A DNA stretch of 64,000 nt, from positions 124,001-188,000 of the forward strand of contig NZ_REFH01000008.1 of NCBI RefSeq assembly GCF_003688495.1, written 5' to 3'. Made by a program: the position numbers and the translations under genes. Below the pieces are notes generated by a model. It saw only the letters and a list, made by a program, of their open reading frames with translations, made no database searches and had not been told where the DNA came from. Shown one piece after another: positions 1 to 64,000 of this stretch; within the stretch, counting starts at the first letter, position 1; the number at the start of each line of letters is the position of its first letter. This DNA is from Flavobacterium weaverense. GTDB lineage: Bacteria > Bacteroidota > Bacteroidia > Flavobacteriales > Flavobacteriaceae.

Positions 1-252
1 AGAATTATACCAAGTCCAAAAAAGTTTATGTATCAATTTAATGATCAAGGGAACTTGAGAGATTTTGCATTGCAACAAGAAAATTTTCTAACTAATATTA
101 TGACTAAAAGAGGATTGTTGACTGTTGACGATACTATTTACAAGCAACATACATTACATATTTCTGGTCCAGCAAAATCGTATCTTAGATTAAAAGTCAA
201 AGATTCAACAGAAATTGATTCCATACCTTCAATAAGTGAGTTTGAATTGTAA
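1..252 (+). CDS. C-terminal end of an unidentified protein (cut by the window edge)
   Basis: The reading frame is open from the first base (Arg-Ile-Ile-Pro-Ser-Pro ahead of the first Met at base 28), so this is the tail of a longer gene, not a 74-residue protein. The visible 83 residues are polar, with no recognisable motif; the last part alternates hydrophobic and charged residues, as in beta strands. It ends just before a bidirectional hairpin terminator shared with the convergent aldo/keto reductase gene. I do not recognise the family. Confidence 0.6.
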   Translation, partial: RIIPSPKKFMYQFNDQGNLRDFALQQENFLTNIMTKRGLLTVDDTIYKQHTLHISGPAKSYLRLKVKDSTEIDSIPSISEFEL

Positions 253-256
253 AAAT

Positions 257-290
257 AAAGCCTGATAAAATAAAATTTCTATCAGGCTTT
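257..290. terminator. Bidirectional intrinsic terminator
   Basis: An 11-bp perfect inverted repeat (AAAGCCTGATA / TATCAGGCTTT) with a 12-nt loop lies between two convergent genes. The A-rich left and T-rich right flanks allow termination in both directions. Confidence 0.85.
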
Positions 291-310
291 TGTATAATTA
301 TAGAATAAAA

Positions 311-1348
311 TTACGGAGCAGGATCTGGAATAATAGCTTGAACTTTATTTATTTCTGCTAGAATATCTTCAGAAAGTGACACTTTGATAGTATCAATATT
401 TTCCTTTAATTGTTTCAATGTTGTGGCACCAATGATTGTACTACTCACAAAAGGTTGCTGTTCAACGAATGCCAGAGACAATTCTGTTAAGGTTAATCCG
501 TTTTTCTTTGCAATTTCATTATACAACATTGTCGCTTGGGTACACTGCTCGCTATTATATCTTGTATACTGAGGGAAAAGTTTAATTCTAGCGTTGGGAT
601 GACTTTCTCCTGTCAAGAATTTTCCAGATAAAACACCAAAAGCTAATGGAGAATACGCTAGCAAACCTACATTTTCTCTCATGCAAATTTCTGAAGTTCC
701 TACTTCAAACAACCTATTCAATAACGAATAGGGATTTTGAACCGTTTTAATTCTGGCAAGATTTTTATATTTACTTTCTTCTAGAAAACGCATAATTCCC
801 CATGGATTTTCATTTGAAAGACCAATATGTTTAATTTTACCTTCTTTAACAAAACCATCTAAAGTCTCTAAAACTTGGTGAATATTGTCTTCCCATGAAT
901 CATCTTGTACTTTAAAACCACGCTGACCAAAGCAATTATTTTTACGTTCCGGCCAATGCAATTGATAAACATCTAAATAATCTGTTTGCAGTCTCTTTAG
1001 GCTATTATCCAGTGCATAATTTAAACTTTCAGCAGAGAAGTCTATAGTATCACGCATATAAGTAAAATTAGGATTTGGCCCCGCAATTTTAGACGCTAGT
1101 ACTATTTCCTCTCTCTTCCCTGATTTTTTTAACCAAGTACCAATGATTTTTTCAGTATTACCGTAAGTTTCTTTACTCGCAGGAACGGAATACATCTCAG
1201 CAGTATCAAAAAAATTAACACCATTTTCAAATGCATAATCCATTTGCGAATGACCTTCTGCTTCTGAATTTTGTTGTCCAAAAGTCATTGTGCCTAAGCA
1301 TATTTTACTCACTTTTATATCGGTATTCGGTAAAGTAGTGTATTTCAT
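311..1348 (-). CDS. tas: Aldo/keto reductase, Tas-like
   Basis: Predicted NADP(H)-dependent oxidoreductase with an AKR-type TIM barrel, 345 residues, like E. coli Tas (346). The AKR catalytic tetrad is visible as Asp48 and Tyr53 (in DTAEMY), Lys87 (LASK) and His131 (YQLHWPE). Family-typical stretches are LGTMTFG near residue 18, the SLKRLQTDYLDVYQ helix, QNPYSLLNR, and a terminal Pro-Ala-Pro like that of Tas. The physiological substrate is unknown; E. coli tas was found through suppression of a tyrosine auxotroph. It is monocistronic and converges on the preceding partial gene. Confidence 0.88.
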   Translation of the reverse strand: MKYTTLPNTDIKVSKICLGTMTFGQQNSEAEGHSQMDYAFENGVNFFDTAEMYSVPASKETYGNTEKIIGTWLKKSGKREEIVLASKIAGPNPNFTYMRDTIDFSAESLNYALDNSLKRLQTDYLDVYQLHWPERKNNCFGQRGFKVQDDSWEDNIHQVLETLDGFVKEGKIKHIGLSNENPWGIMRFLEESKYKNLARIKTVQNPYSLLNRLFEVGTSEICMRENVGLLAYSPLAFGVLSGKFLTGESHPNARIKLFPQYTRYNSEQCTQATMLYNEIAKKNGLTLTELSLAFVEQQPFVSSTIIGATTLKQLKENIDTIKVSLSEDILAEINKVQAIIPDPAP

Positions 1349-1450
1349 TTTTGAAGATTCTTAATTAAGTTACAAAAGTATATTTATTAAAACTTTTCGG
1401 TTTGCAATTAAACTATTTTTATGAAACGTTTATGTTTATAACCATAAAAA

Positions 1451-1478
1451 AAGGCTCAAACAAAATGCTTTGAGCCTT
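1451..1478 (-). terminator. Intrinsic terminator of the OmpA-like lipoprotein gene
   Basis: A perfect 10-bp stem (AAGGCTCAAA / TTTGAGCCTT) with an 8-nt loop. On the minus strand it is followed by a run of seven T (plus-strand A-run at 1445-1451), the right layout for the gene ending at 1505. Confidence 0.85.
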
Positions 1479-1504
1479 AAAAATAATAGTTTGAAAACTA
1501 AATT

Positions 1505-2446
1505 TTAGTTTAAATCATTCAGCATATCTGCAATTTCATCTAATCTAGGCGTTAGAATAATTTCGATTCTACGATTTTTTGCTTTTCCCTCAGCAGTTGC
1601 ATTACTCACTAGAGGTGAATATTCACTTCTACCTGCAGCAGTTAGATTTTGTTTATTTATTTTCTTGTTTTCAGTTAAAATCGAAACAATTGCAGTGGCT
1701 CTTTTAGTTGATAAATCCCAGTTATCGGCGATTGGACCAGCAGCAGAGAAAGCATCATTGTCCGTATGTCCTTCAATAAGAACTGAAATTTCAGGGTTGT
1801 CACCCAAAACTTTACCAACTTCCGTAACCGCTTTCTTCCCTTCAGAACCTACAGCATAACTTCCAGAATTAAATAGTAATTTGTTTTCCATTGAAACATA
1901 TACTTTTCCATTCTTTTGTTCTACAGTTAAGCCTTTACCTTCAAAACTATTTAAAGCTTTAGAAAGCGTTTCTTTTAATTTTTTCATGCTCGCTTCCTTC
2001 GCAGCAATTAAATTCTCGAGTTCTTGTAAACGCTGTGCATTTTTATTTAATCGCTCTTGTTCCTGAGCTAAAGCTTTTGCTTTTTCGTCAAGTTGTCCCA
2101 GCAAATCACGATTTTTCTTCATGTTACTTTGCAAAGCATCACTGCTATTTTTTTCTAAAGCATCGTATGAATCTTGTAAAACCTTAAATTTATCTTGTGC
2201 TGCAGCATAGTCTACTTTCAACTTATTCAGCTCCGCTTTTGACTTACTTAAATCAGAAGTCAATCCATCACGATATAATTCTAGTTGGTTTTTAGCCTTT
2301 AGTAAATCGGCATTTTCATCAGATATACTTCTATTTTCTTTTTTCAGATCGGCAAATTTAGTTTCGAGATCATTGTATATTTTTTTTGATACACATGAGG
2401 TCGAAAGTGCCACTGCTAGTAATCCTATCGAAAGTTTTTTTATCAT
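1505..2446 (-). CDS. OmpA-family peptidoglycan-associated lipoprotein with coiled coil
   Basis: An envelope protein that probably tethers the outer membrane to peptidoglycan. The N-terminus is a lipoprotein signal with lipobox Ser-Thr-Ser-Cys, lipidated Cys18. Residues about 25-165 are a long Lys/Glu/Leu-rich coiled coil. Residues about 180-300 are an OmpA/MotB C-terminal domain with the binding signature GHTDND, the Arg of STKRA and a final KNRRIEI. The architecture (lipoprotein, coiled coil, OmpA domain) is common in Flavobacteria. It has its own terminator, and a copy of the structured repeat (2504-2562) lies upstream. The exact partner is unknown. Confidence 0.88.
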   Translation of the reverse strand: MIKKLSIGLLAVALSTSCVSKKIYNDLETKFADLKKENRSISDENADLLKAKNQLELYRDGLTSDLSKSKAELNKLKVDYAAAQDKFKVLQDSYDALEKNSSDALQSNMKKNRDLLGQLDEKAKALAQEQERLNKNAQRLQELENLIAAKEASMKKLKETLSKALNSFEGKGLTVEQKNGKVYVSMENKLLFNSGSYAVGSEGKKAVTEVGKVLGDNPEISVLIEGHTDNDAFSAAGPIADNWDLSTKRATAIVSILTENKKINKQNLTAAGRSEYSPLVSNATAEGKAKNRRIEIILTPRLDEIADMLNDLN

Positions 2447-2503
2447 TTTGTTTATATTTTTATGCGTTGTCTTTTACCAAATGTAATCATTATACCCATA
2501 AAT

Positions 2504-2562
2504 CCTAGCCTTGATGGCATTGAAAATCCTTCCTACTCTTTTGAAAAAGCAGTAAGATTGAA
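2504..2562 (+). repeat. Structured intergenic repeat, copy A (degenerate, left half)
   Basis: Begins CCTAGCCTTGAT and continues TTGAAAATCCTTC, then a weak hairpin and AGATTGAA, matching the left two thirds of the copies at 17371, 45551 and 52738. The usual right end (GGAAATAGCTCC) is absent. A separate 7-bp inverted repeat, TCCTACT (2531-2537) with AGTAGGA (2581-2587), may form an alternative stem. Confidence 0.55.
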
Positions 2563-2604
2563 CCATCCCGAGGCATTAAAAGTAGGATAAAGTACCTAAA
2601 AAAT

Positions 2605-3366
2605 TTATTCAATTTCTACTAAAATGGGGCAATGATCAGAATGTACTGCGTCAGATAAAATAACGGCTCTTTTCAATTTATGTTTTAACGAATCACTTAC
2701 TAAGTTGTAATCGATGCGCCAACCCTTATTATTCCCTCTGGCTCCAGCGCGGTAACTCCACCAAGAATATTGATGTGGCTCACTGTTGAAATGACGAAAA
2801 CTATCTACAAATCCAGACTTCATAAATCCGTCAAGCCACGCTCGTTCTTGAGGTAAAAATCCAGAAACATTTTTATTTCTTACAGGATCATGAATATCGA
2901 TAGCTTCGTGACAAATATTATAATCACCGCAAATAACAAGATTTGGAATTTCTTGCTTAAGGTCATTGATATAATTTTGAAAGTCATCCATAAACATAAA
3001 TTTGTGGTCGAGTCTATCAATATTTGTTCCTGATGGTAAGTACAAACTCATGACAGAAACATCATCGAAGTCGGCACGAAGATTCCTACCTTCAAAATCC
3101 ATATGCTGAATTCCAGTTCCATGAACTACCTTGTTAGGCTTAGTCTTCGAAAGAATTGCCACGCCACTATATCCTTTTTTAGTTGCTGAGTAATAGTATT
3201 GATAAGGATAACCCGCTTCTGTGATTGCATCTACAGGAATTTGATCTTCCATAGCTTTAATTTCTTGAAGACAAATTACATCTGGGTTTGCTTGCTTCAA
3301 CCAATCTATAAATCCTTTAGAAATCGCTGCTCTGATTCCGTTGACGTTGTATGAAATAATTTTCAT
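2605..3366 (-). CDS. xth: Exodeoxyribonuclease III / AP endonuclease
   Basis: Base-excision repair enzyme of the exonuclease III family, which cleaves abasic sites and removes 3' blocks. At 253 residues it is a standard single-domain EEP-fold enzyme. Visible motifs are NVNGIRAA (Asn7), LQEIK with the metal ligand Glu35, SGVAILSK, GDYN (catalytic Asp-Tyr-Asn), the WRIDYNLVS block and the terminal SDHCP with catalytic His. The promoter (minus-strand TACTTTTG at 3386-3393) faces away from that of the divergent acyltransferase gene. Confidence 0.93.
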   Translation of the reverse strand: MKIISYNVNGIRAAISKGFIDWLKQANPDVICLQEIKAMEDQIPVDAITEAGYPYQYYYSATKKGYSGVAILSKTKPNKVVHGTGIQHMDFEGRNLRADFDDVSVMSLYLPSGTNIDRLDHKFMFMDDFQNYINDLKQEIPNLVICGDYNICHEAIDIHDPVRNKNVSGFLPQERAWLDGFMKSGFVDSFRHFNSEPHQYSWWSYRAGARGNNKGWRIDYNLVSDSLKHKLKRAVILSDAVHSDHCPILVEIE

Positions 3367-3385
3367 TGAAGTTTTTTTTGAGTTT

Positions 3386-3393
3386 CAAAAGTA
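3386..3393 (-). promoter_or_regulatory. -7 element for the exonuclease III gene
   Basis: On the minus strand this reads TACTTTTG, a full match to the Bacteroidetes -7 consensus TAnnTTTG, 19 bp before the start codon. No clear -33 TTTG is visible. Confidence 0.5.
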
Positions 3394-3445
3394 ATAAAAA
3401 AGAAGAAGTTTGACTTAGAAAAATAGAGAAAATGGAGTTTTTTGC

Positions 3446-3453
3446 TATCTTTG
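3446..3453 (+). promoter_or_regulatory. -7 element for the fused acyltransferase gene
   Basis: TATCTTTG matches TAnnTTTG and lies 26 bp before the ATG at 3480. Confidence 0.55.
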
Positions 3454-3479
3454 TTTCTTGCTCTAAAAACAAAAAATAA

Positions 3480-5282
3480 ATGGGTTTAGTAACCGCCAAA
3501 GAAGTTGCAAAAGCAATTAATGTAGATAAGTATGGAGTTCTTGGCACTTTTTCCGGTTGGATGCTAATGAAGTTGCTTAAAATTTCTACATTAAATAAAG
3601 TTTACGATAGAAATAGACATCTACAAGATGTAGATTTTTTGAATGGAATATTAGATGATTTACAAATAAAATTTGAAATACCAGAAGAAGACTTAAAACG
3701 TTTACCAAAAGATGGCGCTTACATAACAATATCAAATCATCCTCTAGGTGGTATTGACGGAGTTTTATTACTGAAATTGATGCTTGAAAGAGAACCAAAT
3801 TTCAAAATTATTGCTAACTTTTTATTACACCGAATTGAACCTCTCAAAAAATACATAATGCCCGTAAATCCTTTTGAAAATCATAAGGATGCGAAATCTA
3901 GCGTTGTAGGAATTAAAGAAACTTTACGCCATTTAAGCGATGGAAAACCATTAGGAATGTTTCCTGCCGGTGAAGTTTCAACGTATAAAGATGGAAAATT
4001 AATGGTTGATAAACCTTGGGAAGAAGGAGCAATAAAAGTTATTAGAAAAGCACAAGTACCTGTTGTTCCTATTTATTTTCATGCAAAAAACAGTCGCTTG
4101 TTTTATCTGCTTTCAAAAATTAGCAGCACGTTTAGAACTGCAAAACTACCTTCTGAAGTTTTTAGTCAAAAGAATAGAGTAATAAAAGTACGCGTTGGGA
4201 AACCAATTTCAGTTAACGAACAAAATGAGTACAAAACGATAGAGGAATACTCTGAATTTTTAAGAAAGAAAACCTACATGTTGGCTAATCCTTTCGAAAA
4301 GGAGACTCACTTTTTACCAACACCAACTTTAAAAATTCCTAAAAGCCCAAAGAAAATTGTGGGTGGTGCCAATAGAGAAAAAATGATTGCCGAAGTTGAT
4401 GCCGCCAGAAATACTGATTGTCGTCTTTTACAAAGTAAAAACTATGAGGTGTTTTTCACTGAAGCTGAAAAAATTCCTAACATTCTACATGAGATAGGCC
4501 GCTTACGAGAAATCACTTTTCGTGAAGTAGGTGAAGGGACTAACGAGTCTATAGATTTAGATAAGCATGATCAATATTATCACCACTTATTTTTATGGGA
4601 TAATGAAACCAATAAAATTGCAGGCGCCTACCGAATGGGCTTAGGTTCCAAAATTTATCCAAAATACGGAATAAATGGTTTTTACCTCAACGATCTATTT
4701 CGTTTTGAGCCAGAATTATATGATATGATGCACAAATCCATTGAAATGGGTCGTGCATTTATCATCAAAGAATACCAGCAAAAACCAATGCCTCTTTTCT
4801 TACTTTGGAAAGGGATTATGCACACCACGCTTCGTTATCCTGAACATAAATTCTTGTTAGGAGGAGTTAGTATTAGCAATCAGTTTTCTGATTTCTCAAA
4901 ATCATTGATGATTGAATTTATGAAGTCCAATTATTACGATCCCTATATCGCTCAATATATTCATCCAAAGAAAGAATATAAAGTAAAATTAAAGGACGCA
5001 GATAAAGATTTCATTTTTGATGAAGCTGAATCTGATTTAAATAAATTTGATAAGATTATTGATGAATTAGAACCGGGAAGTTTGCGTTTGCCTGTGCTTA
5101 TTAAAAAATACATCAAGCAAAATGCAAAAGTGGTTGCTTTTAATGTTGATCCCTTATTCAACAATGCTGTCGATGGATTAATGTATATTAGAATTGCAGA
5201 TATTCCAGAAAGTACAATGAAACCAGTAATGGAAGAGTTCCAAAAAGAGCTTGAAAGAAAACTACATGAAAAAGAAGATTAA
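3480..5282 (+). CDS. olsF: Bifunctional acyltransferase, OlsF type (ornithine/aminolipid synthesis)
   Basis: Predicted to make acyl-amino-acid membrane lipids by N-acylating and then O-acylating an amino acid such as ornithine. The N-terminal half (about 75-270) is a PlsC-like O-acyltransferase: NHPLGGID at 86-93 with His87/Asp93, FPAGEVS at 161-167, and VPVVPIYF at 193-200. The C-terminal half (about 315-520) is an OlsB/hemolysin-like GNAT N-acyltransferase, with LREITFREVGEG and IAGAYRMGLG. A one-chain enzyme of this layout (OlsF) was shown to make ornithine lipids in Serratia, and a Flavobacterium johnsoniae homologue is active. The product (ornithine, glycine or serine lipid) cannot be read from sequence. 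A shared terminator follows. Confidence 0.85.
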   Translation: MGLVTAKEVAKAINVDKYGVLGTFSGWMLMKLLKISTLNKVYDRNRHLQDVDFLNGILDDLQIKFEIPEEDLKRLPKDGAYITISNHPLGGIDGVLLLKLMLEREPNFKIIANFLLHRIEPLKKYIMPVNPFENHKDAKSSVVGIKETLRHLSDGKPLGMFPAGEVSTYKDGKLMVDKPWEEGAIKVIRKAQVPVVPIYFHAKNSRLFYLLSKISSTFRTAKLPSEVFSQKNRVIKVRVGKPISVNEQNEYKTIEEYSEFLRKKTYMLANPFEKETHFLPTPTLKIPKSPKKIVGGANREKMIAEVDAARNTDCRLLQSKNYEVFFTEAEKIPNILHEIGRLREITFREVGEGTNESIDLDKHDQYYHHLFLWDNETNKIAGAYRMGLGSKIYPKYGINGFYLNDLFRFEPELYDMMHKSIEMGRAFIIKEYQQKPMPLFLLWKGIMHTTLRYPEHKFLLGGVSISNQFSDFSKSLMIEFMKSNYYDPYIAQYIHPKKEYKVKLKDADKDFIFDEAESDLNKFDKIIDELEPGSLRLPVLIKKYIKQNAKVVAFNVDPLFNNAVDGLMYIRIADIPESTMKPVMEEFQKELERKLHEKED

Positions 5283-5303
5283 TCTTCGAATTATATAGAA
5301 AAG

Positions 5304-5340
5304 AAAATCCCGTTAATTTAAGAAGTTAACGGGATTTTTT
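5304..5340. terminator. Bidirectional intrinsic terminator
   Basis: A 13-bp perfect stem (AAAATCCCGTTAA / TTAACGGGATTTT) with a 9-nt loop lies between the acyltransferase gene and the convergent TM2 gene. A T-run follows on the plus strand, and the A-run before it serves the minus strand. Confidence 0.9.
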
Positions 5341-5345
5341 ATTTC

Positions 5346-5627
5346 TTAGAACCATGCTTTTTTCTCTACCTGATAGGTTTGATAAAACTCTTCATCAGAT
5401 TTTGTTAGATATATAATTCCTTCAATAAGCCCGAGTAAACTGGTCACTGTTCCACAAGTACAAATACTTATTACCAGCCATATTATTCCTTCTTTGGTGT
5501 AGCCTAAAAGAAATTTATGAATACCAAATACTCCTAGAAGTATTGCTAAAATTCCAGCTGGCAACTTTTTGTTGTCTTGTTTAATTGGCTTAGGATTGTT
5601 CCATTGCTCGTGTCTTGAATTTTCCAT
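5346..5627 (-). CDS. TM2 domain protein
   Basis: A 93-residue integral membrane protein. A polar N-terminus of about 24 residues precedes two membrane segments joined by a short loop, with the TM2 signature FGIHKFLLGYTKEGI and a Cys-Thr-Cys-Gly-Thr turn. The molecular function of bacterial TM2 proteins is unknown. It is monocistronic and converges on the acyltransferase gene. Confidence 0.85.
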   Translation of the reverse strand: MENSRHEQWNNPKPIKQDNKKLPAGILAILLGVFGIHKFLLGYTKEGIIWLVISICTCGTVTSLLGLIEGIIYLTKSDEEFYQTYQVEKKAWF

Positions 5628-5675
5628 TTTTTAAAATTATATTTTAGTTTAGTTAATAGTTATTCTTTTCTAATA

Positions 5676-7013
5676 TTACTCTTTTGGTTCCCAGAGTTCG
5701 ATTTTATTTCCTTCTAAATCAAGGATCCATCCAAATTTACCGTACTCATAAGTCTGCACATCACCTACAATTGTTACCCCTTCTTCAGACAATTTGTTTA
5801 ATAAATCATCCAAATTTACTACTCTGAAGTTTTGCATGAATTGCTTCTCACTTGGTGCAAAATAATTGGTTTCCTCTACAAAAGGGGACCATTGCGTTGA
5901 ACATTGATTGTCATTTTTATCTTTCCAAAGAAAAGTGGATCCAAAATCATCTGTTTTTAAACCTAAATGGGTTGCGTACCATGAAAGTAGTTCTTTTGGA
6001 TTTTTAGATTTAAAAAAGAAACCTCCAATTCCAGTTACTCTTTCTTCGGTTGCTGTTGGATTAGAATTACCAAAATATTTTGCTTTGATTTTATCAACGA
6101 TTACTTGCGCTAATCGCTCATGGCTTTCAAAGGTCCAACCAGCAATATGGGGACTTAATATAACATTTTTAGCTTTCAATAAATATTTAAATGCTTCAGG
6201 CGTGTATTTGTCTTTGAAGAGTGTTTCAAAAGACAATTTTTCATATTCTAAAACATCTAATCCAGCACCAAGTACCTTTCCAGATTGCATCGCAGTGACT
6301 AAATCAGCAGTTACAACATTATTCCCTCTAGAAGTATTTATAATCCAAAACGGTTTTTCAAATCCCTCGATAAATGCAGTATTAACCATTTTGTCTGTTT
6401 CTGGAGTCCATGGTAAATGTAAACTCAGCACATCAGTTTTTTGCTTTAGTTCTTCTAATGAAACTTGCTTAGCATTGGCATCAGCCACATTTTCTTTGAT
6501 ATCATAACACAGCACCTCAACATCAAAACCGCGAAGTTTTTTAGCAAATGCTTTTCCCATATTACCATAACCAATTATACCTACCGTTTTACCATCTAAC
6601 TCATGCCCTCTATTACTTTCTCTGTTCCAATGACCAGATTGGATTTCAGTATGCGCTTGATTTAATTTATTAAAAAGAGATAAAATCATCCCGAGAGAGT
6701 GTTCTGCGACTGCGTTTCTATTTCCTTCAGGCGCAGCTATAAGTGTAATGTTTTTAGAACTAGCATATTCACAATCAATGCTTTCTAATCCTGCTCCTAC
6801 TCTGGCGATGAACTGTAAATTAGTGGCTTTTTCTAAAAACGTCTTATCAATTTTGAACCTACTTCTAATTACAATCCCTTGATAATCTTGAATCTTAGCT
6901 TCAATTTCTTCTTTTGACGATGTGAAATCACTGTGGTTTATAAACCCAGCATTTTGCAATTGATCCCAAAGTATTGGGTTATTACTATCGATGTGAAGGA
7001 TTTTGATGTCCAT
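5676..7013 (-). CDS. D-2-hydroxyacid dehydrogenase fused to a VOC (glyoxalase-fold) domain
   Basis: Residues 1-315 form a complete D-isomer 2-hydroxyacid dehydrogenase similar to phosphoglycerate dehydrogenases: substrate loop RVGAGLESID, Rossmann motif GYGNMG near 148, and catalytic Arg229 (NTSRGN), Glu256 and His289 (SPHIAGW). Residues about 325-445 are a complete VOC domain, from VTGIGGFFFKSKNP to EGNKIELWEPKE, of the type usually encoded as a separate protein of about 120 residues. The linker (FGNSNPTATEER) is short and in frame, so this is a true fusion in this sequence. The family suggests NAD-dependent hydroxyacid oxidation, possibly in serine synthesis. The VOC substrate is unknown; no serC lies nearby. 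Confidence 0.85.
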   Translation of the reverse strand: MDIKILHIDSNNPILWDQLQNAGFINHSDFTSSKEEIEAKIQDYQGIVIRSRFKIDKTFLEKATNLQFIARVGAGLESIDCEYASSKNITLIAAPEGNRNAVAEHSLGMILSLFNKLNQAHTEIQSGHWNRESNRGHELDGKTVGIIGYGNMGKAFAKKLRGFDVEVLCYDIKENVADANAKQVSLEELKQKTDVLSLHLPWTPETDKMVNTAFIEGFEKPFWIINTSRGNNVVTADLVTAMQSGKVLGAGLDVLEYEKLSFETLFKDKYTPEAFKYLLKAKNVILSPHIAGWTFESHERLAQVIVDKIKAKYFGNSNPTATEERVTGIGGFFFKSKNPKELLSWYATHLGLKTDDFGSTFLWKDKNDNQCSTQWSPFVEETNYFAPSEKQFMQNFRVVNLDDLLNKLSEEGVTIVGDVQTYEYGKFGWILDLEGNKIELWEPKE

Positions 7014-7156
7014 AATTTAATTTTTTTTGATCCTCCAAATAAACAAAAAAATTACGGTTTATTATTTTTACCAAGGAAATTTGACCTTAAATTCATAAAT
7101 TAGCGCTCTAAATTTTTATTACAAATAGGAAAAACGTAATAAATGAAAAATGAAAA

Positions 7157-8308
7157 ATGAAATTAAGTAAAACATTCAAGGCTTTTTTTGAAAGTGAAAA
7201 ATCTGGTGGACTCTTATTGCTTTCTGTAACTATAATATCTCTCTTCTTAGCTAATTCAATCATTCAAACTGAATATATTGCATTTTGGGAAACTAATATT
7301 GGAAGTCATTCCATAACCCATTGGATTAATGATGGTTTAATGGCTATTTTCTTTCTATTAATTGGATTAGAATTAGAACGTGAAATATATCAAGGAGAAT
7401 TATCGAATATAAAAAATGCTTCTCTACCTCTTTTTGGAGCGCTTGGAGGGATGGTAGTTCCAGCGGGAATCTTTTTACTATTGAATTTCGGAACAATAAC
7501 GCAAAATGGCGCTGGAATCCCTATGGCGACAGATATTGCCTTTGCTATTGGTATATTATCACTTTTAGGAAGTCGCGTGCCCACGTCGCTTAAAGTGTTC
7601 CTGACGGCACTTGCAGTTATAGATGACATTGGAGCGATTTTGGTAATTGCTATTTTTTACACCGATAATATTGCCTTTATAAATTTACTTATTGCTTTTG
7701 GAATTATGGGCTTCTTGTTCATATTGAATAGAAGAAAGGTTCATAACATTATCCCATACTTAATTGGTGGTGCAGGAATGTGGTATTTTATGCTGAATTC
7801 TGGAGTACACGCAACAATTACTGGAGTGCTACTAGCTTTTGTAATACCATTTGGAGATGGTAGTAGAAAAACTTCTTCTTATAAATTACAACACTTTTTA
7901 CATAAACCTGTAGCTTTCTTTATACTTCCTTTGTTTGCCATGGCAAATACTGGAATAGCGATTGGTTCAGATTGGAGTTCAGAACTAAATCACCCGAACA
8001 CAATTGGAATTATATTAGGGCTTGTAGTAGGTAAACCTTTAGGAATTTGGTTGTTTTCATTTGCAGCAGTAAGCTTTGGAATATGCTCATTACCCCGCGA
8101 TTTAAAGTGGAGCAATATTGTAGGCGCTGGAATGCTAGGAGGAATAGGATTTACAATGTCGATATTTATCACATTACTCGCTTTTAAAAATGATGGAGAA
8201 GAAGTGATAACCTATTCTAAGATAGCAATTCTTATCGCATCGTTCATCGCTGGTACAGTTGGTTTCTTATTCTTAAATTTCAATTTAAAAGCTGATCGGA
8301 AAAAATAA
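7157..8308 (+). CDS. nhaA: Na+/H+ antiporter NhaA
   Basis: An inner-membrane electrogenic Na+/H+ antiporter for sodium and pH homeostasis. It is 383 residues with about 12 hydrophobic segments. Diagnostic motifs are GLELEREIYQGEL, ATDIAFAIG with Asp126 (E. coli Asp133) and AVIDDIGAI with the ion-binding Asp156-Asp157 (E. coli 163-164), then GIGFTMSIFI near the C-terminus. An upstream ATG at 7144 stops after five codons, so the start at 7157 is secure. It is a single gene ending in a strong terminator. Confidence 0.95.
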   Translation: MKLSKTFKAFFESEKSGGLLLLSVTIISLFLANSIIQTEYIAFWETNIGSHSITHWINDGLMAIFFLLIGLELEREIYQGELSNIKNASLPLFGALGGMVVPAGIFLLLNFGTITQNGAGIPMATDIAFAIGILSLLGSRVPTSLKVFLTALAVIDDIGAILVIAIFYTDNIAFINLLIAFGIMGFLFILNRRKVHNIIPYLIGGAGMWYFMLNSGVHATITGVLLAFVIPFGDGSRKTSSYKLQHFLHKPVAFFILPLFAMANTGIAIGSDWSSELNHPNTIGIILGLVVGKPLGIWLFSFAAVSFGICSLPRDLKWSNIVGAGMLGGIGFTMSIFITLLAFKNDGEEVITYSKIAILIASFIAGTVGFLFLNFNLKADRKK

Positions 8309-8335
8309 ATCAATCTTATAATTCTATACAAAAAT

Positions 8336-8369
8336 GCCTCGCTTGAATAGTATTTAAGCGAGGCGTTTT
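8336..8369 (+). terminator. Intrinsic terminator of nhaA
   Basis: A 9-bp perfect stem (GCCTCGCTT / AAGCGAGGC) with an 11-nt loop, followed by GTTTTC, 28 nt after the nhaA stop codon. Confidence 0.85.
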
Positions 8370-8529
8370 CTATTGTAGAAACAATTTAATTAGAATTTTA
8401 TACTGAAAAAATTTTTTTGAAATTTAATTTTTAAATACATAAAATAATAATTTCATGATCAAACAGGCGAAAACTATATCCGCTTATAGATAACAAAAAA
8501 ATTAGAAAACTGATAAATTAGAAATTTTA

Positions 8530-9306
8530 TTAGCCTTTTATTTGTTTCAAAGAAGTTTTAATTCCTCTAATTAACGAAGAGCTAAATCCATGCATTTCCA
8601 TTTCATTCAGTCCAGCAATTGTACAACCTTGAGGAGTTGTAACACGATCTATAAGTTGTTCAGGGTGAACTTTTTCTTCTAACAACATTTCAGCAGCGCC
8701 TTTAACAGTTTGTGCAGAAATAGCTAATGCCGTTTGCCAGTCGAATCCTATTTCGATACCAGCTTGCATAGAAGCTCTTATGTATCGCAATGCAAACGCA
8801 GTTCCGCTCGCCGCAAGAACCGTAGCCGCATCCATTAATTTTTCATCAATTATAGGAGCAGTTCCTAATGTTTGAAAAAGAGCAATTACGCCAGTTGCTT
8901 TATCTTTATTTTTTTCCTGAAACGCAATACAAGTCGCCGAAGCTCCAAACTGCGCGGCAATATTTGGCATAATTCTAATAGCGGTATTAGACTCACCTAT
9001 TTTGTTTTGTAAGCTTTCAATAGATAATCCGCTAACTGCTGAAGCAATTATTTTATTCGAAATAAAAGGAAGAATTTCATTTAGAACAACATCAATTTGG
9101 TATGGCTTTATCGTTAGAATGATGACATCTGCCTCTTCAATTAGGTGTGTGTTGTTAGTGGAAACTGTAGCTCCAAGTTTTTCCAGATATTGAATGCTAG
9201 AAATATTCCTTCTGGTTATTGTTACTTGGTTTTCTGAGGAAAATTTAGATAATCCCAAGGCAATGGAAACTCCTAAATTCCCACCGCCAATAATATGTAC
9301 TTTCAT
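8530..9306 (-). CDS. proC: Pyrroline-5-carboxylate reductase
   Basis: Last step of proline synthesis: NAD(P)H reduction of pyrroline-5-carboxylate. It is 258 residues. The N-terminal Rossmann fold has the dinucleotide motif IIGGGNLG at about 5-12. The C-terminal helical dimerisation domain has MPNIAAQFGAS, the SGTAFALRYI segment and the TTPQGCTIAGL motif that precedes the last helix. No other proline genes are adjacent. Confidence 0.93.
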   Translation of the reverse strand: MKVHIIGGGNLGVSIALGLSKFSSENQVTITRRNISSIQYLEKLGATVSTNNTHLIEEADVIILTIKPYQIDVVLNEILPFISNKIIASAVSGLSIESLQNKIGESNTAIRIMPNIAAQFGASATCIAFQEKNKDKATGVIALFQTLGTAPIIDEKLMDAATVLAASGTAFALRYIRASMQAGIEIGFDWQTALAISAQTVKGAAEMLLEEKVHPEQLIDRVTTPQGCTIAGLNEMEMHGFSSSLIRGIKTSLKQIKG

Positions 9307-9463
9307 TATAGTTTTGGTTAATTTTTCTTTACAACTCGATTCTAAGATAATGTGGTTACTTCATTATTCGTTTCTAAAAATCATTAATAAGTCATAAAGT
9401 ATTCGTTTTTTGGTTAATGCTTATTGCTACTTATCTATTAAATTTGAATATCTTTTTTAAAAC

Positions 9464-10816
9464 TTAAAACCCTAAAATCATTTTTGCAATAGAGAAATAA
9501 ATTAAAATTCCACATATATCATTACTCGTTGTGATAAATGGCCCAGTCGCTAATGCAGGATCAATACCAAATTTCTCTAAAAGTAACGGGATAAAAGTAC
9601 CAATTAATGACGCAATAATAATCACAGAAACTAACGCAATTGTCACAATAAATCCAATAATAAACTCTACATCTAATAAAAAGTGACTTCCTAAAAACAA
9701 GATAATCGCTAAAATTAATCCGTTAAGTAAACTAAGCATAACTTCCTTTACTAATCTACTAAAGAGTGAACCGCTCAAGGAATTATTTGCTAAACCTTGC
9801 ACAATAATCGCTGACGATTGTACACCCACATTACCAGCCATTGCGGCAATCAAAGGAGTAAAAAAGAATAACTTCCCGTGCTCTTCCATTGCTGGTTCAA
9901 ATAAGCCCAAAACTTTAACAGTTACAAATCCTCCAAGAAGTGCTAGAACCAACCACGGCAAACGCGCCTTAGTATGTTCTAAGATACTATCATCCGCTTC
10001 AATATCCTGGGAAATACCCGCTGCCAACTGGTAATCCTTATCTGCTTCTTCTTTTATTACATCTAATATATCATCAATGGTAATTCGGCCAACTAATCGA
10101 CCTAATTCATCAACCACAGGAATAGCCTCTAAATCGTATTTTTGCATTATTCGAGCCACTTCAACGTCTTCTGTATTTACTTTTACAGAATTCAGTTTCC
10201 GAATGTAGACGTCGCTTATCGCCGTTCTAGAAGAGGTCGTTAATAAATCCTTTAAAGACAAACGACCTTTTAATCGATCTTCATCATCAACAACATAAAT
10301 AGAATGCACTCTAGATATATTTTCAGCTTGCATTCTCATTTCCTTCACACAAGTCAGTACATTCCAATTTTCATTTACTTTAACTAACTCTTTATGCATG
10401 ATTCCACCGGCAGTGTCTTCATCGTAACGCAGTAAGTCAACAATATCCTTTGCATGCTCAACATCTAAAAGCTCTGATATAACTTCCGCTTTCAAATCTT
10501 GTGAAAGTTCCCCAATAATATCAGCCGCATCATTAGTTTCTAGCTCATCTAACTCCTCAGCAATCTCTTTTGCAGAAAGTCGGCCTAATATATTCTCCCT
10601 TAAATCATCTTCTAATTCAAGAAGTATCTCAGCTGTTTTTTCACTATCTAATACTTTAAAGACATAAGTAGCCTCGTTAAAATCAAGCTTATCAAGAATT
10701 TCAGCAATATCAGCGTGGTGCATATCATTAAGTAAAACTTCCAGTTGCCTGTCGTTTCTGCTTTTAATAAGATCCTCTAACTCATGAATTAATTCTCTAC
10801 TTATTTTAAACTCCAT
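9464..10816 (-). CDS. mgtE: Magnesium transporter MgtE
   Basis: A Mg2+-gated Mg2+ channel. Domain order: an MgtE N-terminal helical domain rich in Glu/Asp/Leu (about 1-130), two CBS domains (about 135-260; [14 protein letters not shown] and [14 protein letters not shown]), a plug helix, then five membrane segments. The pore-lining stretch [12 protein letters not shown] and the [15 protein letters not shown] motif are both present. The ATG at 10816 (Met-Glu-Phe-Lys) is chosen over one nine codons upstream because it gives an 11-bp overlap with the end of rsmA and removes a non-conserved extension. It is translationally coupled to rsmA. Confidence 0.93.
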
Positions 10817-11585
10817 CTGCTTCAATTTTTTGGGTAAGTTCAATGAACTGTTCTACATTAAGTTGCTCTGGTCTAAGGTCAAACACAATATCTTCTCTTA
10901 ACTTATCAGATAAGTTCATTGTTTTTAAACTATTTCGCAACGTTTTTCTACGTTGTTGAAAAGCTGTTTTGACAACTGTAAAAAATAATTTTTCACCACA
11001 AGGCAAACTGTAATCTTCTTTTCTACGCAGTCGCAAAACACCTGATTTAACTTTTGGTGGTGGAATAAAAACATTCTCGTCTACTGTAAACAAATATTCA
11101 GCATCGTAGAATGCCTGCACTAAAACCGACAAAATGCCATATGCTTTAGTTCCCTTTTTTTCACAAATACGTTGCGCTACTTCTTTTTGAAACATTCCTG
11201 CAAATTCAGGAATCTGACTGCGATATTCTAATGCTCTAAAAACAATTTGAGTCGAAATATTATAAGGGAAATTACCAATTATAGCGAATTGCTTCCCTTC
11301 AAAAATTTCGTTTATATTATATTTTAAAAAATCTTTAGAAATAATTTTATCCTTTAATTTAGGATAATTTTCGTCAAGATATGTTACTGACTCTGGATCA
11401 ATTTCGATCACATAGGTAGTAACTGGTTTATCTAACAAATATTTTGTCAAAACACCCATTCCAGGCCCAATCTCTAATACATCATCGTATCCTACTAAAT
11501 TTAACGTATCGGCAATATCTTTAGCAATACTTTCATCTTTCAAGAAATGCTGACCGAGGTGTTTTTTGGCTTTTACTTTTTCCAT
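10806..11585 (-). CDS. rsmA: 16S rRNA (adenine1518-N6/adenine1519-N6)-dimethyltransferase
   Basis: RsmA/KsgA dimethylates two adenines in the 3' hairpin of 16S rRNA during 30S maturation. It is 259 residues, with [11 protein letters not shown] at the N-terminus, the SAM motif [10 protein letters not shown], the acidic EIDPES motif and catalytic NFPYNIS, then the C-terminal helical domain with [13 protein letters not shown]. The ATG at 11585 is preferred over one at 11603, because the six extra codons come from a REP-like repeat. The gene overlaps mgtE downstream. Confidence 0.94.
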
Positions 11586-11588
11586 TTT

Positions 11589-11614
11589 GTCATTGCGAGG
11601 CACGAAGCAAGCTC
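11589..11614. repeat. REP-like element 1, abutting the rsmA start
   Basis: GTCATTGCGAGGCACGAAGC followed by AAGCTC, an imperfect dyad around TTGC/GCAA. The same 24-26-nt core recurs at 16217 and 45576. Its edge is 3 nt from the rsmA start codon, so it probably forms part of the rsmA leader. Confidence 0.7.
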
Positions 11615-11787
11615 ACTTAATTTTATTATTTTCTATTCTCAAAGGTTTTAAAAATCAACCTTGCGATTCACGTAGCATCAAAGCGCTAAACACATTTATT
11701 TCTTGGCACAAAAAAAGAAAGTTTTTTTGTTTACGAATTAAGACTGACAACTAATAATTAAAATTAGCATCTAAGTCTAAAAACTAT

Positions 11788-12099
11788 TTAATGATCGCTT
11801 ATCAATTCTAACTCCGTTCGAAAAGCTAGCATTTTATCACCAAATAATTTCAGTCCTTCTTCACGGAAAGCTGCTGCATCTTCTTGGTAATATTTCTCTA
11901 GTGTTTCCTTACTATCTGTTGTGTATTGAACTGAGTAAGTTGTTCCACCCATTTCCTCTTCAATTAAAACACGGACCATTCGAGCAGAAGAGAATTTCCC
12001 TGTAGCTAGAAGTTCCGGAATATGTTTATGTCTCATCCAAAGCATCCATTGATCATGAACGCTCTCGTGTATGTTTGTTGTAACGTTGTATATTATCAT
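11788..12099 (-). CDS. DUF4286 family protein
   Basis: A 103-residue cytoplasmic protein with an alpha/beta dimeric-barrel look: MIIYNVTTNI opening strand, HDQWMLWMRHKHIPELLATGKF helix and strand, then TYSVQYTTDS. This matches the DUF4286 family of Bacteroidetes, whose function is unknown. It lies between rsmA and a TPR protein gene, all on one strand, 56 bp after the TPR gene and probably cotranscribed with it. Confidence 0.8.
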   Translation of the reverse strand: MIIYNVTTNIHESVHDQWMLWMRHKHIPELLATGKFSSARMVRVLIEEEMGGTTYSVQYTTDSKETLEKYYQEDAAAFREEGLKLFGDKMLAFRTELELISDH

Positions 12100-12155
12100 T
12101 TTTTATTTTGTGTTTTAATTTTGAGTTTAGATGCTATTTCAAACCTAAAATCATT

Positions 12156-13934
12156 TTAAAGATTTGTATCTCCTCGCAACTGTCGGAATTTTTTTCTTGC
12201 CTCTACAAAATGAATACTATCCTGATGATTGAAAATTATCTTTTCATACAACGGCTTTGCTTTTTCAGGTTGTTGCAATTGCTTATTATATATTTCAGCT
12301 AAAAAAAACAGCGCTTCATCACTGTAAATTCCATCGCTGTAATTATCGATAATTATTTGGTATTGGCTTAAAGCCAAATTATAATCACCTAATTTTTCAT
12401 AAATTTCGCCTAATCTCAATAATGTAACTGCTTCAATTTCGTCGCCTTTAAAACTTTTCAATATGGATTGAAATTGCGTTACCGCTTCCTCATTTCTGTT
12501 TTGATATAAAAGATAATCACCTTTTGCAAATTGCTTTAAAGCAGTTTGTGTCGAATCGGCAACAGTGTTATCATTTATTAAAAGAAAATATTCTAATGCA
12601 TCATTAGCAATCAATTGTGTATTAGCTGATTTTAATTCTTTAAACTGCTTCAAAGCCCAAGCAAAATCTGCCTTAAAATAACTCGTTTTTGCAGCTTTTA
12701 ATGTAGCTTCATGCGCCATTACGTCATTTTTTAAATCTAATTCAATTTGAGAATAATAGATTAAAGCTTGATTGAATTTTTCTTCATAAAGCAAAATATC
12801 TGCTAATTCCATTTTGGCTCGAGCCACATCGTACTCATTCAATCGCAATTCTAGAGCTTTTTTTATAATAGCTTTACCTTCTTCAGGTTTTTTAAAATTA
12901 AAAGCCGCAAAATGCGCTTGAGTCAGTTGCAAAGATAAGGTAAAAGGCGTAATCTCAAATTCGCTGAGCAAATTCGCTAGTTCCGTACTAATTCCAGCAT
13001 AGTCTTTTTCAGTTGACTTCTCGATTTTCATATTCATCAAATAAGAATTTGCTTGGATCAATAATTCTAAGTCTTTAGTATTTTCAAGAACAAAACTTAA
13101 AATTTCCTTCGCAGCATCCTGATTATCTTCATCTATGGCTAATTGAGCTAAATTAATTATTGCACTTAGCGATTCTGGGTTCCTTTTATAAATTGCTTTT
13201 TGTTGGATAAAGGCCTTTTCGAACTCTTTTTGCTGAACATAAAACCAACTCAAATAATGATTCCAAAAAAGATCTTGATTTTTTTGAGTTCGCAAAATCA
13301 ATGCTTTTCTTAATTTGTCATTAAAATTGGCATCACCATCGTCAACCATAAAACGTACAAGTTGATTTTGAATCCTAACAGAATTTTGAGGGTTTACAAA
13401 TGCTTCATCCAGGAAAGTAGATATCATCATATCTATATTCCCTAACTGACCATAAATCAATCCTATTTGGTAATTAAAATTATTATTAGCATCTACAGCG
13501 ATAGCGCTTTGATACGATTTTAAGGCATATTCTAATAAAACCTTTCGCTCAAAAGAGCTTGAAATGCTATAAACCTCAGTTGGAGTTTTTTTAATACGTT
13601 CTAAGGCTTGATCGTAAAAGTTATTAGCCTTGGTCTGGTTTTTTTGTAGTTGGAAATTATAGCCTAACTCAACAAGTAGATAGCTTTGTTTGTACTTATC
13701 TAATCTTTGCTGAATTGCTTTTTCGGCAATATCGAATTGTTGCAGTTGCTGATAGCAGTCAATAGTGCGGAGAAAATATTGAGTGTTTTGTGGTACATTT
13801 AATAGTAATTCCTCAAAACCTATTCGTGCTTTTTCAAAATCTCCTTTTTCATAATAATACTGCGCTAATTGTTCGTTTTGCGCGAATCCAACTAGTGAGA
13901 AAAAGAAAGTGAGAAAAAGAAAAAAGTATTTCAT
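12156..13934 (-). CDS. Exported TPR-repeat protein
   Basis: 592 residues with a signal peptide (Met-Lys-Tyr-Phe then a Phe/Leu-rich core, cleavage near GFAQ). The rest is almost all tetratricopeptide-like helical pairs: the first is around YYYEKGDFEKARIGFEELL, and late ones are LGEIYEKLGDYNLALSQYQ and FFLAEIYNKQLQQPEKAKPLYEK. It probably acts as a periplasmic or outer-membrane-associated scaffold; no catalytic domain is seen. It lies 94 bp downstream of serS on the same strand. Confidence 0.8.
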   Translation of the reverse strand: MKYFFLFLTFFFSLVGFAQNEQLAQYYYEKGDFEKARIGFEELLLNVPQNTQYFLRTIDCYQQLQQFDIAEKAIQQRLDKYKQSYLLVELGYNFQLQKNQTKANNFYDQALERIKKTPTEVYSISSSFERKVLLEYALKSYQSAIAVDANNNFNYQIGLIYGQLGNIDMMISTFLDEAFVNPQNSVRIQNQLVRFMVDDGDANFNDKLRKALILRTQKNQDLFWNHYLSWFYVQQKEFEKAFIQQKAIYKRNPESLSAIINLAQLAIDEDNQDAAKEILSFVLENTKDLELLIQANSYLMNMKIEKSTEKDYAGISTELANLLSEFEITPFTLSLQLTQAHFAAFNFKKPEEGKAIIKKALELRLNEYDVARAKMELADILLYEEKFNQALIYYSQIELDLKNDVMAHEATLKAAKTSYFKADFAWALKQFKELKSANTQLIANDALEYFLLINDNTVADSTQTALKQFAKGDYLLYQNRNEEAVTQFQSILKSFKGDEIEAVTLLRLGEIYEKLGDYNLALSQYQIIIDNYSDGIYSDEALFFLAEIYNKQLQQPEKAKPLYEKIIFNHQDSIHFVEARKKFRQLRGDTNL

Positions 13935-13940
13935 ATTAAA

Positions 13941-14020
13941 TGTGTTCAGTATTCAATGTTCAGTTTGCGAACCAATGTACTGTCCAAAAAACAAACTGAA
14001 CACTGATCACTGAGGACTGA
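13941..14020. repeat. GTTCAGT-type inverted repeat between the TPR gene and serS
   Basis: TGTTCAGTTTG (13957-13967) and CAAACTGAACA (13992-14002) form an 11-bp perfect stem. Further copies of TTCAGT/ACTGAAC flank it (13944-13950, 14009-14022). There is no T-run, so it is unlikely to be an efficient terminator; it may be an interspersed repeat or an mRNA-stabilising hairpin. Confidence 0.6.
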
Positions 14021-14028
14021 ACACTAAA

Positions 14029-15300
14029 TTAATCTATAATATCAAATCCACAATACGGACGCAATACTTCAGGAATAACAATTCCTTCCGGAGTTTGATA
14101 ATTCTCTAAAATTCCAGCTAAAACTCTTGGCAAAGCCAATGAACTTCCGTTAAGCGTGTGTGCCAATTGATTTTTTCCATCTTTATCTTTGAAACGCAAT
14201 TTCAAACGGTTTGCTTGAAAAGTCTCAAAATTAGATACAGAAGAAATTTCTAACCAACGGTCTTGAGCAGTTGAAAACACTTCAAAATCATATGTCAATG
14301 AAGCAGTAAAACCCATGTCGCCGCCACAAAGACGCAAAATTCTATATGGTAATTTCAATTCTTGAAGAATAGATTTTACATGCTCTACCATTCCGTCTAA
14401 TGCTTCATACGATTTCTCAGGATGTTCTACTCTTACAATTTCAACTTTATCAAATTGGTGCAAGCGGTTTAATCCTCGTACGTGCGCACCATATGAACCC
14501 GCTTCACGACGGAAACATGGCGTATATGCTGTGGTAAGAATAGGTAATTCACTTTCATTTAGAATCACATCACGAAATAAATTCGTAACAGGAACCTCAG
14601 CTGTTGGAATTAAGTATAAATCGTCGGTTTTATCATGGTACATTTGGCCTTCTTTGTCTGGCAATTGTCCTGTTCCGTAAGCCGAAGCTTCATTTACCAT
14701 ATGTGGCACCTGAACTTCATTATAACCTGCAGCAGTATTTTTATCTAAAAAATAATTGATTAAAGCGCGTTGTAATTTGGCGCCTTTTCCTTTATAAACT
14801 GGAAATCCTGCTCCTGTAATTTTTACACCTAGCTCAAAATCAATGATGTCATATTTTTTCACTAATTCCCAATGTGGCTGCGCACCTTCATGTAGAACTG
14901 GAATATCACCTTCGTGAAAAACATTCAAATTTTCTTCAGGAGTTTTTCCTTCTGGAACAATATCCGCAGGAAGATTAGGCAACGTATATAATTTTTCTAA
15001 AAGTTCAGCAGCAAGTGCATCAGCAGTTTCTGCTAGTTTCTTACTTTTCTCTTTATTTAAAACTGTTTTTTCTTTTAGAATCGCGGCTTTTGATTTCTCG
15101 CCGTTTTTCATCAATTCGCCTATGTCTTTGGATAATTTATTAGATTCAGATAAAATTCCGTCTAACTCTACTTGCGTAGCGCGACGTTTTTCATCTAGTT
15201 GTACCACTTCTTCAACAATACTTTTGGCATCCATATTTCTTTTTGCCAAAGCATTGATTACTTTCTCTTGATTCTCTCTAATAAATGCAATTTGTAACAT
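14029..15300 (-). CDS. serS: Seryl-tRNA synthetase
   Basis: Class II aminoacyl-tRNA synthetase charging tRNA-Ser, 423 residues. The N-terminal antiparallel coiled coil (about 25-100, with EKRRATQVELDGILSE) binds the long variable arm. The catalytic domain has the TAEVPVTNLFRD substrate loop, motif 2 PCFRREAGSYG with HQFDKVE, and motif 3 NGSSLALPRVLAGILE. A -7 element (minus-strand TAAATTTG at 15341-15348) lies upstream. It heads a minus-strand run with the TPR, DUF4286, rsmA and mgtE genes. Confidence 0.96.
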   Translation of the reverse strand: MLQIAFIRENQEKVINALAKRNMDAKSIVEEVVQLDEKRRATQVELDGILSESNKLSKDIGELMKNGEKSKAAILKEKTVLNKEKSKKLAETADALAAELLEKLYTLPNLPADIVPEGKTPEENLNVFHEGDIPVLHEGAQPHWELVKKYDIIDFELGVKITGAGFPVYKGKGAKLQRALINYFLDKNTAAGYNEVQVPHMVNEASAYGTGQLPDKEGQMYHDKTDDLYLIPTAEVPVTNLFRDVILNESELPILTTAYTPCFRREAGSYGAHVRGLNRLHQFDKVEIVRVEHPEKSYEALDGMVEHVKSILQELKLPYRILRLCGGDMGFTASLTYDFEVFSTAQDRWLEISSVSNFETFQANRLKLRFKDKDGKNQLAHTLNGSSLALPRVLAGILENYQTPEGIVIPEVLRPYCGFDIID

Positions 15301-15340
15301 AATTTATTTTTTATACCTATTATATTTCTAATAATGGAAG

Positions 15341-15348
15341 CAAATTTA
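15341..15348 (-). promoter_or_regulatory. -7 element for serS
   Basis: The minus strand reads TAAATTTG, a full TAnnTTTG match, 40 bp upstream of the serS start codon. No convincing -33 element. Confidence 0.45.
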
Positions 15349-15405
15349 AGGAAATGTTTGATAGAAACGAGCTAAAAATTCAGGCATTTGTGATTGGCAG
15401 CTTAA

Positions 15406-15564
15406 GACACGAATTTCACGAATTAGCACAAATTTATTAGACTATTAATCTCACTAATGATAAATAAAATCTCTAATCTTATACAAACAAATTATGTGTG
15501 TTATTTTTAAAATTAGTGAATTTAAATTAATATTTTATTCGTGACCATTAGTGAAATTCGTGTC
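15406..15564. repeat. Long-range inverted repeat of the ACACGAATTTC type
   Basis: GACACGAATTTCAC (15406-15419) is repeated in perfect inversion as GTGAAATTCGTGTC (15551-15564). Just outside them, AAAAATTCAG (15375-15384) pairs with CTGAATTTTT (15563-15572). The 131-nt interior is AT-rich with no open frame. A diverged relative (GACACGAATTGCAC) begins at about 52484. Confidence 0.7.
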
Positions 15565-15571
15565 TGAATTT

Positions 15572-16111
15572 TTAATCTCTTTTAATTTCGTGACCTACAA
15601 ATTCCTCTAATGCAGCAAACATATCATCGACAGAGAGCACTTCTAAGTCAGGATGAGTTCTTAAGAAATCAGCGTTAAGTTGTACTAAATTTTCCTCAAT
15701 TTCAAAAAAAGTATCGCTGTTCATTAAATCACGAACTGGATTTATTCCTTCCAGTTTTCCTTTAAAGAATTTATCTCTTTTTACACTGCTCATCAATTTC
15801 ACTTTCTTACATTGTTGTTGGAATAATTCCAAATGCTTTTCGGCGCCAAGTAGCTGTAGACCTTCTTCTATTAGTTCGTTAAGCTCCGTATTCCATTTCG
15901 AATTATATACAAATTGTGCGAAATTGCCTTCTGTACATTGCGAGGTGTAATAATCTAAATAGTAACTCATCAATGCATCTTCGTGAATCAAATCATCATC
16001 AATTTTTTCTTCCCGCATTAAATTGATAACCGAAATATTCGAATTGATTACATCTTGAGCATTTTCGCTATTTGACGCTGTTTCTGAAATTATAATTCTG
16101 CCGAATTCCAT
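15572..16111 (-). CDS. DUF4375 domain protein
   Basis: 179 residues with no signal peptide or membrane segment. The central part (SYYLDYYTSQCTEGNFAQFVYNS) matches the hallmark of DUF4375 (DMP19-like) proteins, where an aromatic Tyr-Tyr-x-x-Gln stretch is followed by Gly-Phe-x-Gln-Phe. The rest is helical and acidic. The function of the family is unknown. It lies alone; its stop codon falls at the right-hand arm of an inverted repeat. Confidence 0.75.
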   Translation of the reverse strand: MEFGRIIISETASNSENAQDVINSNISVINLMREEKIDDDLIHEDALMSYYLDYYTSQCTEGNFAQFVYNSKWNTELNELIEEGLQLLGAEKHLELFQQQCKKVKLMSSVKRDKFFKGKLEGINPVRDLMNSDTFFEIEENLVQLNADFLRTHPDLEVLSVDDMFAALEEFVGHEIKRD

Positions 16112-16216
16112 TGGAGTTTAATTTAAGGAGTTTGTGCAAATTTCGAAAAAATTACTGAATGATAATTATTTTTAAACACAGATTTCGAGTAGTAGCAACG
16201 ATGATAGAAATATCAA

Positions 16217-16243
16217 GTCATTGCGAGGAACGACGCAATCCCA
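16217..16243. repeat. REP-like element 2
   Basis: GTCATTGCGAGGAACGACGC followed by AATCCC. It differs from the copy at 45576 by one base in the core (GACGCAATC versus GAAGCAATC). It lies in the leader region between the DUF4375 gene and a small basic protein gene. Confidence 0.7.
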
Positions 16244-16300
16244 CTACGAAAGAAACAAATGAGCCATTTTTCAATTCGAAAAATAAAAAAAATAGCAGAT

Positions 16301-16471
16301 TTATTTGCCTTCAGCTTCATTGCTATTCTTTTGCTGATTCACTTTAGTGACCAAGGTTTTTAATCGCAAAGCCTTTTCCTTCTTTTCTTCTTGAAGTTTT
16401 GACTTTTTACGATTCAGCAATTTAGTATGCAAAGCTTTATTTTTAGTATTCTTTTCAGGACCTTTCGCCAT
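16301..16471 (-). CDS. Small Lys-rich protein (56 residues)
   Basis: Starts Met-Ala-Lys-Gly-Pro-Glu-Lys-Asn and ends Asn-Glu-Ala-Glu-Gly-Lys. Nearly a third of its residues are Lys, with a likely helical middle (NRKKSKLQEEKKEKALRLK). No Cys, no membrane segment. The composition suggests nucleic-acid or ribosome binding, but that is inference only. The frame has a normal ATG and no competing gene on either strand, and it lies 40 bp downstream of a minus-strand membrane protein gene. Confidence 0.6.
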   Translation of the reverse strand: MAKGPEKNTKNKALHTKLLNRKKSKLQEEKKEKALRLKTLVTKVNQQKNSNEAEGK

Positions 16472-16511
16472 TTTAAAAATCTTAATTAATTAGTAATTAC
16501 TAAAATGAATA

Positions 16512-16898
16512 TTATAACGATTCGATTTTTTTATCAGCTTTTTTAAAAACCTTTCTTTTTTTATTTCCAATAGAGAAAAATGCTAATCCACCCACAAAAT
16601 AGAGCATCACATCAATCCAATCACTTGTGTATCTACTATTGATTTTGGGAAGATAATATTCGAAGTAAAAAGAATAAGAACACGATAGAAAAATAATGAA
16701 ACCTAACGGCAATTTGAAATAATCATCTTTTTTTAATCTTCGAATTATATATTCAATCGCTCCAAGAACTAGCGGGACATATAGCAAATCATTTGCATAA
16801 TTGTTAACCACAGCAGGCAATGGAATTTTCAAACGCTGCATTACATATATTGTTAGCGCCACAATTAACACTGTAAAATACAGCACTTTTCTAAACAT
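16512..16898 (-). CDS. Small integral membrane protein, unknown function
   Basis: 128 residues from the chosen start (Met-Phe-Arg-Lys-Val-Leu). Four hydrophobic segments: about 4-19, 33-49, 60-77 and 95-115, ending in a Lys-rich tail. An in-frame ATG at 16997 would overlap the zinc-ribbon gene and add a low-complexity Leu/Gln stretch, so I reject it. Similar small flavobacterial proteins are sometimes labelled magnesium/citrate transporter, but nothing here supports that. Confidence 0.6.
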   Translation of the reverse strand: MFRKVLYFTVLIVALTIYVMQRLKIPLPAVVNNYANDLLYVPLVLGAIEYIIRRLKKDDYFKLPLGFIIFLSCSYSFYFEYYLPKINSRYTSDWIDVMLYFVGGLAFFSIGNKKRKVFKKADKKIESL

Positions 16899-16941
16899 AG
16901 AAAACTTAGTTGGAGAAGTTAGGATCACAAGATTTAAATTT

Positions 16942-17259
16942 TTAACCAGCAGCTGCAGCCGTAACTGCAGCAATAATTCCTCCAATAACCACTGCAAAGA
17001 AAAGCCAAATAGAATAAATAGCCTGAAAAAAATATCTTATTAAAAGGTTTGAATGCTCTAATCCTTTATTGAAAAAAATTTCGAATTTATTGGGTGGTTT
17101 TTTTGTCTTCTCTTGCTCGTCAATTTTAAATTGAATATTTTTTTCTGTTTCCAGTCGGCGCTTGAGAACTAAATCTAATAATTCGCCACAGTTACTACAA
17201 TACTCATTATTTAAATTGACGGTATAACATTTAGGGCACTTTATATACGATTTACTCAT
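16942..17259 (-). CDS. Zinc-ribbon membrane protein
   Basis: 105 residues. The N-terminus is a zinc ribbon (CPKCYTVNLNNEYCSNCGE: two Cys-x2-Cys pairs). A charged linker follows, then one or two hydrophobic segments (YFFQAIYSIWLFFAVVIGGI) and an Ala-rich end. This layout is common in small bacterial zinc-ribbon membrane proteins of unknown role. The membrane protein gene follows 43 bp downstream and may be in the same transcript. Confidence 0.65.
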   Translation of the reverse strand: MSKSYIKCPKCYTVNLNNEYCSNCGELLDLVLKRRLETEKNIQFKIDEQEKTKKPPNKFEIFFNKGLEHSNLLIRYFFQAIYSIWLFFAVVIGGIIAAVTAAAAG

Positions 17260-17322
17260 TATACTATTGCTTATTCTGTATTAATTTTAGCAAAGCTATG
17301 AAAAATGCCTGACATGCAGAAT

Positions 17323-17350
17323 GAGATTCCTTCGTTCCTCGGAATGACAA
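17323..17350. repeat. REP-like element 3 (reverse orientation)
   Basis: GAGATTCCTTCGTTCCTCGG followed by AATGACAA is the inverse of the GTCATTCCGAGGAACGAAGGAATCTC variant. ATTCC/GGAAT form the stem. It stands 21 bp before copy B of the structured repeat. Confidence 0.7.
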
Positions 17351-17370
17351 ATGTTGTTGAAATCTGAAAA

Positions 17371-17454
17371 CCCTAGCCCCGATAGTAGTGAAAATCCTTC
17401 TTGTTTTTTCTTTAAAAACAAGAAGATTGCAACGTATAGCGGGAAATAGCTCCA
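17371..17454 (+). repeat. Structured intergenic repeat, copy B
   Basis: Left end CCCTAGCCCCGATAGTAGTG, then AAAATC, a 12-bp perfect hairpin (CTTCTTGTTTTT 17398-17409 / AAAAACAAGAAG 17414-17425), then ATTGCAACGTATAGC and GGGAAATAGCTCC. It ends 18 bp before the metG -7 element. Confidence 0.75.
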
Positions 17455-17472
17455 AATAAAAATTCTATTGCT

Positions 17473-17480
17473 TATTTTTG
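17473..17480 (+). promoter_or_regulatory. -7 element for metG
   Basis: TATTTTTG matches TAnnTTTG and stands 19 bp before the metG ATG, giving a short leader. No obvious -33. Confidence 0.55.
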
Positions 17481-17499
17481 CACGAAATTAAACTGAATT

Positions 17500-19557
17500 A
17501 TGTTACAGAATCCAAAAAGATATACGATTACAGCGGCATTACCTTATACTAACGGACCAATTCACATTGGCCATTTAGCGGGTGTTTACGTGCCTTCAGA
17601 TATTTACTCACGTTACCTACGTTTACAAGGTAGAGACGTTTTCTTTGTATGCGGAAGCGACGAACACGGCGTTGCCATTTCGATGAAAGCAAAGAAAGAA
17701 GGGATTACTCCGCAAGAAGTAATTGATAAATATGATGGAATTATACGTAAGTCGTTTTCTGATTTTGGAATTTCATTTGATAATTATTCTAGAACTTCAG
17801 CTAAGATTCACCATGATACGGCTTCGGAGTTTTTTACAACCTTATATGAAAAAGGTGATTTTATAGAACAAGTTACCGAACAATTGTATGACGCCAAAGC
17901 GGATCAGTTTTTAGCAGACCGTTTTGTTATGGGTACTTGTCCAAAATGTGGTAATGAAGAAGCGTACGGTGATCAATGCGAAAAATGTGGTTCGACATTG
18001 AATGCAACAGATTTAATAAACCCAAAATCGACCATAACTGGAGAAACGCCTATTATGAAATCGACAAAACACTGGTTTTTACCTTTGGATCGTTATGAAG
18101 ATTTCTTGAGAGAGTGGATTCTTGTTGGACATAAAAATGACTGGAAACCGAATGTTTACGGCCAAGTAAAATCGTGGATTGATGGTGGATTAGAACCTCG
18201 TGCTGTTACTCGTGACCTTGATTGGGGAATTGACGTTCCAGTTCCTGGTGCCGAAGGAAAAAAATTATATGTGTGGTTTGATGCGCCTATTGGCTATATC
18301 TCCTCTACTAAAGAATGGGCAGAACGTGAAGGAAAAGATTGGGAACCATATTGGAAGGATCAAGACACAAAACTGGTTCACTTTATAGGGAAAGACAATA
18401 TTGTTTTTCACTGTATCATTTTTCCTGCGATGTTAAAAGCGGAAGGAAGTTATATTTTACCAGATAATGTTCCTGCGAATGAGTTCTTGAATTTAGAAGG
18501 AAATAAATTATCGACTTCTAAAAATTGGGCTGTTTGGTTACACGAATATTTAGAAGAATTTCCAAATCAGCAAGATGTATTGCGTTATGCTTTAACATCA
18601 AATGCACCGGAAACAAAAGATAATGACTTTACTTGGAAAGATTTCCAGGCGAGAAATAACAATGAATTAGTTGCGATTTACGGAAATTTTATAAACCGTG
18701 TTGTCGTTTTAACGAATAAATATTACAACGGAATTGTACCTCAACCGAATGATTTATCGGAAGTTGACGAGGCTACTTTAACCGAATTGAAAGCGTATCC
18801 AGCTGTGATTTCGAGTTCTATAGAAAGATATAGATTTAGAGAAGCATTAGGCGAATTAATGAATGTAGCTCGACTTGGAAACAAATATTTGGCTGATGAA
18901 GAACCATGGAAAGTAATAAAAGACAATCCAGAACGCGTACAAACACAAATGTATGTTGCCTTGCAAATCGCAGCCGCTTTGAGTTCGCTATGTGAACCGT
19001 TCCTACCTTTTACAGCAACTAAACTATCTAGAATCTTAAAAATAGAATCAGCGTTGTCTTGGAATACGATTTCAGAAAATTCAGATTTAATTGTTGCAGG
19101 ACACCAAATAGGTGAGGCAGAATTATTATTTTCGAAAATTGAAGATGAAGAAATTCAAAAGCAAATAGACAAATTAGAAGCGACAAAAACAGCTAACAAA
19201 GCTGAAAACAAAGTAGTAGAACCACAAAAAGAAGCGATTCAATTTGATGATTTTGCTAAAATGGATTTGCGTGTAGGAACCATTCTAGAAGCTACAAAAA
19301 TGCCAAAAGCTAATAAACTTTTGATTTTAAAAGTAGATACAGGAATTGATATCCGCACCATTGTTTCAGGAATTGCTGAGAGTTTTAAACCTGAGGATAT
19401 TATTGGTAAGAAAGTGACTGTTTTAGTAAACTTGGCGCCAAGAAATCTTCGCGGAGTAGAAAGTCAAGGAATGATATTAATGACTACAAATGCAGAGGAG
19501 AAATTAGTTTTTGTAAATCCAGATGCTGATGCTTCTAATGGCGAGACAATAAATTAA
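17500..19557 (+). CDS. metG: Methionyl-tRNA synthetase with C-terminal tRNA-binding domain
   Basis: Class I synthetase charging tRNA-Met, 685 residues. HIGH at 22-25; a zinc knuckle with Cys147, Cys150, Cys160 and Cys163; the signature loop KLSTSK at 336-341, a common variant of KMSKS; then the anticodon-binding helical domain. From about 580 there is an EMAP/Trbp-type tRNA-binding OB fold ([20 protein letters not shown] and [18 protein letters not shown]) that dimerises the enzyme. The start is fixed by the promoter just upstream. Confidence 0.97.
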
Positions 19558-19706
19558 TTGCCGTTGCAAATGTCCAAAGTTATAATGCAGGTTTCAATTT
19601 TATATTTTAATTGATTCTTGCATTTTCTTATTACTGTAATATGTTATTTACTTTTTTTAGGCAAATTAAATAACACAATAGCCTGAAATCAAACAACTTA
19701 AAAAAA

Positions 19707-21140
19707 ATGATAAAACAAATATTTATTGGATTTTGGTTTCTAATTGGATTGACTGCTTTTTCACAGGAAATTGTGTCAACATTACCATTAAATTTAAAGA
19801 AGAATCGGGACGTTTTTCAGACCGTAAATAGCGATAAGAAAGAAGTTACTTTATTTATAAGCGATAAGACAAATGTAAAGGCGATTCAATTTGATGAAAA
19901 AACACAAGTAATAGATAGCATGTCTGCTGAAAGACCAAATACGAAAACATACACCAATATGATTGGCTATAATTTAAGTGATAAAAACACTAGGTTGTTT
20001 TGGTCATCAAATGATTATAAAAATATTCTTTCACAGTTGTATGATTTCAAAAGTCGGAAGACAGAAACAAAGGAGTTTTCTCTTAATTTAAAAGATGAAA
20101 AAGTATTGCAAAAATTCAGTGAAAATGATTTTTTTTATGTTCTTACGGTTATAAAAAACAGCAATAATTTCAAATTATATGTTTTTGATAATGACGGTAA
20201 TTACATAGAAAAAGTAATTAATTTAAGATTGTTTACCTTTTATGAATCAAATAATTATATTTCAGACTTATACGGTGTTTTTCGCGAAAATTTACTTCCT
20301 TTTGAAGCACCCTTTTCTTTAGAGCTAATAAACTCTGAAAATCCTTCATCATTAACAGCTGCTGCAAAAAAAAGAAAATGTTACCAAGAAGATAAAAAAA
20401 TTATAATAACATTAGATACTAATAGTGAGTTTACGCAGATAATTACTATTGACTTAAAGGATTTTACAACTACTGAAAAAAGAATAAAAACCAGCAATAT
20501 TGAAGAAGAAAGAATATTCGTAAATTCTAATTCTTTTTATAGTAAAAGTAGATTATATCAGATAAAAAGTTCGCCAAAATTATTCTATTTTACCATCAAG
20601 GATTTAGAAGGTAATCTTGTAAAGGAATACGTAGCTACATCAACCCAACCCATTGACTTTAAAAACTCGGAAGTTTCTCAGCAAGGAGGAGAGTTTGGAG
20701 GAAAAAGGGTTTTAGAAAATTCATCGCAGTTTATTCGTAAATTAAATAATCTTAAAGCAGGCATCACTAGTTATACTACTGCTACTAATAATGTAGTAAC
20801 CTTTGGAGGAGTTTCAGCAGCGCAGCAAACTGGCTTGCAAGCAGGTTTAGGGCAATTTGGACTCATTGGTGCTCTAGTTTCAATTGCAGTTTACAACCCA
20901 ACATTAGACAGTTTTAATTCCTACGCGAATAGGAAAGTGGTAAAAACAGAAGGTTTATTTGATGCTAACGGCAATCATATAAAAGGTGATTTAGAGCCTT
21001 TGGCTTTCGATAAGATTCGGGATTTTTTAGAGAAGAATAAAGATTTCTCCTCTCAAACATTATTTAAAACAGATGCTTATTATTTAGGATATTATGATAA
21101 TAAAGCTAAAGAATATATAGTTAGAAAGTTTATTGATTAA
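19707..21140 (+). CDS. Exported protein of unknown function
   Basis: 477 residues with a clear signal peptide (Met-Ile-Lys-Gln then a Phe/Ile/Leu core, cleavage after TAFSQ). I recognise no domain. Residues about 25-330 are rich in short strands with aspartate turns (LYVFDNDGNYIEKV, FTIKDLEGNLVKEY) spaced like beta-propeller blades. Residues about 365-405 are a Gly/Ala-rich hydrophobic stretch (FGGVSAAQQTGLQAGLGQFG) that could cross or insert into a membrane. A short alpha/beta tail follows. Its base composition is as AT-rich as its neighbours. Surface or periplasmic location is inferred from the signal only. Confidence 0.6.
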   Translation: MIKQIFIGFWFLIGLTAFSQEIVSTLPLNLKKNRDVFQTVNSDKKEVTLFISDKTNVKAIQFDEKTQVIDSMSAERPNTKTYTNMIGYNLSDKNTRLFWSSNDYKNILSQLYDFKSRKTETKEFSLNLKDEKVLQKFSENDFFYVLTVIKNSNNFKLYVFDNDGNYIEKVINLRLFTFYESNNYISDLYGVFRENLLPFEAPFSLELINSENPSSLTAAAKKRKCYQEDKKIIITLDTNSEFTQIITIDLKDFTTTEKRIKTSNIEEERIFVNSNSFYSKSRLYQIKSSPKLFYFTIKDLEGNLVKEYVATSTQPIDFKNSEVSQQGGEFGGKRVLENSSQFIRKLNNLKAGITSYTTATNNVVTFGGVSAAQQTGLQAGLGQFGLIGALVSIAVYNPTLDSFNSYANRKVVKTEGLFDANGNHIKGDLEPLAFDKIRDFLEKNKDFSSQTLFKTDAYYLGYYDNKAKEYIVRKFID

Positions 21141-21233
21141 GACGTAATTCAGTTTTGAAAAATAGCTGAGTTTTTGTCCAACAATAAGTAGCTTTTAAAT
21201 TTAAAAATTGGCAGCAGCTTAATTAATCATAAT

Positions 21234-22121
21234 ATGAAAGTCAATAAACCACGATTAGCTCTAGCTATTGGAATTTTATGCATCTCAGTTTTTCCAATAT
21301 TGGTTAAGCTTAACCTCACTGGTGGATTAATTTCAGCTTTTTATAGAATGGCAATTGCAGGAGCACTACTCTTGCCGTATGTTCTAATTACAGGAAAGTT
21401 TAAATTACCTCGAACAAGTATTTTGATTCTCGCTATTGTTTGTGGTCTATTATTCGCTTCAGATGTGGCGGTCTGGAATATTTCTATACAGCAATCGAGT
21501 GCGACTCAAGCCACGTTATTAACTAATTTATCGCCTGTATGGGTTGGTGTAGGTTCGTTCTTATTTTTAAAAAATAAACCTGCAACTAATTTTTGGATTG
21601 GAACATTAATAGCAATATTTGGAATGATAACTCTGGTTGGATTCCAATTTTTTATAAATTTAGATTTCAACATGGCTTTTCTGCTAGCTATTTTATCTGG
21701 AGTTCTATACGCTGTATACATGCTAGTGAGTAAAGATGTGTTATCAGAAATGGACGTGCTTTCCTTTATGTTAGTAACACTGATCACTTCTACTCTATTT
21801 CTAGGAATTGTATGTTTCGTTACTGATGAACCTTTTAGCGGTTTTTCTAATGCAGGGTGGACTGTATTGTTTATTCAGGGAATAGTATGTCAATTGATTG
21901 CTTGGTTACTAATTAGTTACGCTACTCAAAATATGCGTGCTACTCGAGTATCATTATCTTTATTAGGTCAAGCCGTTTTAGCGACTATATTAGCATGGTT
22001 GTTTCTAGACGAGAAAATAACACTGCAAATGATTATTGGCGGATTAATTTTGCTACTTGGAATCCGGGTAACATTTTATGGAAAAACTCTTTCTATCAAA
22101 AATATATGTAGTAAAAGCTAA
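21234..22121 (+). CDS. EamA/DMT-family permease
   Basis: A drug/metabolite transporter superfamily member with two EamA repeats of five membrane segments each, 295 residues. The first repeat ends around QQSSATQATLLTNLSPVWVGVGSFLFL and the second around RVSLSLLGQAVLATILAWLFLDEKIT, the typical positions of the conserved segments before the last helix. The substrate is unknown. A HAD phosphatase gene follows 32 bp downstream, probably in the same transcript. Confidence 0.85.
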   Translation: MKVNKPRLALAIGILCISVFPILVKLNLTGGLISAFYRMAIAGALLLPYVLITGKFKLPRTSILILAIVCGLLFASDVAVWNISIQQSSATQATLLTNLSPVWVGVGSFLFLKNKPATNFWIGTLIAIFGMITLVGFQFFINLDFNMAFLLAILSGVLYAVYMLVSKDVLSEMDVLSFMLVTLITSTLFLGIVCFVTDEPFSGFSNAGWTVLFIQGIVCQLIAWLLISYATQNMRATRVSLSLLGQAVLATILAWLFLDEKITLQMIIGGLILLLGIRVTFYGKTLSIKNICSKS

Positions 22122-22153
22122 AGAAACGTCTTCTTAACAAATAATATCATAAC

Positions 22154-22846
22154 ATGAAAAACATAAAAGTAATTGCATTTGATGCAGATGACACCTTATT
22201 TATAAACGAAACTTATTTTGCTGAAACCGAAGAGAAATTCTGCAGCTTGATGAGTGATTATCTTTCAAACCAAGGAATTGCGAAAGAACTTTTTAAAATT
22301 GAAATAGACAATCTTAAAATATATGGCTACGGAATCAAAGGATACATACTCTCTATGATTGAAGCAGCAATGAAAATTTCTAATAATACAATTTCAGTAA
22401 AAGCCATTGAACGTATTATTCAATATGGAAAAGAATTAACAGAGAAACCTATTGTTTTACTTGATGGTGTGGAAGAAACTTTACAAGCACTTCATGGAAA
22501 GTACAAATTAGTTGTTGCAACTAAAGGTGATTTATTAGACCAACGCCGAAAATTACACAATTCTGGATTAGGAAAATATTTTCATCATATTGAAGTAATG
22601 TCTGATAAACAAGAAATTGATTATACTGATTTGATAAAACGATTAGAAATAGAACCCTCGGAGTTTTTTATGATTGGTAATTCTTTAAAGTCAGATGTTT
22701 TACCTGTTCTAGCCATTGGTGGACATGCGGTACATATTCCTTTTCACACTACTTGGGAACATGAGCGAATTGACCATAAAGTGGAACATGAAAATTTCAG
22801 CTCTTTCGAAAAAATTACAGAAGTTTTAGGCCACTTCGATCATTAA
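22154..22846 (+). CDS. HAD-superfamily hydrolase
   Basis: Predicted phosphatase, 230 residues. HAD motif I is AFDADDTL with nucleophile Asp10 and general acid Asp12; motif II is VVATKG; motif III lies around Lys in MSDKQ; motif IV is MIGNSLKSDV. A helical cap (about 18-100) sits between motifs I and II, so subclass I. The substrate cannot be read from sequence. It lies directly behind the EamA permease. Confidence 0.85.
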   Translation: MKNIKVIAFDADDTLFINETYFAETEEKFCSLMSDYLSNQGIAKELFKIEIDNLKIYGYGIKGYILSMIEAAMKISNNTISVKAIERIIQYGKELTEKPIVLLDGVEETLQALHGKYKLVVATKGDLLDQRRKLHNSGLGKYFHHIEVMSDKQEIDYTDLIKRLEIEPSEFFMIGNSLKSDVLPVLAIGGHAVHIPFHTTWEHERIDHKVEHENFSSFEKITEVLGHFDH

Positions 22847-23094
22847 AAAGATGGGCTGTTTGTAACGTTTTTTATGGCCTTTAAAAGTGAACGATATAGT
22901 TTTTAAGTACTAAAATTCAGTTTAGGCTCTTTTTTCTTAAAATTAAATTCACAATTTAGTTATGATTTGGAAATTAATCTTATAAATAATAGCTAAATGT
23001 GTAATAAACACTGCATTATAATCATTTATTTATAAAATTTCCAATTTATTTTATATAATTTACTGATTGAAATTTCTTATTAGTTTTTATGTTG

Positions 23095-23102
23095 TATTTT
23101 TG
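23095..23102 (+). promoter_or_regulatory. -7 element for the OmpA-like porin gene
   Basis: TATTTTTG matches TAnnTTTG, 24 bp upstream of the ATG. A TTTC at 23073-23076, 18 bp further up, may be a weak -33. The 250 bp before it are AT-rich and hold no other feature. Confidence 0.55.
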
Positions 23103-23126
23103 CATCAAATATAAAAATCTACTATA

Positions 23127-24383
23127 ATGAAAAAATTAATGTTTGCCTTAGCTTTTGTAGCAGCAGCGACGACTGTAACTGCACAAACTGAAACTGTAAA
23201 AAACACCGAGAACGATTATAACAAATGGTCTGTTGAATTAGCTGGTGGTTTAAACAAACCAATGAGGCCTATGACTGCTGGTTACAGAACTGCAGTACTA
23301 AGCTCTTACGTAGCTGACCTAGGAGTTAGATACATGTTCAACAACAAATTTGGTTTAAAAGCTGATTTCGGATACAACAGCTTTAAAGAAGGAGAAAGTT
23401 CAATAGGATTTGACACTAAATATTATAGAGCAGACTTACAAGGTGTAGCTAACCTTGGAAGAATCATGAACTTTGAAACTTGGACTAACACGCTTGGATT
23501 ATTAGGTCATGCAGGTTTCGGTTTAGCTCAATTAGAAGATCAAAATTCTGCAGTTAAAGACAGAATGGGTAACTTTATTGCTGGTGTAACTGGTCAAATT
23601 AAATTATCTGATAGAATTTCATTAACTGGAGATTTTACAACAATCCTTAATGCTAAACAAAACAGTGCTTTTGATGCTGCGTCTTCAGTAAGTTCTCCTG
23701 GATTTGGTGGAGTTTTATTCAACGGAACTGTTGGTCTTACTGTATACTTAGGTAAAAATGCTAAACATGCTGACTGGGTTACTCTTACTGATAAAGAAGT
23801 AGTTGCTTTGAAAGATAGAGTTGCTGCAATCGAAGATAAAATGGTTGATGCTGACAATGATGGTGTAGCTGATTATTTAGATGTTGAAAAAGACACTGCT
23901 GCTGGAGCTTTAGTTAACACTAAAGGACAGTCTATTGACAAAAACAATAATGGAGTTGATGATGTTACTGAAGATTTCATCATGAAAAATTATGCTGCTA
24001 ATGGTGGAAATGGTTCTACTGTATATAACAATGACCTAATCAAAAGTTTGATCAATGGTGGTTATGTTGCTACGTATTTTGACTTTAATAAATCTACTCC
24101 AACAAATGTTTCTACAGAAGGAACTGATTTTATCTTAACTTACTTAAGAAACAATCCATCTGCTTCAGTAGACATTATTGGTCATGCTGACGAATTAGGA
24201 AGATCTGCTTACAATGATAAATTATCTAATGCAAGAGCTACTACTATCAAAAACACTTTAGTAAAAGCTAACATTGAAGCTTCAAGATTGAACGTTGTTG
24301 CTGCTGGTGAAGATACTTCAGTAAACAAAGATTCAGATGCTGCAAGAAAATTAGTTAGAAGAGTTACTTTCATGGTAAAGTAA
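23127..24383 (+). CDS. OmpA-family outer-membrane protein (beta barrel plus peptidoglycan-binding domain)
   Basis: 418 residues. Signal peptide with Ala-rich core, cleaved near TAQ (residue 20). Residues about 28-210 form an eight-strand-like barrel. A calcium-binding TSP3-like linker follows (DADNDGVADYLD and DKNNNGVDD, about 243-280). Residues about 305-418 are the OmpA C-terminal domain: YFDFNKST, IIGHADELG, NDKLSNARATTIKN and final KLVRRVTFMV. Its codon usage is more uniform and its GC higher than flanking DNA, consistent with high expression. It has its own promoter and strong terminator. Confidence 0.92.
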   Translation: MKKLMFALAFVAAATTVTAQTETVKNTENDYNKWSVELAGGLNKPMRPMTAGYRTAVLSSYVADLGVRYMFNNKFGLKADFGYNSFKEGESSIGFDTKYYRADLQGVANLGRIMNFETWTNTLGLLGHAGFGLAQLEDQNSAVKDRMGNFIAGVTGQIKLSDRISLTGDFTTILNAKQNSAFDAASSVSSPGFGGVLFNGTVGLTVYLGKNAKHADWVTLTDKEVVALKDRVAAIEDKMVDADNDGVADYLDVEKDTAAGALVNTKGQSIDKNNNGVDDVTEDFIMKNYAANGGNGSTVYNNDLIKSLINGGYVATYFDFNKSTPTNVSTEGTDFILTYLRNNPSASVDIIGHADELGRSAYNDKLSNARATTIKNTLVKANIEASRLNVVAAGEDTSVNKDSDAARKLVRRVTFMVK

Positions 24384-24402
24384 TTATCTACTGATAATAT
24401 CT

Positions 24403-24437
24403 AAAGCCCTAAAGGAAATTTCCTTTAGGGCTTTTTT
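24403..24437 (+). terminator. Strong intrinsic terminator after the OmpA-like gene
   Basis: A 16-bp perfect palindrome (AAAGCCCTAAAGGAAA / TTTCCTTTAGGGCTTT) directly followed by T-rich sequence, 20 nt after the stop codon. Confidence 0.92.
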
Positions 24438-24803
24438 CATTTAGATTATTTACTAAATGTTCTATTTGATATTAATCTTAGTAAAATTAGATTCATCCTA
24501 GAGCTAGAATACACTACTATTAGTCTACAATTATTTTATTGTAAATAATTTTTAGTAATTAATAATTTCTCTTTTTCGAATGTAATTTCATTTTCAAAAT
24601 CTAAGAATACAATCTCAAGAATTGAGTTTTTATCACGTTTTCAATTAATTTGAAAAACGAAATTTTTAATCTAATTCTGTAAATATAATAATTGCTCACT
24701 TAGGTGGTGATTGATATGATCTAAGCTGTTTTAAGATCTTTTTAGACTCCGTTCATGGTACTATAGTGGTTTAATTTTCTAACTTTACTAAAAACCCATT
24801 ATT
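24438..24803. other. AT-rich intergenic region, nothing recognised
   Basis: 366 bp between the porin terminator and the ferritin gene. There is no open frame of note, no repeat-family member and no convincing consensus promoter; TAACTTTA at 24780-24787 is the nearest match to a -7 element for ferritin. Ferritin expression is often iron- or stress-controlled, but I see no clear operator. Confidence 0.5.
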
Positions 24804-25310
24804 ATGTTATCAAAAAATATTGAAGCAGCTTTAAACAAGCAAATACGTATTGAAGCAGAATCGTCGCAGACTTATCTTTCTATGGCTTGCTGGGCTGAAA
24901 TTAGCGGACTTGAAGGAATAGCTCAGTTTATGTTTGCACAATCTGATGAAGAGCGCCAACACATGCTTAAATTGATCAAATATGTGAACGAACGTGGTGG
25001 CCATGCGCAAATCACCGATTTAAAAGCACCAAAAACAACCTACGAAACCTTTAAAGGAATGTTTGAAGAGCTCTACAAGCACGAAATATTCGTTTCTGAT
25101 TCTATAAATGAATTAGTTCATATTACGTTCTCAGAAAAAGATTATGCTACGCACAACTTCTTGCAGTGGTACGTTGCTGAGCAAATTGAAGAAGAAGCAA
25201 CTGCAAAAACCATATTAGACAAAATTAATTTAATCGGCGACGATAGAGCTGGATTATATTTATTTGATAGAGACTTGCAACAGATTGCAATCACAAAACC
25301 TGTAGTTTAG
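24804..25310 (+). CDS. ftnA: Ferritin (non-heme, FtnA-like)
   Basis: Iron-storage protein that oxidises Fe2+ and stores it as a mineral in a 24-mer shell. It is 168 residues with a four-helix bundle. The ferroxidase A-site ligands fall exactly where they do in E. coli FtnA: Glu17, Glu50 and His53 (DEERQHM); further conserved residues are Tyr24 and the QIEEEATAKTIL helix. There is no Met heme ligand of bacterioferritin type, so ferritin is preferred. It is monocistronic. Confidence 0.93.
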   Translation: MLSKNIEAALNKQIRIEAESSQTYLSMACWAEISGLEGIAQFMFAQSDEERQHMLKLIKYVNERGGHAQITDLKAPKTTYETFKGMFEELYKHEIFVSDSINELVHITFSEKDYATHNFLQWYVAEQIEEEATAKTILDKINLIGDDRAGLYLFDRDLQQIAITKPVV

Positions 25311-25346
25311 AATGTTAAAGTTTATTTAGAATAGATAAAAATAATT

Positions 25347-25354
25347 TATATTTG
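25347..25354 (+). promoter_or_regulatory. -7 element for the Cys/Lys-rich miniprotein
   Basis: TATATTTG matches TAnnTTTG, 24 bp before the proposed TTG start. Confidence 0.45.
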
Positions 25355-25378
25355 CCTTAGTTTTTAATTCTCTACACA

Positions 25379-25543
25379 TTGGAAAAGAAAAAAAAGGATA
25401 AGAAAAAGGACAAGACATTACTTATAGAAAATATTAAGATAACAGAAAACTGTAAATCTAAATGCTGCAAGAAATTTAAAAAGGGAGAAGAGAAACGATG
25501 TAGGCGTTGCCCAATGCTCGACTTGTTGAAAAATATTTCTTAA
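25379..25543 (+). CDS. Cys/Lys-rich miniprotein (54 residues, TTG start)
   Basis: The proposed TTG start is followed by a Lys-rich stretch (EKKKKDKKKDK), then LLIENIKITEN, then a cluster of five Cys: CKSKCCKKFKKGEEKRCRRC, ending PMLDLLKNIS. The Cys spacing (C-x3-CC-x10-C-x2-C) suggests a small metal- or cluster-binding knuckle. A -7 promoter element is well placed upstream and a hairpin terminator follows 10 nt after the stop, which together support a real transcript. No ATG is available upstream in frame before the promoter. The function is unknown. Confidence 0.6.
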   Translation: MEKKKKDKKKDKTLLIENIKITENCKSKCCKKFKKGEEKRCRRCPMLDLLKNIS

Positions 25544-25552
25544 TAAAACACA

Positions 25553-25581
25553 AATCCCCTCTAATTTAATTAAAGGGGATT
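25553..25581. terminator. Bidirectional intrinsic terminator
   Basis: AATCCCCT / AGGGGATT, an 8-bp perfect stem with a 13-nt AT-rich loop, between the miniprotein gene and convergent ssb. Confidence 0.75.
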
Positions 25582-25608
25582 CTTTATTTATTAATGTTCC
25601 TTGATGGA

Positions 25609-25932
25609 TTATTTTCCTAAAAGCAATACTTCATTAGCGATAACTTCGGTAACGTATCTTTTTTCTCCATTCTTGTCGTCATAACTTCTATGGGTTAATT
25701 TTCCTTCGATACCTATTTCTTTTCCTTTAGTAACATACTTTTCAATAATCTCTGCAGTTTTTCCCCATGCAGTAATTCTATGCCATTCCGTTTGCTCGAC
25801 TTTATCACCGTTTTCTTTGTAATAAACATCATTTGTAGCGATTGTAATGTTAGCTAATTTTTTTCCTCCTTCTAAAGTTTTTACTTCAGGATCTTGACCA
25901 ACTCTTCCGATTAATTGTACTCTGTTTTTCAT
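25609..25932 (-). CDS. ssb: Single-stranded DNA-binding protein, short form
   Basis: An OB-fold SSB of 107 residues: NRVQLIGRVGQDPEVKTL, KLANITIATND, EWHRITAWGKTAEIIEKYV and GKEIGIEGKLTHRSY are standard. It stops at VLLLGK directly after the OB fold, so it lacks the Gly-rich linker and acidic DDDIPF-type tip that housekeeping SSBs use to recruit partner proteins. It is therefore probably an accessory SSB, with a full-length one elsewhere in the genome; that is inference. Confidence 0.92.
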   Translation of the reverse strand: MKNRVQLIGRVGQDPEVKTLEGGKKLANITIATNDVYYKENGDKVEQTEWHRITAWGKTAEIIEKYVTKGKEIGIEGKLTHRSYDDKNGEKRYVTEVIANEVLLLGK

Positions 25933-26071
25933 GGCGTGTAAATTTAAATGTTAGTGCTTATAGTTTGTTTTGTTAAATCGTTCTTTCGAATCAACACTGC
26001 AAAGATGTGATAGGAAGTGAAAAACATTCGGTTACTAACTATTTACTTTCGGTTGTAACTACTTGTAAGCG

Positions 26072-26101
26072 TTTGTAAATGGAAATAATTCGTTATATTT
26101 G
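26072..26101 (+). promoter_or_regulatory. Consensus promoter of the GNAT-nitrilase operon
   Basis: TTTG (26072-26075), 18-bp spacer, TATATTTG (26094-26101): a near-perfect Bacteroidetes promoter. The expected start site leaves about 10 nt of leader before the ATG at 26118. Confidence 0.75.
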
Positions 26102-26117
26102 GTAAAAACAAAGCAAT

Positions 26118-27647
26118 ATGCAAGCCCACATAAATAAAGTAGAATTAAGAAATTTAAAATACGACGATTATAAAGAATTAAAAAAATCAATGGTTGAATC
26201 CTATCCAGAAATGGTAGGTTCCTACTGGAGAGAACATCAAATTGAAAAATTACTGAGCATTTTCCCAGAAGGACAATTGGTTATTTTAGTAGATGATAAA
26301 GTAGTTGGTTCCGCATTATCACTTATTGTCGACGAAAGTGTAGTTGATAAAAACCACAATTATTCAGACATTACAGGAAACTACTCGTTTTCGACTCATA
26401 ACCAAAACGGAGATGTTCTATACGGAATAGATGTTTTCATCCACCCAAACTATAGAGGACTGCGTTTAGGAAGACGTTTATATGACGCTCGAAAAGAATT
26501 ATGCGAGCAACTAAATTTGAAAGCAATTGTTTTTGCTGGTCGAATTCCTAATTATGGGCAACATGCGCAAGAGTTGACTCCTAAAGATTATATCGAAAAA
26601 GTAAAAAGAAAAGAATTGCATGATCCTGTTCTTTCATTCCAATTAAGTAATGATTTTCACGTGATTCGTGTTATGAAAAATTACCTAGAAGGCGATGCCG
26701 ATTCTAAGGAATTTGCTGTTTTACTAGAATGGAACAATATCTATTTTGACGAAAGTCCGAGGTTAATTAACCTAGAAAAAAGTGTAATCCGACTTGGATT
26801 AGTTCAATGGCAAATGCGTCAGCTTAATAATCTTGAAGCATTGTTCGAACAATGTGAATTTTTTGTCGACGTAGTATCTGGATACGGTAGTGATTTTGCA
26901 TTATTTCCAGAACTTTTTGCGGCTCCGTTAATGGCTGATTATAATCATCTATCAGAAGCAGAAGCAATTCGCGAACTTGCTAAACATTCTGATCCCATCA
27001 GGAAAAGATTCCAGGAGTTAGCAATTTCATATAATATCAATATCATTACAGGTAGTATGCCTTATCTAGAAGATGGCACGCTTTACAATGTTGGTTTCCT
27101 TTGTAAAAGAGATGGAACCTCAGAAATGTATTCTAAAATCCACGTAACTCCAAATGAAGTGCAGCACTGGGGTATGACGGGTGGTTCAACAATTAAAACG
27201 TTTGACACAGATTGTGGGAAAATAGGAATTATGATTTGTTATGACGTTGAATTTCCAGAATTATCCAGATTAATGGCCGATGAAGGAATGAATATTTTAT
27301 TTGTTCCATTCTTAACTGATACTCAAAATGCATATACGAGAGTAAAACATTGTGCACAAGCCCGCGCGATTGAAAACGAATGTTATGTTGCAATAGCAGG
27401 TTGTGTAGGTAATCTACCGAAGGTCAACAACATGGATATACAATACGCTCAATCTGCTGTGTTTACCCCTTCTGATTTTGCTTTTCCAAGTAATGGAATT
27501 AAAGCAGAAGCAACTCCAAATACAGAAATGACGCTTATTGTAGACGTAGATTTAAACTTACTTAAAGAATTGCATGAGCATGGAAGTGTTCGTATTCTTA
27601 AAGATCGTAGAACCGACTTATACGATATCAAAAAAATAAAGCCATGA
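26118..27647 (+). CDS. GNAT acyltransferase fused to a carbon-nitrogen hydrolase
   Basis: 509 residues. Residues about 5-215 are a GNAT domain (VLYGIDVFIHPNYRGLRLGRRLYDAR is the acetyl-CoA binding segment). Residues about 223-505 are a nitrilase-superfamily amidase with the full Glu-Lys-Cys triad: Glu265 (LFPELF), Lys340 (YSKIHVTP) and Cys374 (IMICYDVEFPE). The same fusion is widespread in bacteria; its substrate is not established as far as I know. The stop codon overlaps the start of the next gene by 4 bp (ATGA), so the two are translationally coupled. Confidence 0.9.
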   Translation: MQAHINKVELRNLKYDDYKELKKSMVESYPEMVGSYWREHQIEKLLSIFPEGQLVILVDDKVVGSALSLIVDESVVDKNHNYSDITGNYSFSTHNQNGDVLYGIDVFIHPNYRGLRLGRRLYDARKELCEQLNLKAIVFAGRIPNYGQHAQELTPKDYIEKVKRKELHDPVLSFQLSNDFHVIRVMKNYLEGDADSKEFAVLLEWNNIYFDESPRLINLEKSVIRLGLVQWQMRQLNNLEALFEQCEFFVDVVSGYGSDFALFPELFAAPLMADYNHLSEAEAIRELAKHSDPIRKRFQELAISYNINIITGSMPYLEDGTLYNVGFLCKRDGTSEMYSKIHVTPNEVQHWGMTGGSTIKTFDTDCGKIGIMICYDVEFPELSRLMADEGMNILFVPFLTDTQNAYTRVKHCAQARAIENECYVAIAGCVGNLPKVNNMDIQYAQSAVFTPSDFAFPSNGIKAEATPNTEMTLIVDVDLNLLKELHEHGSVRILKDRRTDLYDIKKIKP

Positions 27648-27994
27648 ACAAAGCTTGCTTAGAATGTGGAGAAAAAATTGTAGGTCGGGAAGACAAAAAG
27701 TTTTGCAGCGACGGTTGTCGCAACGCCTACAATAATAAAATAAATAAAGACAGTACTAATTTTATGCGCAACATCAACAACAAGTTGCGCAAAAATTACC
27801 GCATTCTAGGTGAACTTAATCCTGAAGGAAAATCTAAAGCAACTCGGGCAAAATTACTAAGTAAAGGATTTGACTTTGAATTCTTCACTAACGTTTTACA
27901 AACAAAAACAGGAAATACATATTATTTCCTCTACGACCAAGGATATATGGTTCTAGATAATGATTATTATATGTTAGTCAAAAAAGATATTTAG
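27644..27994 (+). CDS. Small treble-clef zinc-finger protein
   Basis: 116 residues. The N-terminus has a four-Cys zinc finger (CLECGE, then FCSDGCRNAYNNK) like the treble clef of many small flavobacterial proteins. The remainder is basic and helical (RNINNKLRKNYRILGELN), then a beta-rich end (NTYYFLYDQGYMVLDNDYYMLV). It may bind nucleic acid, by inference. It is coupled to the nitrilase gene by a 4-bp overlap and followed 18 bp later by the M28 peptidase gene. Confidence 0.8.
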   Translation: MNKACLECGEKIVGREDKKFCSDGCRNAYNNKINKDSTNFMRNINNKLRKNYRILGELNPEGKSKATRAKLLSKGFDFEFFTNVLQTKTGNTYYFLYDQGYMVLDNDYYMLVKKDI

Positions 27995-28012
27995 AACCTT
28001 AAATCTGCTGAA

Positions 28013-30409
28013 ATGAAAAAAGATTATTTCTCCATTCTTGCCATTTTATTCATCTCGATAATTCTAGGGACTACTTTCTTCACAATGATGCCACAATTCA
28101 CATCAGATGATGAAGGAATGCTAACTGACTTTTCAACTAAACGGGCACTGAATATAGTAGCGGAGATTTCAAAGCAACCTCATTACGTAGGTTCTGAAAA
28201 TCATGAAGTAGTGGCTAACTATCTCCAAAAAGAACTGAGTTCTTTAGGGCTTGAAACTTCTTTACAAGAAGGATATACGTTAAGCGATTGGGGAAACCTG
28301 GTAAAATCAAAAAATATTTTAGCTCGTATAAAAGGTTCCAATAGTTCAAAGGCACTTGTATTACTGACACATTATGATAGCGCACCACATTCCTACTCTA
28401 AAGGCGCCAGCGATGCTGGCTCCGGTGTTGCCACAATATTAGAGAGTGTTCGCGCTTTTATTCACAATAAAACACCTCACAAAAACGATATAATTATTCT
28501 TTTTACAGATGCTGAGGAACTAGGACTTAACGGAGCCTCACTCTTCGTAACGCAGCATTCATGGGCAAAAGAAGTTGGTCTTGTACTAAACTTTGAAGCG
28601 CGTGGTTCATCTGGACCAAGTTATATGTTGATGGAAACTAATAAAGGAAATGGAGGTTTAGTAAAAGAATTTGCTGCTGCAAAAGCTACTTTTCCTGTTT
28701 CAAATTCCTTGATGTATAGCATTTATAAAATGCTGCCTAACGACACTGATTTAACAGTTTTTAGAGAACAAGGAAATATTCAAGGATATAATTTTGCTTT
28801 TATTGATGATCATTATAATTATCACACTGCCCAGGATGATATTGATCATTTAAACACAAATACATTAGCGCATCAAGCATCGTACCTGATGCCGTTATTA
28901 AAGTACTTTTCAAATGCTGATTTAAATGCCACTCAATCTACAGCCGATTATGTTTATTTTACCATTCCCTACACCTTTGTTAACTATCCATTTAGTTGGG
29001 TTTTACCAATGGCGATTATCGCATTACTATTTTTTGCAGGGCTAATTTTCGTGGGAATAGCAAAACGTCTTTTATCATTTTCCGAGATTATAAAAGGCTT
29101 TATACCACTATTAATTTCCTTAGTTGCTTCAGGATGCGTAACGTTTTTTGGATGGAAACTTCTACTTATCGCTTATCCACAATACAACGATTTACTTAAC
29201 GGTTTTACCTATAATGGTCACTCCTATATTGCCGCTTTTGTTCTCTTAACTATTGCTATTTGCTTTGCGGTTTATAATCGGTTTTCAATTAAAAAACTGA
29301 CCTTAAATCATTATGTAGCTCCATTATTCTTTTGGATTTTACTGAACATAGCTCTTGCTGTTAGTTTAAAAGGTGCTGGGTTTTTAATTATTCCTGTATA
29401 TTTTGGATTATTGATTTTGGCTGTTTTCGTAATCACTCAAAGATCTAATAAAGTTTTAAATTTAATTTTAAGTATTCCTGCGCTACTTTTAATTGCTCCC
29501 TTTATTCAGATGTTTCCAATTGGTTTAGGCTTGAAAGTACTTTTTGGAAGCGCATTGCTTACTGTTTTAACCTTCGTTTTATTACTTCCAACTTTTGGGG
29601 CTTTCGCCAAAAAAGGAATATGGGCTTTATTGTTTTTACTACTTTCTATTGGATTTTTTGCTAAAGCGCATGTTGACTCCGGTTACGAATTAGGAAAAGC
29701 AAAATCAAACAGTTTATTATACATTTATAATGCAGATTCGAATAAAACCAACTGGGCGACATATGATACTAACTTAGATTCTTGGACGAAAAGCTATCTA
29801 GGTGAAAACCCAAATTCAGCAACAGATTTGAACACTATTCCATTATTTAGTAAATATAATTCTGGCTTTACTTACAGTGTTAACGCCACGAAAGTAGAAA
29901 TTGCTAAACCAACCATTGAATTTCTAGAAGATCAAATTATAGGAAATCAAAGAAATCTAAAAATTAGAATTACACCAAATAGAAAAGTAAATCGCTACGA
30001 TATTTTTGCTAACGAAAAAATGCTTATTTATAATTTTAAAGCAAATGGAGTTACATCATTAGGACAAGAATCGGCTTTATACAAGCGAAGAGGAAAGAAA
30101 CTCTTGAGTTACTATGTTGTAGAAAATGCGCCATTAGAAATGGAGTTTTCAATTGATAGTAAAACAATCTTAGATATGGAAATGTTAGAAAGTTCTTTTG
30201 ACTTAATTACCAATCCATTATTTAAAATAAAAAAGAGAGAAAACTGCATGATGCCAACACCGTTTGTGCTGACAGATGCAGTTGTGATAAGAGAGAAAAT
30301 AAAAGTAAGCCCAGTTATTATTCTTCCAAGTGTCGAAGCAACAGTTAACAAAATACCAGTTTTAAAACGCAAAACACCAATAGCCATTGATAATCTAAAA
30401 GTAGATTAA
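28013..30409 (+). CDS. M28-family zinc aminopeptidase with membrane domain
   Basis: 798 residues. An N-terminal membrane anchor (about 7-26) precedes an M28 peptidase domain with the five expected zinc ligands or catalytic residues: His120 (LLTHYDS), Asp134 (SDAGSG), Glu168/169 (FTDAEELG), Glu195 (NFEARG as aspartate equivalent) and His271 (YNYHTAQDD). Residues about 325-550 hold about eight membrane segments, then an extracytoplasmic C-terminal domain. The layout resembles eukaryotic ER metallopeptidase 1 and its bacterial relatives. It is the third gene of the nitrilase operon. Confidence 0.88.
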   Translation: MKKDYFSILAILFISIILGTTFFTMMPQFTSDDEGMLTDFSTKRALNIVAEISKQPHYVGSENHEVVANYLQKELSSLGLETSLQEGYTLSDWGNLVKSKNILARIKGSNSSKALVLLTHYDSAPHSYSKGASDAGSGVATILESVRAFIHNKTPHKNDIIILFTDAEELGLNGASLFVTQHSWAKEVGLVLNFEARGSSGPSYMLMETNKGNGGLVKEFAAAKATFPVSNSLMYSIYKMLPNDTDLTVFREQGNIQGYNFAFIDDHYNYHTAQDDIDHLNTNTLAHQASYLMPLLKYFSNADLNATQSTADYVYFTIPYTFVNYPFSWVLPMAIIALLFFAGLIFVGIAKRLLSFSEIIKGFIPLLISLVASGCVTFFGWKLLLIAYPQYNDLLNGFTYNGHSYIAAFVLLTIAICFAVYNRFSIKKLTLNHYVAPLFFWILLNIALAVSLKGAGFLIIPVYFGLLILAVFVITQRSNKVLNLILSIPALLLIAPFIQMFPIGLGLKVLFGSALLTVLTFVLLLPTFGAFAKKGIWALLFLLLSIGFFAKAHVDSGYELGKAKSNSLLYIYNADSNKTNWATYDTNLDSWTKSYLGENPNSATDLNTIPLFSKYNSGFTYSVNATKVEIAKPTIEFLEDQIIGNQRNLKIRITPNRKVNRYDIFANEKMLIYNFKANGVTSLGQESALYKRRGKKLLSYYVVENAPLEMEFSIDSKTILDMEMLESSFDLITNPLFKIKKRENCMMPTPFVLTDAVVIREKIKVSPVIILPSVEATVNKIPVLKRKTPIAIDNLKVD

Positions 30410-30529
30410 AGTAATTTTTAAAATGATTGTGTAAATACAGATTAACACAAGCATAGAAACAGCTTAATTATTCCAAGATTGAATTAGTTTGAAATTATTA
30501 TAAAAACGCACATTAGTACAATAAATAAA

Positions 30530-31372
30530 ATGACAAAAATTAGCATTCTTGGTTGCGGTTGGTTAGGTATGCCTTTGGCGGAAGCCTTACTAGATAAAGG
30601 ACTTCAAATAAATGGTTCGACGACAACCGTGGAAAAACTATCCTTGTTGCAAAGTGAAAATATTAATCCTTTTTTAATAGATATTCCTTCTATTATTGAT
30701 GAAGGTAGCCTTGAAATGATAAATTTTTCATCATCCATGAATTCATTTTTACACGGAAGTGAAACTTTAATAATTGATATTCCACCAAAATTAAGAAGTG
30801 CATCAGTGCCAGCAGATGAAAAAACATTTGTAAAAAAAATAGCTGCTTTAATTCCCTTTATAATAAAGTCAACTGTTCAAAACGTACTTTTTGTAAGCTC
30901 TACGTCTGTGTATGGAGAAAATCAAGGAACAGTGGATGAATCAACAATACCAGAACCTGAAACCGAAAGTGGAAAACAATTACTAGAATGTGAGTCGCTT
31001 TTAAAAAGTAATAGCAATTTTAAAACTACAATTTTACGATTTGGTGGTTTAATTGGTTTTGACAGACAACCTGGGAAATATTTAGCAGGAAGAGAAAACC
31101 TTGAAAATCCAGAGTCTCCCGTGAATTTAATTCATCAAAAAGATTGTATTGGTATCATTTTAAAAATAATAGAAAGTGACTACTGGAACGAAACATTTAA
31201 CGCCGTATCTCCTTTTCACCCATCTCGAGAAAGCTATTACAGTCAAAAAGCAGCCGACTTAAATTTACCGTTGCCAAAATTTGATCATAGTAAGCCATCA
31301 GTTGGAAAATTAATTGAAAACAACAAAATTATAAATCTTTTAAAATATACTTTTACGGAACCAAATTTGTAA
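30530..31372 (+). CDS. NAD(P)-dependent epimerase-like protein (SDR, YeeZ-like)
   Basis: An atypical short-chain dehydrogenase, 280 residues. Nucleotide motif ILGCGWLGMP (Gly8-x-Gly10-x-x-Gly13), then VLFVSSTSVYGENQG, where Ser and Tyr of the SDR active site are expected, and ILRFGGLIGFDRQPGKYLAG. The usual Lys of the Tyr-x3-Lys pair is not evident (YGENQ), so catalysis may differ from classical epimerases, as in other YeeZ-like proteins. It is followed by an EamA gene 1 bp after its stop, indicating one operon. Confidence 0.75.
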   Translation: MTKISILGCGWLGMPLAEALLDKGLQINGSTTTVEKLSLLQSENINPFLIDIPSIIDEGSLEMINFSSSMNSFLHGSETLIIDIPPKLRSASVPADEKTFVKKIAALIPFIIKSTVQNVLFVSSTSVYGENQGTVDESTIPEPETESGKQLLECESLLKSNSNFKTTILRFGGLIGFDRQPGKYLAGRENLENPESPVNLIHQKDCIGIILKIIESDYWNETFNAVSPFHPSRESYYSQKAADLNLPLPKFDHSKPSVGKLIENNKIINLLKYTFTEPNL

Positions 31373-31373
31373 A

Positions 31374-32315
31374 GTGAAAGCTAAAATTAAGAATGCCATT
31401 TCGACAAAAATAAATATAGTTGGACTACCCATCTTAGCTTTATGTTTTGTTAGTTTTTTTTGGGGAACTACTTGGATTGCCTCAAAGGAAGGCGTAAAAC
31501 ACATGCCCGCTTTACAGCTAGTTGCAATCCGACAATTTTTAGGAGGATTTCTTTATATTTCCTATTTTTTATTCAAAAAGGCACCTTGGCCGAAAGGCAA
31601 ACAATGGAAAACCATCATCATATTAAGCATTCTTAATTTTGTTTTAAGCAATGGATTAAGCACTTGGGGCGTCAAATATATCAGTAGCGGACTTGGAGCC
31701 ATTATTGGAGCTATTGTTCCTTTATGGATCGTTATTATCACTTTTTTTAGAGGAGAACGATTATCTCGATTATCGGTTGTAGGCTTAGTGATTAGTTTTA
31801 GTGGCGTTTGTGTTATTTTCTTCGATCATTTAAGCGATTTTTTAATTCCAAGTTTTAGATTTGGAATAATAGTTTCGATAATTTCTACTTTGACTTGGGC
31901 TTTTGGAACTTTATATACAAAGAAAAAGGCAGCAACATTTAACCCTTATTTTAGTTTAGGAATACAAATGTTTTTGTCTAGCATCATCGTTTTTGCTTAT
32001 ACGGGTGCTACTGGAATATCAGTACCTTTAAGTGAAATCCCAGCAATATCATGGTGGTCTATAGCTTATTTAGTGATTTTTGGATCGATACTTACTTTTA
32101 TTGCTTTTATTTATGCGTTACAAAATCTACCTGCAGAAATTAGCACCATCTATTCCTACATCAATCCAATCGTTGCAGTTCTTCTAGGAGCAGTAATTTT
32201 TGGTGAAACACTTAATGCAGCGATTGCTATCGGAGGAAGTGTTACCTTGTTCGGTCTTTACATGGTCAACTATTCCCTGCGGAAGTCTCGAAAGAAAATG
32301 CTATTAACCAAATAA
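31374..32315 (+). CDS. EamA/DMT-family permease (GTG start)
   Basis: 313 residues with ten hydrophobic segments in two EamA repeats. The conserved first-repeat motif is FFWGTTWIASKEGVKHMPALQL; the second repeat ends with AEISTIYSYINPIVAVLLGAVIFGE. It starts with GTG one base after the stop of the epimerase-like gene, and the S9 peptidase gene follows 10 bp after it. The substrate is unknown. Confidence 0.85.
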   Translation: MKAKIKNAISTKINIVGLPILALCFVSFFWGTTWIASKEGVKHMPALQLVAIRQFLGGFLYISYFLFKKAPWPKGKQWKTIIILSILNFVLSNGLSTWGVKYISSGLGAIIGAIVPLWIVIITFFRGERLSRLSVVGLVISFSGVCVIFFDHLSDFLIPSFRFGIIVSIISTLTWAFGTLYTKKKAATFNPYFSLGIQMFLSSIIVFAYTGATGISVPLSEIPAISWWSIAYLVIFGSILTFIAFIYALQNLPAEISTIYSYINPIVAVLLGAVIFGETLNAAIAIGGSVTLFGLYMVNYSLRKSRKKMLLTK

Positions 32316-32325
32316 ATATATTATT

Positions 32326-34275
32326 ATGAATTTTAAAAGTCTTTTAGTAGTCACTGCTACTTTTTCTACACTGTTTGTAATGAATGGTCAAACGAAATCT
32401 AGCTTTGTAGTTCCAAATGAAAATTTAATCACAGAAAATATTGCTCCTATTCCTAAAGATCTTTCTAACGATGTAAAGAAATATTCAGAATTTAGGAGCG
32501 CAACTTTGGCGGATATCAATCCGGTAACAAACGAGATTATTATCAATACAAGATTTGGTTCGACCTCTCAATTGCATCGTGTTTTAAATGGTATGGGAGC
32601 TAGAACCCAAATCACTTTTTTTGATGAACCAATAAGTGCTACTTCTTACGAACCGACAAAAGGCGAGTATTTAGTTTATGCTAAAGATATTGGCGGAAAT
32701 GAATTTAGCCAACTTTTCAAGTTAGATCTTAAAACGCAACAATCAACTCTCTTAACTGATGGCGGAAGATCTCAAAATGGCGGTATTAATTGGCGCAAAG
32801 ATGGCAAAGGATTTTATTATTCTTCAACGAAGAGAAACGGTGGTGATCGCGACGTTTATTTTATGGATCCAAACAATCCTAAAGCAGAGAAATTAATTTT
32901 GCAAGTAAAAGGTGGAGGTTGGGGAATTCAAGATATATCTGCAGACAATAAACAGTTGGTTTTAGGAGAATATGTTTCCATAAATGAATCGTATTTATGG
33001 TTGTTAGATATTGCTACAGGAAAGTTGACTGAAATTACAGATAGAAAAGTTAAAGGAGTTTCACAATCTGATGCTACTTTCTCAAATGTTCCAAATGAAA
33101 TATGGTTTGTAACGGATAAGGATAACGAATTTGAGCGATTAGCAACTATGAACTTAAAGAAAAAGAAAACAACGTACCACACCACTGCTATTCCATGGAA
33201 TGTTGAAAACTACGATTTATCTGAAGATCAAAAATCAATTGTATTTACCAGTAATGAAGCGGGATTAAATAAGATGTATCTAATGAACACGGCAACTAAA
33301 TCTTATACTGATGTAAAAGGACTTCCAGTAGGCCTAGTTAGTAATCCTCGTTTTACAAAGGATAATAAAAGTATCTTTTTTAATCAATCTACTGCGCAAA
33401 CTGCATCAGATATCTATCAACTAGAAATTAGTTCTGGAATGGTAGCACGCTGGACTGAAAGTGAATTGGGCGAAATGCAACCTTCAGAAATGTCTGTTCC
33501 TAAATTTATCGAATGGAAAAGTTTTGATGACTTAGCCGTTTCTGGTTTTTACTATCCAGCTTCGCCAAAATTTAAGGGAAAAAGACCTGTTATCATATTG
33601 ATTCACGGTGGACCGGAAGGACAATCTATGGCTTCCTTTTTAGGAGGAAATAATTTCTACACTAGCGAAATGGGAGTTTCTTTGATTTATCCTAACGTTA
33701 GAGGATCTTCTGGTTTTGGAAAAACATACTTAGCTAAAGATAATGGTTTTCTAAGAGAGGATTCTGTTAAAGATATAGGAGCTTTACTAGAATGGATTGC
33801 AAAACAACCTGAACTAGATAAAGACAAAATAATGATTATGGGCGGGAGCTATGGTGGTTATATGACATTGGCAACAGCCTTTCACTATGCTGATAAAATA
33901 AAATGTTCTGTTGATATTGTAGGTATTTCCAACTTCAATACATTCTTAAAAAACACAGAAGAATACAGACGTGATTTACGTAGAGCGGAATATGGTGATG
34001 AAAGAGATCCTAAAATGGCTGCTTTTTTTGACAAAATGGCTCCTTTGAATAACACCGATAAAATAAAGAAACCAATGTTTATCATTCAAGGTACAAATGA
34101 TCCAAGAGTGCCAGTAACTGAAGCGATGCAAATGCGTGACAAACTAAAAGCCCAAGGAAATACAGTGTGGTATCTTGAAGCTAAAGATGAAGGACACGGA
34201 TTTAAAAAGAAAGCTAACATCGATTATCAACGTTTAGCAGTGATTCGATTTATGCAGGAATACTTAGTAAAATAA
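32326..34275 (+). CDS. S9-family serine peptidase (prolyl oligopeptidase type)
   Basis: 649 residues, exported (signal peptide to about residue 21, FVMNGQ). Residues about 40-370 form a beta-propeller of WD/TolB-like blades. The C-terminal alpha/beta hydrolase has the triad Ser508 (GGSYGGY), Asp592 (GTNDPRVP) and His624 (DEGHGF), plus the oxyanion segment LIHGGPEGQ. The family cleaves dipeptides or acylated residues from short peptides. It probably helps peptide use in the periplasm with the neighbouring M28 and M13 peptidases, an inference from location. Confidence 0.92.
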   Translation: MNFKSLLVVTATFSTLFVMNGQTKSSFVVPNENLITENIAPIPKDLSNDVKKYSEFRSATLADINPVTNEIIINTRFGSTSQLHRVLNGMGARTQITFFDEPISATSYEPTKGEYLVYAKDIGGNEFSQLFKLDLKTQQSTLLTDGGRSQNGGINWRKDGKGFYYSSTKRNGGDRDVYFMDPNNPKAEKLILQVKGGGWGIQDISADNKQLVLGEYVSINESYLWLLDIATGKLTEITDRKVKGVSQSDATFSNVPNEIWFVTDKDNEFERLATMNLKKKKTTYHTTAIPWNVENYDLSEDQKSIVFTSNEAGLNKMYLMNTATKSYTDVKGLPVGLVSNPRFTKDNKSIFFNQSTAQTASDIYQLEISSGMVARWTESELGEMQPSEMSVPKFIEWKSFDDLAVSGFYYPASPKFKGKRPVIILIHGGPEGQSMASFLGGNNFYTSEMGVSLIYPNVRGSSGFGKTYLAKDNGFLREDSVKDIGALLEWIAKQPELDKDKIMIMGGSYGGYMTLATAFHYADKIKCSVDIVGISNFNTFLKNTEEYRRDLRRAEYGDERDPKMAAFFDKMAPLNNTDKIKKPMFIIQGTNDPRVPVTEAMQMRDKLKAQGNTVWYLEAKDEGHGFKKKANIDYQRLAVIRFMQEYLVK

Positions 34276-34310
34276 TTCTTGAAATAAAAACCTTTAGTTT
34301 TAAAAAATAG

Positions 34311-34340
34311 AAAACCCATTCACCTAGGCGAATGGGTTTT
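34311..34340. terminator. Bidirectional intrinsic terminator
   Basis: AAAACCCATTC / GAATGGGTTTT, an 11-bp perfect stem with an 8-nt loop (ACCTAGGC), between the S9 gene and the convergent M13 gene. Confidence 0.88.
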
Positions 34341-34373
34341 GTGTTATTATAGAAACTCTGAAATATTATAGTA

Positions 34374-36437
34374 TTACCAGATTCTAACTCTTTTTTCTGG
34401 AGCAATGTACATTCCGTCATTTGCTTTAATATCAAATGCTTTATAGAACGTATCAATATTTTGCAAAGGCACGTAAGCACGGTACATTCCTGGAGAGTGC
34501 GGATCAGTTTTTACTTGGTTTTTCAAGGCTTCATCACGCATTTTTGAACGCCAAATTGTTGACCAAGAAATAAAGAAACGTTGTTCTGGTGTATATCCAT
34601 CAATTAATCCTGGATTTCCGTTTTCTTTTAAATACAATTGTAAACCGTCATAAGCAGCATTAACACCACCTAAATCACCTATATTTTCACCAAGAGTAAA
34701 TTTACCATCAACAAAAGTTCCAGGTAAAGGCTCTAATGCGCTGTATTGAGCTGCAAGTGCGCCAGTCAATGCTGAGAATTGTTTTAAATCTTCGGCTGTC
34801 CACCAGTCTACAAGATTTCCATCAGCGTTGTATCTTGATCCTGAATCGTCAAATCCATGAGAGATTTCGTGACCAATAACACCACCTATTCCACCATAGT
34901 TTACTGCTTCATCCGCTTGGTAATTGTAAAATGGCGGTTGCAAGATAGCTGCTGGAAATACAATTTCGTTATTTGAAGGATTGTAATATGCATTCACTGT
35001 TTGCGGAGACATTCCCCACTTGTCTTTATCAACAGGTTTCTTTAAATCAGCAATGTTTTCATTAAAACGCCATTGCGCCATGTTTTTCACATTGTCAAAA
35101 TAAGTTCCACCTTCTTGTGGACTTTTAATTGTTAAAGCAGAATAGTCTTTCCACTTATCAGGATAACCAATTTTAATTCTAGATTTATGCAATTTAGCAA
35201 CAGCACTTACCTTAGTTTCAGCAGACATCCACGCTAAATTATTAATTCTATTTTCGAAAGCTAAGAATATGTTTTTAATCATTTTCTCTGCTTTAGCTTT
35301 AGCTTCAGCAGGAAACTTTTTCTCGACATATAATTTTCCTAAAGCTTCACCCATAGTTCCATTAATAGTTTGAAGTGCATTTTCATCACGCGGTCTTTGT
35401 TTAACAGCTCCTGTTAAAGTTTTACCGTAAAACTCAAAATTTGCATTTTCAATATCAGTAGACAATTGACTTGAAGATCTATTTAATAAACTCCAACGCA
35501 TGTAAGCTTTCCAATCTTCTACTTTATTTTCTTTAAAAATAGCTTCAAGAGCCGTCATGTATTTCGGTTGAGAAACAATAACAGTATCAACTTTAGCTAA
35601 TCCAATTTTTGTAAAATAAGTATCCCAATTGATAGAAGGCGTTAATTTAGTTAATTCCGCAAGTGTCATTGGATTATAAGACTTTCGACGGTCTCTGCGC
35701 TCTACTCTATCTAATCGTGGCTTAGACATTTCAGTTTCAAGAGAAAGAATTTTTTCTGCATTCATTTTAGCAACAGCTGGTTTATCACCAAGATATTGCA
35801 GCATTTTAGCAACGTGCAAAACATACTTTTCACGTTTTTCTTTTGAATCTGCATCGTCAGATACATAATAATCTCTGTCTGGTAAACCAACTCCTCCAGG
35901 ACCTAAATTAATCACGTTTCTACTACTGTTTTTAGCATCTGTTCCAACTCCAGCACCAAAGAAACCTATACCTCCAAAAGGCTCCATCTCAATAAGCAAT
36001 GCTTGTAAATCTTTGCTGCTTTTAACTGCATTAATTTTAGCTAAATAAGGTTTTAGTGGAGCAATTCCTGCTTTATTTCTGCCTACAGTATCTAAAATTG
36101 TTTTGTATAAATTGACTGCTTTACCTTGATCCGTGTTTGATTTATAACTAGGATTTTTAGTAGCATCTTTTAAAATCTCTAATGCATCCGCATCTGTTCT
36201 TTGACGCAATTCATCAAAACTTCCCCAACGCGTTCTGTCATTTGGAATCTCAGTATTATCAAGCCAAGTTCCATTCACGTAGCGAAAGAAATCATTGCTT
36301 GGTTTTACATTTTTGTCCATGTAATTCACATTAATTCCTGGTTCCTTATTTGCAGGAGCATTTTGAGCTTGGCTTACAGCAAAACCCATAATTGCAGGAA
36401 TGACAAAAAGCAGTTGCTTATTTTTCATTGTTTTCAT
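34374..36437 (-). CDS. pepO: M13-family metallopeptidase (PepO-like), copy 1
   Basis: A zinc endopeptidase of the neprilysin family, 687 residues, exported (signal peptide to about residue 25, VSQAQ). M13 N-terminal domain with FFRYVNGTWLDN; catalytic domain with NAYYNPSNNEIVFPAAIL, His523-Glu524-Ile-Ser-His527 (zinc and base), and third ligand Glu584 with Asp588 in GENIGDLGG. The terminal Trp is typical of M13. It is a close paralog of the next upstream gene, with which it is almost collinear. It has its own promoter (TAGCTTTG, 36465-36472). Confidence 0.94.
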   Translation of the reverse strand: MKTMKNKQLLFVIPAIMGFAVSQAQNAPANKEPGINVNYMDKNVKPSNDFFRYVNGTWLDNTEIPNDRTRWGSFDELRQRTDADALEILKDATKNPSYKSNTDQGKAVNLYKTILDTVGRNKAGIAPLKPYLAKINAVKSSKDLQALLIEMEPFGGIGFFGAGVGTDAKNSSRNVINLGPGGVGLPDRDYYVSDDADSKEKREKYVLHVAKMLQYLGDKPAVAKMNAEKILSLETEMSKPRLDRVERRDRRKSYNPMTLAELTKLTPSINWDTYFTKIGLAKVDTVIVSQPKYMTALEAIFKENKVEDWKAYMRWSLLNRSSSQLSTDIENANFEFYGKTLTGAVKQRPRDENALQTINGTMGEALGKLYVEKKFPAEAKAKAEKMIKNIFLAFENRINNLAWMSAETKVSAVAKLHKSRIKIGYPDKWKDYSALTIKSPQEGGTYFDNVKNMAQWRFNENIADLKKPVDKDKWGMSPQTVNAYYNPSNNEIVFPAAILQPPFYNYQADEAVNYGGIGGVIGHEISHGFDDSGSRYNADGNLVDWWTAEDLKQFSALTGALAAQYSALEPLPGTFVDGKFTLGENIGDLGGVNAAYDGLQLYLKENGNPGLIDGYTPEQRFFISWSTIWRSKMRDEALKNQVKTDPHSPGMYRAYVPLQNIDTFYKAFDIKANDGMYIAPEKRVRIW

Positions 36438-36464
36438 TTTTTGTTAGTTATTCAGTTATTCTCA

Positions 36465-36472
36465 CAAAGCTA
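36465..36472 (-). promoter_or_regulatory. -7 element for M13 copy 1
   Basis: On the minus strand TAGCTTTG, matching TAnnTTTG, 27 bp before the ATG; the gene therefore need not depend on readthrough from copy 2. Confidence 0.5.
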
Positions 36473-36530
36473 TTAATAAATTTTTTAATTATTTGTTAAA
36501 ATTTTTTCAGCAAAAATTGGTGCTAAAAAA

Positions 36531-36566
36531 AATCCCAATTGCATCTTTAACGATACAATTGGGATT
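36531..36566 (-). terminator. Intrinsic terminator of M13 copy 2
   Basis: AATCCCAATTG / CAATTGGGATT, an 11-bp perfect stem with a 14-nt loop, followed on the minus strand by a T-run (plus-strand A-run 36525-36532). Confidence 0.88.
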
Positions 36567-36589
36567 GAAATAAGACTTATTAAACTGAT

Positions 36590-38653
36590 TTACCAAATTT
36601 TTACGCGTTTCTCTGGCGTGATATACATTCCATCACCGGATTTAATTGTAAATGCATCATAGAACGCATCTATATTTTGCACAGGCACATAAGCTCTATA
36701 CATTCCCGGTGAGTGCGGATCCGTTTTTACTTGGTTTTTAATAGCTTCGTCCCGCATTTTAGTACGCCAAACGGTAGCCCAAGAAATGAAGAAACGTTGT
36801 TCTGGTGTATAACCATCAATCAATGCTGGAGTTCCATTAGCTTTTAAATGTATTTTTAAGCCATCGTAAGCTGCATTAACTCCACCTAAATCACCAATAT
36901 TTTCTCCTAATGTAAACTTTCCATCGACATGAATTCCTGGTAAAGGCTCCAAAGCGCTATATTGATCAGCTAAAGCCGTTCCTAAGGTTGAAAATTGTTT
37001 TAAATCCTCAGCCGTCCACCAGTCTACTAAATTTCCATCAGCATTGTATCGGGCACCTGAATCATCAAATCCATGAGAGATTTCGTGTCCTATCACAGCT
37101 CCTATTCCGCCATAATTAACAGCATCGTCAGCTTGATAGTTGTAGAACGGAGGTTGTAATATTGCTGCAGGGAAAACAATTTCGTTATACGATGGATTGT
37201 AATATGCATTTACGGTTTGTGGTGACATTCCCCATTCCGTTTTATCAACAGGTTTATCTAATTTTTCTATAGATTCATTAAAAGCCCAACGAGAAAGATT
37301 TTGAGAATTTTCAAAATAACTTCCACCCTCTTCTAAGCTACTAATTTTTAAAGCGGAATAATCTTTCCATTTGTCAGGATAACCAATTTTGATTGTAATT
37401 TTATTCAATTTTTCAATAGCCTTTACTTTGGTAGCAGCTGACATCCATGTTAAATTATCAATTCTATTTTGGTAAGCTAGAACTACATTTTTAATCATGT
37501 TCTCTGCTTTAGCTTTGGCTGCAGCCGGAAACATTTTCTCTACATATAATTTGCCTAGAGCTTCACCAATTCCACCGTTTATTGTTTGTAATGCACGATC
37601 TTCTCTTGGTCTTTGCATTATAGCTCCAGTAAGTGTTTTGCCGTAAAAATCAAAATTAGCTGATTCAATATCAGTAGTTAATTCTCTTGAAGCACCTTGC
37701 AAAAGAGTCCATTTCAAATATTCCTTCCAGTCTTCAACTTTATTTTCAGCTAAAATTGTTTGCAAAGCCTTCATGTACTTAGGCTCCGATACAATTACAG
37801 TATCTAACTTAGTAAAACCCAGTATTGTGAAGTAATTTTTCCAATCAATTGCAGGAGTGATTTTTTGCAATGCTGCGATTGTCATTGGATTGTATTGGAG
37901 CCTACCATCTCTTTGTTCTACACGATCTAAACGAGGTTTAGACATTGCCGATTCTAGTAGTACAATTTTACGCGCGCTTGCTTTAGCTTTAGTTGGGTTT
38001 TCACCAATAAATTGCAGCATTTTAGCGACGTGTAATTCATATTTTTGGCGTTTCTCTTTAGAATCTTTATCATTTGCTGAATAATAATCCTTGTCTGGCA
38101 AACCTAATTCTCCTGTTCCTAAAAACACAGAATTCTTGTTGCTGTCTTTATCATCTGCACCAACATAAATTCCGAAGAAACCAATACCTCCAATTGGCTC
38201 CATTTCGATCAATAATTTTTGTAAATCTTTAGCATTTTTAATCGCATCGATTTTAGCTAAATACGGTTTTAATGGAGTAATACCATTTTTATTTCTACCG
38301 ACAGTATCTAAGATAGTTTTGAAAAGATTGATTGCTTTTCCCTGATCAGTGTTAGATTTATACATAGGATTATTAGAAGCTTCCTTCAAAATATCCATAG
38401 CATCTTTATCCGTTTTCTTTAGCAATTCATTAAAACTTCCCCATGAGGTTCTGTCACTTGGAATCTCAGTTTTGTCAAGCCAAATCCCATTTACATATCT
38501 AAAGAAATCATCATTAGGTCTGACTTTTTTATCAATATTTGAGACATCAATTCCTGGTACAGTCGTTACGGGAATAGACTGTGCCTGCACTCCAGCGAAA
38601 CCTATAATTGCAGGAATAGCAAATAGTAGCTGCTTATTAAGCTTTATTTTCAT
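36590..38653 (-). CDS. pepO: M13-family metallopeptidase (PepO-like), copy 2
   Basis: Same length (687) and domain order as the adjacent copy 1, with the same catalytic set at the same positions (HEISH 523-527, Glu584, Asp588) and a signal peptide ending near GVQAQ. The two share long identical blocks near the active site but differ more in the N-terminal helical domain (residues 130-400), which shapes the substrate chamber, so different specificity is plausible. Its own promoter and terminator bracket it. Confidence 0.94.
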   Translation of the reverse strand: MKIKLNKQLLFAIPAIIGFAGVQAQSIPVTTVPGIDVSNIDKKVRPNDDFFRYVNGIWLDKTEIPSDRTSWGSFNELLKKTDKDAMDILKEASNNPMYKSNTDQGKAINLFKTILDTVGRNKNGITPLKPYLAKIDAIKNAKDLQKLLIEMEPIGGIGFFGIYVGADDKDSNKNSVFLGTGELGLPDKDYYSANDKDSKEKRQKYELHVAKMLQFIGENPTKAKASARKIVLLESAMSKPRLDRVEQRDGRLQYNPMTIAALQKITPAIDWKNYFTILGFTKLDTVIVSEPKYMKALQTILAENKVEDWKEYLKWTLLQGASRELTTDIESANFDFYGKTLTGAIMQRPREDRALQTINGGIGEALGKLYVEKMFPAAAKAKAENMIKNVVLAYQNRIDNLTWMSAATKVKAIEKLNKITIKIGYPDKWKDYSALKISSLEEGGSYFENSQNLSRWAFNESIEKLDKPVDKTEWGMSPQTVNAYYNPSYNEIVFPAAILQPPFYNYQADDAVNYGGIGAVIGHEISHGFDDSGARYNADGNLVDWWTAEDLKQFSTLGTALADQYSALEPLPGIHVDGKFTLGENIGDLGGVNAAYDGLKIHLKANGTPALIDGYTPEQRFFISWATVWRTKMRDEAIKNQVKTDPHSPGMYRAYVPVQNIDAFYDAFTIKSGDGMYITPEKRVKIW

Positions 38654-38679
38654 TGTTTTTGATGTTTTAATTACAATTA

Positions 38680-38687
38680 CAAATCTA
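38680..38687 (-). promoter_or_regulatory. -7 element for M13 copy 2
   Basis: On the minus strand TAGATTTG, a full TAnnTTTG match, 26 bp before the ATG. Confidence 0.5.
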
Positions 38688-38875
38688 TCAATAAAAAAAT
38701 TAATATAAATAAATTGAATTATTTGTTATGACAGTATTGCTTTAATTTTAATTACTAAATGCAGGATTTACATTTAATTATCATGGAAAACACATTGAGA
38801 TTAATGGATAAATAGATAATTATTTAAAACTGACTCTAGCTCTCATTCAACTTTTTACCTTATTATATAATCTCT

Positions 38876-38893
38876 ATGTAACATTAGTTACAT
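38876..38893. promoter_or_regulatory. CRP/FNR-type palindrome upstream of the cytochrome gene
   Basis: ATGTAAC-ATTA-GTTACAT, a perfect 7-bp inverted repeat with a 4-bp spacer. Its centre (38884.5) is 29.5 bp upstream of the -7 element, about -42 from the expected start of transcription, the class II activator position. The shape fits dimeric CRP/FNR-superfamily regulators; which one is not known. The promoter lacks a -33 element, as expected if it needs an activator. Confidence 0.6.
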
Positions 38894-38913
38894 ACTTATT
38901 AAAAAAGCGTCGC

Positions 38914-38921
38914 TATTTTTG
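38914..38921 (+). promoter_or_regulatory. -7 element for the cytochrome operon
   Basis: TATTTTTG, 19 bp before the ATG at 38941, with no recognisable -33. Confidence 0.6.
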
Positions 38922-38940
38922 ATCTAAATATAAATAGACC

Positions 38941-39918
38941 ATGAAGTATCTAATCTTGATTATAGCAACTGTAGCGCTTTTCAGTTTTCAGAAAAAAAAT
39001 TCGGAATACATTGAAATTCCACAAAAAACAGCATTCGAACAAATGCAGCATGAGGAAGGTAAAATGCTGATGGAAAAACATTGTTATTTATGTCATAGTC
39101 CGAACGCAGCTGAAAACGAAGGTCGGATTGCTCCACCGATGGTAGCCATTAAAGCAAGATACATTGACAAAGGAGGATTGAATAAAGAGGGATTTATAAA
39201 ACAACTAACTGAATTTGTAAAACAGCCAACTGAGGAAAAAGCATTAATGCGTGGTGCTGTAAAAAAACATGGCTTAATGCCAAAGCAAGATTTTCCAAAA
39301 GGAAGTTTAGAAAAAATAGCCGGATTTATGTTTGATTATCAAATTGAAGAACCAAAGTGGTTTAAAGCGCACTGGGAATCCCACAGAAATAAAACTTGGA
39401 TACAATCAGGACAGAAATATAGTGAAGTGGCGTCTCAAAAAACATACTCTGATATAGGTTTAGAATATGCATTAGAAACTAAAAAAGTGTTGGGCAAAAC
39501 ATTGATGGGAACGATACAGAAAAAAGGCACGATTGCAGCACTAGATTTTTGTAATGTTCAAGCAATGCCTTTGACAGATAGCATGGCGGTAAAGTACAAC
39601 GCAACTATAAAAAGAGTTTCTGATAAAAATAGAAATCCAAAAAACACAGCAAACTTAGAAGAATTGAAATACATAAGTCAATTCAAAAAGCAAATGGCTA
39701 AAAATGGCGATATAAAGCCTATTGTTTTAGAGAAAGGTAAAAAGGTTCATTTTTATTATCCTATTGAAACGAATACTATGTGTTTACAATGTCACGGAAA
39801 AGAGATAAAACCAGAAGTGAAAACACAAATTTTAAAATTATATCCCAAAGATTTAGCTATTGATTATAATGAAAGTGAAGTACGAGGAATGTGGAGCATA
39901 ACTTTTAACAAGAAATAA
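38941..39918 (+). CDS. Di-heme c-type cytochrome with DUF3365 domain
   Basis: 325 residues, exported (hydrophobic N-terminus to about residue 16). Two c-type heme sites: Cys48-Tyr-Leu-Cys51-His52 in an N-terminal cytochrome c domain, and Cys281-Leu-Gln-Cys284-His285 in the C-terminal DUF3365 (Tll0287-like) domain, which starts near residue 150. DUF3365 is a PAS-like heme domain, so a redox or gas-sensing or electron-transfer role is possible. The genes for a DUF6132 membrane protein and a SCO chaperone follow. A palindrome at -42 suggests control by a CRP/FNR-type regulator. Confidence 0.85.
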   Translation: MKYLILIIATVALFSFQKKNSEYIEIPQKTAFEQMQHEEGKMLMEKHCYLCHSPNAAENEGRIAPPMVAIKARYIDKGGLNKEGFIKQLTEFVKQPTEEKALMRGAVKKHGLMPKQDFPKGSLEKIAGFMFDYQIEEPKWFKAHWESHRNKTWIQSGQKYSEVASQKTYSDIGLEYALETKKVLGKTLMGTIQKKGTIAALDFCNVQAMPLTDSMAVKYNATIKRVSDKNRNPKNTANLEELKYISQFKKQMAKNGDIKPIVLEKGKKVHFYYPIETNTMCLQCHGKEIKPEVKTQILKLYPKDLAIDYNESEVRGMWSITFNKK

Positions 39919-39919
39919 A

Positions 39920-40168
39920 ATGACAAAAAAAGCATACATCATCACGGGAATTGGAATCATTGTTGGATTTCTTGCAGGATATTTATATTACCTGCAAACA
40001 GGTTGTGCGAGCGGAACTTGTGCTATCACTTCAAAACCATTAAATAGCACTTTATATGGTGGTTTAATGGGCGGATTATTATTCAATTTATTTGTGACAG
40101 CGCCTAAAAATAAAGAGAATAGCAAAGCCGATAAGATTAGTAATTTTATAAATTCAATTATCGAATAG
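39920..40168 (+). CDS. DUF6132-type small membrane protein
   Basis: 82 residues with two hydrophobic segments (about 7-25 and 44-62) that flank a short loop with two Cys (TGCASGTCAITS) and the Gly-rich LYGGLMGGLLFNL motif. This matches the small DUF6132 membrane proteins of Bacteroidetes. It begins 1 bp after the cytochrome stop codon, so it is in the same operon. The paired Cys suggests metal or redox chemistry, which is inference. Confidence 0.75.
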   Translation: MTKKAYIITGIGIIVGFLAGYLYYLQTGCASGTCAITSKPLNSTLYGGLMGGLLFNLFVTAPKNKENSKADKISNFINSIIE

Positions 40169-40240
40169 TACTTATCACCTTGCCCTATCAACACAGAATA
40201 AGATTATGTTAATTGCGCTATGAAACATAGCTCGATTTTG

Positions 40241-40248
40241 TATTTTTG
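40241..40248 (+). promoter_or_regulatory. -7 element for the SCO gene
   Basis: TATTTTTG, 15 bp before the ATG at 40264. Because it overlaps a possible upstream TTG start (40246), it favours the downstream ATG. Confidence 0.55.
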
Positions 40249-40263
40249 CATCAAAATAGCATC

Positions 40264-40929
40264 ATGTTAGAATTTATCAAAAAATACCGAATTTTTTTAG
40301 GAGTCTTTATCGTGTTTTCAGCAATTGTTTTATCATTATTTTATTCGGCGTTAAAGCCAAAAAAAATGCTTCCTATTTTCAATCCATCTGATGTAAATCC
40401 TGAATTAGTGGATACCACCGTGCAGTATAAGAGCAAATATCATACTATAGCAGATTTTTCATTTGTCAATCAAAACGGCAAAACGATTACTCAAAAAGAT
40501 TATGAAGGCAAAATTTACGTTGCAGATTTTTTCTTCACAACATGTCCAACAATCTGCCCGAAGATGACGGCTAATCTTTCTGAAATTCAAACTGCTTTTG
40601 CTAATAATCCAAAAGTAAAATTACTATCCCATACCGTTTTTCCAGAAACTGATAGTGTTCCCGTTTTAAAAGCGTACGCTATCGAGCATAAAGTTGACGA
40701 TTCTAAATGGAATTTAGTTACCGGTGATAAAAAAGAAATTTACACCGTGGCTAGAAAATCTTATTTAGCTGTAAAACTGGGAAAACCAAGTGAATTATAT
40801 GATATGGTTCACACTGAAAACTTTGTATTAGTCGATACTAAAAAGCGAGTTCGTGGCTTTTATGATGGAACTAATAAAGAAGATATGAAACGATTAATTG
40901 AGGACATCACTTTCTTAGCTTCAGAATAA
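40264..40929 (+). CDS. SCO1/SenC/PrrC-family copper chaperone
   Basis: A membrane-anchored thioredoxin-fold protein that delivers copper to the CuA site of cytochrome oxidase or acts as a thiol oxidoreductase. It is 221 residues from the chosen ATG: one N-terminal membrane segment (about 9-27), then the SCO domain with the copper ligands Cys94 and Cys98 (TTCPTICPKM) and His183 (YDMVHTENFVLVD). It lies behind the cytochrome/DUF6132 genes but has its own -7 element. Confidence 0.9.
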   Translation: MLEFIKKYRIFLGVFIVFSAIVLSLFYSALKPKKMLPIFNPSDVNPELVDTTVQYKSKYHTIADFSFVNQNGKTITQKDYEGKIYVADFFFTTCPTICPKMTANLSEIQTAFANNPKVKLLSHTVFPETDSVPVLKAYAIEHKVDDSKWNLVTGDKKEIYTVARKSYLAVKLGKPSELYDMVHTENFVLVDTKKRVRGFYDGTNKEDMKRLIEDITFLASE

Positions 40930-41014
40930 AAGAAATATCATTGCTGCTCTAAAGCAATTCTCCTACATAAACACAAGACCATTTATTGATTTATCTAGAA
41001 TTGGCATTTAAATG

Positions 41015-41026
41015 TGATATTTATCA
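41015..41026. promoter_or_regulatory. FNR-like dyad upstream of feoA
   Basis: TGAT-ATTT-ATCA, the core of the FNR/CRP-type site TTGATnnnnATCAA, inside a longer imperfect dyad (AAATGTGATA / TATCATTT, 41010-41029). The centre (41020.5) is 28.5 bp upstream of the -7 element, about -42, and it touches the -33 element. FNR control of feoAB is established in E. coli; here it is inferred from layout. Confidence 0.5.
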
Positions 41027-41056
41027 TTTGCCTTTATATTAAAATGTGTATTTTTG
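41027..41056 (+). promoter_or_regulatory. Consensus promoter of feoAB
   Basis: TTTG (41027-41030), 18-bp spacer, TATTTTTG (41049-41056). The expected start of transcription leaves about 20 nt before the feoA start. Confidence 0.7.
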
Positions 41057-41082
41057 CAATATTAATTCAATCTAAATAAGCT

Positions 41083-41325
41083 TTGCATACCACGATACAT
41101 TCTCTCAAAAAAGGCGAACAAGCCATCATAAAAGACTTTGACATCGATGTCGTTCCTTTAAAATTATTGGAGATGGGATGTTTGCCTGGCAATACAGTTG
41201 AATTACTTCAGATTGCTCCTTTTGGTGATCCTTTATTTTTAAATATCAATGGTTCACATGTGGCCATCAGAATTGAAACCGCTAAAGAAATTGAAGTTGA
41301 TATCATAAAACTCAACTTATGGTAA
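41083..41325 (+). CDS. feoA: FeoA, ferrous iron transport accessory protein
   Basis: A cytoplasmic SH3-like protein needed for FeoB activity, 80 residues. The core LLEMGCLPGNTVELLQIAPFGDP and HVAIRIETAKEI are typical. The start appears to be TTG: no ATG is available between the promoter and the conserved LKKGE strand. It overlaps feoB by 7 bp. Confidence 0.88.
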   Translation: MHTTIHSLKKGEQAIIKDFDIDVVPLKLLEMGCLPGNTVELLQIAPFGDPLFLNINGSHVAIRIETAKEIEVDIIKLNLW

Positions 41326-43421
41326 GCAAGCAAAACATCAATATTGCCCTCATTGGTAATCCAAATGTGGGTAAAACATCCGTTTTCAATCAATTAACAG
41401 GTTTAAATCAGCAGGTAGGGAATTATCCTGGAATTACTGTTGAAAAAAAGATTGGTTTTTGTAAACTGCCTACAAATATAAAAGCAAATATTCTTGATTT
41501 ACCAGGAACGTACAGCTTAAATGCAAGTTCAATTGACGAGAATGTTGTTATTGAATTGTTGCTTAATAAAAATGATAAATTATATCCTGACGTAGCATTA
41601 GTGGTTACCGATGTTGAAAATTTAAAACGAAATCTGCTTCTTTTTACACAAATTAAAGATTTAGAGATTCCGACGATTTTAGTCATCAATATGGCTGATC
41701 GAATGAAATTTAAAGGAATCTCTTTAGACATTCCCTATCTTGAAGAACATCTAAAAACTAAGATTGCACTAATCAGTTCTAGAAAAGGTTTTGGTATTCA
41801 AGAGTTGAAAGAAATGATTATTACTTACAGAACGATTTCTACAGAACCTTGTTTAAATTCTTCAGTAATAGATCAAGATTATTTTGATAGTTTGCGCAAA
41901 GCATTTCCAAATCAGTTATTATATAAATTGTGGTTAGTTATTACGCAAGACGTAAATTTCCTAAATTTAGATCGAAATGAAATACGCAGTTCTTTCACTA
42001 AATCACATTCTGATTTAAAACGTTTACAGCAAAAAGAAACCATCAAACGCTACCAATTCATTAATGATGTTTTGAAAGAAGGTTTGAAAATTGACACGTC
42101 AATTGCAAAAGATTACAGAAGTAAATTAGATCGTGTATTAACGCACAAAGTTTGGGGATATGTAATCTTCTTTTTGATTTTGTTTGTTATTTTCCAATCT
42201 ATTTTCGAATGGTCAACAATACCAATGGATTATATTGACGCTAGTTTTGCCTCCTTAAGTGCATACACGGCCGCTGAATTACCTGCAGGAGTTTTGACTA
42301 ATTTAATTTCGCAAGGAATCATTCCGGGAATTGGAGGGATTTTAATATTCATACCGCAAATTGCGTTCTTATTTATGTTCATATCCATTCTAGAAGAAAG
42401 TGGTTATATGAGCCGAGTAGTTTTCTTGATGGACAAAATCATGAGAAAATTTGGTTTGTCAGGGAAAAGTGTTGTTCCACTTATTTCAGGAACGGCTTGT
42501 GCCATTCCCGCTATTATGGCTACTCGAAATATTGAAAACTGGAAAGAAAGATTGATTACTATTTTAGTAACTCCGTTCACAACCTGTTCAGCTAGGCTTC
42601 CTGTTTATGCGATTATCATTGGGTTGGTTATTCCAGATACACATCTTTTTGGTTTCTTGAATATGCAGGGAATCACTTTAATGCTTTTGTATCTTCTAGG
42701 TTTCGGAACTGCTATTTTCTCGGCTTACATTTTGAACAAGATTCTTAAAATAAAAGGAAAAACTTATTTTGTGGTTGAAATGCCAAATTACAAATTACCA
42801 TTATTCAAGAACGTAGGAATTAATGTAATTGAGAAAACAAAGGCATTCGTTTTTGGAGCAGGTAAAATCATTCTTGCAATATCAATTGTGTTGTGGTTTT
42901 TAGCTTCTTATGGTCCAGGAAAAAGTTTCAATAACGCGGAACAAATTATAACTGAAAGCCATATTAATGATCCTTTAAATGATCAAGATTTTGAAAATGC
43001 AGTAGCTTCTCAAAAATTAGAGAACTCTTATATAGGAATTATGGGTAAAACCATCGAACCTGCTATTTCTCCTCTTGGTTACGACTGGAAAATAGGAATT
43101 GCAATTATAAGTTCATTTGCCGCAAGAGAAGTGTTTGTGGGAACATTAGCCACAATTTATAGTGTAGGCGGAAGTGATAATGAAGTGACAATAAAAAACA
43201 GAATGGCTGCCGAAGTCAATCCAGCCACGGGAGAGAAAATCTTTAATTTTGCTTCTGGAATATCTTTACTATTGTTTTATGCTTTTGCAATGCAATGTGC
43301 TGGAACGTTAGCGATCACTAAAAAAGAAACCAACTCTTGGAAATGGCCTTTAGGCCAATTGGTATTGATGTCTGGCTTTGCTTATATAGTGGCATTGATA
43401 GCCTACCAAATCTTAAAATAA
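41319..43421 (+). CDS. feoB: FeoB, ferrous iron transporter
   Basis: A GTP-dependent Fe2+ uptake permease, 700 residues. N-terminal G domain: G1 GNPNVGKTS (about 13-21), G3 DLPGTYSL, G4 NMAD. A helical spacer domain follows to about 260, then the membrane part with two Gate motifs (FMFISILEESGYMSRVVFLMD and ISGTACAIPAIMATRNIENWKER) and the FAAREVFVGTLATIYSVG segment. It is coupled to feoA by overlap and followed by a FeoB-associated Cys-rich peptide. Confidence 0.97.
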   Translation: MVSKQNINIALIGNPNVGKTSVFNQLTGLNQQVGNYPGITVEKKIGFCKLPTNIKANILDLPGTYSLNASSIDENVVIELLLNKNDKLYPDVALVVTDVENLKRNLLLFTQIKDLEIPTILVINMADRMKFKGISLDIPYLEEHLKTKIALISSRKGFGIQELKEMIITYRTISTEPCLNSSVIDQDYFDSLRKAFPNQLLYKLWLVITQDVNFLNLDRNEIRSSFTKSHSDLKRLQQKETIKRYQFINDVLKEGLKIDTSIAKDYRSKLDRVLTHKVWGYVIFFLILFVIFQSIFEWSTIPMDYIDASFASLSAYTAAELPAGVLTNLISQGIIPGIGGILIFIPQIAFLFMFISILEESGYMSRVVFLMDKIMRKFGLSGKSVVPLISGTACAIPAIMATRNIENWKERLITILVTPFTTCSARLPVYAIIIGLVIPDTHLFGFLNMQGITLMLLYLLGFGTAIFSAYILNKILKIKGKTYFVVEMPNYKLPLFKNVGINVIEKTKAFVFGAGKIILAISIVLWFLASYGPGKSFNNAEQIITESHINDPLNDQDFENAVASQKLENSYIGIMGKTIEPAISPLGYDWKIGIAIISSFAAREVFVGTLATIYSVGGSDNEVTIKNRMAAEVNPATGEKIFNFASGISLLLFYAFAMQCAGTLAITKKETNSWKWPLGQLVLMSGFAYIVALIAYQILK

Positions 43422-43427
43422 TATATT

Positions 43428-43553
43428 ATGTATCAAGAAATAATAGCCTTCGTCGTACTTGGAATAGCTATTGCTTTTCTAATTAAGAAATTCTTTTTTA
43501 AAGGTAAAAAATCGGATAAAGACTGCGGAAGCGGTTGCGGAAGTTGCGGTTAA
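43428..43553 (+). CDS. FeoB-associated Cys-rich membrane peptide
   Basis: 41 residues: one membrane helix (YQEIIAFVVLGIAIAFLIKKFF), a Lys-rich collar, then DKDCGSGCGSCG with three Cys. It matches the FeoB-associated Cys-rich protein family, which follows feoB in many genomes, sometimes in place of FeoC. It starts 6 bp after feoB. Its TAA stop and that of the convergent gene share the palindrome TTAA. Confidence 0.85.
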   Translation: MYQEIIAFVVLGIAIAFLIKKFFFKGKKSDKDCGSGCGSCG

Positions 43554-43972
43554 TTGTATTGTGTATACCCTATTTTCAAATAATAATCCTCTGGCTTTAT
43601 AACCTTTCTTACATTTGGATACGGACTAATTGTTAAACTATTAATTACTCTGTCACTTTCATTTAAATACGTAGCAATCCACTTCAAGTTTCCTTCATAA
43701 GTATTCGTAGTAAAAACTAGCTTTTTATCTTCAATAAATTCTGAATTTTTATAAACGGATATTATAATAGTAACTTCACCTGCCCAAACACAAGTTACAC
43801 TTTCGGGACAACGGGAATCTGTCAGTACTTCTTTCAATAGTAACTTATAGCCGTCTCCTTTTATACAACTGTTTTGTTTTACCTTACTGAATTTTTGCTT
43901 TCCTGCCGGATTATTTTGCGAAATAGCGATGGAGCTAAATACTATAAACAGAAATGTCACTACTTTTTTCAT
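43550..43972 (-). CDS. Small exported protein with a DSRCP...CVWAG motif
   Basis: 140 residues from the chosen ATG (Met-Lys-Lys-Val-Val), which starts a clean signal peptide (cleavage near AISQ). A start 16 codons upstream would put charged residues ahead of the signal. The mature part has Cys in SCIKGDGYKLLLKEV and the motif DSRCPESVTCVWAGEV, which I have seen in other small Bacteroidetes secreted proteins of unknown function, with a beta-rich end. Its three Cys may form a disulfide or a metal site. It lies downstream of the ZIP gene on the same strand. Confidence 0.7.
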   Translation of the reverse strand: MKKVVTFLFIVFSSIAISQNNPAGKQKFSKVKQNSCIKGDGYKLLLKEVLTDSRCPESVTCVWAGEVTIIISVYKNSEFIEDKKLVFTTNTYEGNLKWIATYLNESDRVINSLTISPYPNVRKVIKPEDYYLKIGYTQYN

Positions 43973-44035
43973 TGTCAGCTTTTTGATTTTGAGATAAATG
44001 TACGATTTTCTTACTTTCAAAAGTAATTAAAAAAA

Positions 44036-44854
44036 TCACCCTAAAGCGACATCTAAAACCATCATAATAATAAAACCACCAATGAAACCCATTGTAGCAA
44101 TATCAGTATTTTTATCTTGTTGTGTTTCTGGAATAACTTCTTCAACTACTACAAAAATCATTGCACCTGCCGCAAAAGCTAAAGCATAAGGTAAAATAGG
44201 TGTGAAAAAAGTAACGGCAAAAGCTCCTAAAACGGCTGCGATAGGTTCAACAATTGCTGAAGATTGACCGTACATAAAACTTTTCCATCTGCTCATTCCC
44301 ATTCTTCTTAAAGGCATCGCAACAGCAATTCCTTCTGGAAAATTCTGGATTCCAATTCCAATCGCTAATGTTACTGCACCAGCAATAGAAGCTTCTGGAA
44401 TTCCAGCAGCTACACCACCAAATAAAACACCTACCGCTAAACCTTCGGGAATATTATGCAATGTAATTGCAGAGACTAACAATGTGGTTCGTTGCCAAGG
44501 AGACTTAATTCCTTCACTAACTTTAAAATTAATATGAAGATGCGGCAATACTTTATCGATTCCAAAAATGAACAAAGCACCTAGGAAAAACCCAATAGCA
44601 GCGGGCATCACTTTCGAGAAACCTTCGCCTCCTGTCATTTCTATGGCTGGAGCCAATAAACTCCAAAAACTGGCAGCGACCATTACTCCACCCGTAAAAC
44701 CAAGCATTCCGTCAAGAACTGTTCGGTTCATAGTTTTAAACATAAACACGAAAGAAGCACCAAGCGCTGTTAAAAACCAAGTAAATAAACTCGCGTACAA
44801 AGCTGCTAAAATCGGGTCAATACTGGTAAAATAATCGATAATGGATTGAAACAT
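44036..44854 (-). CDS. ZIP-family metal transporter
   Basis: Imports Zn2+ or other divalent cations (ZupT-like), 272 residues with eight membrane segments. The two metal-site helices are clear: HNIPEGLAVGVLFG and IGIQNFPEGIAVAMPLR (His-Asn-x2-Glu and Asn-x2-Glu). A variable loop with HLHINFKVSEG lies between helices 3 and 4. It starts 2 bp after the end of the DtxR-family regulator gene, so the two form an operon, and the regulator probably controls it. Confidence 0.9.
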   Translation of the reverse strand: MFQSIIDYFTSIDPILAALYASLFTWFLTALGASFVFMFKTMNRTVLDGMLGFTGGVMVAASFWSLLAPAIEMTGGEGFSKVMPAAIGFFLGALFIFGIDKVLPHLHINFKVSEGIKSPWQRTTLLVSAITLHNIPEGLAVGVLFGGVAAGIPEASIAGAVTLAIGIGIQNFPEGIAVAMPLRRMGMSRWKSFMYGQSSAIVEPIAAVLGAFAVTFFTPILPYALAFAAGAMIFVVVEEVIPETQQDKNTDIATMGFIGGFIIMMVLDVALG

Positions 44855-44856
44855 AT

Positions 44857-45504
44857 TTATTGAATGTAAATGTTACTAGCTATTTTATTTGAAATCATAA
44901 TTTCTTTCGTTCCAACTTTTATTCTGTAAGAGGAATCAAAACTTTCCTTCTCTATAATTTGAACATGTGAACCCAAAGCAATTTCTTGCTTGTCCAAATA
45001 TTTCAAAAATTCAGAAGAAGTGTCTTTTACTCCCACGCAAATTCCTGATTCATTTTTTTCTAATTCAGAAAGAAGTCTTTTTTCCACTTTTACAATTCTT
45101 CCATTTGCATCGGGAATAGGATCTCCGTGTGGATCTTCAGTAGGATTTCCAAGAAAATCATCTAACTTATTAATCAATTTCTCCGATTTTATATGTTCTA
45201 ATTGCTCGGCGACATCATGAACCTCATCCCAAGAAAAATCTAGTTTTTCAACTAAAAAGCATTCCCAGAGACGGTGTTTTCTAACAATCATCTTTGCTGC
45301 TAACAGTCCTTGTTCAGTTAAGGAAACGCCTTGATATTTTATATAATTGATTAAATCTTTCTCTGCTAATTTTTTTAGCATATCAGTAACTGATGACGCT
45401 TTAGTTTCCATTTTTTCAGCAATTGCATTTGTACTAACTGCACCATCTGAAACTGCGTTTAAGTGATATATAGTTTTAAGATAATTCTCTTCTGAATAAG
45501 TCAT
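44857..45504 (-). CDS. DtxR/MntR-family metal-dependent repressor
   Basis: 215 residues. N-terminal winged helix-turn-helix (about 1-65: YSEENYLKTIYHL, TNAIAEKMETKASSVTDMLKKLAEKDLI), dimerisation and metal-binding domain (about 66-140: RKHRLWECFLVEKLDFSWDEVHDVAEQLEHI, with His/Glu/Cys ligands), and a C-terminal FeoA/SH3-like domain (about 150-215). It resembles Mn2+/Fe2+-responsive regulators. Sitting between an Nramp gene and a ZIP gene on one strand, it probably represses metal uptake when metal is plentiful. Confidence 0.9.
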   Translation of the reverse strand: MTYSEENYLKTIYHLNAVSDGAVSTNAIAEKMETKASSVTDMLKKLAEKDLINYIKYQGVSLTEQGLLAAKMIVRKHRLWECFLVEKLDFSWDEVHDVAEQLEHIKSEKLINKLDDFLGNPTEDPHGDPIPDANGRIVKVEKRLLSELEKNESGICVGVKDTSSEFLKYLDKQEIALGSHVQIIEKESFDSSYRIKVGTKEIMISNKIASNIYIQ

Positions 45505-45550
45505 GTAATTTCTGATTTTTGATTAACGATTTCTGATTTTTATATTTTTT

Positions 45551-45633
45551 TAGCCCAGATAGCAGTGGAAATCCTGTCATTGCGAGGAACGAAGCAATCA
45601 CAGATTGTAACGGATAGCTGGAAATAGCTCCAA
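45551..45633 (+). repeat. Structured intergenic repeat, copy C, with REP-like centre
   Basis: TAGCCCAGATAGCAGTGGAA then ATCCT at the left and AGATTGTAACGGATAGCTGG then AAATAGCTCC at the right match copy B. The centre is not copy B's hairpin but the REP-like palindrome at 45576-45601. It stands between the Nramp gene and dtxR. Confidence 0.75.
45576..45601. repeat. REP-like element 4, nested in structured repeat C
   Basis: GTCATTGCGAGGAACGAAGC followed by AATCAC, the best match to the family core in this window. It occupies the variable hairpin position of the larger repeat. Confidence 0.75.
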
Positions 45634-45640
45634 GAAAATA

Positions 45641-47512
45641 TTAATTTTTGACGATTAGTAACGGAATAGAAATTTTATGTCTCAGTTTATCAACTGTAGT
45701 TCCGAAGATTAAATCTTTAAATCCTGTGTGGCCGTGTGTTCCCATAACTAAAATATCAAAATTTTCTTTGTTAATGATTGTTGGAATTGTTTTGGCTGGA
45801 TCTCCAAAACCTAGTTTTGTACTAACCGTAAATCCTCTTGCTGTCAACATTTCTTTATATTCATTTAATAATTTTTCGTCAATTAATGTTTCATGATCAT
45901 CTACTTTTTCACCGTACACCATTGCTCCTACCGTTTCTACGATATGTATTAAAGTATATTCTGCCGACTTTCCTCCTAATTCAAAAGCACTATTTAAAGC
46001 CACTTCGTCTGAATCAGAAAAATCTACTGTTACTGCAATATTTTTATGCGTCAATGTGCTCGATTCCTCAAATTTTAATTTTAGATTATGAGGTGAATGA
46101 TTTTGGATATCAATTTTTGATTTAGAAACAAAAGGTTTGAAAATGATATACAAAAGCAATACTAAAAATGCCAAGGCCAAAGGAACAACTGTCAACCAAA
46201 GAATAATTGGACTCTCCGAATTTTCTAACCATCCATTTATTTCGTCATAAACCAATTTTATATTTAGTGAAACGATTATTAACGCAACAGACCAGCCCGC
46301 AATTTGAGTGATTTTACTAATGTGAAATCCCTTCATTTTTGTTTTATCGCTGACAAAATGAATTAGCGGAATAATTGCAAAACCCAACTGTAAGCTTAAA
46401 ATCACTTGACTAAAAATCAGTAATTTTCCAGTCACTCCATCACCAAAAATACTAATCACGATAACAGCAGGAACAATCGCAATTAATCGCGTAATTATTC
46501 TACGAACCCAAGGCTGAATCCTTAAATTCAGATAGCCTTCCATTATAATTTGGCCCGCTAATGTTCCTGTAACTGTTGAACTTTGTCCTGCAGCAATCAA
46601 TGCAACCGCAAATAATATAGGTGCCCATTTAGTTCCTAACAGCGGTGCTAAAAACTTATGCGCATCTTGAATTTCAGCCACTTCGTGCATTCCGCTTTTA
46701 TAAAATGTGGCTGCTGCCAAAATTAAAATAGCGGCATTTACAAAAAACGCCAAATTCAAAGCAATTGTTGAATCAATAAAATTGTATTTAATAGCTTGCT
46801 TAATTCCTTTTGGAGTTCGGTCAAATTTTCTGGTTTGCACCAATGAGGAATGTAAGTATAAATTGTGCGGCATTACGGTTGCACCAATAATTCCAATAGC
46901 AATATACAACGCAGCTTCATTTGGCATCGAAGGAATTAATCCATACAAAACTTTATCTAATTCTGGCTGTGCAAAGAACATTTCAAATACAAATGAAACT
47001 CCAATAATTAATACCAAAACAATGATAAAGGCTTCCATCTTCCGGATTCCTTTATTGATTAGAAACAGTAATAAAAACGTATCCAAAACCGTAATAATAA
47101 CACCTTCCATTAAAGGAATATCAAATAATAAATTGATACCAATAGCCATTCCTAAAACCTCAGCAAGATCACATGCAGCGATAGCGATTTCGGCAAGAAA
47201 GTATAAAATGTAATTTACAAATTTAGAATAAGTCGCTCTACTAGCTTGCGCTAAATCGAGTTGGGTTACAATTCCTAAACGAGCACTAAAACTTTGCAAC
47301 AGCAACGCCATTATATTACTCATCAGTAAAACCCATAGTAAAGCATAACCAAACTGGCTTCCTCCGGCAATATCAGTTGCCCAATTTCCAGGATCCATAT
47401 AGCCAACGCTAATCAGGTATGCAGGACCAAAAAAAGCAAGAATTTTTCTAAAAACTGATTTTTTATTTTGCGTCGAAACTGATCCGTGAACTTCCTCTAA
47501 TGATTTACCCAT
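45641..47512 (-). CDS. mntH: Nramp-family Mn/Fe transporter fused to a universal stress protein domain
   Basis: Proton-coupled divalent metal importer, 623 residues. The Nramp part (1-460, about 11 membrane segments) has the metal-site motifs Asp40-Pro-Gly-Asn43 (YMDPGNWATD) and Met214-Pro-His216 (VMPHNLYLHSS). Residues 489-623 are a complete UspA domain: NIAVTVDFSDSD, TLIHIVE, and the ATP-binding signature GTHGHTGFKDLIFGTTVDKL. The fusion suggests transport is modulated by nucleotide, an inference. The dtxR-type gene and the ZIP gene follow on the same strand. Confidence 0.92.
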   Translation of the reverse strand: MGKSLEEVHGSVSTQNKKSVFRKILAFFGPAYLISVGYMDPGNWATDIAGGSQFGYALLWVLLMSNIMALLLQSFSARLGIVTQLDLAQASRATYSKFVNYILYFLAEIAIAACDLAEVLGMAIGINLLFDIPLMEGVIITVLDTFLLLFLINKGIRKMEAFIIVLVLIIGVSFVFEMFFAQPELDKVLYGLIPSMPNEAALYIAIGIIGATVMPHNLYLHSSLVQTRKFDRTPKGIKQAIKYNFIDSTIALNLAFFVNAAILILAAATFYKSGMHEVAEIQDAHKFLAPLLGTKWAPILFAVALIAAGQSSTVTGTLAGQIIMEGYLNLRIQPWVRRIITRLIAIVPAVIVISIFGDGVTGKLLIFSQVILSLQLGFAIIPLIHFVSDKTKMKGFHISKITQIAGWSVALIIVSLNIKLVYDEINGWLENSESPIILWLTVVPLALAFLVLLLYIIFKPFVSKSKIDIQNHSPHNLKLKFEESSTLTHKNIAVTVDFSDSDEVALNSAFELGGKSAEYTLIHIVETVGAMVYGEKVDDHETLIDEKLLNEYKEMLTARGFTVSTKLGFGDPAKTIPTIINKENFDILVMGTHGHTGFKDLIFGTTVDKLRHKISIPLLIVKN

Positions 47513-47528
47513 TCATAACTATTTACTG

Positions 47529-47560
47529 CAAATATAAATATGTTTTTTTGTTTTATACAA
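47529..47560 (-). promoter_or_regulatory. Promoter of the Nramp-USP gene
   Basis: Minus strand: TTG (47560-47558), 21-bp spacer, TATATTTG (47536-47529), about 17 bp before the start codon. Its -33 end overlaps the -33 end of the divergent receptor promoter. Confidence 0.6.
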
Positions 47561-47577
47561 TATTATTTTTAGATTTG
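47547..47577 (+). promoter_or_regulatory. Consensus promoter of the TonB-dependent receptor operon
   Basis: TTTG (47547-47550), 19-bp spacer, TAGATTTG (47570-47577): a perfect match in sequence and spacing to the Bacteroidetes consensus TTTG-N19-TAnnTTTG. Confidence 0.75.
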
Positions 47578-47583
47578 CCTAAA
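47568..47583. promoter_or_regulatory. Candidate DtxR-family operator
   Basis: TTTAG-ATTTGC-CTAAA, a 5-bp perfect dyad with 6-bp spacer, 16 bp in all. It covers the whole -7 element of the receptor promoter and lies 7 bp upstream of the -33 of the divergent Nramp promoter. The nearby DtxR-type gene is the obvious candidate regulator. Sequence-only inference. Confidence 0.5.
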
Positions 47584-47615
47584 TTATAAATATATCCATA
47601 ACTAAAAATCAAACA

Positions 47616-49868
47616 TTGAAAAATCTATTACTGCTTTTTTGCATACTATTCACCATCATGATGACTAGTCAAACTACACTAAAAGGAAGCGTTTCTGCTG
47701 ACGGAATGCCATTGCCATTAGCAAATGTTATCATTAAAACCTTGAAAAAATCAACTGTCAGCGACTCCGAAGGGAAATTTAACATTAAAAACATTTCAAA
47801 AGGAACCTATGAAATCCAAGTTTCCTATACTGGTTTTAGACCAAAGTCACGTAATTTCACGGTTAGCGATAGTACTGATGTCTACTTGAATTTTGAACTT
47901 CAGGAAAATAATACTTTAGATGAAGTGGTAATCACTGGAACTTTAAAAGCTGTATCGCGTTTAGAAAGCCCTGTTCCTGTTGAAGTTTACAAACCTATTT
48001 TCTTTAAGAAAAATCCAACTGCAAACATTTTTGAAGCCTTGCAAAACGTGAATGGTGTCCGTCCGCAACTGAACTGTAATGTTTGTAACACTGGAGACAT
48101 TCACATCAATGGTCTTGAAGGCCCTTATACTTTGGTTTTGATTGATGGAATGCCTATCGTGAGCGGACTTTCAACGGTGTACGGACTTTCTGGAATTCCT
48201 AATTCTTTATTAGAACGCATCGAAATTGTGAAAGGTCCCGCTTCTTCTTTGTATGGAAGTGAAGCGGTGGGCGGTTTAATAAATATCATCACTAAGAATC
48301 CTAAAAACGCTCCCGTTTTTTCAGCTGATTCATTTTTAACGGATTGGGGCGAACTCAACGTTGACTTAGGATTTAAAGCAAATGTGACTGAAGACATCTC
48401 GATGTTAACTGGAATTAATTACTTTAACTACAGTAATCCAATAGACAACAACAACGATAATTTTACTGACTTAACCCTACAAGATCGAATCTCTGTTTTC
48501 CAGAAATGGAATTTTAATCGAAAAAATAACAAGCAATTCTCATTAGCAGGTCGTTATTTTTACGAAGATCGCTGGGGTGGCGAAATGCAGTGGGAGAAAA
48601 AATACCGTGGTGGAAACGAAGTCTATGGCGAGAGCATTTATACAAAGCGTTGGGAGTTGTTAGGCGCTTATGAATTGCCTATCGCTGAAAAAATGTTATT
48701 CTCTTTTTCCTATACGGATCACGATCAAAATTCGGTTTATGGAGATATTCCGTATTTAGCGAAACAGCGCATTGGTTTTGGGCAACTGACTTGGGACAAA
48801 AAATTAAACAATCACGATTTACTTTTTGGAACAGCTTTGCGCTATCAATATTACGATGATAATACGACTGCAACCGTGAAGGAAGACATCAACTGGATTC
48901 CAAGTTTATTTGTTCAAGACGAAGTTGCTTTTAATGAAAATCATAAAGTACTTCTAGGCGCTCGTTACGATTACAACCGCAACCACGGCTCTATTTTTAC
49001 TCCCAGATTAGCTTATAAATGGAAGCTGAACGACAATAATATTCTACGTTTCAATACGGGAACTGGTTTTAGAATTGTAAATCTATTTACTGAAGAACAT
49101 GCTGCTTTAACCGGTTCTCGTGATGTAATTGTTCTTGAAGAATTAAAGCCAGAACGCTCGTTTAATGTTAACTTGAACTATTTGAAAAAACTATACGCTC
49201 AAAATGGAACTTTCATAGGAATCGAAACAACCGCTTGGTACACTCGATTCAGTAATTCTATTATTCCTGATTATGACACAAATCCTAACCAAATTATTTA
49301 TAAAAATCTAGATGGTCACGCAGTTACTAAAGGAATAAGCTCTAATGTTGACTTCGTTTTCACAAATGGTTTGAAAATGATTTTGGGAGCTACTTTTATG
49401 GATGTTTCCAAGACAGAAAACAACATTATTACTAAGCAAATCTTAACAGAACAGTTCTCAGGAACTTGGGCGATTTCCTATCGAATCAATAAACTATTTT
49501 TAGATTTAGATTATACTGGAAATATTTATGGGCCAATGCGTTTACCAACTTTAGGTCCTTTAGATCCGAGAAAAGATTACTCACCAACTTGGAGCATCCA
49601 AAATATTCAGTTTACTTTTAATAAGTTCAAGAAAATCGAAATTTATACGGGTGTTAAAAATCTTTTAAATTGGACGCCAAATAAAGGAAATCCCTTTATT
49701 ATCGCAAGGGCAAATGATCCTTTTGACAAAAATGTACAATATGATGCTAATGGAAATGCACAAGCCACGGCTGATAATCCATACGCATTAACATTTGATC
49801 CAAATTATGTTTATGGCCCAAACCAAGGAATTAGAACTTTTCTAGGATTACGATACACTTTGAAATAA
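47616..49868 (+). CDS. TonB-dependent outer-membrane receptor
   Basis: 750 residues (TTG start, giving a normal signal peptide). Domain order: signal peptide to about 20, carboxypeptidase-regulatory-like domain (about 24-105), plug (about 120-235; NGLEGPYTLVLIDGMPIVSG and RIEIVKGPASSLYGSEAVGG), then a 22-strand-type barrel ending in Leu-Arg-Tyr-Thr-Leu-Lys. The plug holds two Cys (NCNVCNTGD) that could bind metal. The substrate is probably a metal chelate or metal-binding cofactor, judging from the divergent Nramp gene and a shared operator; not proved. Confidence 0.9.
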   Translation: MKNLLLLFCILFTIMMTSQTTLKGSVSADGMPLPLANVIIKTLKKSTVSDSEGKFNIKNISKGTYEIQVSYTGFRPKSRNFTVSDSTDVYLNFELQENNTLDEVVITGTLKAVSRLESPVPVEVYKPIFFKKNPTANIFEALQNVNGVRPQLNCNVCNTGDIHINGLEGPYTLVLIDGMPIVSGLSTVYGLSGIPNSLLERIEIVKGPASSLYGSEAVGGLINIITKNPKNAPVFSADSFLTDWGELNVDLGFKANVTEDISMLTGINYFNYSNPIDNNNDNFTDLTLQDRISVFQKWNFNRKNNKQFSLAGRYFYEDRWGGEMQWEKKYRGGNEVYGESIYTKRWELLGAYELPIAEKMLFSFSYTDHDQNSVYGDIPYLAKQRIGFGQLTWDKKLNNHDLLFGTALRYQYYDDNTTATVKEDINWIPSLFVQDEVAFNENHKVLLGARYDYNRNHGSIFTPRLAYKWKLNDNNILRFNTGTGFRIVNLFTEEHAALTGSRDVIVLEELKPERSFNVNLNYLKKLYAQNGTFIGIETTAWYTRFSNSIIPDYDTNPNQIIYKNLDGHAVTKGISSNVDFVFTNGLKMILGATFMDVSKTENNIITKQILTEQFSGTWAISYRINKLFLDLDYTGNIYGPMRLPTLGPLDPRKDYSPTWSIQNIQFTFNKFKKIEIYTGVKNLLNWTPNKGNPFIIARANDPFDKNVQYDANGNAQATADNPYALTFDPNYVYGPNQGIRTFLGLRYTLK

Positions 49869-50332
49869 TGAAAAAAGCAATTTACATATTTGTATTGTTT
49901 CTTTGGGCAATTCCTTCGGGTTTTGCCCAATTGAACTTAAACACTTTTGAGCAAGCAGAACAGTTATCAAAGGTAAATCCAAAACCTATAGTTGTATTTA
50001 CGCATACAAATTGGTGTAAATATTGCAAAATGATGGAAAATGCTACGTTCAAAAACTCAAAAATTGTAGCAACGCTAAACGAACATTTCTATTTCATTTC
50101 ATTTGATGCAGAAACAAAACAAGACATCGTTTTCAATAATCATACTTTTCAATTCCAACCGAACGGAACAAATACTGGAGTTCATGAATTAGCGACAGCA
50201 TTAGCGACAATAGACAATCAGGTGATTTATCCTAGCTTGACAATATTAGATTATGATAACTCCATTATATTACAACAAGCTTCCTTTCTTTCGGCGAAAG
50301 CCTTACTGCTTATCCTTGACAAACTGAAATAA
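49868..50332 (+). CDS. Thioredoxin-like exported protein
   Basis: 154 residues with a signal peptide (cleavage near GFAQ). The thioredoxin fold has the redox motif Trp-Cys-Lys-Tyr-Cys (HTNWCKYCKMMENATF), like thiol:disulfide proteins of the DUF255/Thioredoxin_7 kind, and a conserved cis-Pro segment (VIYPSLTILD). It shares one base with the receptor stop (TAATG), so the two are cotranslated. It may keep receptor or ligand thiols reduced; inference. Confidence 0.85.
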   Translation: MKKAIYIFVLFLWAIPSGFAQLNLNTFEQAEQLSKVNPKPIVVFTHTNWCKYCKMMENATFKNSKIVATLNEHFYFISFDAETKQDIVFNNHTFQFQPNGTNTGVHELATALATIDNQVIYPSLTILDYDNSIILQQASFLSAKALLLILDKLK

Positions 50333-50345
50333 TTGCCTATTTTTG
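50315..50345 (+). promoter_or_regulatory. Promoter of the lycopene cyclase gene
   Basis: CTTG (50315-50318), 19-bp spacer, TATTTTTG (50338-50345). Only the first base of the -33 departs from consensus. It overlaps the 3' end of the thioredoxin-like gene. Confidence 0.6.
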
Positions 50346-50368
50346 GAGATGATTATGCTCCAATTATT

Positions 50369-51520
50369 ATGAAACATTACGATTACGTTTTTACTGGTAC
50401 AGGTTTAGCTGCTTTGATGACGATTTATAAAATGATTGAATCCGGAAAATTTTCCAATCAATCCATTCTGTTAATCGATGAAAATACCAAAAAGACCAAT
50501 GACAGAACCTGGTGTTTTTGGGAGCAAAAAGAATCCAAATGGGAAAATTCTATTTCTAAAAAGTGGGATTCGGCTTTGTTTGCCAATGCTGATTTTAGTC
50601 GGGATCTTGATTTAAAGCCATATCGTTACAATATGGTAAAAGGCTTAGATTTTTACAATCAAGTGTTCGACCTGATTTCGAAACAAACTAATATTACTTT
50701 TTTGAATGAAAAAGTCACCGATATCAACGAGCTAGAAAATCATATTTTTGTTGCAACACCTTCAGAAAACTTTACTTGTGGCAAAGTAATTAATAGTATT
50801 TATCGAAAATCTGAAGTGGAAAATCAAACTAATTATCCACTTTTGCAGCAACATTTTATTGGTTGGTTTATAAAATCAAAAGATCCTGTTTTCACTCCAG
50901 ATCAAGCCACTTTTATGGATTTCTCTGTGGAGCAAAGAGGAAACACTCGCTTTATGTATGTTTTACCAACTTCGTCTACCGAAGCTTTGCTAGAATACAC
51001 GCTGTTTTCTGCTCAATTATTACCAAAAGAAGAATACGAAAATGAGATCATCAAGTACATTGAAAAACTTGGAATAACAGACTACGAGATAGTCGAAAAA
51101 GAACAAGGAAGTATACCAATGAGTTGTTATCCTTTTTGGAAAAAGAATACTGAAAAAGTACTGAATATAGGAACAGCCGGCGGATGGACTAAAGCCAGTA
51201 CAGGTTACACTTTTAAAAGCTCTGATAAAAAATCAACTCAATTAGTCGCTTTTTTACAAAAAGAAACAGATTTCACTAAATTCCACAAAACGACTAAGTT
51301 CTGGTTTTATGACTTGCTGCTTTTGGATATTTTAGATCGCAAAAACGAATTAGGAGCGTCTTTATTCTCCTCTCTTTTTAGAAAAGGAAGTCCCGCTTTA
51401 ATTTTTAAATTTCTAGATGAAGAAACCACTTTTGCTGAAGATCTTCAAGTGATTTGGAAATGTCCTAAAATGCCTTTTATTAATGCTTTAGTTCGTTCGT
51501 GCAGACACTTATTTCAGTAA
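50369..51520 (+). CDS. crtY: Lycopene beta-cyclase
   Basis: Converts lycopene to beta-carotene in carotenoid (zeaxanthin-type pigment) synthesis. It is 383 residues from the chosen ATG. FAD-binding FTGTGLAALMTIYKM near the N-terminus, the cyclase motifs NDRTWCFWE, FMDFSVEQ, FMYVLPTS and the GTAGGWTKASTGYTF block are all present. A TTG 12 codons upstream would place the start inside the promoter, so the ATG is preferred. No other crt gene lies in the window. Confidence 0.92.
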   Translation: MKHYDYVFTGTGLAALMTIYKMIESGKFSNQSILLIDENTKKTNDRTWCFWEQKESKWENSISKKWDSALFANADFSRDLDLKPYRYNMVKGLDFYNQVFDLISKQTNITFLNEKVTDINELENHIFVATPSENFTCGKVINSIYRKSEVENQTNYPLLQQHFIGWFIKSKDPVFTPDQATFMDFSVEQRGNTRFMYVLPTSSTEALLEYTLFSAQLLPKEEYENEIIKYIEKLGITDYEIVEKEQGSIPMSCYPFWKKNTEKVLNIGTAGGWTKASTGYTFKSSDKKSTQLVAFLQKETDFTKFHKTTKFWFYDLLLLDILDRKNELGASLFSSLFRKGSPALIFKFLDEETTFAEDLQVIWKCPKMPFINALVRSCRHLFQ

Positions 51521-51588
51521 TAAAGTCATGTCTATCAAACAATAACAAAACTTTATAATACAAATAATGGAGTTCTTTTTAAACTTCG

Positions 51589-51596
51589 TAACTTTG
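51589..51596 (+). promoter_or_regulatory. -7 element for the bacilliredoxin gene
   Basis: TAACTTTG matches TAnnTTTG, 32 bp before the ATG. Confidence 0.5.
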
Positions 51597-51628
51597 CTTG
51601 ATAAAATTAATATTTAAAATACAACGAT

Positions 51629-52039
51629 ATGTATCCAGAAGAAATGGTAATGCCAATGCAAGCGGAATTAACGTCGGCAGGTTTTCAAGATTTACATAGT
51701 GCTGAGGCAGTAGATACTGCAATAAAAGCAGAAGGAACAACTCTAGTAGTAGTGAATTCAGTTTGTGGATGTGCAGCAAGAAACGCTCGTCCAGGAGCTA
51801 AAATGAGTTTAGATGGTGCTAAAAAACCAGACCATTTAATTACTGTTTTTGCAGGAGTTGATAAAGATGCAGTTGATGCAGCGAGACAACATATGTTTCC
51901 TTTTCCTCCATCTTCACCCGCTATGGCATTGTTCAAAAACGGTGAATTAGTTCACATGTTAGAGCGTCACCACATTGAAGGTCGTCCAGCTGAAATGATT
52001 GCAGAAAACTTGAAAGATGCTTTCAACGAGTATTGCTAA
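51629..52039 (+). CDS. brxA: Bacilliredoxin (BrxA/BrxB family)
   Basis: De-bacillithiolates proteins, acting like glutaredoxin in bacteria that use bacillithiol. It is 136 residues with the family's Cys-Gly-Cys active site at 46-48 (NSVCGCAARNARPG) and the conserved VDKDAVDAARQHMFPFPPSSPA segment. Flavobacteria are known to make bacillithiol. It is a single gene with its own -7 element and terminator. Confidence 0.93.
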   Translation: MYPEEMVMPMQAELTSAGFQDLHSAEAVDTAIKAEGTTLVVVNSVCGCAARNARPGAKMSLDGAKKPDHLITVFAGVDKDAVDAARQHMFPFPPSSPAMALFKNGELVHMLERHHIEGRPAEMIAENLKDAFNEYC

Positions 52040-52071
52040 GATTTTTGCTTAGGCACAATAAATAATTATTT

Positions 52072-52119
52072 ACCGCAGATTAGCTGATTACTTTTTAAAT
52101 CTGCTAATCTGCGGTTTTG
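52072..52119 (+). terminator. Intrinsic terminator of the bacilliredoxin gene
   Basis: ACCGCAGATTAGC (52072-52084) / GCTAATCTGCGGT (52103-52115), a 13-bp perfect stem followed by TTTTG, 32 nt after the stop codon. Confidence 0.85.
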
Positions 52120-52139
52120 TTTTATAAACACTTTATATT

Positions 52140-52466
52140 TTGACCCAAAAACCAATACAATTTACCGTAATAGATAATGACTATTCTGAGCTAATCGAAA
52201 CACAACAAGGAAGTTATCCTAACTTGATGTTTTTGTTGCGAGATAAATTGGGTTTAGAAGGTTTTGGTGAATGTGGTGGCGTAGGCAGATGTGCCACTTG
52301 TATTATTACTGCGGAAGGAATAACTGGAAACTCTATTATAAAGGATCGTAACGAACCCGCTACTTTATCAAAAATGGGTTACGAAGACGAATCCACTCGG
52401 TTAAGTTGCCAATTGTATATTACTTCAGATTTAGATGGCGCAACTATTACTATTTTAGATTTGTAG
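52140..52466 (+). CDS. 2Fe-2S ferredoxin
   Basis: A plant/adrenodoxin-type electron carrier of 108 residues. Cluster ligands Cys45, Cys51, Cys54 (GECGGVGRCATC) and Cys90 (LSCQL). The start appears to be TTG at 52140: the next in-frame Met (residue 30) would remove the first strands of the fold. The redox partner is unknown. Confidence 0.88.
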   Translation: MTQKPIQFTVIDNDYSELIETQQGSYPNLMFLLRDKLGLEGFGECGGVGRCATCIITAEGITGNSIIKDRNEPATLSKMGYEDESTRLSCQLYITSDLDGATITILDL

Positions 52467-52631
52467 TAGTACTGACATTTTATATTAGACACGAATTGCA
52501 CAAATGCCGCGAATTTGGATGATTTAGAATTACACCAATCTTACTATCAATATATTGGTCTTTTTTCTATCAAATTAATTCGTATTATTGTCAATAGAAC
52601 ACTCAGATACTTCCATTTTTTTTACTCAAAA

Positions 52632-52705
52632 TTGTCATTCTGACGAAGGAAGAATCATAGTTAGTTAAGCAATTTACAAAGATTCTTCGTTCCTCAGAAT
52701 GACAA
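52632..52705. repeat. REP-like element 5 (inverted pair)
   Basis: TTGTCATTCTGACGAAGGAA then GAATC (52632-52656) pairs with GATTCTTCGTTCCTCAGAAT then GACAA (52681-52705): 25 positions, 2 mismatches, 24-nt loop. Each arm is one REP-like unit, so this is a two-unit palindrome (BIME-like layout). Confidence 0.8.
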
Positions 52706-52737
52706 AATAAGCGGAAACTATTCTTTAACTACAACTA

Positions 52738-52820
52738 CCCTAGCCCAGATTGAAGCGGCATCCTCTTGTTGTAGCGCTAGCGAAAACAAGAGATATAGCG
52801 GAAAGCTGGAAAAAGCTCCA
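52738..52820 (+). repeat. Structured intergenic repeat, copy D
   Basis: CCCTAGCCCAGATTGAAGCG then GCATCC, a hairpin with arms CTCTTGTT and AACAAGAG enclosing GTAGCGCTAGCGAA, then ATATAGCGGAAAGCTGGAAA and AAGCTCCA. It matches copies B and C at both ends but has a different centre. Confidence 0.75.
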
Positions 52821-52860
52821 AGAAATTGAAACCATTAGTGAACTTTGAGTTTAATTTATC

Positions 52861-52868
52861 TACTTTTG
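52861..52868 (+). promoter_or_regulatory. -7 element for trhO
   Basis: TACTTTTG matches TAnnTTTG, 35 bp before the ATG at 52904. Confidence 0.5.
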
Positions 52869-52903
52869 CAAAAATAATTTTTCACACTTAAACTGTTTAT
52901 AGC

Positions 52904-54289
52904 ATGCAACTGTACAACACCTTAAGCGCAGAAGAAAGAGCCATCATGATCGATGATGCCGGAAAACAAAGACTTACTTTGTCTTTCTATGCTTATGCGC
53001 AAATTCAAAATCCAACACAATTTCGTAATGATTTATTTCTAGCGTGGAATCCCTTAGCAGTTCTGGGCAGGATTTATGTAGCTCATGAAGGGATAAATGC
53101 CCAACTTTCGCTTCCTGCTGATAATTTCTATACGTTTAAAGACACCATAGAAGTTTATGATTTCATGAAAGGAATCCGTTTGAATATTGCCGTAGAACAT
53201 GATGATCACTCCTTTTTGAAACTAACCGTAAAAGTCCGTGACAAGATTGTTGCCGATGGTTTAGTGGATGAAACTTTTGATGTAACCAACATTGGAATAC
53301 ATTTAAAAGCGAAGGAATTCAATGATTTATTAGAAGATCCCAATACTATTGTGGTCGATATGCGTAATCATTACGAGAGCGAAATCGGTCATTTTACAAA
53401 AGCCATAAAACCAGATGTGGACACTTTTCGTGAAAGTTTGCCTATTATCGAAGAGCAATTAGCGGAGCACAAACAAGATAAAAAACTGTTGATGTATTGT
53501 ACCGGAGGAATTCGTTGCGAGAAAGCCAGTGCCTACTTCAAACACAAAGGTTTTGAAAATGTTTACCAACTCGAAGGTGGAATTATTGAATACACCCGTC
53601 AAGTAAAAGAGCAAGGTTTAGAGAGTAAATTCATTGGAAAAAACTTTGTATTCGATCACCGATTGGGCGAAAGAATCACAGACGATATCGTATCACAATG
53701 CCATCAATGCGGAAAGCCTTGTGATGTACATACGAATTGTGCTAACGAAGGTTGTCATTTGCTTTTCATTCAATGTGAAGAATGTGCGAGTGCTATGGAA
53801 GGCTGTTGTTCATCAGCATGTGTAGAGGTAATTCACTTGCCAGAAGAAGAGCAAAAAGCAGTAAGAAGAGGAATTAAAAACGGCAATATGATTTTCAAAA
53901 AAGGAAAATCAGATGTGCTGACATTTAAGAACAATCAAGATCCATTAGCTGCAGTTCCAAATCTTACGGAATTGGCCGAAACAAAAACAGCTCGAAGAGT
54001 CGCTACTGTTTTAAAGAAAGAAATAAAAATTAAAAAACAATACATTGGAAAAGGAACTCACTTTTTTCCAAAACCAAGCGTTGCACAATTTCTAATTGAA
54101 GAAGGAGAAATTAAAATTGGTGATACTCTTTTAATAAAAGGAGCTACAACTGGAGAACAGCAAATCATTATTGAAGAAATGTTCGTGAATGATATTGATG
54201 CTACAATTGCTACTTCGGGAGACACTTGCACTTTCAAATTGCCTTTTAGAATTCGTTTATCTGATAAATTATATAAAGTTTTAGACTAG
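52904..54289 (+). CDS. trhO: TrhO-type tRNA uridine-34 hydroxylase with an extra C-terminal barrel
   Basis: A rhodanese-family enzyme (formerly UPF0176/YceA) that uses oxygen to form 5-hydroxyuridine at the wobble base of certain tRNAs. It is 461 residues: an N-terminal acylphosphatase-like domain (about 22-115; GRIYVAHEGINAQLS), a rhodanese domain (about 130-235) with active-site Cys199 (CTGGIRCEK), and a zinc-binding Cys-rich region (about 265-308). Typical TrhO ends near residue 330-350. Here about 85 further residues (375-461; GKGTHFFPKPSVAQFLIEEG, GDTLLIKG, IIIEEMFVND, FKLPFRIRLSDKLYKV) resemble the C-terminal beta barrel of TrhP/U32 proteins. No stop or frameshift separates them. Confidence 0.88.
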   Translation: MQLYNTLSAEERAIMIDDAGKQRLTLSFYAYAQIQNPTQFRNDLFLAWNPLAVLGRIYVAHEGINAQLSLPADNFYTFKDTIEVYDFMKGIRLNIAVEHDDHSFLKLTVKVRDKIVADGLVDETFDVTNIGIHLKAKEFNDLLEDPNTIVVDMRNHYESEIGHFTKAIKPDVDTFRESLPIIEEQLAEHKQDKKLLMYCTGGIRCEKASAYFKHKGFENVYQLEGGIIEYTRQVKEQGLESKFIGKNFVFDHRLGERITDDIVSQCHQCGKPCDVHTNCANEGCHLLFIQCEECASAMEGCCSSACVEVIHLPEEEQKAVRRGIKNGNMIFKKGKSDVLTFKNNQDPLAAVPNLTELAETKTARRVATVLKKEIKIKKQYIGKGTHFFPKPSVAQFLIEEGEIKIGDTLLIKGATTGEQQIIIEEMFVNDIDATIATSGDTCTFKLPFRIRLSDKLYKVLD

Positions 54290-54729
54290 TTTTTAAACAA
54301 ACTTACTCATTACCTCTGTCAAAGTTCAAAACTTTGACAGAGGTTTTTTTTGCACAAATATTAAAACTCATGCTAAAATCGAACTTGTTCCTGTCATTAG
54401 GAACTTCGCCTAGTGGCAAAATACAATTATGCATGTTGAATATGTTTTAACATGTAAGTTTTAAATTATTCTTTTAAAATGAATTCACTTTTAATTGTAT
54501 AAAATCATGGAAAATCGGTTTTGAAAAATTCATTAGATCCAAAAACTTCTTACTTCTCAAAATCAGTGAATTAGATGATTTTAGAAAGCTGTAAATTAGT
54601 CGTCAAAGCTTGTCAAATACAAATTGTATCAATAAAAACAGCGTGAGATTTTGAAACAATTAACAAATTTCACCAATGTTATGTTAAATTTTATGTTAGT
54701 TTTACTTTAAATTAAGAAAATTTAACAAT
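54290..54729. other. Intergenic region: terminator, then AT-rich sequence
   Basis: 440 bp. After the terminator (54312-54351) there is no supported gene. Around 54392-54415 a fragment (TGTCATTAGGAACTTCGCC) looks like a decayed REP-like unit. Near the SusC start, TATGTTAG (54692-54699) is the best, weak, -7 candidate. Confidence 0.55.
54312..54351 (+). terminator. Strong intrinsic terminator of trhO
   Basis: ACCTCTGTCAAAGTT / AACTTTGACAGAGGT, a 15-bp perfect stem with a 3-nt loop, followed by eight T. Confidence 0.95.
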
Positions 54730-57700
54730 ATGAAAAAAAAGAGCTTACTTCTTTTACTATTCTTTTTTGGGTTTTTTATAACGTATGCCCAAGAAGGTAT
54801 TATTAAAGGTAAAGTTTCAGACAATCTTGGTATTGGATTACCCGGAGCAAACATCGCAATTAAAGGAACTAAATCTGTTGTGTCTACAGATCTAGATGGA
54901 AATTTTCAAATTAAAGCTTCAAAAGGAAACGTTTTAGTGGTTTCATACATTGGCTTCGCCAATCAAGAAGCAACTGTCACAGGAAACACATTAAATATTA
55001 GCCTTAAGGAAAGCTCAGAAAACAAACTAGACGAGGTTGTAATTACCGCTTTTAGTGTTCAAAGTAAAACTAAATCTTTAGGATTTGCGAATCAAACAAT
55101 CAAAGCCGCAGATATTGAAAGACCAGGCCAAGTGAATGCTTTAGAAAGTTTACAAGGAAGTATTTCTGGACTTACGGTAAATAAAACTTCTGGTGCTGCA
55201 GGTGCTGGAGTTGATATTTTAATTAGAGGAGTTTCTTCTTTAAGTGCAGGAAGCAACAATCAGCCGTTAATCATTATTGATGGTAATCCTGTAAACAATT
55301 CAACTTTCACAGGAAATATTAATCCTTCAATTGGTTCTAATTCTGCTGGAAGTAGTGAGCAATTTGCTTTTTCAAATCGTTCAGTAGATATCAATCCAAA
55401 TGACATCGAGTCTTATTCGATTCTAAAAGGTGCAGGAGCCACGGCTTTATATGGTATATTGGCTGGTAACGGTGTAATTATTATCACTACAAAAAAAGGA
55501 AAAGAAGGAAAAACAAAAGTTAACGTTTCTTCGAGTGTTTCGTTTAGTGAAGTAAACAAATATCCAGAACTACAATCAACGTGGAGAGAAGGTACAACTG
55601 CAGGAAATGGAGCTTCTCCCTTCCCACGTACTTTAGTACCTAGAGTTTTAAGCAATAATGACGACAGTGTTCCTGGAGGAGTTTCGTACTACCCTGGATT
55701 TACATCAGGATTTCAATCGAATGGACCAAAATATTCTTCTGCTGATGATTCAAGCATTCGCTTTAGAGATTTTTATAAAGATTTTTTCAAAACTGGAGTT
55801 AATCACACTTTAAACGTAAGTGTAAGCGGTGGAAACGAAAAAATCAATTATTATCTTTCTGCATCTACAAGTAAAGATGAAGGAACGGTTCCAAACACAA
55901 GCTACGACAGAAAAACTTTAAAATTTAATGGAGGTTATAAATTATTAGAAAATTTAAAACTGGGAACTTCTGTAACGTATGCTAATTCTGGCGGAACTAG
56001 AGCTAATACTGGTGATAAATCGATCATGAGTTCTATGGCTTACTGGTCTCCATCTATTGACATCAACAACTATTTGACTGTTGATGGAAAACAAAGAAAC
56101 TGGACCAAAGGAACTATCGATAATCCAAGATATTTTGCTGAAATCAGCAATTTAAATGACAATGTAGATCGTTGGATTGCTGGTGCCGACTTAAACTGGC
56201 AAGCGAATTCTTGGTTTAATGTTGTTTATAGAGCAAGTATTGATAATTATTCGGAGTTGAGAAATAGATATGTTCCAGACGATTTAGATGTTGGGACTGG
56301 TGTAAAAGGATTCATAACAAATGAAACTATTAATTTCAAAGGTCTGAACTCAAACTTAGTATTTACAGCGACTAAAAAATTTGGTGACATTAGCACTAAT
56401 CTTTTGATCGGACAACAAATTTCTGACACTAGAAACACCTATGGCAATCAAAGAGGTGAAGGTTTATTAATCTCAGGATTCGACAACATTTCAAATACTA
56501 CAAACAAATTTGTAACGAATACAGGAGAACAAGTTCAAAGAAACATTGGGTACTTTGGTGAAGCAAAAGCTGATTTCAAAGAAATTATCTATTTAGGAGC
56601 TACTGCAAGAAGAGATGAAGTTTCAACTTTACCTAAAGCAAATCGATCTTTTGATTATTACTCTACAAATGCTGCCTTTGTATTTAATGACTTAATTGAT
56701 AAAGATAGAAATGTTTTATCATTAGGAAAAATAAGAGCTTCATGGGCACAAGTTGGAAAAATTCCTCCTTACGGAATTGGAAGGTACAGTAGACCAGAAA
56801 CTCCGTTCAATGGTGTTGGTGGAATTTCTGTTGGTTCAATTGCTTCAGACCCTAATATTAGACCAGAGATCGTTACCACTCTTGAAGTAGGTACTGATTT
56901 AAAGTTTTACAATAACCGTATACGATTAGAGTACACTTATTTTGATAGAAAAAGTGATGACCAAATTATTGCAGTTCCAGTTTCACAAATTTCAGGATTA
57001 ACAAGTATTTGGAGTAATGCAGGTTCCTTAAAAACAAAAGGTCATGAGTTAACACTTGCAGGAGACATATTAAAAACTAACGATTTAAAATGGACTGCTA
57101 CTGCTAACTTTACAGCTTATGACACTGAAGTAACTTCTTTACCATTTGAAAATGTTGTTTTTATGGACAGTTTTCAAGGTGTAATTTCTCAAGTTAAAGT
57201 AGGTGATGCAGCAGGATCTTTATATGGATATACTTGGACGGAAGTTGATGGCCAAAGACTAATTGGCTCAAACGGATTACCTGTTTTGAAAAAAACAGCT
57301 AAAGGTGATTTCGAATATTCAAAAGTGGCTAATGCATTTCCTGACTGGGTTGCTACATTAAATAATACGTTCACTTATAAAAACTTTAATTTGTCTTTCT
57401 TATTCGAATATAAAGAAGGTGGAAGCGCTTTTGATTCAGGACAAAGAAACGGGTTACGTAATGGTGTTCTTAAGATCACTGAGGAGAGAAACATCACAAA
57501 AGTGCTTGACGGTGTTAAATCTAATGGTTCTGGAGGTTATGTTACAAACGACATTCCTGCAATAATAGATGCTAACAGTTACTACCGTAATGAAAACTAC
57601 AACAGAGCTTCTGAAATTTTAGTCCAAGATGCTTCTTGGTTGAAATTAAGAAATGTGTCTTTATCGTATAATTTACCTTCAGAATTGCTTCGTAAATTAA

Positions 57701-57876
57701 ACATTGCTACTGCTTCATTTACAGTAAGCGGAAGTAACTTCTTGCTATGGACACCATTTAGAGGTTTTGATCCTGAAGGAAGTCAGTTTAGCTCAGGAAG
57801 TAATGTATATGGATTCACAGGTTTAAACGTTCCATTAACACAATCGTACTCTTTTGGTGTTAATTTTGGATTTTAA
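54730..57876 (+). CDS. SusC/RagA-family TonB-linked outer-membrane protein
   Basis: The importer half of a SusCD nutrient-uptake pair, 1048 residues. Signal peptide (cleavage near TYAQ), carboxypeptidase-like regulatory domain (about 24-100; GIGLPGANIAIKGTK, STDLDGNFQIKA), plug (about 110-260; ESLQGSISGLTVNKTSG, ILIRGVSSLSAG, YSILKGAGATALYG), then a barrel ending YSFGVNFGF with the terminal Phe of outer-membrane barrels. The TonB box region is ITAFSVQSK. No glycan-degrading enzyme lies nearby, so the substrate (peptide or glycan) is open. Confidence 0.95.
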   Translation: MKKKSLLLLLFFFGFFITYAQEGIIKGKVSDNLGIGLPGANIAIKGTKSVVSTDLDGNFQIKASKGNVLVVSYIGFANQEATVTGNTLNISLKESSENKLDEVVITAFSVQSKTKSLGFANQTIKAADIERPGQVNALESLQGSISGLTVNKTSGAAGAGVDILIRGVSSLSAGSNNQPLIIIDGNPVNNSTFTGNINPSIGSNSAGSSEQFAFSNRSVDINPNDIESYSILKGAGATALYGILAGNGVIIITTKKGKEGKTKVNVSSSVSFSEVNKYPELQSTWREGTTAGNGASPFPRTLVPRVLSNNDDSVPGGVSYYPGFTSGFQSNGPKYSSADDSSIRFRDFYKDFFKTGVNHTLNVSVSGGNEKINYYLSASTSKDEGTVPNTSYDRKTLKFNGGYKLLENLKLGTSVTYANSGGTRANTGDKSIMSSMAYWSPSIDINNYLTVDGKQRNWTKGTIDNPRYFAEISNLNDNVDRWIAGADLNWQANSWFNVVYRASIDNYSELRNRYVPDDLDVGTGVKGFITNETINFKGLNSNLVFTATKKFGDISTNLLIGQQISDTRNTYGNQRGEGLLISGFDNISNTTNKFVTNTGEQVQRNIGYFGEAKADFKEIIYLGATARRDEVSTLPKANRSFDYYSTNAAFVFNDLIDKDRNVLSLGKIRASWAQVGKIPPYGIGRYSRPETPFNGVGGISVGSIASDPNIRPEIVTTLEVGTDLKFYNNRIRLEYTYFDRKSDDQIIAVPVSQISGLTSIWSNAGSLKTKGHELTLAGDILKTNDLKWTATANFTAYDTEVTSLPFENVVFMDSFQGVISQVKVGDAAGSLYGYTWTEVDGQRLIGSNGLPVLKKTAKGDFEYSKVANAFPDWVATLNNTFTYKNFNLSFLFEYKEGGSAFDSGQRNGLRNGVLKITEERNITKVLDGVKSNGSGGYVTNDIPAIIDANSYYRNENYNRASEILVQDASWLKLRNVSLSYNLPSELLRKLNIATASFTVSGSNFLLWTPFRGFDPEGSQFSSGSNVYGFTGLNVPLTQSYSFGVNFGF

Positions 57877-57894
57877 TTTATTAAAAATAACAGT

Positions 57895-59427
57895 ATGAAA
57901 AATATTTTAAAAATAGTAGCACTTTTTGTTACGACCAGCTTGGTGACAAGTTGCAGCGATAGTTATTTTGATGTAAATACACCTCCTGATGCGATAGACA
58001 CTAATTCAACAGCATTAAAAGATGTATTAAGTCCTGCCATTCAAAACACCATTGACGCTCAATATTCTGCTTCAGTAAGTGTTGCTCAAGTAAGCCAACA
58101 TATTTCATCAGCACTTTCAAATCAAGATATTGACAAGCATTATTTCAGTGGCTTAGATTCATATTGGTTCACCACTTATGTAAAAGCTTTATCTAATATA
58201 AAAGTGGTAGAAGACAAAGCAATCGCAACAAATTCTTCTCATTACTTAGGAATTGCACAAATTTTGAAAGCAATTAATATAGGTTTAGCAACTGATTTAT
58301 ACGGTGATATTCCTTATACTGAAGCTTCTCAAGGGGGTACAATTACGTATCCAAAATATGATTCTCAAGAATCTGTGTATGCGGCTATTGATGGATTATT
58401 TACAGATGCAATCGCAAAATTATCGGCTCCTAACACTTCAATAATTAATAAACCTGGTAAAGAAGATTTAATTTATGGCGGAGACGTTAACAAATGGATT
58501 AAGGCTGCGTATACTTTTAAAGCGAGATATCAGTTACACTTATCTAAAATAAACGCTGGAACAGCTGCTACTAAAGCATTGGAAAGTTTATCAAAAGGGT
58601 TCACGTCTAATGCTGACGATTTTCAATTAGTTTACAATACTGTAAATACAAATCCTTGGTACGCAAATCAGTTAGGATTAAACACTGGTAACATTTCATT
58701 TTTAATTTCGAATCAATTGATAAATGCTATGAATGGAAAATCATTTCCTTTTAGCACAGTAACGATGGATCCAAGATTATTAGCAATTGTTGACATTAGA
58801 AAATATCCGAATCCAGCTTCACAAACTACAAATCCAGATCCAATGGTAGTTACTAATTACAATGGAATTGAAAATGGAACTGGTGCAAACGTTCCTGGAC
58901 AACCAGGAGCTAATGCTAAAATAGGAATTGATTTCTTTTACTCAAAAGCGAATTCACCATTAGTGATTATGTCATTTGCTGAAGCGAAATTTATTGAAGC
59001 AGAAGCTAATTTCATTATAGCAGGAGGAACTGCAACTAGCACTGGTGCAAATGCAGCAGCAAATACTGCTTATCTTGCTGGAATTAATGCTAACATGGAT
59101 AAGTTAGGAGTTGCACCTGCTTTGAAAACAGCTTACGTTGCTGACGCATCAATTGCTAAAGGCGCAGCTGCTCTAGCATTAAAAGACATCATGAGACAGA
59201 AATTTATCGCATTATATCTAAATCCTGAAACGTTCACAGATTACAGAAGATATAATTTTTCACCAAATGTTTTTGTTGGTTTAAAACTACCAAAAAATAC
59301 AGATCCTAACAATGGTGGTAATTGGATTAGAAGATTTGTATATCCAAATTCTGAAAAAAGTACTAATTCAGCTGTTTATAGTACAAATTTTAAATCTATG
59401 ATTACACCAGTTTGGTGGGACAAATAG
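57895..59427 (+). CDS. SusD/RagB-family surface lipoprotein
   Basis: The lid of the SusCD transporter, which binds substrate at the surface. It is 510 residues: lipoprotein signal with Cys20 (LVTSC), the helical SusD core (SSHYLGIAQILKAINIGLATDLYGDIPYTEA is the TPR-like start), and the late motif FAEAKFIEAEANF that is well conserved. It resembles the SusD-like_2 group. It starts 18 bp after susC; one operon with a shared terminator. Confidence 0.93.
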   Translation: MKNILKIVALFVTTSLVTSCSDSYFDVNTPPDAIDTNSTALKDVLSPAIQNTIDAQYSASVSVAQVSQHISSALSNQDIDKHYFSGLDSYWFTTYVKALSNIKVVEDKAIATNSSHYLGIAQILKAINIGLATDLYGDIPYTEASQGGTITYPKYDSQESVYAAIDGLFTDAIAKLSAPNTSIINKPGKEDLIYGGDVNKWIKAAYTFKARYQLHLSKINAGTAATKALESLSKGFTSNADDFQLVYNTVNTNPWYANQLGLNTGNISFLISNQLINAMNGKSFPFSTVTMDPRLLAIVDIRKYPNPASQTTNPDPMVVTNYNGIENGTGANVPGQPGANAKIGIDFFYSKANSPLVIMSFAEAKFIEAEANFIIAGGTATSTGANAAANTAYLAGINANMDKLGVAPALKTAYVADASIAKGAAALALKDIMRQKFIALYLNPETFTDYRRYNFSPNVFVGLKLPKNTDPNNGGNWIRRFVYPNSEKSTNSAVYSTNFKSMITPVWWDK

Positions 59428-59525
59428 TAAAGGAATTCTACTGCTTCACAGTAAAAATTTAGAAGTTATTTATTAAAAAAAATGGCGTTTTAAAAATGCT
59501 AATTCAGTAAAATAGATTAAAAACT

Positions 59526-59560
59526 AACCCATTATGATAGTAATCGTAATGGGTTTTTTT
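59526..59560 (+). terminator. Intrinsic terminator of the SusCD operon
   Basis: AACCCATTA (59526-59534) / TAATGGGTT (59547-59555) with a 12-nt loop, followed by a T-run. Confidence 0.88.
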
Positions 59561-59596
59561 TAGTAAAATTTTATCAGTTTCCTGCAATTTCAATCG

Positions 59597-59628
59597 TTGT
59601 AACATAAAATTAAAAAATACTATCTTTA
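59597..59628 (+). promoter_or_regulatory. Promoter of the RicT-gldH-PBP1A operon
   Basis: GTTG (59596-59599), 21-bp spacer, TATCTTTA (59621-59628): one base from TAnnTTTG, 57 bp before the ATG. Confidence 0.5.
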
Positions 59629-59685
59629 CGACTTAATCGTTTTAAGAACTTAAGTTGTGCCAGTCACAACACTATATATAAAATT

Positions 59686-60978
59686 ATGGCATGTACAAGT
59701 TGTTCAACTTCTGATGGTGGCGCACCTAAGGGTTGTAAAAATAATGGGACTTGCGGCACCGATAGCTGCAATAAACTGACTGTTTTCGATTGGCTTTCAA
59801 ATATGAGTTTACCTAATGGAGACGCTCCTTTCGACTGTGTCGAAGTTCGTTTTAAAAATGGTAGAAAAGAATTTTATCGCAATACTGAAAAGTTAACATT
59901 AAGCATTGGAGATATAGTTGCAACGGTTGCTTCTCCCGGTCACGATATAGGAATTGTCACGTTGACAGGAGAATTAGTTAAAATCCAAATGAAGAAAAAA
60001 GGGGTAAATCATTTAAGTAATGAAGTACCTAAAATCTATAGAAAAGCATCTCAAAAAGATATTGATATTTGGTCAGTTGCTCGTGATAGAGAAGAACCAA
60101 TGAAAGTGAGAGCACGTGAATTAGCGATTGCTCAAAAATTAGAAATGAAAATTTCAGACATCGAATTTCAAGGAGATGGTTCGAAAGCGACTTTCTACTA
60201 CACTGCAAATGACAGAATTGACTTTCGTGCTTTAATTAAAGACTTCGCAAAAGAATTCAGTACTCGAATTGAAATGAAACAAGTTGGCTTTCGCCAAGAA
60301 GCAGCTCGCTTAGGCGGGATTGGTTCATGTGGAAGAGAGTTATGTTGTTCTACATGGTTAACTGATTTTAGAAGCGTAAACACTTCTGCAGCGCGTTACC
60401 AACAACTATCTTTAAATCCGCAAAAATTAGCGGGACAATGTGGTAAATTAAAATGTTGTCTAAACTACGAGCTAGACACTTATATGGATGCGTTGAAAGA
60501 TTTTCCAGATTTTGAAACTAAATTAGTTACTGAAAAAGGAGATGCAATTTGCCAAAAACAAGATATTTTTAAAGGATTAATGTGGTTTGCTTACACTAAT
60601 AACTTCGCTAACTGGCATGTTTTAAAAATTGATCAGGTAAAAGAAATTGTAGCAGAAAATAAATTAAAAAATAAGGTTTCTTCACTTGAAGATTTTGCAA
60701 TTGAAATTGTAGTTGAGGTAGAGAAAAACTTTAATAATGCAATGGGACAAGAGAGTCTAACTCGTTTTGACCAACCTAAAGCAAAGAAAAAACCAAATAA
60801 GAAACGTAAAACTGTTGGAGAAAATGCGATTGTTGCCAACGGCAGCAAACCGGCAAAAGATAATAAAATCATTAAAAACAGTAAACCGGCAGATACTAAT
60901 CGTCAAGCGCCTGTAGATAAAAAACCTGCGGAGCCTAGAAAACCTATAATTATTACCAAAAATGTGGATAAAAAATAG
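59686..60978 (+). CDS. ricT: PSP1/RicT-family regulatory protein
   Basis: 430 residues. Related to Bacillus RicT (YaaT), part of a complex that affects RNA processing; the role in Bacteroidetes is not established. A Cys-rich N-terminus (CTSCSTSDGGAPKGCKNNGTCG), then the PSP1 core (about 45-290) with GGIGSCGRELCCSTWL and LAGQCGKLKCCLNYE, the Cys motifs linked to a 4Fe-4S cluster in the Ric complex. A Lys-rich, disordered tail of about 75 residues follows. It overlaps gldH by 17 bp. Confidence 0.88.
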   Translation: MACTSCSTSDGGAPKGCKNNGTCGTDSCNKLTVFDWLSNMSLPNGDAPFDCVEVRFKNGRKEFYRNTEKLTLSIGDIVATVASPGHDIGIVTLTGELVKIQMKKKGVNHLSNEVPKIYRKASQKDIDIWSVARDREEPMKVRARELAIAQKLEMKISDIEFQGDGSKATFYYTANDRIDFRALIKDFAKEFSTRIEMKQVGFRQEAARLGGIGSCGRELCCSTWLTDFRSVNTSAARYQQLSLNPQKLAGQCGKLKCCLNYELDTYMDALKDFPDFETKLVTEKGDAICQKQDIFKGLMWFAYTNNFANWHVLKIDQVKEIVAENKLKNKVSSLEDFAIEIVVEVEKNFNNAMGQESLTRFDQPKAKKKPNKKRKTVGENAIVANGSKPAKDNKIIKNSKPADTNRQAPVDKKPAEPRKPIIITKNVDKK

Positions 60979-61441
60979 CGCTTTAGTTCTATTGGTTGTG
61001 ATTCTCTTTTCTTCTTGTGATAAAAAAAGAGTTTTTGATGAGTATAAAACTGTTGGAAATGCGTGGCATAAAGACAGTATTATAACTTTCAATTTACCAG
61101 AGCTAGATTCGACAAAACGATATAATTTATTTGTAAATTTAAGAGCAAATAATGATTACAAATTCAATAACTTGTTTTTAATTGTAGCATTAGAAATGCC
61201 TAATGGATTCACAAAAGTAGATACTTTAGAATATCAGATGGCTGATCCTGATGGCACAATGTTAGGCGATGGCTTTACTGATATTAAAGAAAGTAAATTG
61301 TTTTATAAAGAAAATGTACGATTTCGCAAGAAATACAAAGTGCATATCAAACAAGCTGTTAGAGAGAATGGCAAAGTGCCTGGTGTACAAGACTTAGACG
61401 GAATTACTGAAGTTGGTTTTAGAATAGAAAAAAAAGAATAA
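60962..61441 (+). CDS. gldH: Gliding motility lipoprotein GldH
   Basis: 159 residues. A lipoprotein signal with Cys19 (LFSSCDKK) and the GldH fold: FDEYKTVGNAWHKDS, YNLFVNLRANNDYKFNNLFLIV and DGTMLGDGFTDIKESKLFYKE. GldH is required for gliding in Flavobacterium johnsoniae, where gld mutants also fail in chitin use. It overlaps the RicT gene by 17 bp and precedes the PBP1A gene by 9 bp, so all three are cotranscribed. Confidence 0.93.
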   Translation: MWIKNSALVLLVVILFSSCDKKRVFDEYKTVGNAWHKDSIITFNLPELDSTKRYNLFVNLRANNDYKFNNLFLIVALEMPNGFTKVDTLEYQMADPDGTMLGDGFTDIKESKLFYKENVRFRKKYKVHIKQAVRENGKVPGVQDLDGITEVGFRIEKKE

Positions 61442-61450
61442 TATAGTATT

Positions 61451-63760
61451 ATGGCTATCAAAAAAAACAATAAACAGACGAAAGGCACTGGCAAAGACAT
61501 TACTTCTTATCAGAGGAAGTTTTGGAAAATATTCTTCATTGGTTTAGGAAGTGTAGGTTTGTTTTTCTTATTCGCATCCTGGGGAATCTTTGGATCAATG
61601 CCTTCATTTGAAGACTTAGAGAATCCTGATTCTAACCTAGCAACTGAAATTATTTCAGCAGATGGAGTAGTTATTGGTAAGTATTTCCAAAAGAATAGAT
61701 CGCAATTAAAATATTCTGACTTACCTAAAAACTTAGTTCAAGCTTTAATTGCTACTGAAGATGCTCGTTTTTATGATCACTCAGGGATTGATGCGAGAGG
61801 AACTTTAAGAGCTATTTCGAGTTTAGGAACAAGCGGTGGCGCAAGTACTTTAACGCAACAATTAGCGAAACAATTATTTCATGGTGAAGGGTCTAAATTT
61901 TTACCTTTTAGAATCGTTCAAAAAATGAAAGAATGGATTATTGCAATTCGTTTAGAAAGACAATATACTAAAAATGAAATCATTGCGATGTACTGCAACG
62001 TATATGATTTTGGAAATAACTCTGTTGGAGTAAGCTCTGCAGCAAAAACTTATTTTTCAAAAGAGCCAAGAGATTTGACAATAGACGAATCTGCTATTTT
62101 AGTGGGAATGTTTAAAAACTCTGGATTATACAATCCAATTCGTAATCCTCAAGGAGTTAAAAATCGTAGAAATGTAGTGTTGTCACAAATGGAAAAAGGT
62201 GATATTATTACTGAAGATCAAAAAGTGCAATTACAGAGTTTACCAATCAAATTGAATTTCAAATTAGAAACTCACAAAGACGGTACTGCTACTTACTTTA
62301 GAGAATATCTTCGCGATTACATGAAAAAATGGGTAGAAGAAAACAAAAAGTCGGACGGGTCTAACTACGATATTTACAAAGACGGTTTAAAGATTTATAC
62401 AACGATCGATTCAAGAATGCAGTCACATGCTGAAAAAGCAGTTACGGCGCATATGGCAAATCTTCAGCAAGAATTTTTTAATCAGTCAAAAGGCAATAAA
62501 AATGCTCCTTTTGTTAATATTTCAGCTGTTGAAACTCAAAAAATATTGAACCAAGCTATGAAATCATCGAACCGTTGGTCTGTAATGAAATCAATGGATA
62601 AAAGTGAGGAAGAAATTATAAAATCGTTTAGTGAAAAGACTAAAATGACTGTTTTTTCTTGGAAAGGAGAAAGAGATACAATCATGACTCCTATGGATTC
62701 AATCCGTTATTACAAACACTTTCTTCAATCTGGTTTAATGGCTATGGAGCCACAAACTGGAAATATTAAAGCGTGGGTTGGAGGAATTAATTACAAGTAT
62801 TTTCAGTACGATCACGTAGGGCAAGGAGCGAGACAGGTAGGTTCGACTTTTAAACCATTTGTATATGCGACTGCTATTGAACAATTGAATATGTCTCCTT
62901 GTGATTCTATTATTGATGGACCTTTTATGATTAGAAAAGGTCGCCATAATGTAACAGCGGATTGGGAGCCAAAAAATTCAGATAATAAATACCGCGGAAT
63001 GGTTACCTTAAAAAGAGGTTTAGCTAGTTCAATAAATACAGTATCTGCCAAGTTAATGGATAAAGTAGGTCCAAAAGCTGTTGTAGATTTAACTCATAAA
63101 TTAGGCGTGAAATCTGAAATTCCTTTGCAACCATCAATTGCCTTAGGTGCCGTTGAAATTACTGTTGAGGACATGGTAGCTGCCTACAGCACATTTGCAA
63201 ATCAAGGTGTTTATATGAAACCACAATTTATATCACGAATTGAAGATAAAAGTGGTGTAATTATTTATGAGCCAATACCAGAATCCCACGATGTATTAAA
63301 TAAAGATATCGCTTACGCAGTAATCAAATTGTTAGAAGGAGTTACCGAAGGTGGTTCTGGAGATCGTTTGCGAACTACGGGCGGTGGAAATGGTTCTAAT
63401 CGCTGGACAGGTTATCCGTATAACTTCAAGAATCCGATTGCAGGAAAAACTGGAACTACACAAAATCAATCTGATGGTTGGTTTATGGGGATGGTTCCAA
63501 ATCTTGTAACGGGTGTTTGGGTTGGTTGCGAAGATCGTTCTGCACGTTTTAAAAGTATTACTTACGGACAAGGAGCTACTGCAGCATTACCTATTTGGGG
63601 TTACTTTATGAAACTTTGCTATGATGATCCAGATTTAAAAGTTTCGAAATCTCCATTTGAGCGACCTGCTAATCTTTCTATTAAAGTAGATTGTTATGTT
63701 GCTAAAAAAGTAGTCGATTCAACTGACACTGAAAATGACACAGGAGAATTCGAATTGTAA
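61451..63760 (+). CDS. Bifunctional penicillin-binding protein 1A
   Basis: A class A PBP that polymerises and cross-links peptidoglycan, 769 residues. One N-terminal membrane segment (about 24-47). Glycosyltransferase family 51 domain (about 65-245) with catalytic Glu103 (ATEDARFYDH) and GASTLTQQLAKQL. Transpeptidase domain (about 420-700) with Ser465-x-x-Lys468 (GSTFKP), Ser527-x-Asn529 and Lys666-Thr-Gly (AGKTGTTQNQSDGWF). It is in operon with gldH. Confidence 0.96.
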   Translation: MAIKKNNKQTKGTGKDITSYQRKFWKIFFIGLGSVGLFFLFASWGIFGSMPSFEDLENPDSNLATEIISADGVVIGKYFQKNRSQLKYSDLPKNLVQALIATEDARFYDHSGIDARGTLRAISSLGTSGGASTLTQQLAKQLFHGEGSKFLPFRIVQKMKEWIIAIRLERQYTKNEIIAMYCNVYDFGNNSVGVSSAAKTYFSKEPRDLTIDESAILVGMFKNSGLYNPIRNPQGVKNRRNVVLSQMEKGDIITEDQKVQLQSLPIKLNFKLETHKDGTATYFREYLRDYMKKWVEENKKSDGSNYDIYKDGLKIYTTIDSRMQSHAEKAVTAHMANLQQEFFNQSKGNKNAPFVNISAVETQKILNQAMKSSNRWSVMKSMDKSEEEIIKSFSEKTKMTVFSWKGERDTIMTPMDSIRYYKHFLQSGLMAMEPQTGNIKAWVGGINYKYFQYDHVGQGARQVGSTFKPFVYATAIEQLNMSPCDSIIDGPFMIRKGRHNVTADWEPKNSDNKYRGMVTLKRGLASSINTVSAKLMDKVGPKAVVDLTHKLGVKSEIPLQPSIALGAVEITVEDMVAAYSTFANQGVYMKPQFISRIEDKSGVIIYEPIPESHDVLNKDIAYAVIKLLEGVTEGGSGDRLRTTGGGNGSNRWTGYPYNFKNPIAGKTGTTQNQSDGWFMGMVPNLVTGVWVGCEDRSARFKSITYGQGATAALPIWGYFMKLCYDDPDLKVSKSPFERPANLSIKVDCYVAKKVVDSTDTENDTGEFEL

Positions 63761-63829
63761 AATTTTAAATTGTTTAAATAATTAAATCCTATTTTTTATT
63801 AAAATTAGGCTTATTAGTAATTCATTCTT

Positions 63830-64000
63830 ATGATCAATAAAAAAGTAAATAATGTTCACGAAGCCCTTCAAGGAATTGAAAATGGGATGACTGTCATGTT
63901 AGGTGGTTTCGGATTATGTGGAATTCCTGAAAACAGTATCGCTGAATTAGTAAAAAAAGAAACGACGGATTTAACTTGTATTTCAAATAATGCAGGAGTA
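63830..64000 (+). CDS. scoA: 3-oxoacid CoA-transferase subunit A (cut by the window edge)
   Basis: The first 57 residues, from ATG: INKKVNNVHEALQGIENGMT, then VMLGGFGLCGIPENSIAEL and SNNAGV. The Gly-Gly-Phe-Gly-x-Cys-Gly-x-Pro motif is the CoA-binding loop of the subunit A of succinyl-CoA:3-ketoacid CoA-transferases. Subunit B is expected just beyond the edge. There is no terminator between the PBP1A gene and this gene. Confidence 0.88.
   Translation, partial: MINKKVNNVHEALQGIENGMTVMLGGFGLCGIPENSIAELVKKETTDLTCISNNAGV

What the first reader, a model, noticed from the sequence alone, without database searches (positions are those of the whole stretch)
47520..47616. Overlapping divergent promoters with a palindrome that covers the receptor -7 element
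In about 60 bp the Nramp-USP gene and a TonB-dependent receptor operon diverge. The two promoter cores overlap: receptor TTTG-N19-TAGATTTG at 47547-47577 on plus, Nramp TTG-N21-TATATTTG at 47560-47529 on minus. TTTAG-N6-CTAAA (47568-47583) covers the receptor -7 and lies 7 bp behind the Nramp -33. A DtxR-family regulator gene is directly downstream of the Nramp gene. Metal-loaded DtxR could block the receptor and, by steric effect, shift polymerase to or from the Nramp gene. Seen: motifs and spacing. Inferred: regulator identity and effect.
Basis: partly seen in the sequence, partly recalled or inferred. Interest (0 to 1): 0.62.

Follow-up and report, generated by a model that had tools for sequence, protein, structure and literature searches.

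The report
Shared manganese switch between two promoters
A short palindrome between two metal-uptake genes of a Flavobacterium looks like the binding site of the manganese sensor MntR; it overlaps the start of one promoter and abuts the other, it is conserved in relatives, and it points to a little-studied outer-membrane receptor as part of manganese uptake.

Summary
It stands before 80 of 80 same-genus receptors, the window's own included (79 exact, one with a mismatch), and before mntH or mntR-mntH in 59 of 80 Nramp loci. Twenty upstream regions of receptor paralogs have no exact copy. The adjacent DtxR-family gene is MntR/SloR-like, and weak half-sites at 22-bp steps match the published SloR site period. 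The receptor -7 lies inside the dyad in 72 of 80. Where receptor and mntH lie 1-6 kb apart, both keep a dyad: the receptor copy keeps the -7 (28 of 28), the mntH copy does not (0 of 28) but stays 27-29 bp from the mntH -7. So Mn-MntR most likely represses both genes from one site; a polymerase switch is not needed. The mntH -33 is weak (5 of 16). The receptor has a conserved plug CxxC and in 57 of 80 loci a thioredoxin-fold gene was found after it, like an MntR-controlled module reported in Stenotrophomonas in 2026. Binding and expression were not tested.

The parts
47568..47583 (.). Primary MntR-type operator, dyad TTTAG-ATTTGC-CTAAA; predicted -14 to +2 of the receptor and -44 to -59 of mntH
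   Evidence: before 80 of 80 same-genus receptors, own included, and before mntH/mntR in 59 of 80 loci; +1 placed by the -12 to -5 position of TAnnTTTG in F. psychrophilum (PMC9723704, passages), computed
47570..47577 (+). Receptor -7 element TAGATTTG, wholly inside the dyad
   Evidence: TANNTTTG inside the dyad toward the receptor in 72 of 80
47547..47550 (+). Candidate receptor -33 element TTTG, spacing N19
   Evidence: TTTG at 17-23 spacing in 12 of 35 non-redundant promoters, 9 of them at exactly 19; kept in L106-L113
47529..47536 (-). mntH -7 element TATATTTG
   Evidence: TANNTTTG begins 25-32 bp past the dyad in 56 of 57 mntH upstream rows, some of which may be the same genome under two handles; the exception is L005
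47558..47560 (-). Candidate mntH -33 TTG (weak)
   Evidence: TTG at 17-23 spacing in only 5 of 16 shared regions, but in 26 of 28 split ones
47591..47606 (.). Candidate secondary, degenerate MntR site 23 bp from the primary (8 of 10 dyad letters)
   Evidence: dyad score peaks at +22 in 43 non-redundant receptor promoters and 38 mntR promoters
45641..47512 (-). mntH: Nramp Mn/Fe importer with C-terminal Usp domain
   Evidence: Pfam PF01566 and PF00582; NCBIfam NF001923 MntH, 593.3 bits against cut-off 430
44857..45504 (-). mntR: DtxR-family regulator with FeoA domain, likely reader of the dyad
   Evidence: Pfam PF01325, PF02742, PF04023; best solved relatives 5zr4, SloR 5cvi, ScaR 3hrs; ligand residues
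44036..44854 (-). ZIP-family transporter, 2 bp downstream of mntR
   Evidence: Pfam PF02535
47616..49868 (+). TonB-dependent receptor with CxxC (CNVC) in the plug
   Evidence: Pfam Plug and barrel; CxxC at this place in 80 of 80 same-genus receptors, the only CxxC in each (L117 seen only up to an in-frame stop)
49868..50332 (+). Thioredoxin-fold protein with CKYC, overlaps the last base of the receptor stop
   Evidence: Pfam Thioredoxin_7 and DsbH-like; homolog found after the receptor in 57 of 80 loci, each with a CxxC

Best explanation
The dyad is the operator of the Mn(II)-responsive regulator MntR (window 44857-45504). With Mn bound, an MntR dimer sits on 47568-47583. It covers the receptor -7 and start site, so polymerase cannot open that promoter. 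The same dimer lies just behind the mntH -33 region (-44 to -59) and, perhaps helped by a second dimer on weak flanking half-sites 22-23 bp away, also represses mntH. When Mn falls, MntR leaves and both the outer-membrane receptor operon and the inner-membrane importer are made together. Shown by sequence: the dyad, its conservation, its overlap with the receptor -7, its fixed distance from the mntH -7, its link to mntR, and the MntR-type ligand residues. Inferred: that this protein binds it, that the metal is Mn, that the effect is repression at both promoters, and that the receptor imports Mn or an Mn complex.
For: Dyad before 80 of 80 same-genus receptors, own included, and 59 of 80 mntH/mntR upstream regions, with two rearranged controls and spacings 5 and 7 giving 0, 0, 1, 0. 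In a phylum sample TTAG-N6-CTAA stands before 61 of 69 receptor homologs (45 of 53 outside the genus) against 0-4 for three controls, in regions set by the open frame; with starts set by homology 54 of 69 against 0-3. No exact dyad in 20 paralogous receptor upstream regions, 15,520 bases. In the own genome this is the only exact TTTAGRYNNRYCTAAA outside a coding region. All 70 sampled genomes with the receptor have an MntR homolog, against 129 of 226 without it (relatedness not corrected). Natural experiment: 28 split loci keep a dyad at both genes, -7 inside the receptor copy 28 of 28, inside the mntH copy 0 of 28. E-x-x-E-H in 130 of 131 distinct homologs held here. Half-site period of 22 bp equals the 18-bp sites plus 4 bp published for SloR, a close solved relative (PMC12096823, passages).
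Against: No binding, transcript or metal data. 21 of the 80 Nramp loci show no exact dyad in the stretch searched; two of these hold under 150 bp upstream. The -7 inside the dyad is not universal: 8 of 80 same-genus receptors lack it, and only 6 of the 45 homologs with a dyad outside the genus have it. The box is upstream of the mntH -33, where a bound protein can activate as well as repress. Residue 7, Asp in ScaR/SloR, is Asn in 118 of 125 homologs, and the NCBIfam MntR cut-off is missed, so metal preference is not certain. The 28 split loci are probably mostly one lineage and not independent; no tree was made. The flanking site is weak in split mntH promoters. The one-mismatch sites of the genome barely exceed control.
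Confidence: 0.82

Rival explanations
1. Opposite effects from one site: Mn-MntR represses the receptor by covering its -7 but activates or frees mntH by removing a competing polymerase or contacting polymerase from about -50.
For: The two promoter cores overlap; the dyad stands at -44 to -59 of mntH; B. subtilis MntR can activate efflux genes from sites of which one overlaps the -35 (PMC11275975, passages).
Against: mntH keeps the dyad when the receptor promoter is 1-6 kb away, so competition is not its purpose; mntH is an importer, and Mn-dependent activation of import would run against homeostasis; S. maltophilia mntH is derepressed without MntR (PMC13217887, Discussion).
Confidence: 0.1
2. 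The dyad is read by another metal regulator (Fur, Zur or PerR type), and its closeness to mntR is incidental.
For: A Fur-family gene lies beside mntH in the split locus L006; the window also holds FeoB and ZIP genes.
Against: The dyad tracks mntR and mntH across Bacteroidota, often directly before mntR itself (41 of 43 mntR-first operons); 70 of 70 receptor genomes have MntR; the 22-bp half-site period is that of SloR.
Confidence: 0.05
3. The palindrome is an AT-rich chance by-product of the -7 element and has no regulator.
For: The loose pattern is near the control rate genome-wide, 46 against 35.
Against: The half-site not needed by the -7 (CTAAA) is exact in 79 of 80 receptors, and separate mntH dyads have no -7 at all.
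Confidence: 0.02

Closest known systems
SloR recognition elements at mntH and sloABC, Streptococcus mutans (PMC12096823, passages seen)
   Same: DtxR-family Mn regulator, full-length similar to the window protein; 6-6-6 inverted repeats; a further weaker site 4 bp away, i.e. 22-bp steps; site over the core promoter of mntH
   Different: One-way promoters with -10 and -35 elements; no TonB-dependent receptor in the passages seen; letters of the repeats differ
MntR-controlled TBDR-pTFP module, Stenotrophomonas maltophilia Sm18 (PMC13217887: outline, abstract, sections 3.3, 3.7, Discussion and passages seen)
   Same: MntR box at a TonB-dependent receptor with CxxC (CQNC) in the plug, followed by a thioredoxin-fold gene, close to mntR and mntH; derepressed without mntR
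   Different: MntR box lies between -10 and -35 and receptor and mntH have separate boxes; synteny shown there for Lysobacterales, Sphingomonadales and Opitutales; a word search for Bacteroid gave 0; here the motif is CNVC/CGVC and one box serves both genes
B. subtilis MntR at mntH and mneP (PMC11275975, passages seen)
   Same: Doorstop repression of uptake promoters by MntR; cooperative 18-bp sites, four on 84 bp
   Different: MntR there lacks the FeoA domain (recalled); the multi-site array serves activation of efflux genes
MnoT, TonB-dependent Mn transporter of Burkholderia (PMC9334652, one passage seen)
   Same: TonB-dependent outer-membrane Mn import
   Different: Works with the secreted Mn-binding protein TseM; sequence relation to this receptor not tested

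Membership tests
MntR/ScaR/SloR-type DtxR-family regulators | DNA-binding, dimerisation and C-terminal FeoA/SH3-like domains | tested here: met
   Pfam PF01325, PF02742, PF04023 above cut-offs
MntR/ScaR/SloR-type DtxR-family regulators | E-x-x-E-H ligands in place of the C-x-x-E-H of Fe-type DtxR/IdeR (ligand roles recalled) | tested here: met
   Window residues 100, 103, 104; E, E, H in 130, 131 and 131 of 131 distinct homologs
MntR/ScaR/SloR-type DtxR-family regulators | Asp at the position of ScaR D7 / MntR D8 (ligand role recalled) | tested here: not met
   Asn in the window and in 118 of 125 homologs, Asp in 7
NCBIfam equivalog MntR (NF047407) | Score above the curated cut-off | tested here: not met
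   161.5 bits against 350; so described as MntR-like, not filed as that equivalog
MntR-regulated promoter | Conserved dyad before mntH and mntR, absent from unrelated genes | tested here: met
   misses told under evidence against
MntR-regulated promoter | Mn-dependent binding and repression | not testable with these tools
   Needs EMSA and transcripts
TBDR-pTFP Mn module of Stenotrophomonas | CxxC in the receptor plug plus thioredoxin-fold gene in synteny under an MntR box | tested here: met
   CxxC in 80 of 80; thioredoxin-fold homolog found after the receptor in 57 of 80 loci; MntR-type dyad
TBDR-pTFP Mn module of Stenotrophomonas | Same protein clade (CQNC lineage) | not tested
   The Stenotrophomonas proteins were not obtained; the plug motif is CNVC here, not CQNC

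The most novel reading that the evidence does not exclude
One 16-bp sequence is operator, receptor -7 and mntH upstream site at once, and is the only MntR site of the genome. It controls a dedicated manganese route through both membranes that is widespread in Bacteroidota: a receptor with a redox-active CxxC plug, a periplasmic thioredoxin that resets it, and MntH. When a cassette splits the locus, the double-duty site is duplicated and each copy keeps only the job it still has.
Probability: 0.35. Interest if true: 0.68.

Novelty: new variant of a known kind. Interest (0 to 1): 0.55.

Why it matters
How manganese crosses the outer membrane is known in few cases, and I found no description of Mn-responsive promoter control in Bacteroidota in the searches made (listings, plus passages of one paper). 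The footprint names a likely regulator, its site and a receptor that should carry Mn. It also gives natural variants (shared site, split sites, -7 inside or outside the site) with which to test how one operator serves two promoters.

Tried and rejected
Loose pattern TTTAG-N6-CTAAA as stand-alone evidence: rejected, 46 sites against 35 in the reversed control. A wider MntR regulon in the own genome: of 40 sites with up to one mismatch (30 in control), 28 lie inside a frame of 150 aa or more; besides the finding's own site 11 remain, some inside shorter frames, and none stood before a metal-uptake gene that I recognised by eye from the first residues. Polymerase shifting between promoters: see rivals. 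A fixed -33 at both promoters: rejected as a general feature. Receptor structure: the AlphaFold2 model from 10 sequences had mean pLDDT 59 with most of the plug below 50, so the place of the CxxC could not be judged and no fold search was run. A plasmid search for a proteobacterial receptor of this type gave 9 records at 24-40% identity, all from Bacteroidota by my reading of the genus names.

First receptor start estimates were off for four loci whose N-terminus did not align (L126, L169, L170, L173); recounted from the open frame. With fixed starts the shorter TTAG-N6-CTAA is found in 75 of 80. In one search, 13 of 80 loci fell in no arrangement class. In the phylum set 4 of 69 loci repeat loci of the same-genus set and 16 of 69 are same-genus. 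In one search the dyads printed for L226 and L227 look coding and were not taken as operators.

Full report
OBSERVATION. The sequence at 47513-47615 was read directly. The gap between start codons is 103 bp. Genes around it are an Nramp-Usp fusion, a DtxR-family regulator with FeoA domain, a ZIP transporter, and a TonB-dependent receptor followed by a thioredoxin-fold gene.

IS IT MORE THAN CHANCE? In one genome the bare dyad is not convincing: 46 sites against 35 for the reversed pattern. The tighter form TTTAGRYNNRYCTAAA occurs exactly twice in 3.4 Mb, here and inside what I recognise as a ribosomal protein gene. The case rests on comparison. I searched 121 genomes of the genus with the receptor, kept the 80 that have a match of at least 46% identity in that table, the window's own included, and fetched surroundings for the 50 that had no locus yet. 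All 80 have the dyad before the receptor, 79 exact and one (L136) with a mismatch. Upstream of mntH, or of mntR where mntR comes first, 59 of 80 loci fetched with the Nramp protein have the exact dyad within 300 bp; two rearranged controls and spacings of 5 and 7 gave 0, 0, 1 and 0. In 20 upstream regions of receptor paralogs there was no exact copy and one with a mismatch.

PHYLUM SAMPLE. In 296 genomes of the phylum, 70 have the receptor at E <= 1e-120. Of the 69 loci other than the window's, 16 are same-genus and 4 of these repeat loci counted above. TTAG-N6-CTAA stands before 61 of 69 when the region follows the open frame, against 0, 1 and 4 for three controls; outside the genus it is 45 of 53. 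With starts fixed by homology the count is 54 of 69 against 0, 1 and 3. A plug CxxC was found in 68 of 69; in L205 an in-frame stop ends the frame. All 70 receptor genomes have an MntR homolog at E <= 1e-25, against 129 of 226 others; this is not corrected for relatedness.

ARRANGEMENTS. Among the 80: 16 share one dyad between receptor and mntH as in the window, 23 share it between receptor and mntR, 28 are split, 13 were not classified. Shared boxes carry a receptor-directed -7 in 16 of 16 and 22 of 23, and none carries one in the other direction. In the split loci the receptor box has the -7 in 28 of 28 and the mntH box in 0 of 28, yet the mntH box keeps its distance to the mntH -7 (29 bp in 27, 27 bp in one). 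In L006, a split locus, the genes in between are a Fur-family regulator, a MerC-like protein, a CobW-type GTPase and an oxidoreductase. I read this as a double-duty site that was duplicated when the locus was split. That direction of change is inferred from the wider spread of the shared form; no tree was made, and the split loci are probably mostly one lineage.

EXCEPTIONS. Eight of 80 lack the -7 inside the dyad (L114, L129, L174-L178, L184). In five of them (L129, L174, L175, L176, L178) a TANNTTTG follows the dyad within about 15 bp, read by eye, so there the site lies between the promoter elements. Outside the genus the embedded -7 is found in 6 of 45 receptor promoters with a dyad (L189, L221, L225-L228). 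It recurs before mntR: 14 of 43 mntR-first operons. Overlap or close contact of operator and core promoter is thus common; exact coincidence with the -7 is mainly a feature of this genus.

REGULATOR. The protein is closest among solved structures to 5zr4, SloR and ScaR. It scores 161.5 bits on NCBIfam MntR NF047407, below the cut-off of 350. E-x-x-E-H is kept in 130 of 131 distinct homologs held here; the residue aligned with the ScaR/SloR Asp 7 is Asn in 118 of 125. Scoring the dyad at every offset from the primary site shows a peak at +22, with 7 or more of 10 letters in 25 of 38 mntR promoters and 17 of 43 receptor promoters. SloR sites are 18 bp (6-6-6) with 4 bp between them, i.e. the same 22-bp step, and bind cooperatively (PMC12096823, passages); B. 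subtilis mneP has four 18-bp sites on 84 bp (PMC11275975, passages). In the window the +23 site scores 8 of 10 and the -22 site 6 of 10; in split mntH promoters the flanking site is weak.

MECHANISM. TAnnTTTG lies at -12 to -5 in F. psychrophilum (PMC9723704, passages). That puts the receptor +1 at 47582 and the dyad at -14 to +2; mntH +1 at 47524 and the dyad at -44 to -59. Mn-MntR would block receptor promoter opening directly. At mntH it would act from just behind the -33, most likely as a repressor. Binding, metal and sign of regulation are inferred.

WHAT IS KNOWN. MntR control of a CxxC-plug receptor with a thioredoxin-fold partner was reported for S. maltophilia in 2026, with derepression in an mntR mutant (PMC13217887: outline, abstract, sections 3.3 and 3.7, Discussion, passages). 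A word search of its main text for Bacteroid gave 0. Five searches on Mn regulation in Bacteroidota, Flavobacterium or Riemerella listed no title or abstract start that describes this site or receptor; two searches showed 20 of 28 and 15 of 17 papers. One listed Mucilaginibacter genome paper names mntR only in a gene list (PMC8871858, passages). Absence from print is therefore not proven, and many subscription papers are not in the library.

VERDICT. Observation confirmed; regulator assignment supported and sharpened; the polymerase-shift idea not supported. A new variant of MntR control, with a good candidate for outer-membrane manganese import.

Noticed in passing
L006:2960-5926: Between mntH and the receptor in a split locus lies a cassette of Fur-family regulator, MerC-like protein, CobW-type GTPase and pyridine-nucleotide oxidoreductase, perhaps a zinc cassette inserted into a manganese locus.
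   Followed up: partly
window 44857-45504, residue 7: The residue aligned with the ScaR/SloR Asp 7 is Asn in the window MntR and in 118 of 125 homologs, although the other ligands are kept.
   Followed up: partly
window 47616-49868, residues 154-157: CNVC in the receptor plug: CxxC is present there in 80 of 80 same-genus receptors and down to 34% identity in the phylum sample.
   Followed up: partly
L230-L253: In many distant homologs the inner letters of the dyad are TTTAGYC-GRCTAAA instead of TTTAGAC-GTCTAAA, which may mean a shifted MntR specificity.
   Followed up: no
L164, L166, L168, L169, L170, L173: In these loci mntR and zip lie upstream of the receptor and no mntH is found in more than 5 kb fetched upstream, so the ZIP protein may take the place of MntH.
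   Followed up: no
L117 and L205: Receptor homologs with an in-frame stop codon (TGA, TAA).
   Followed up: no
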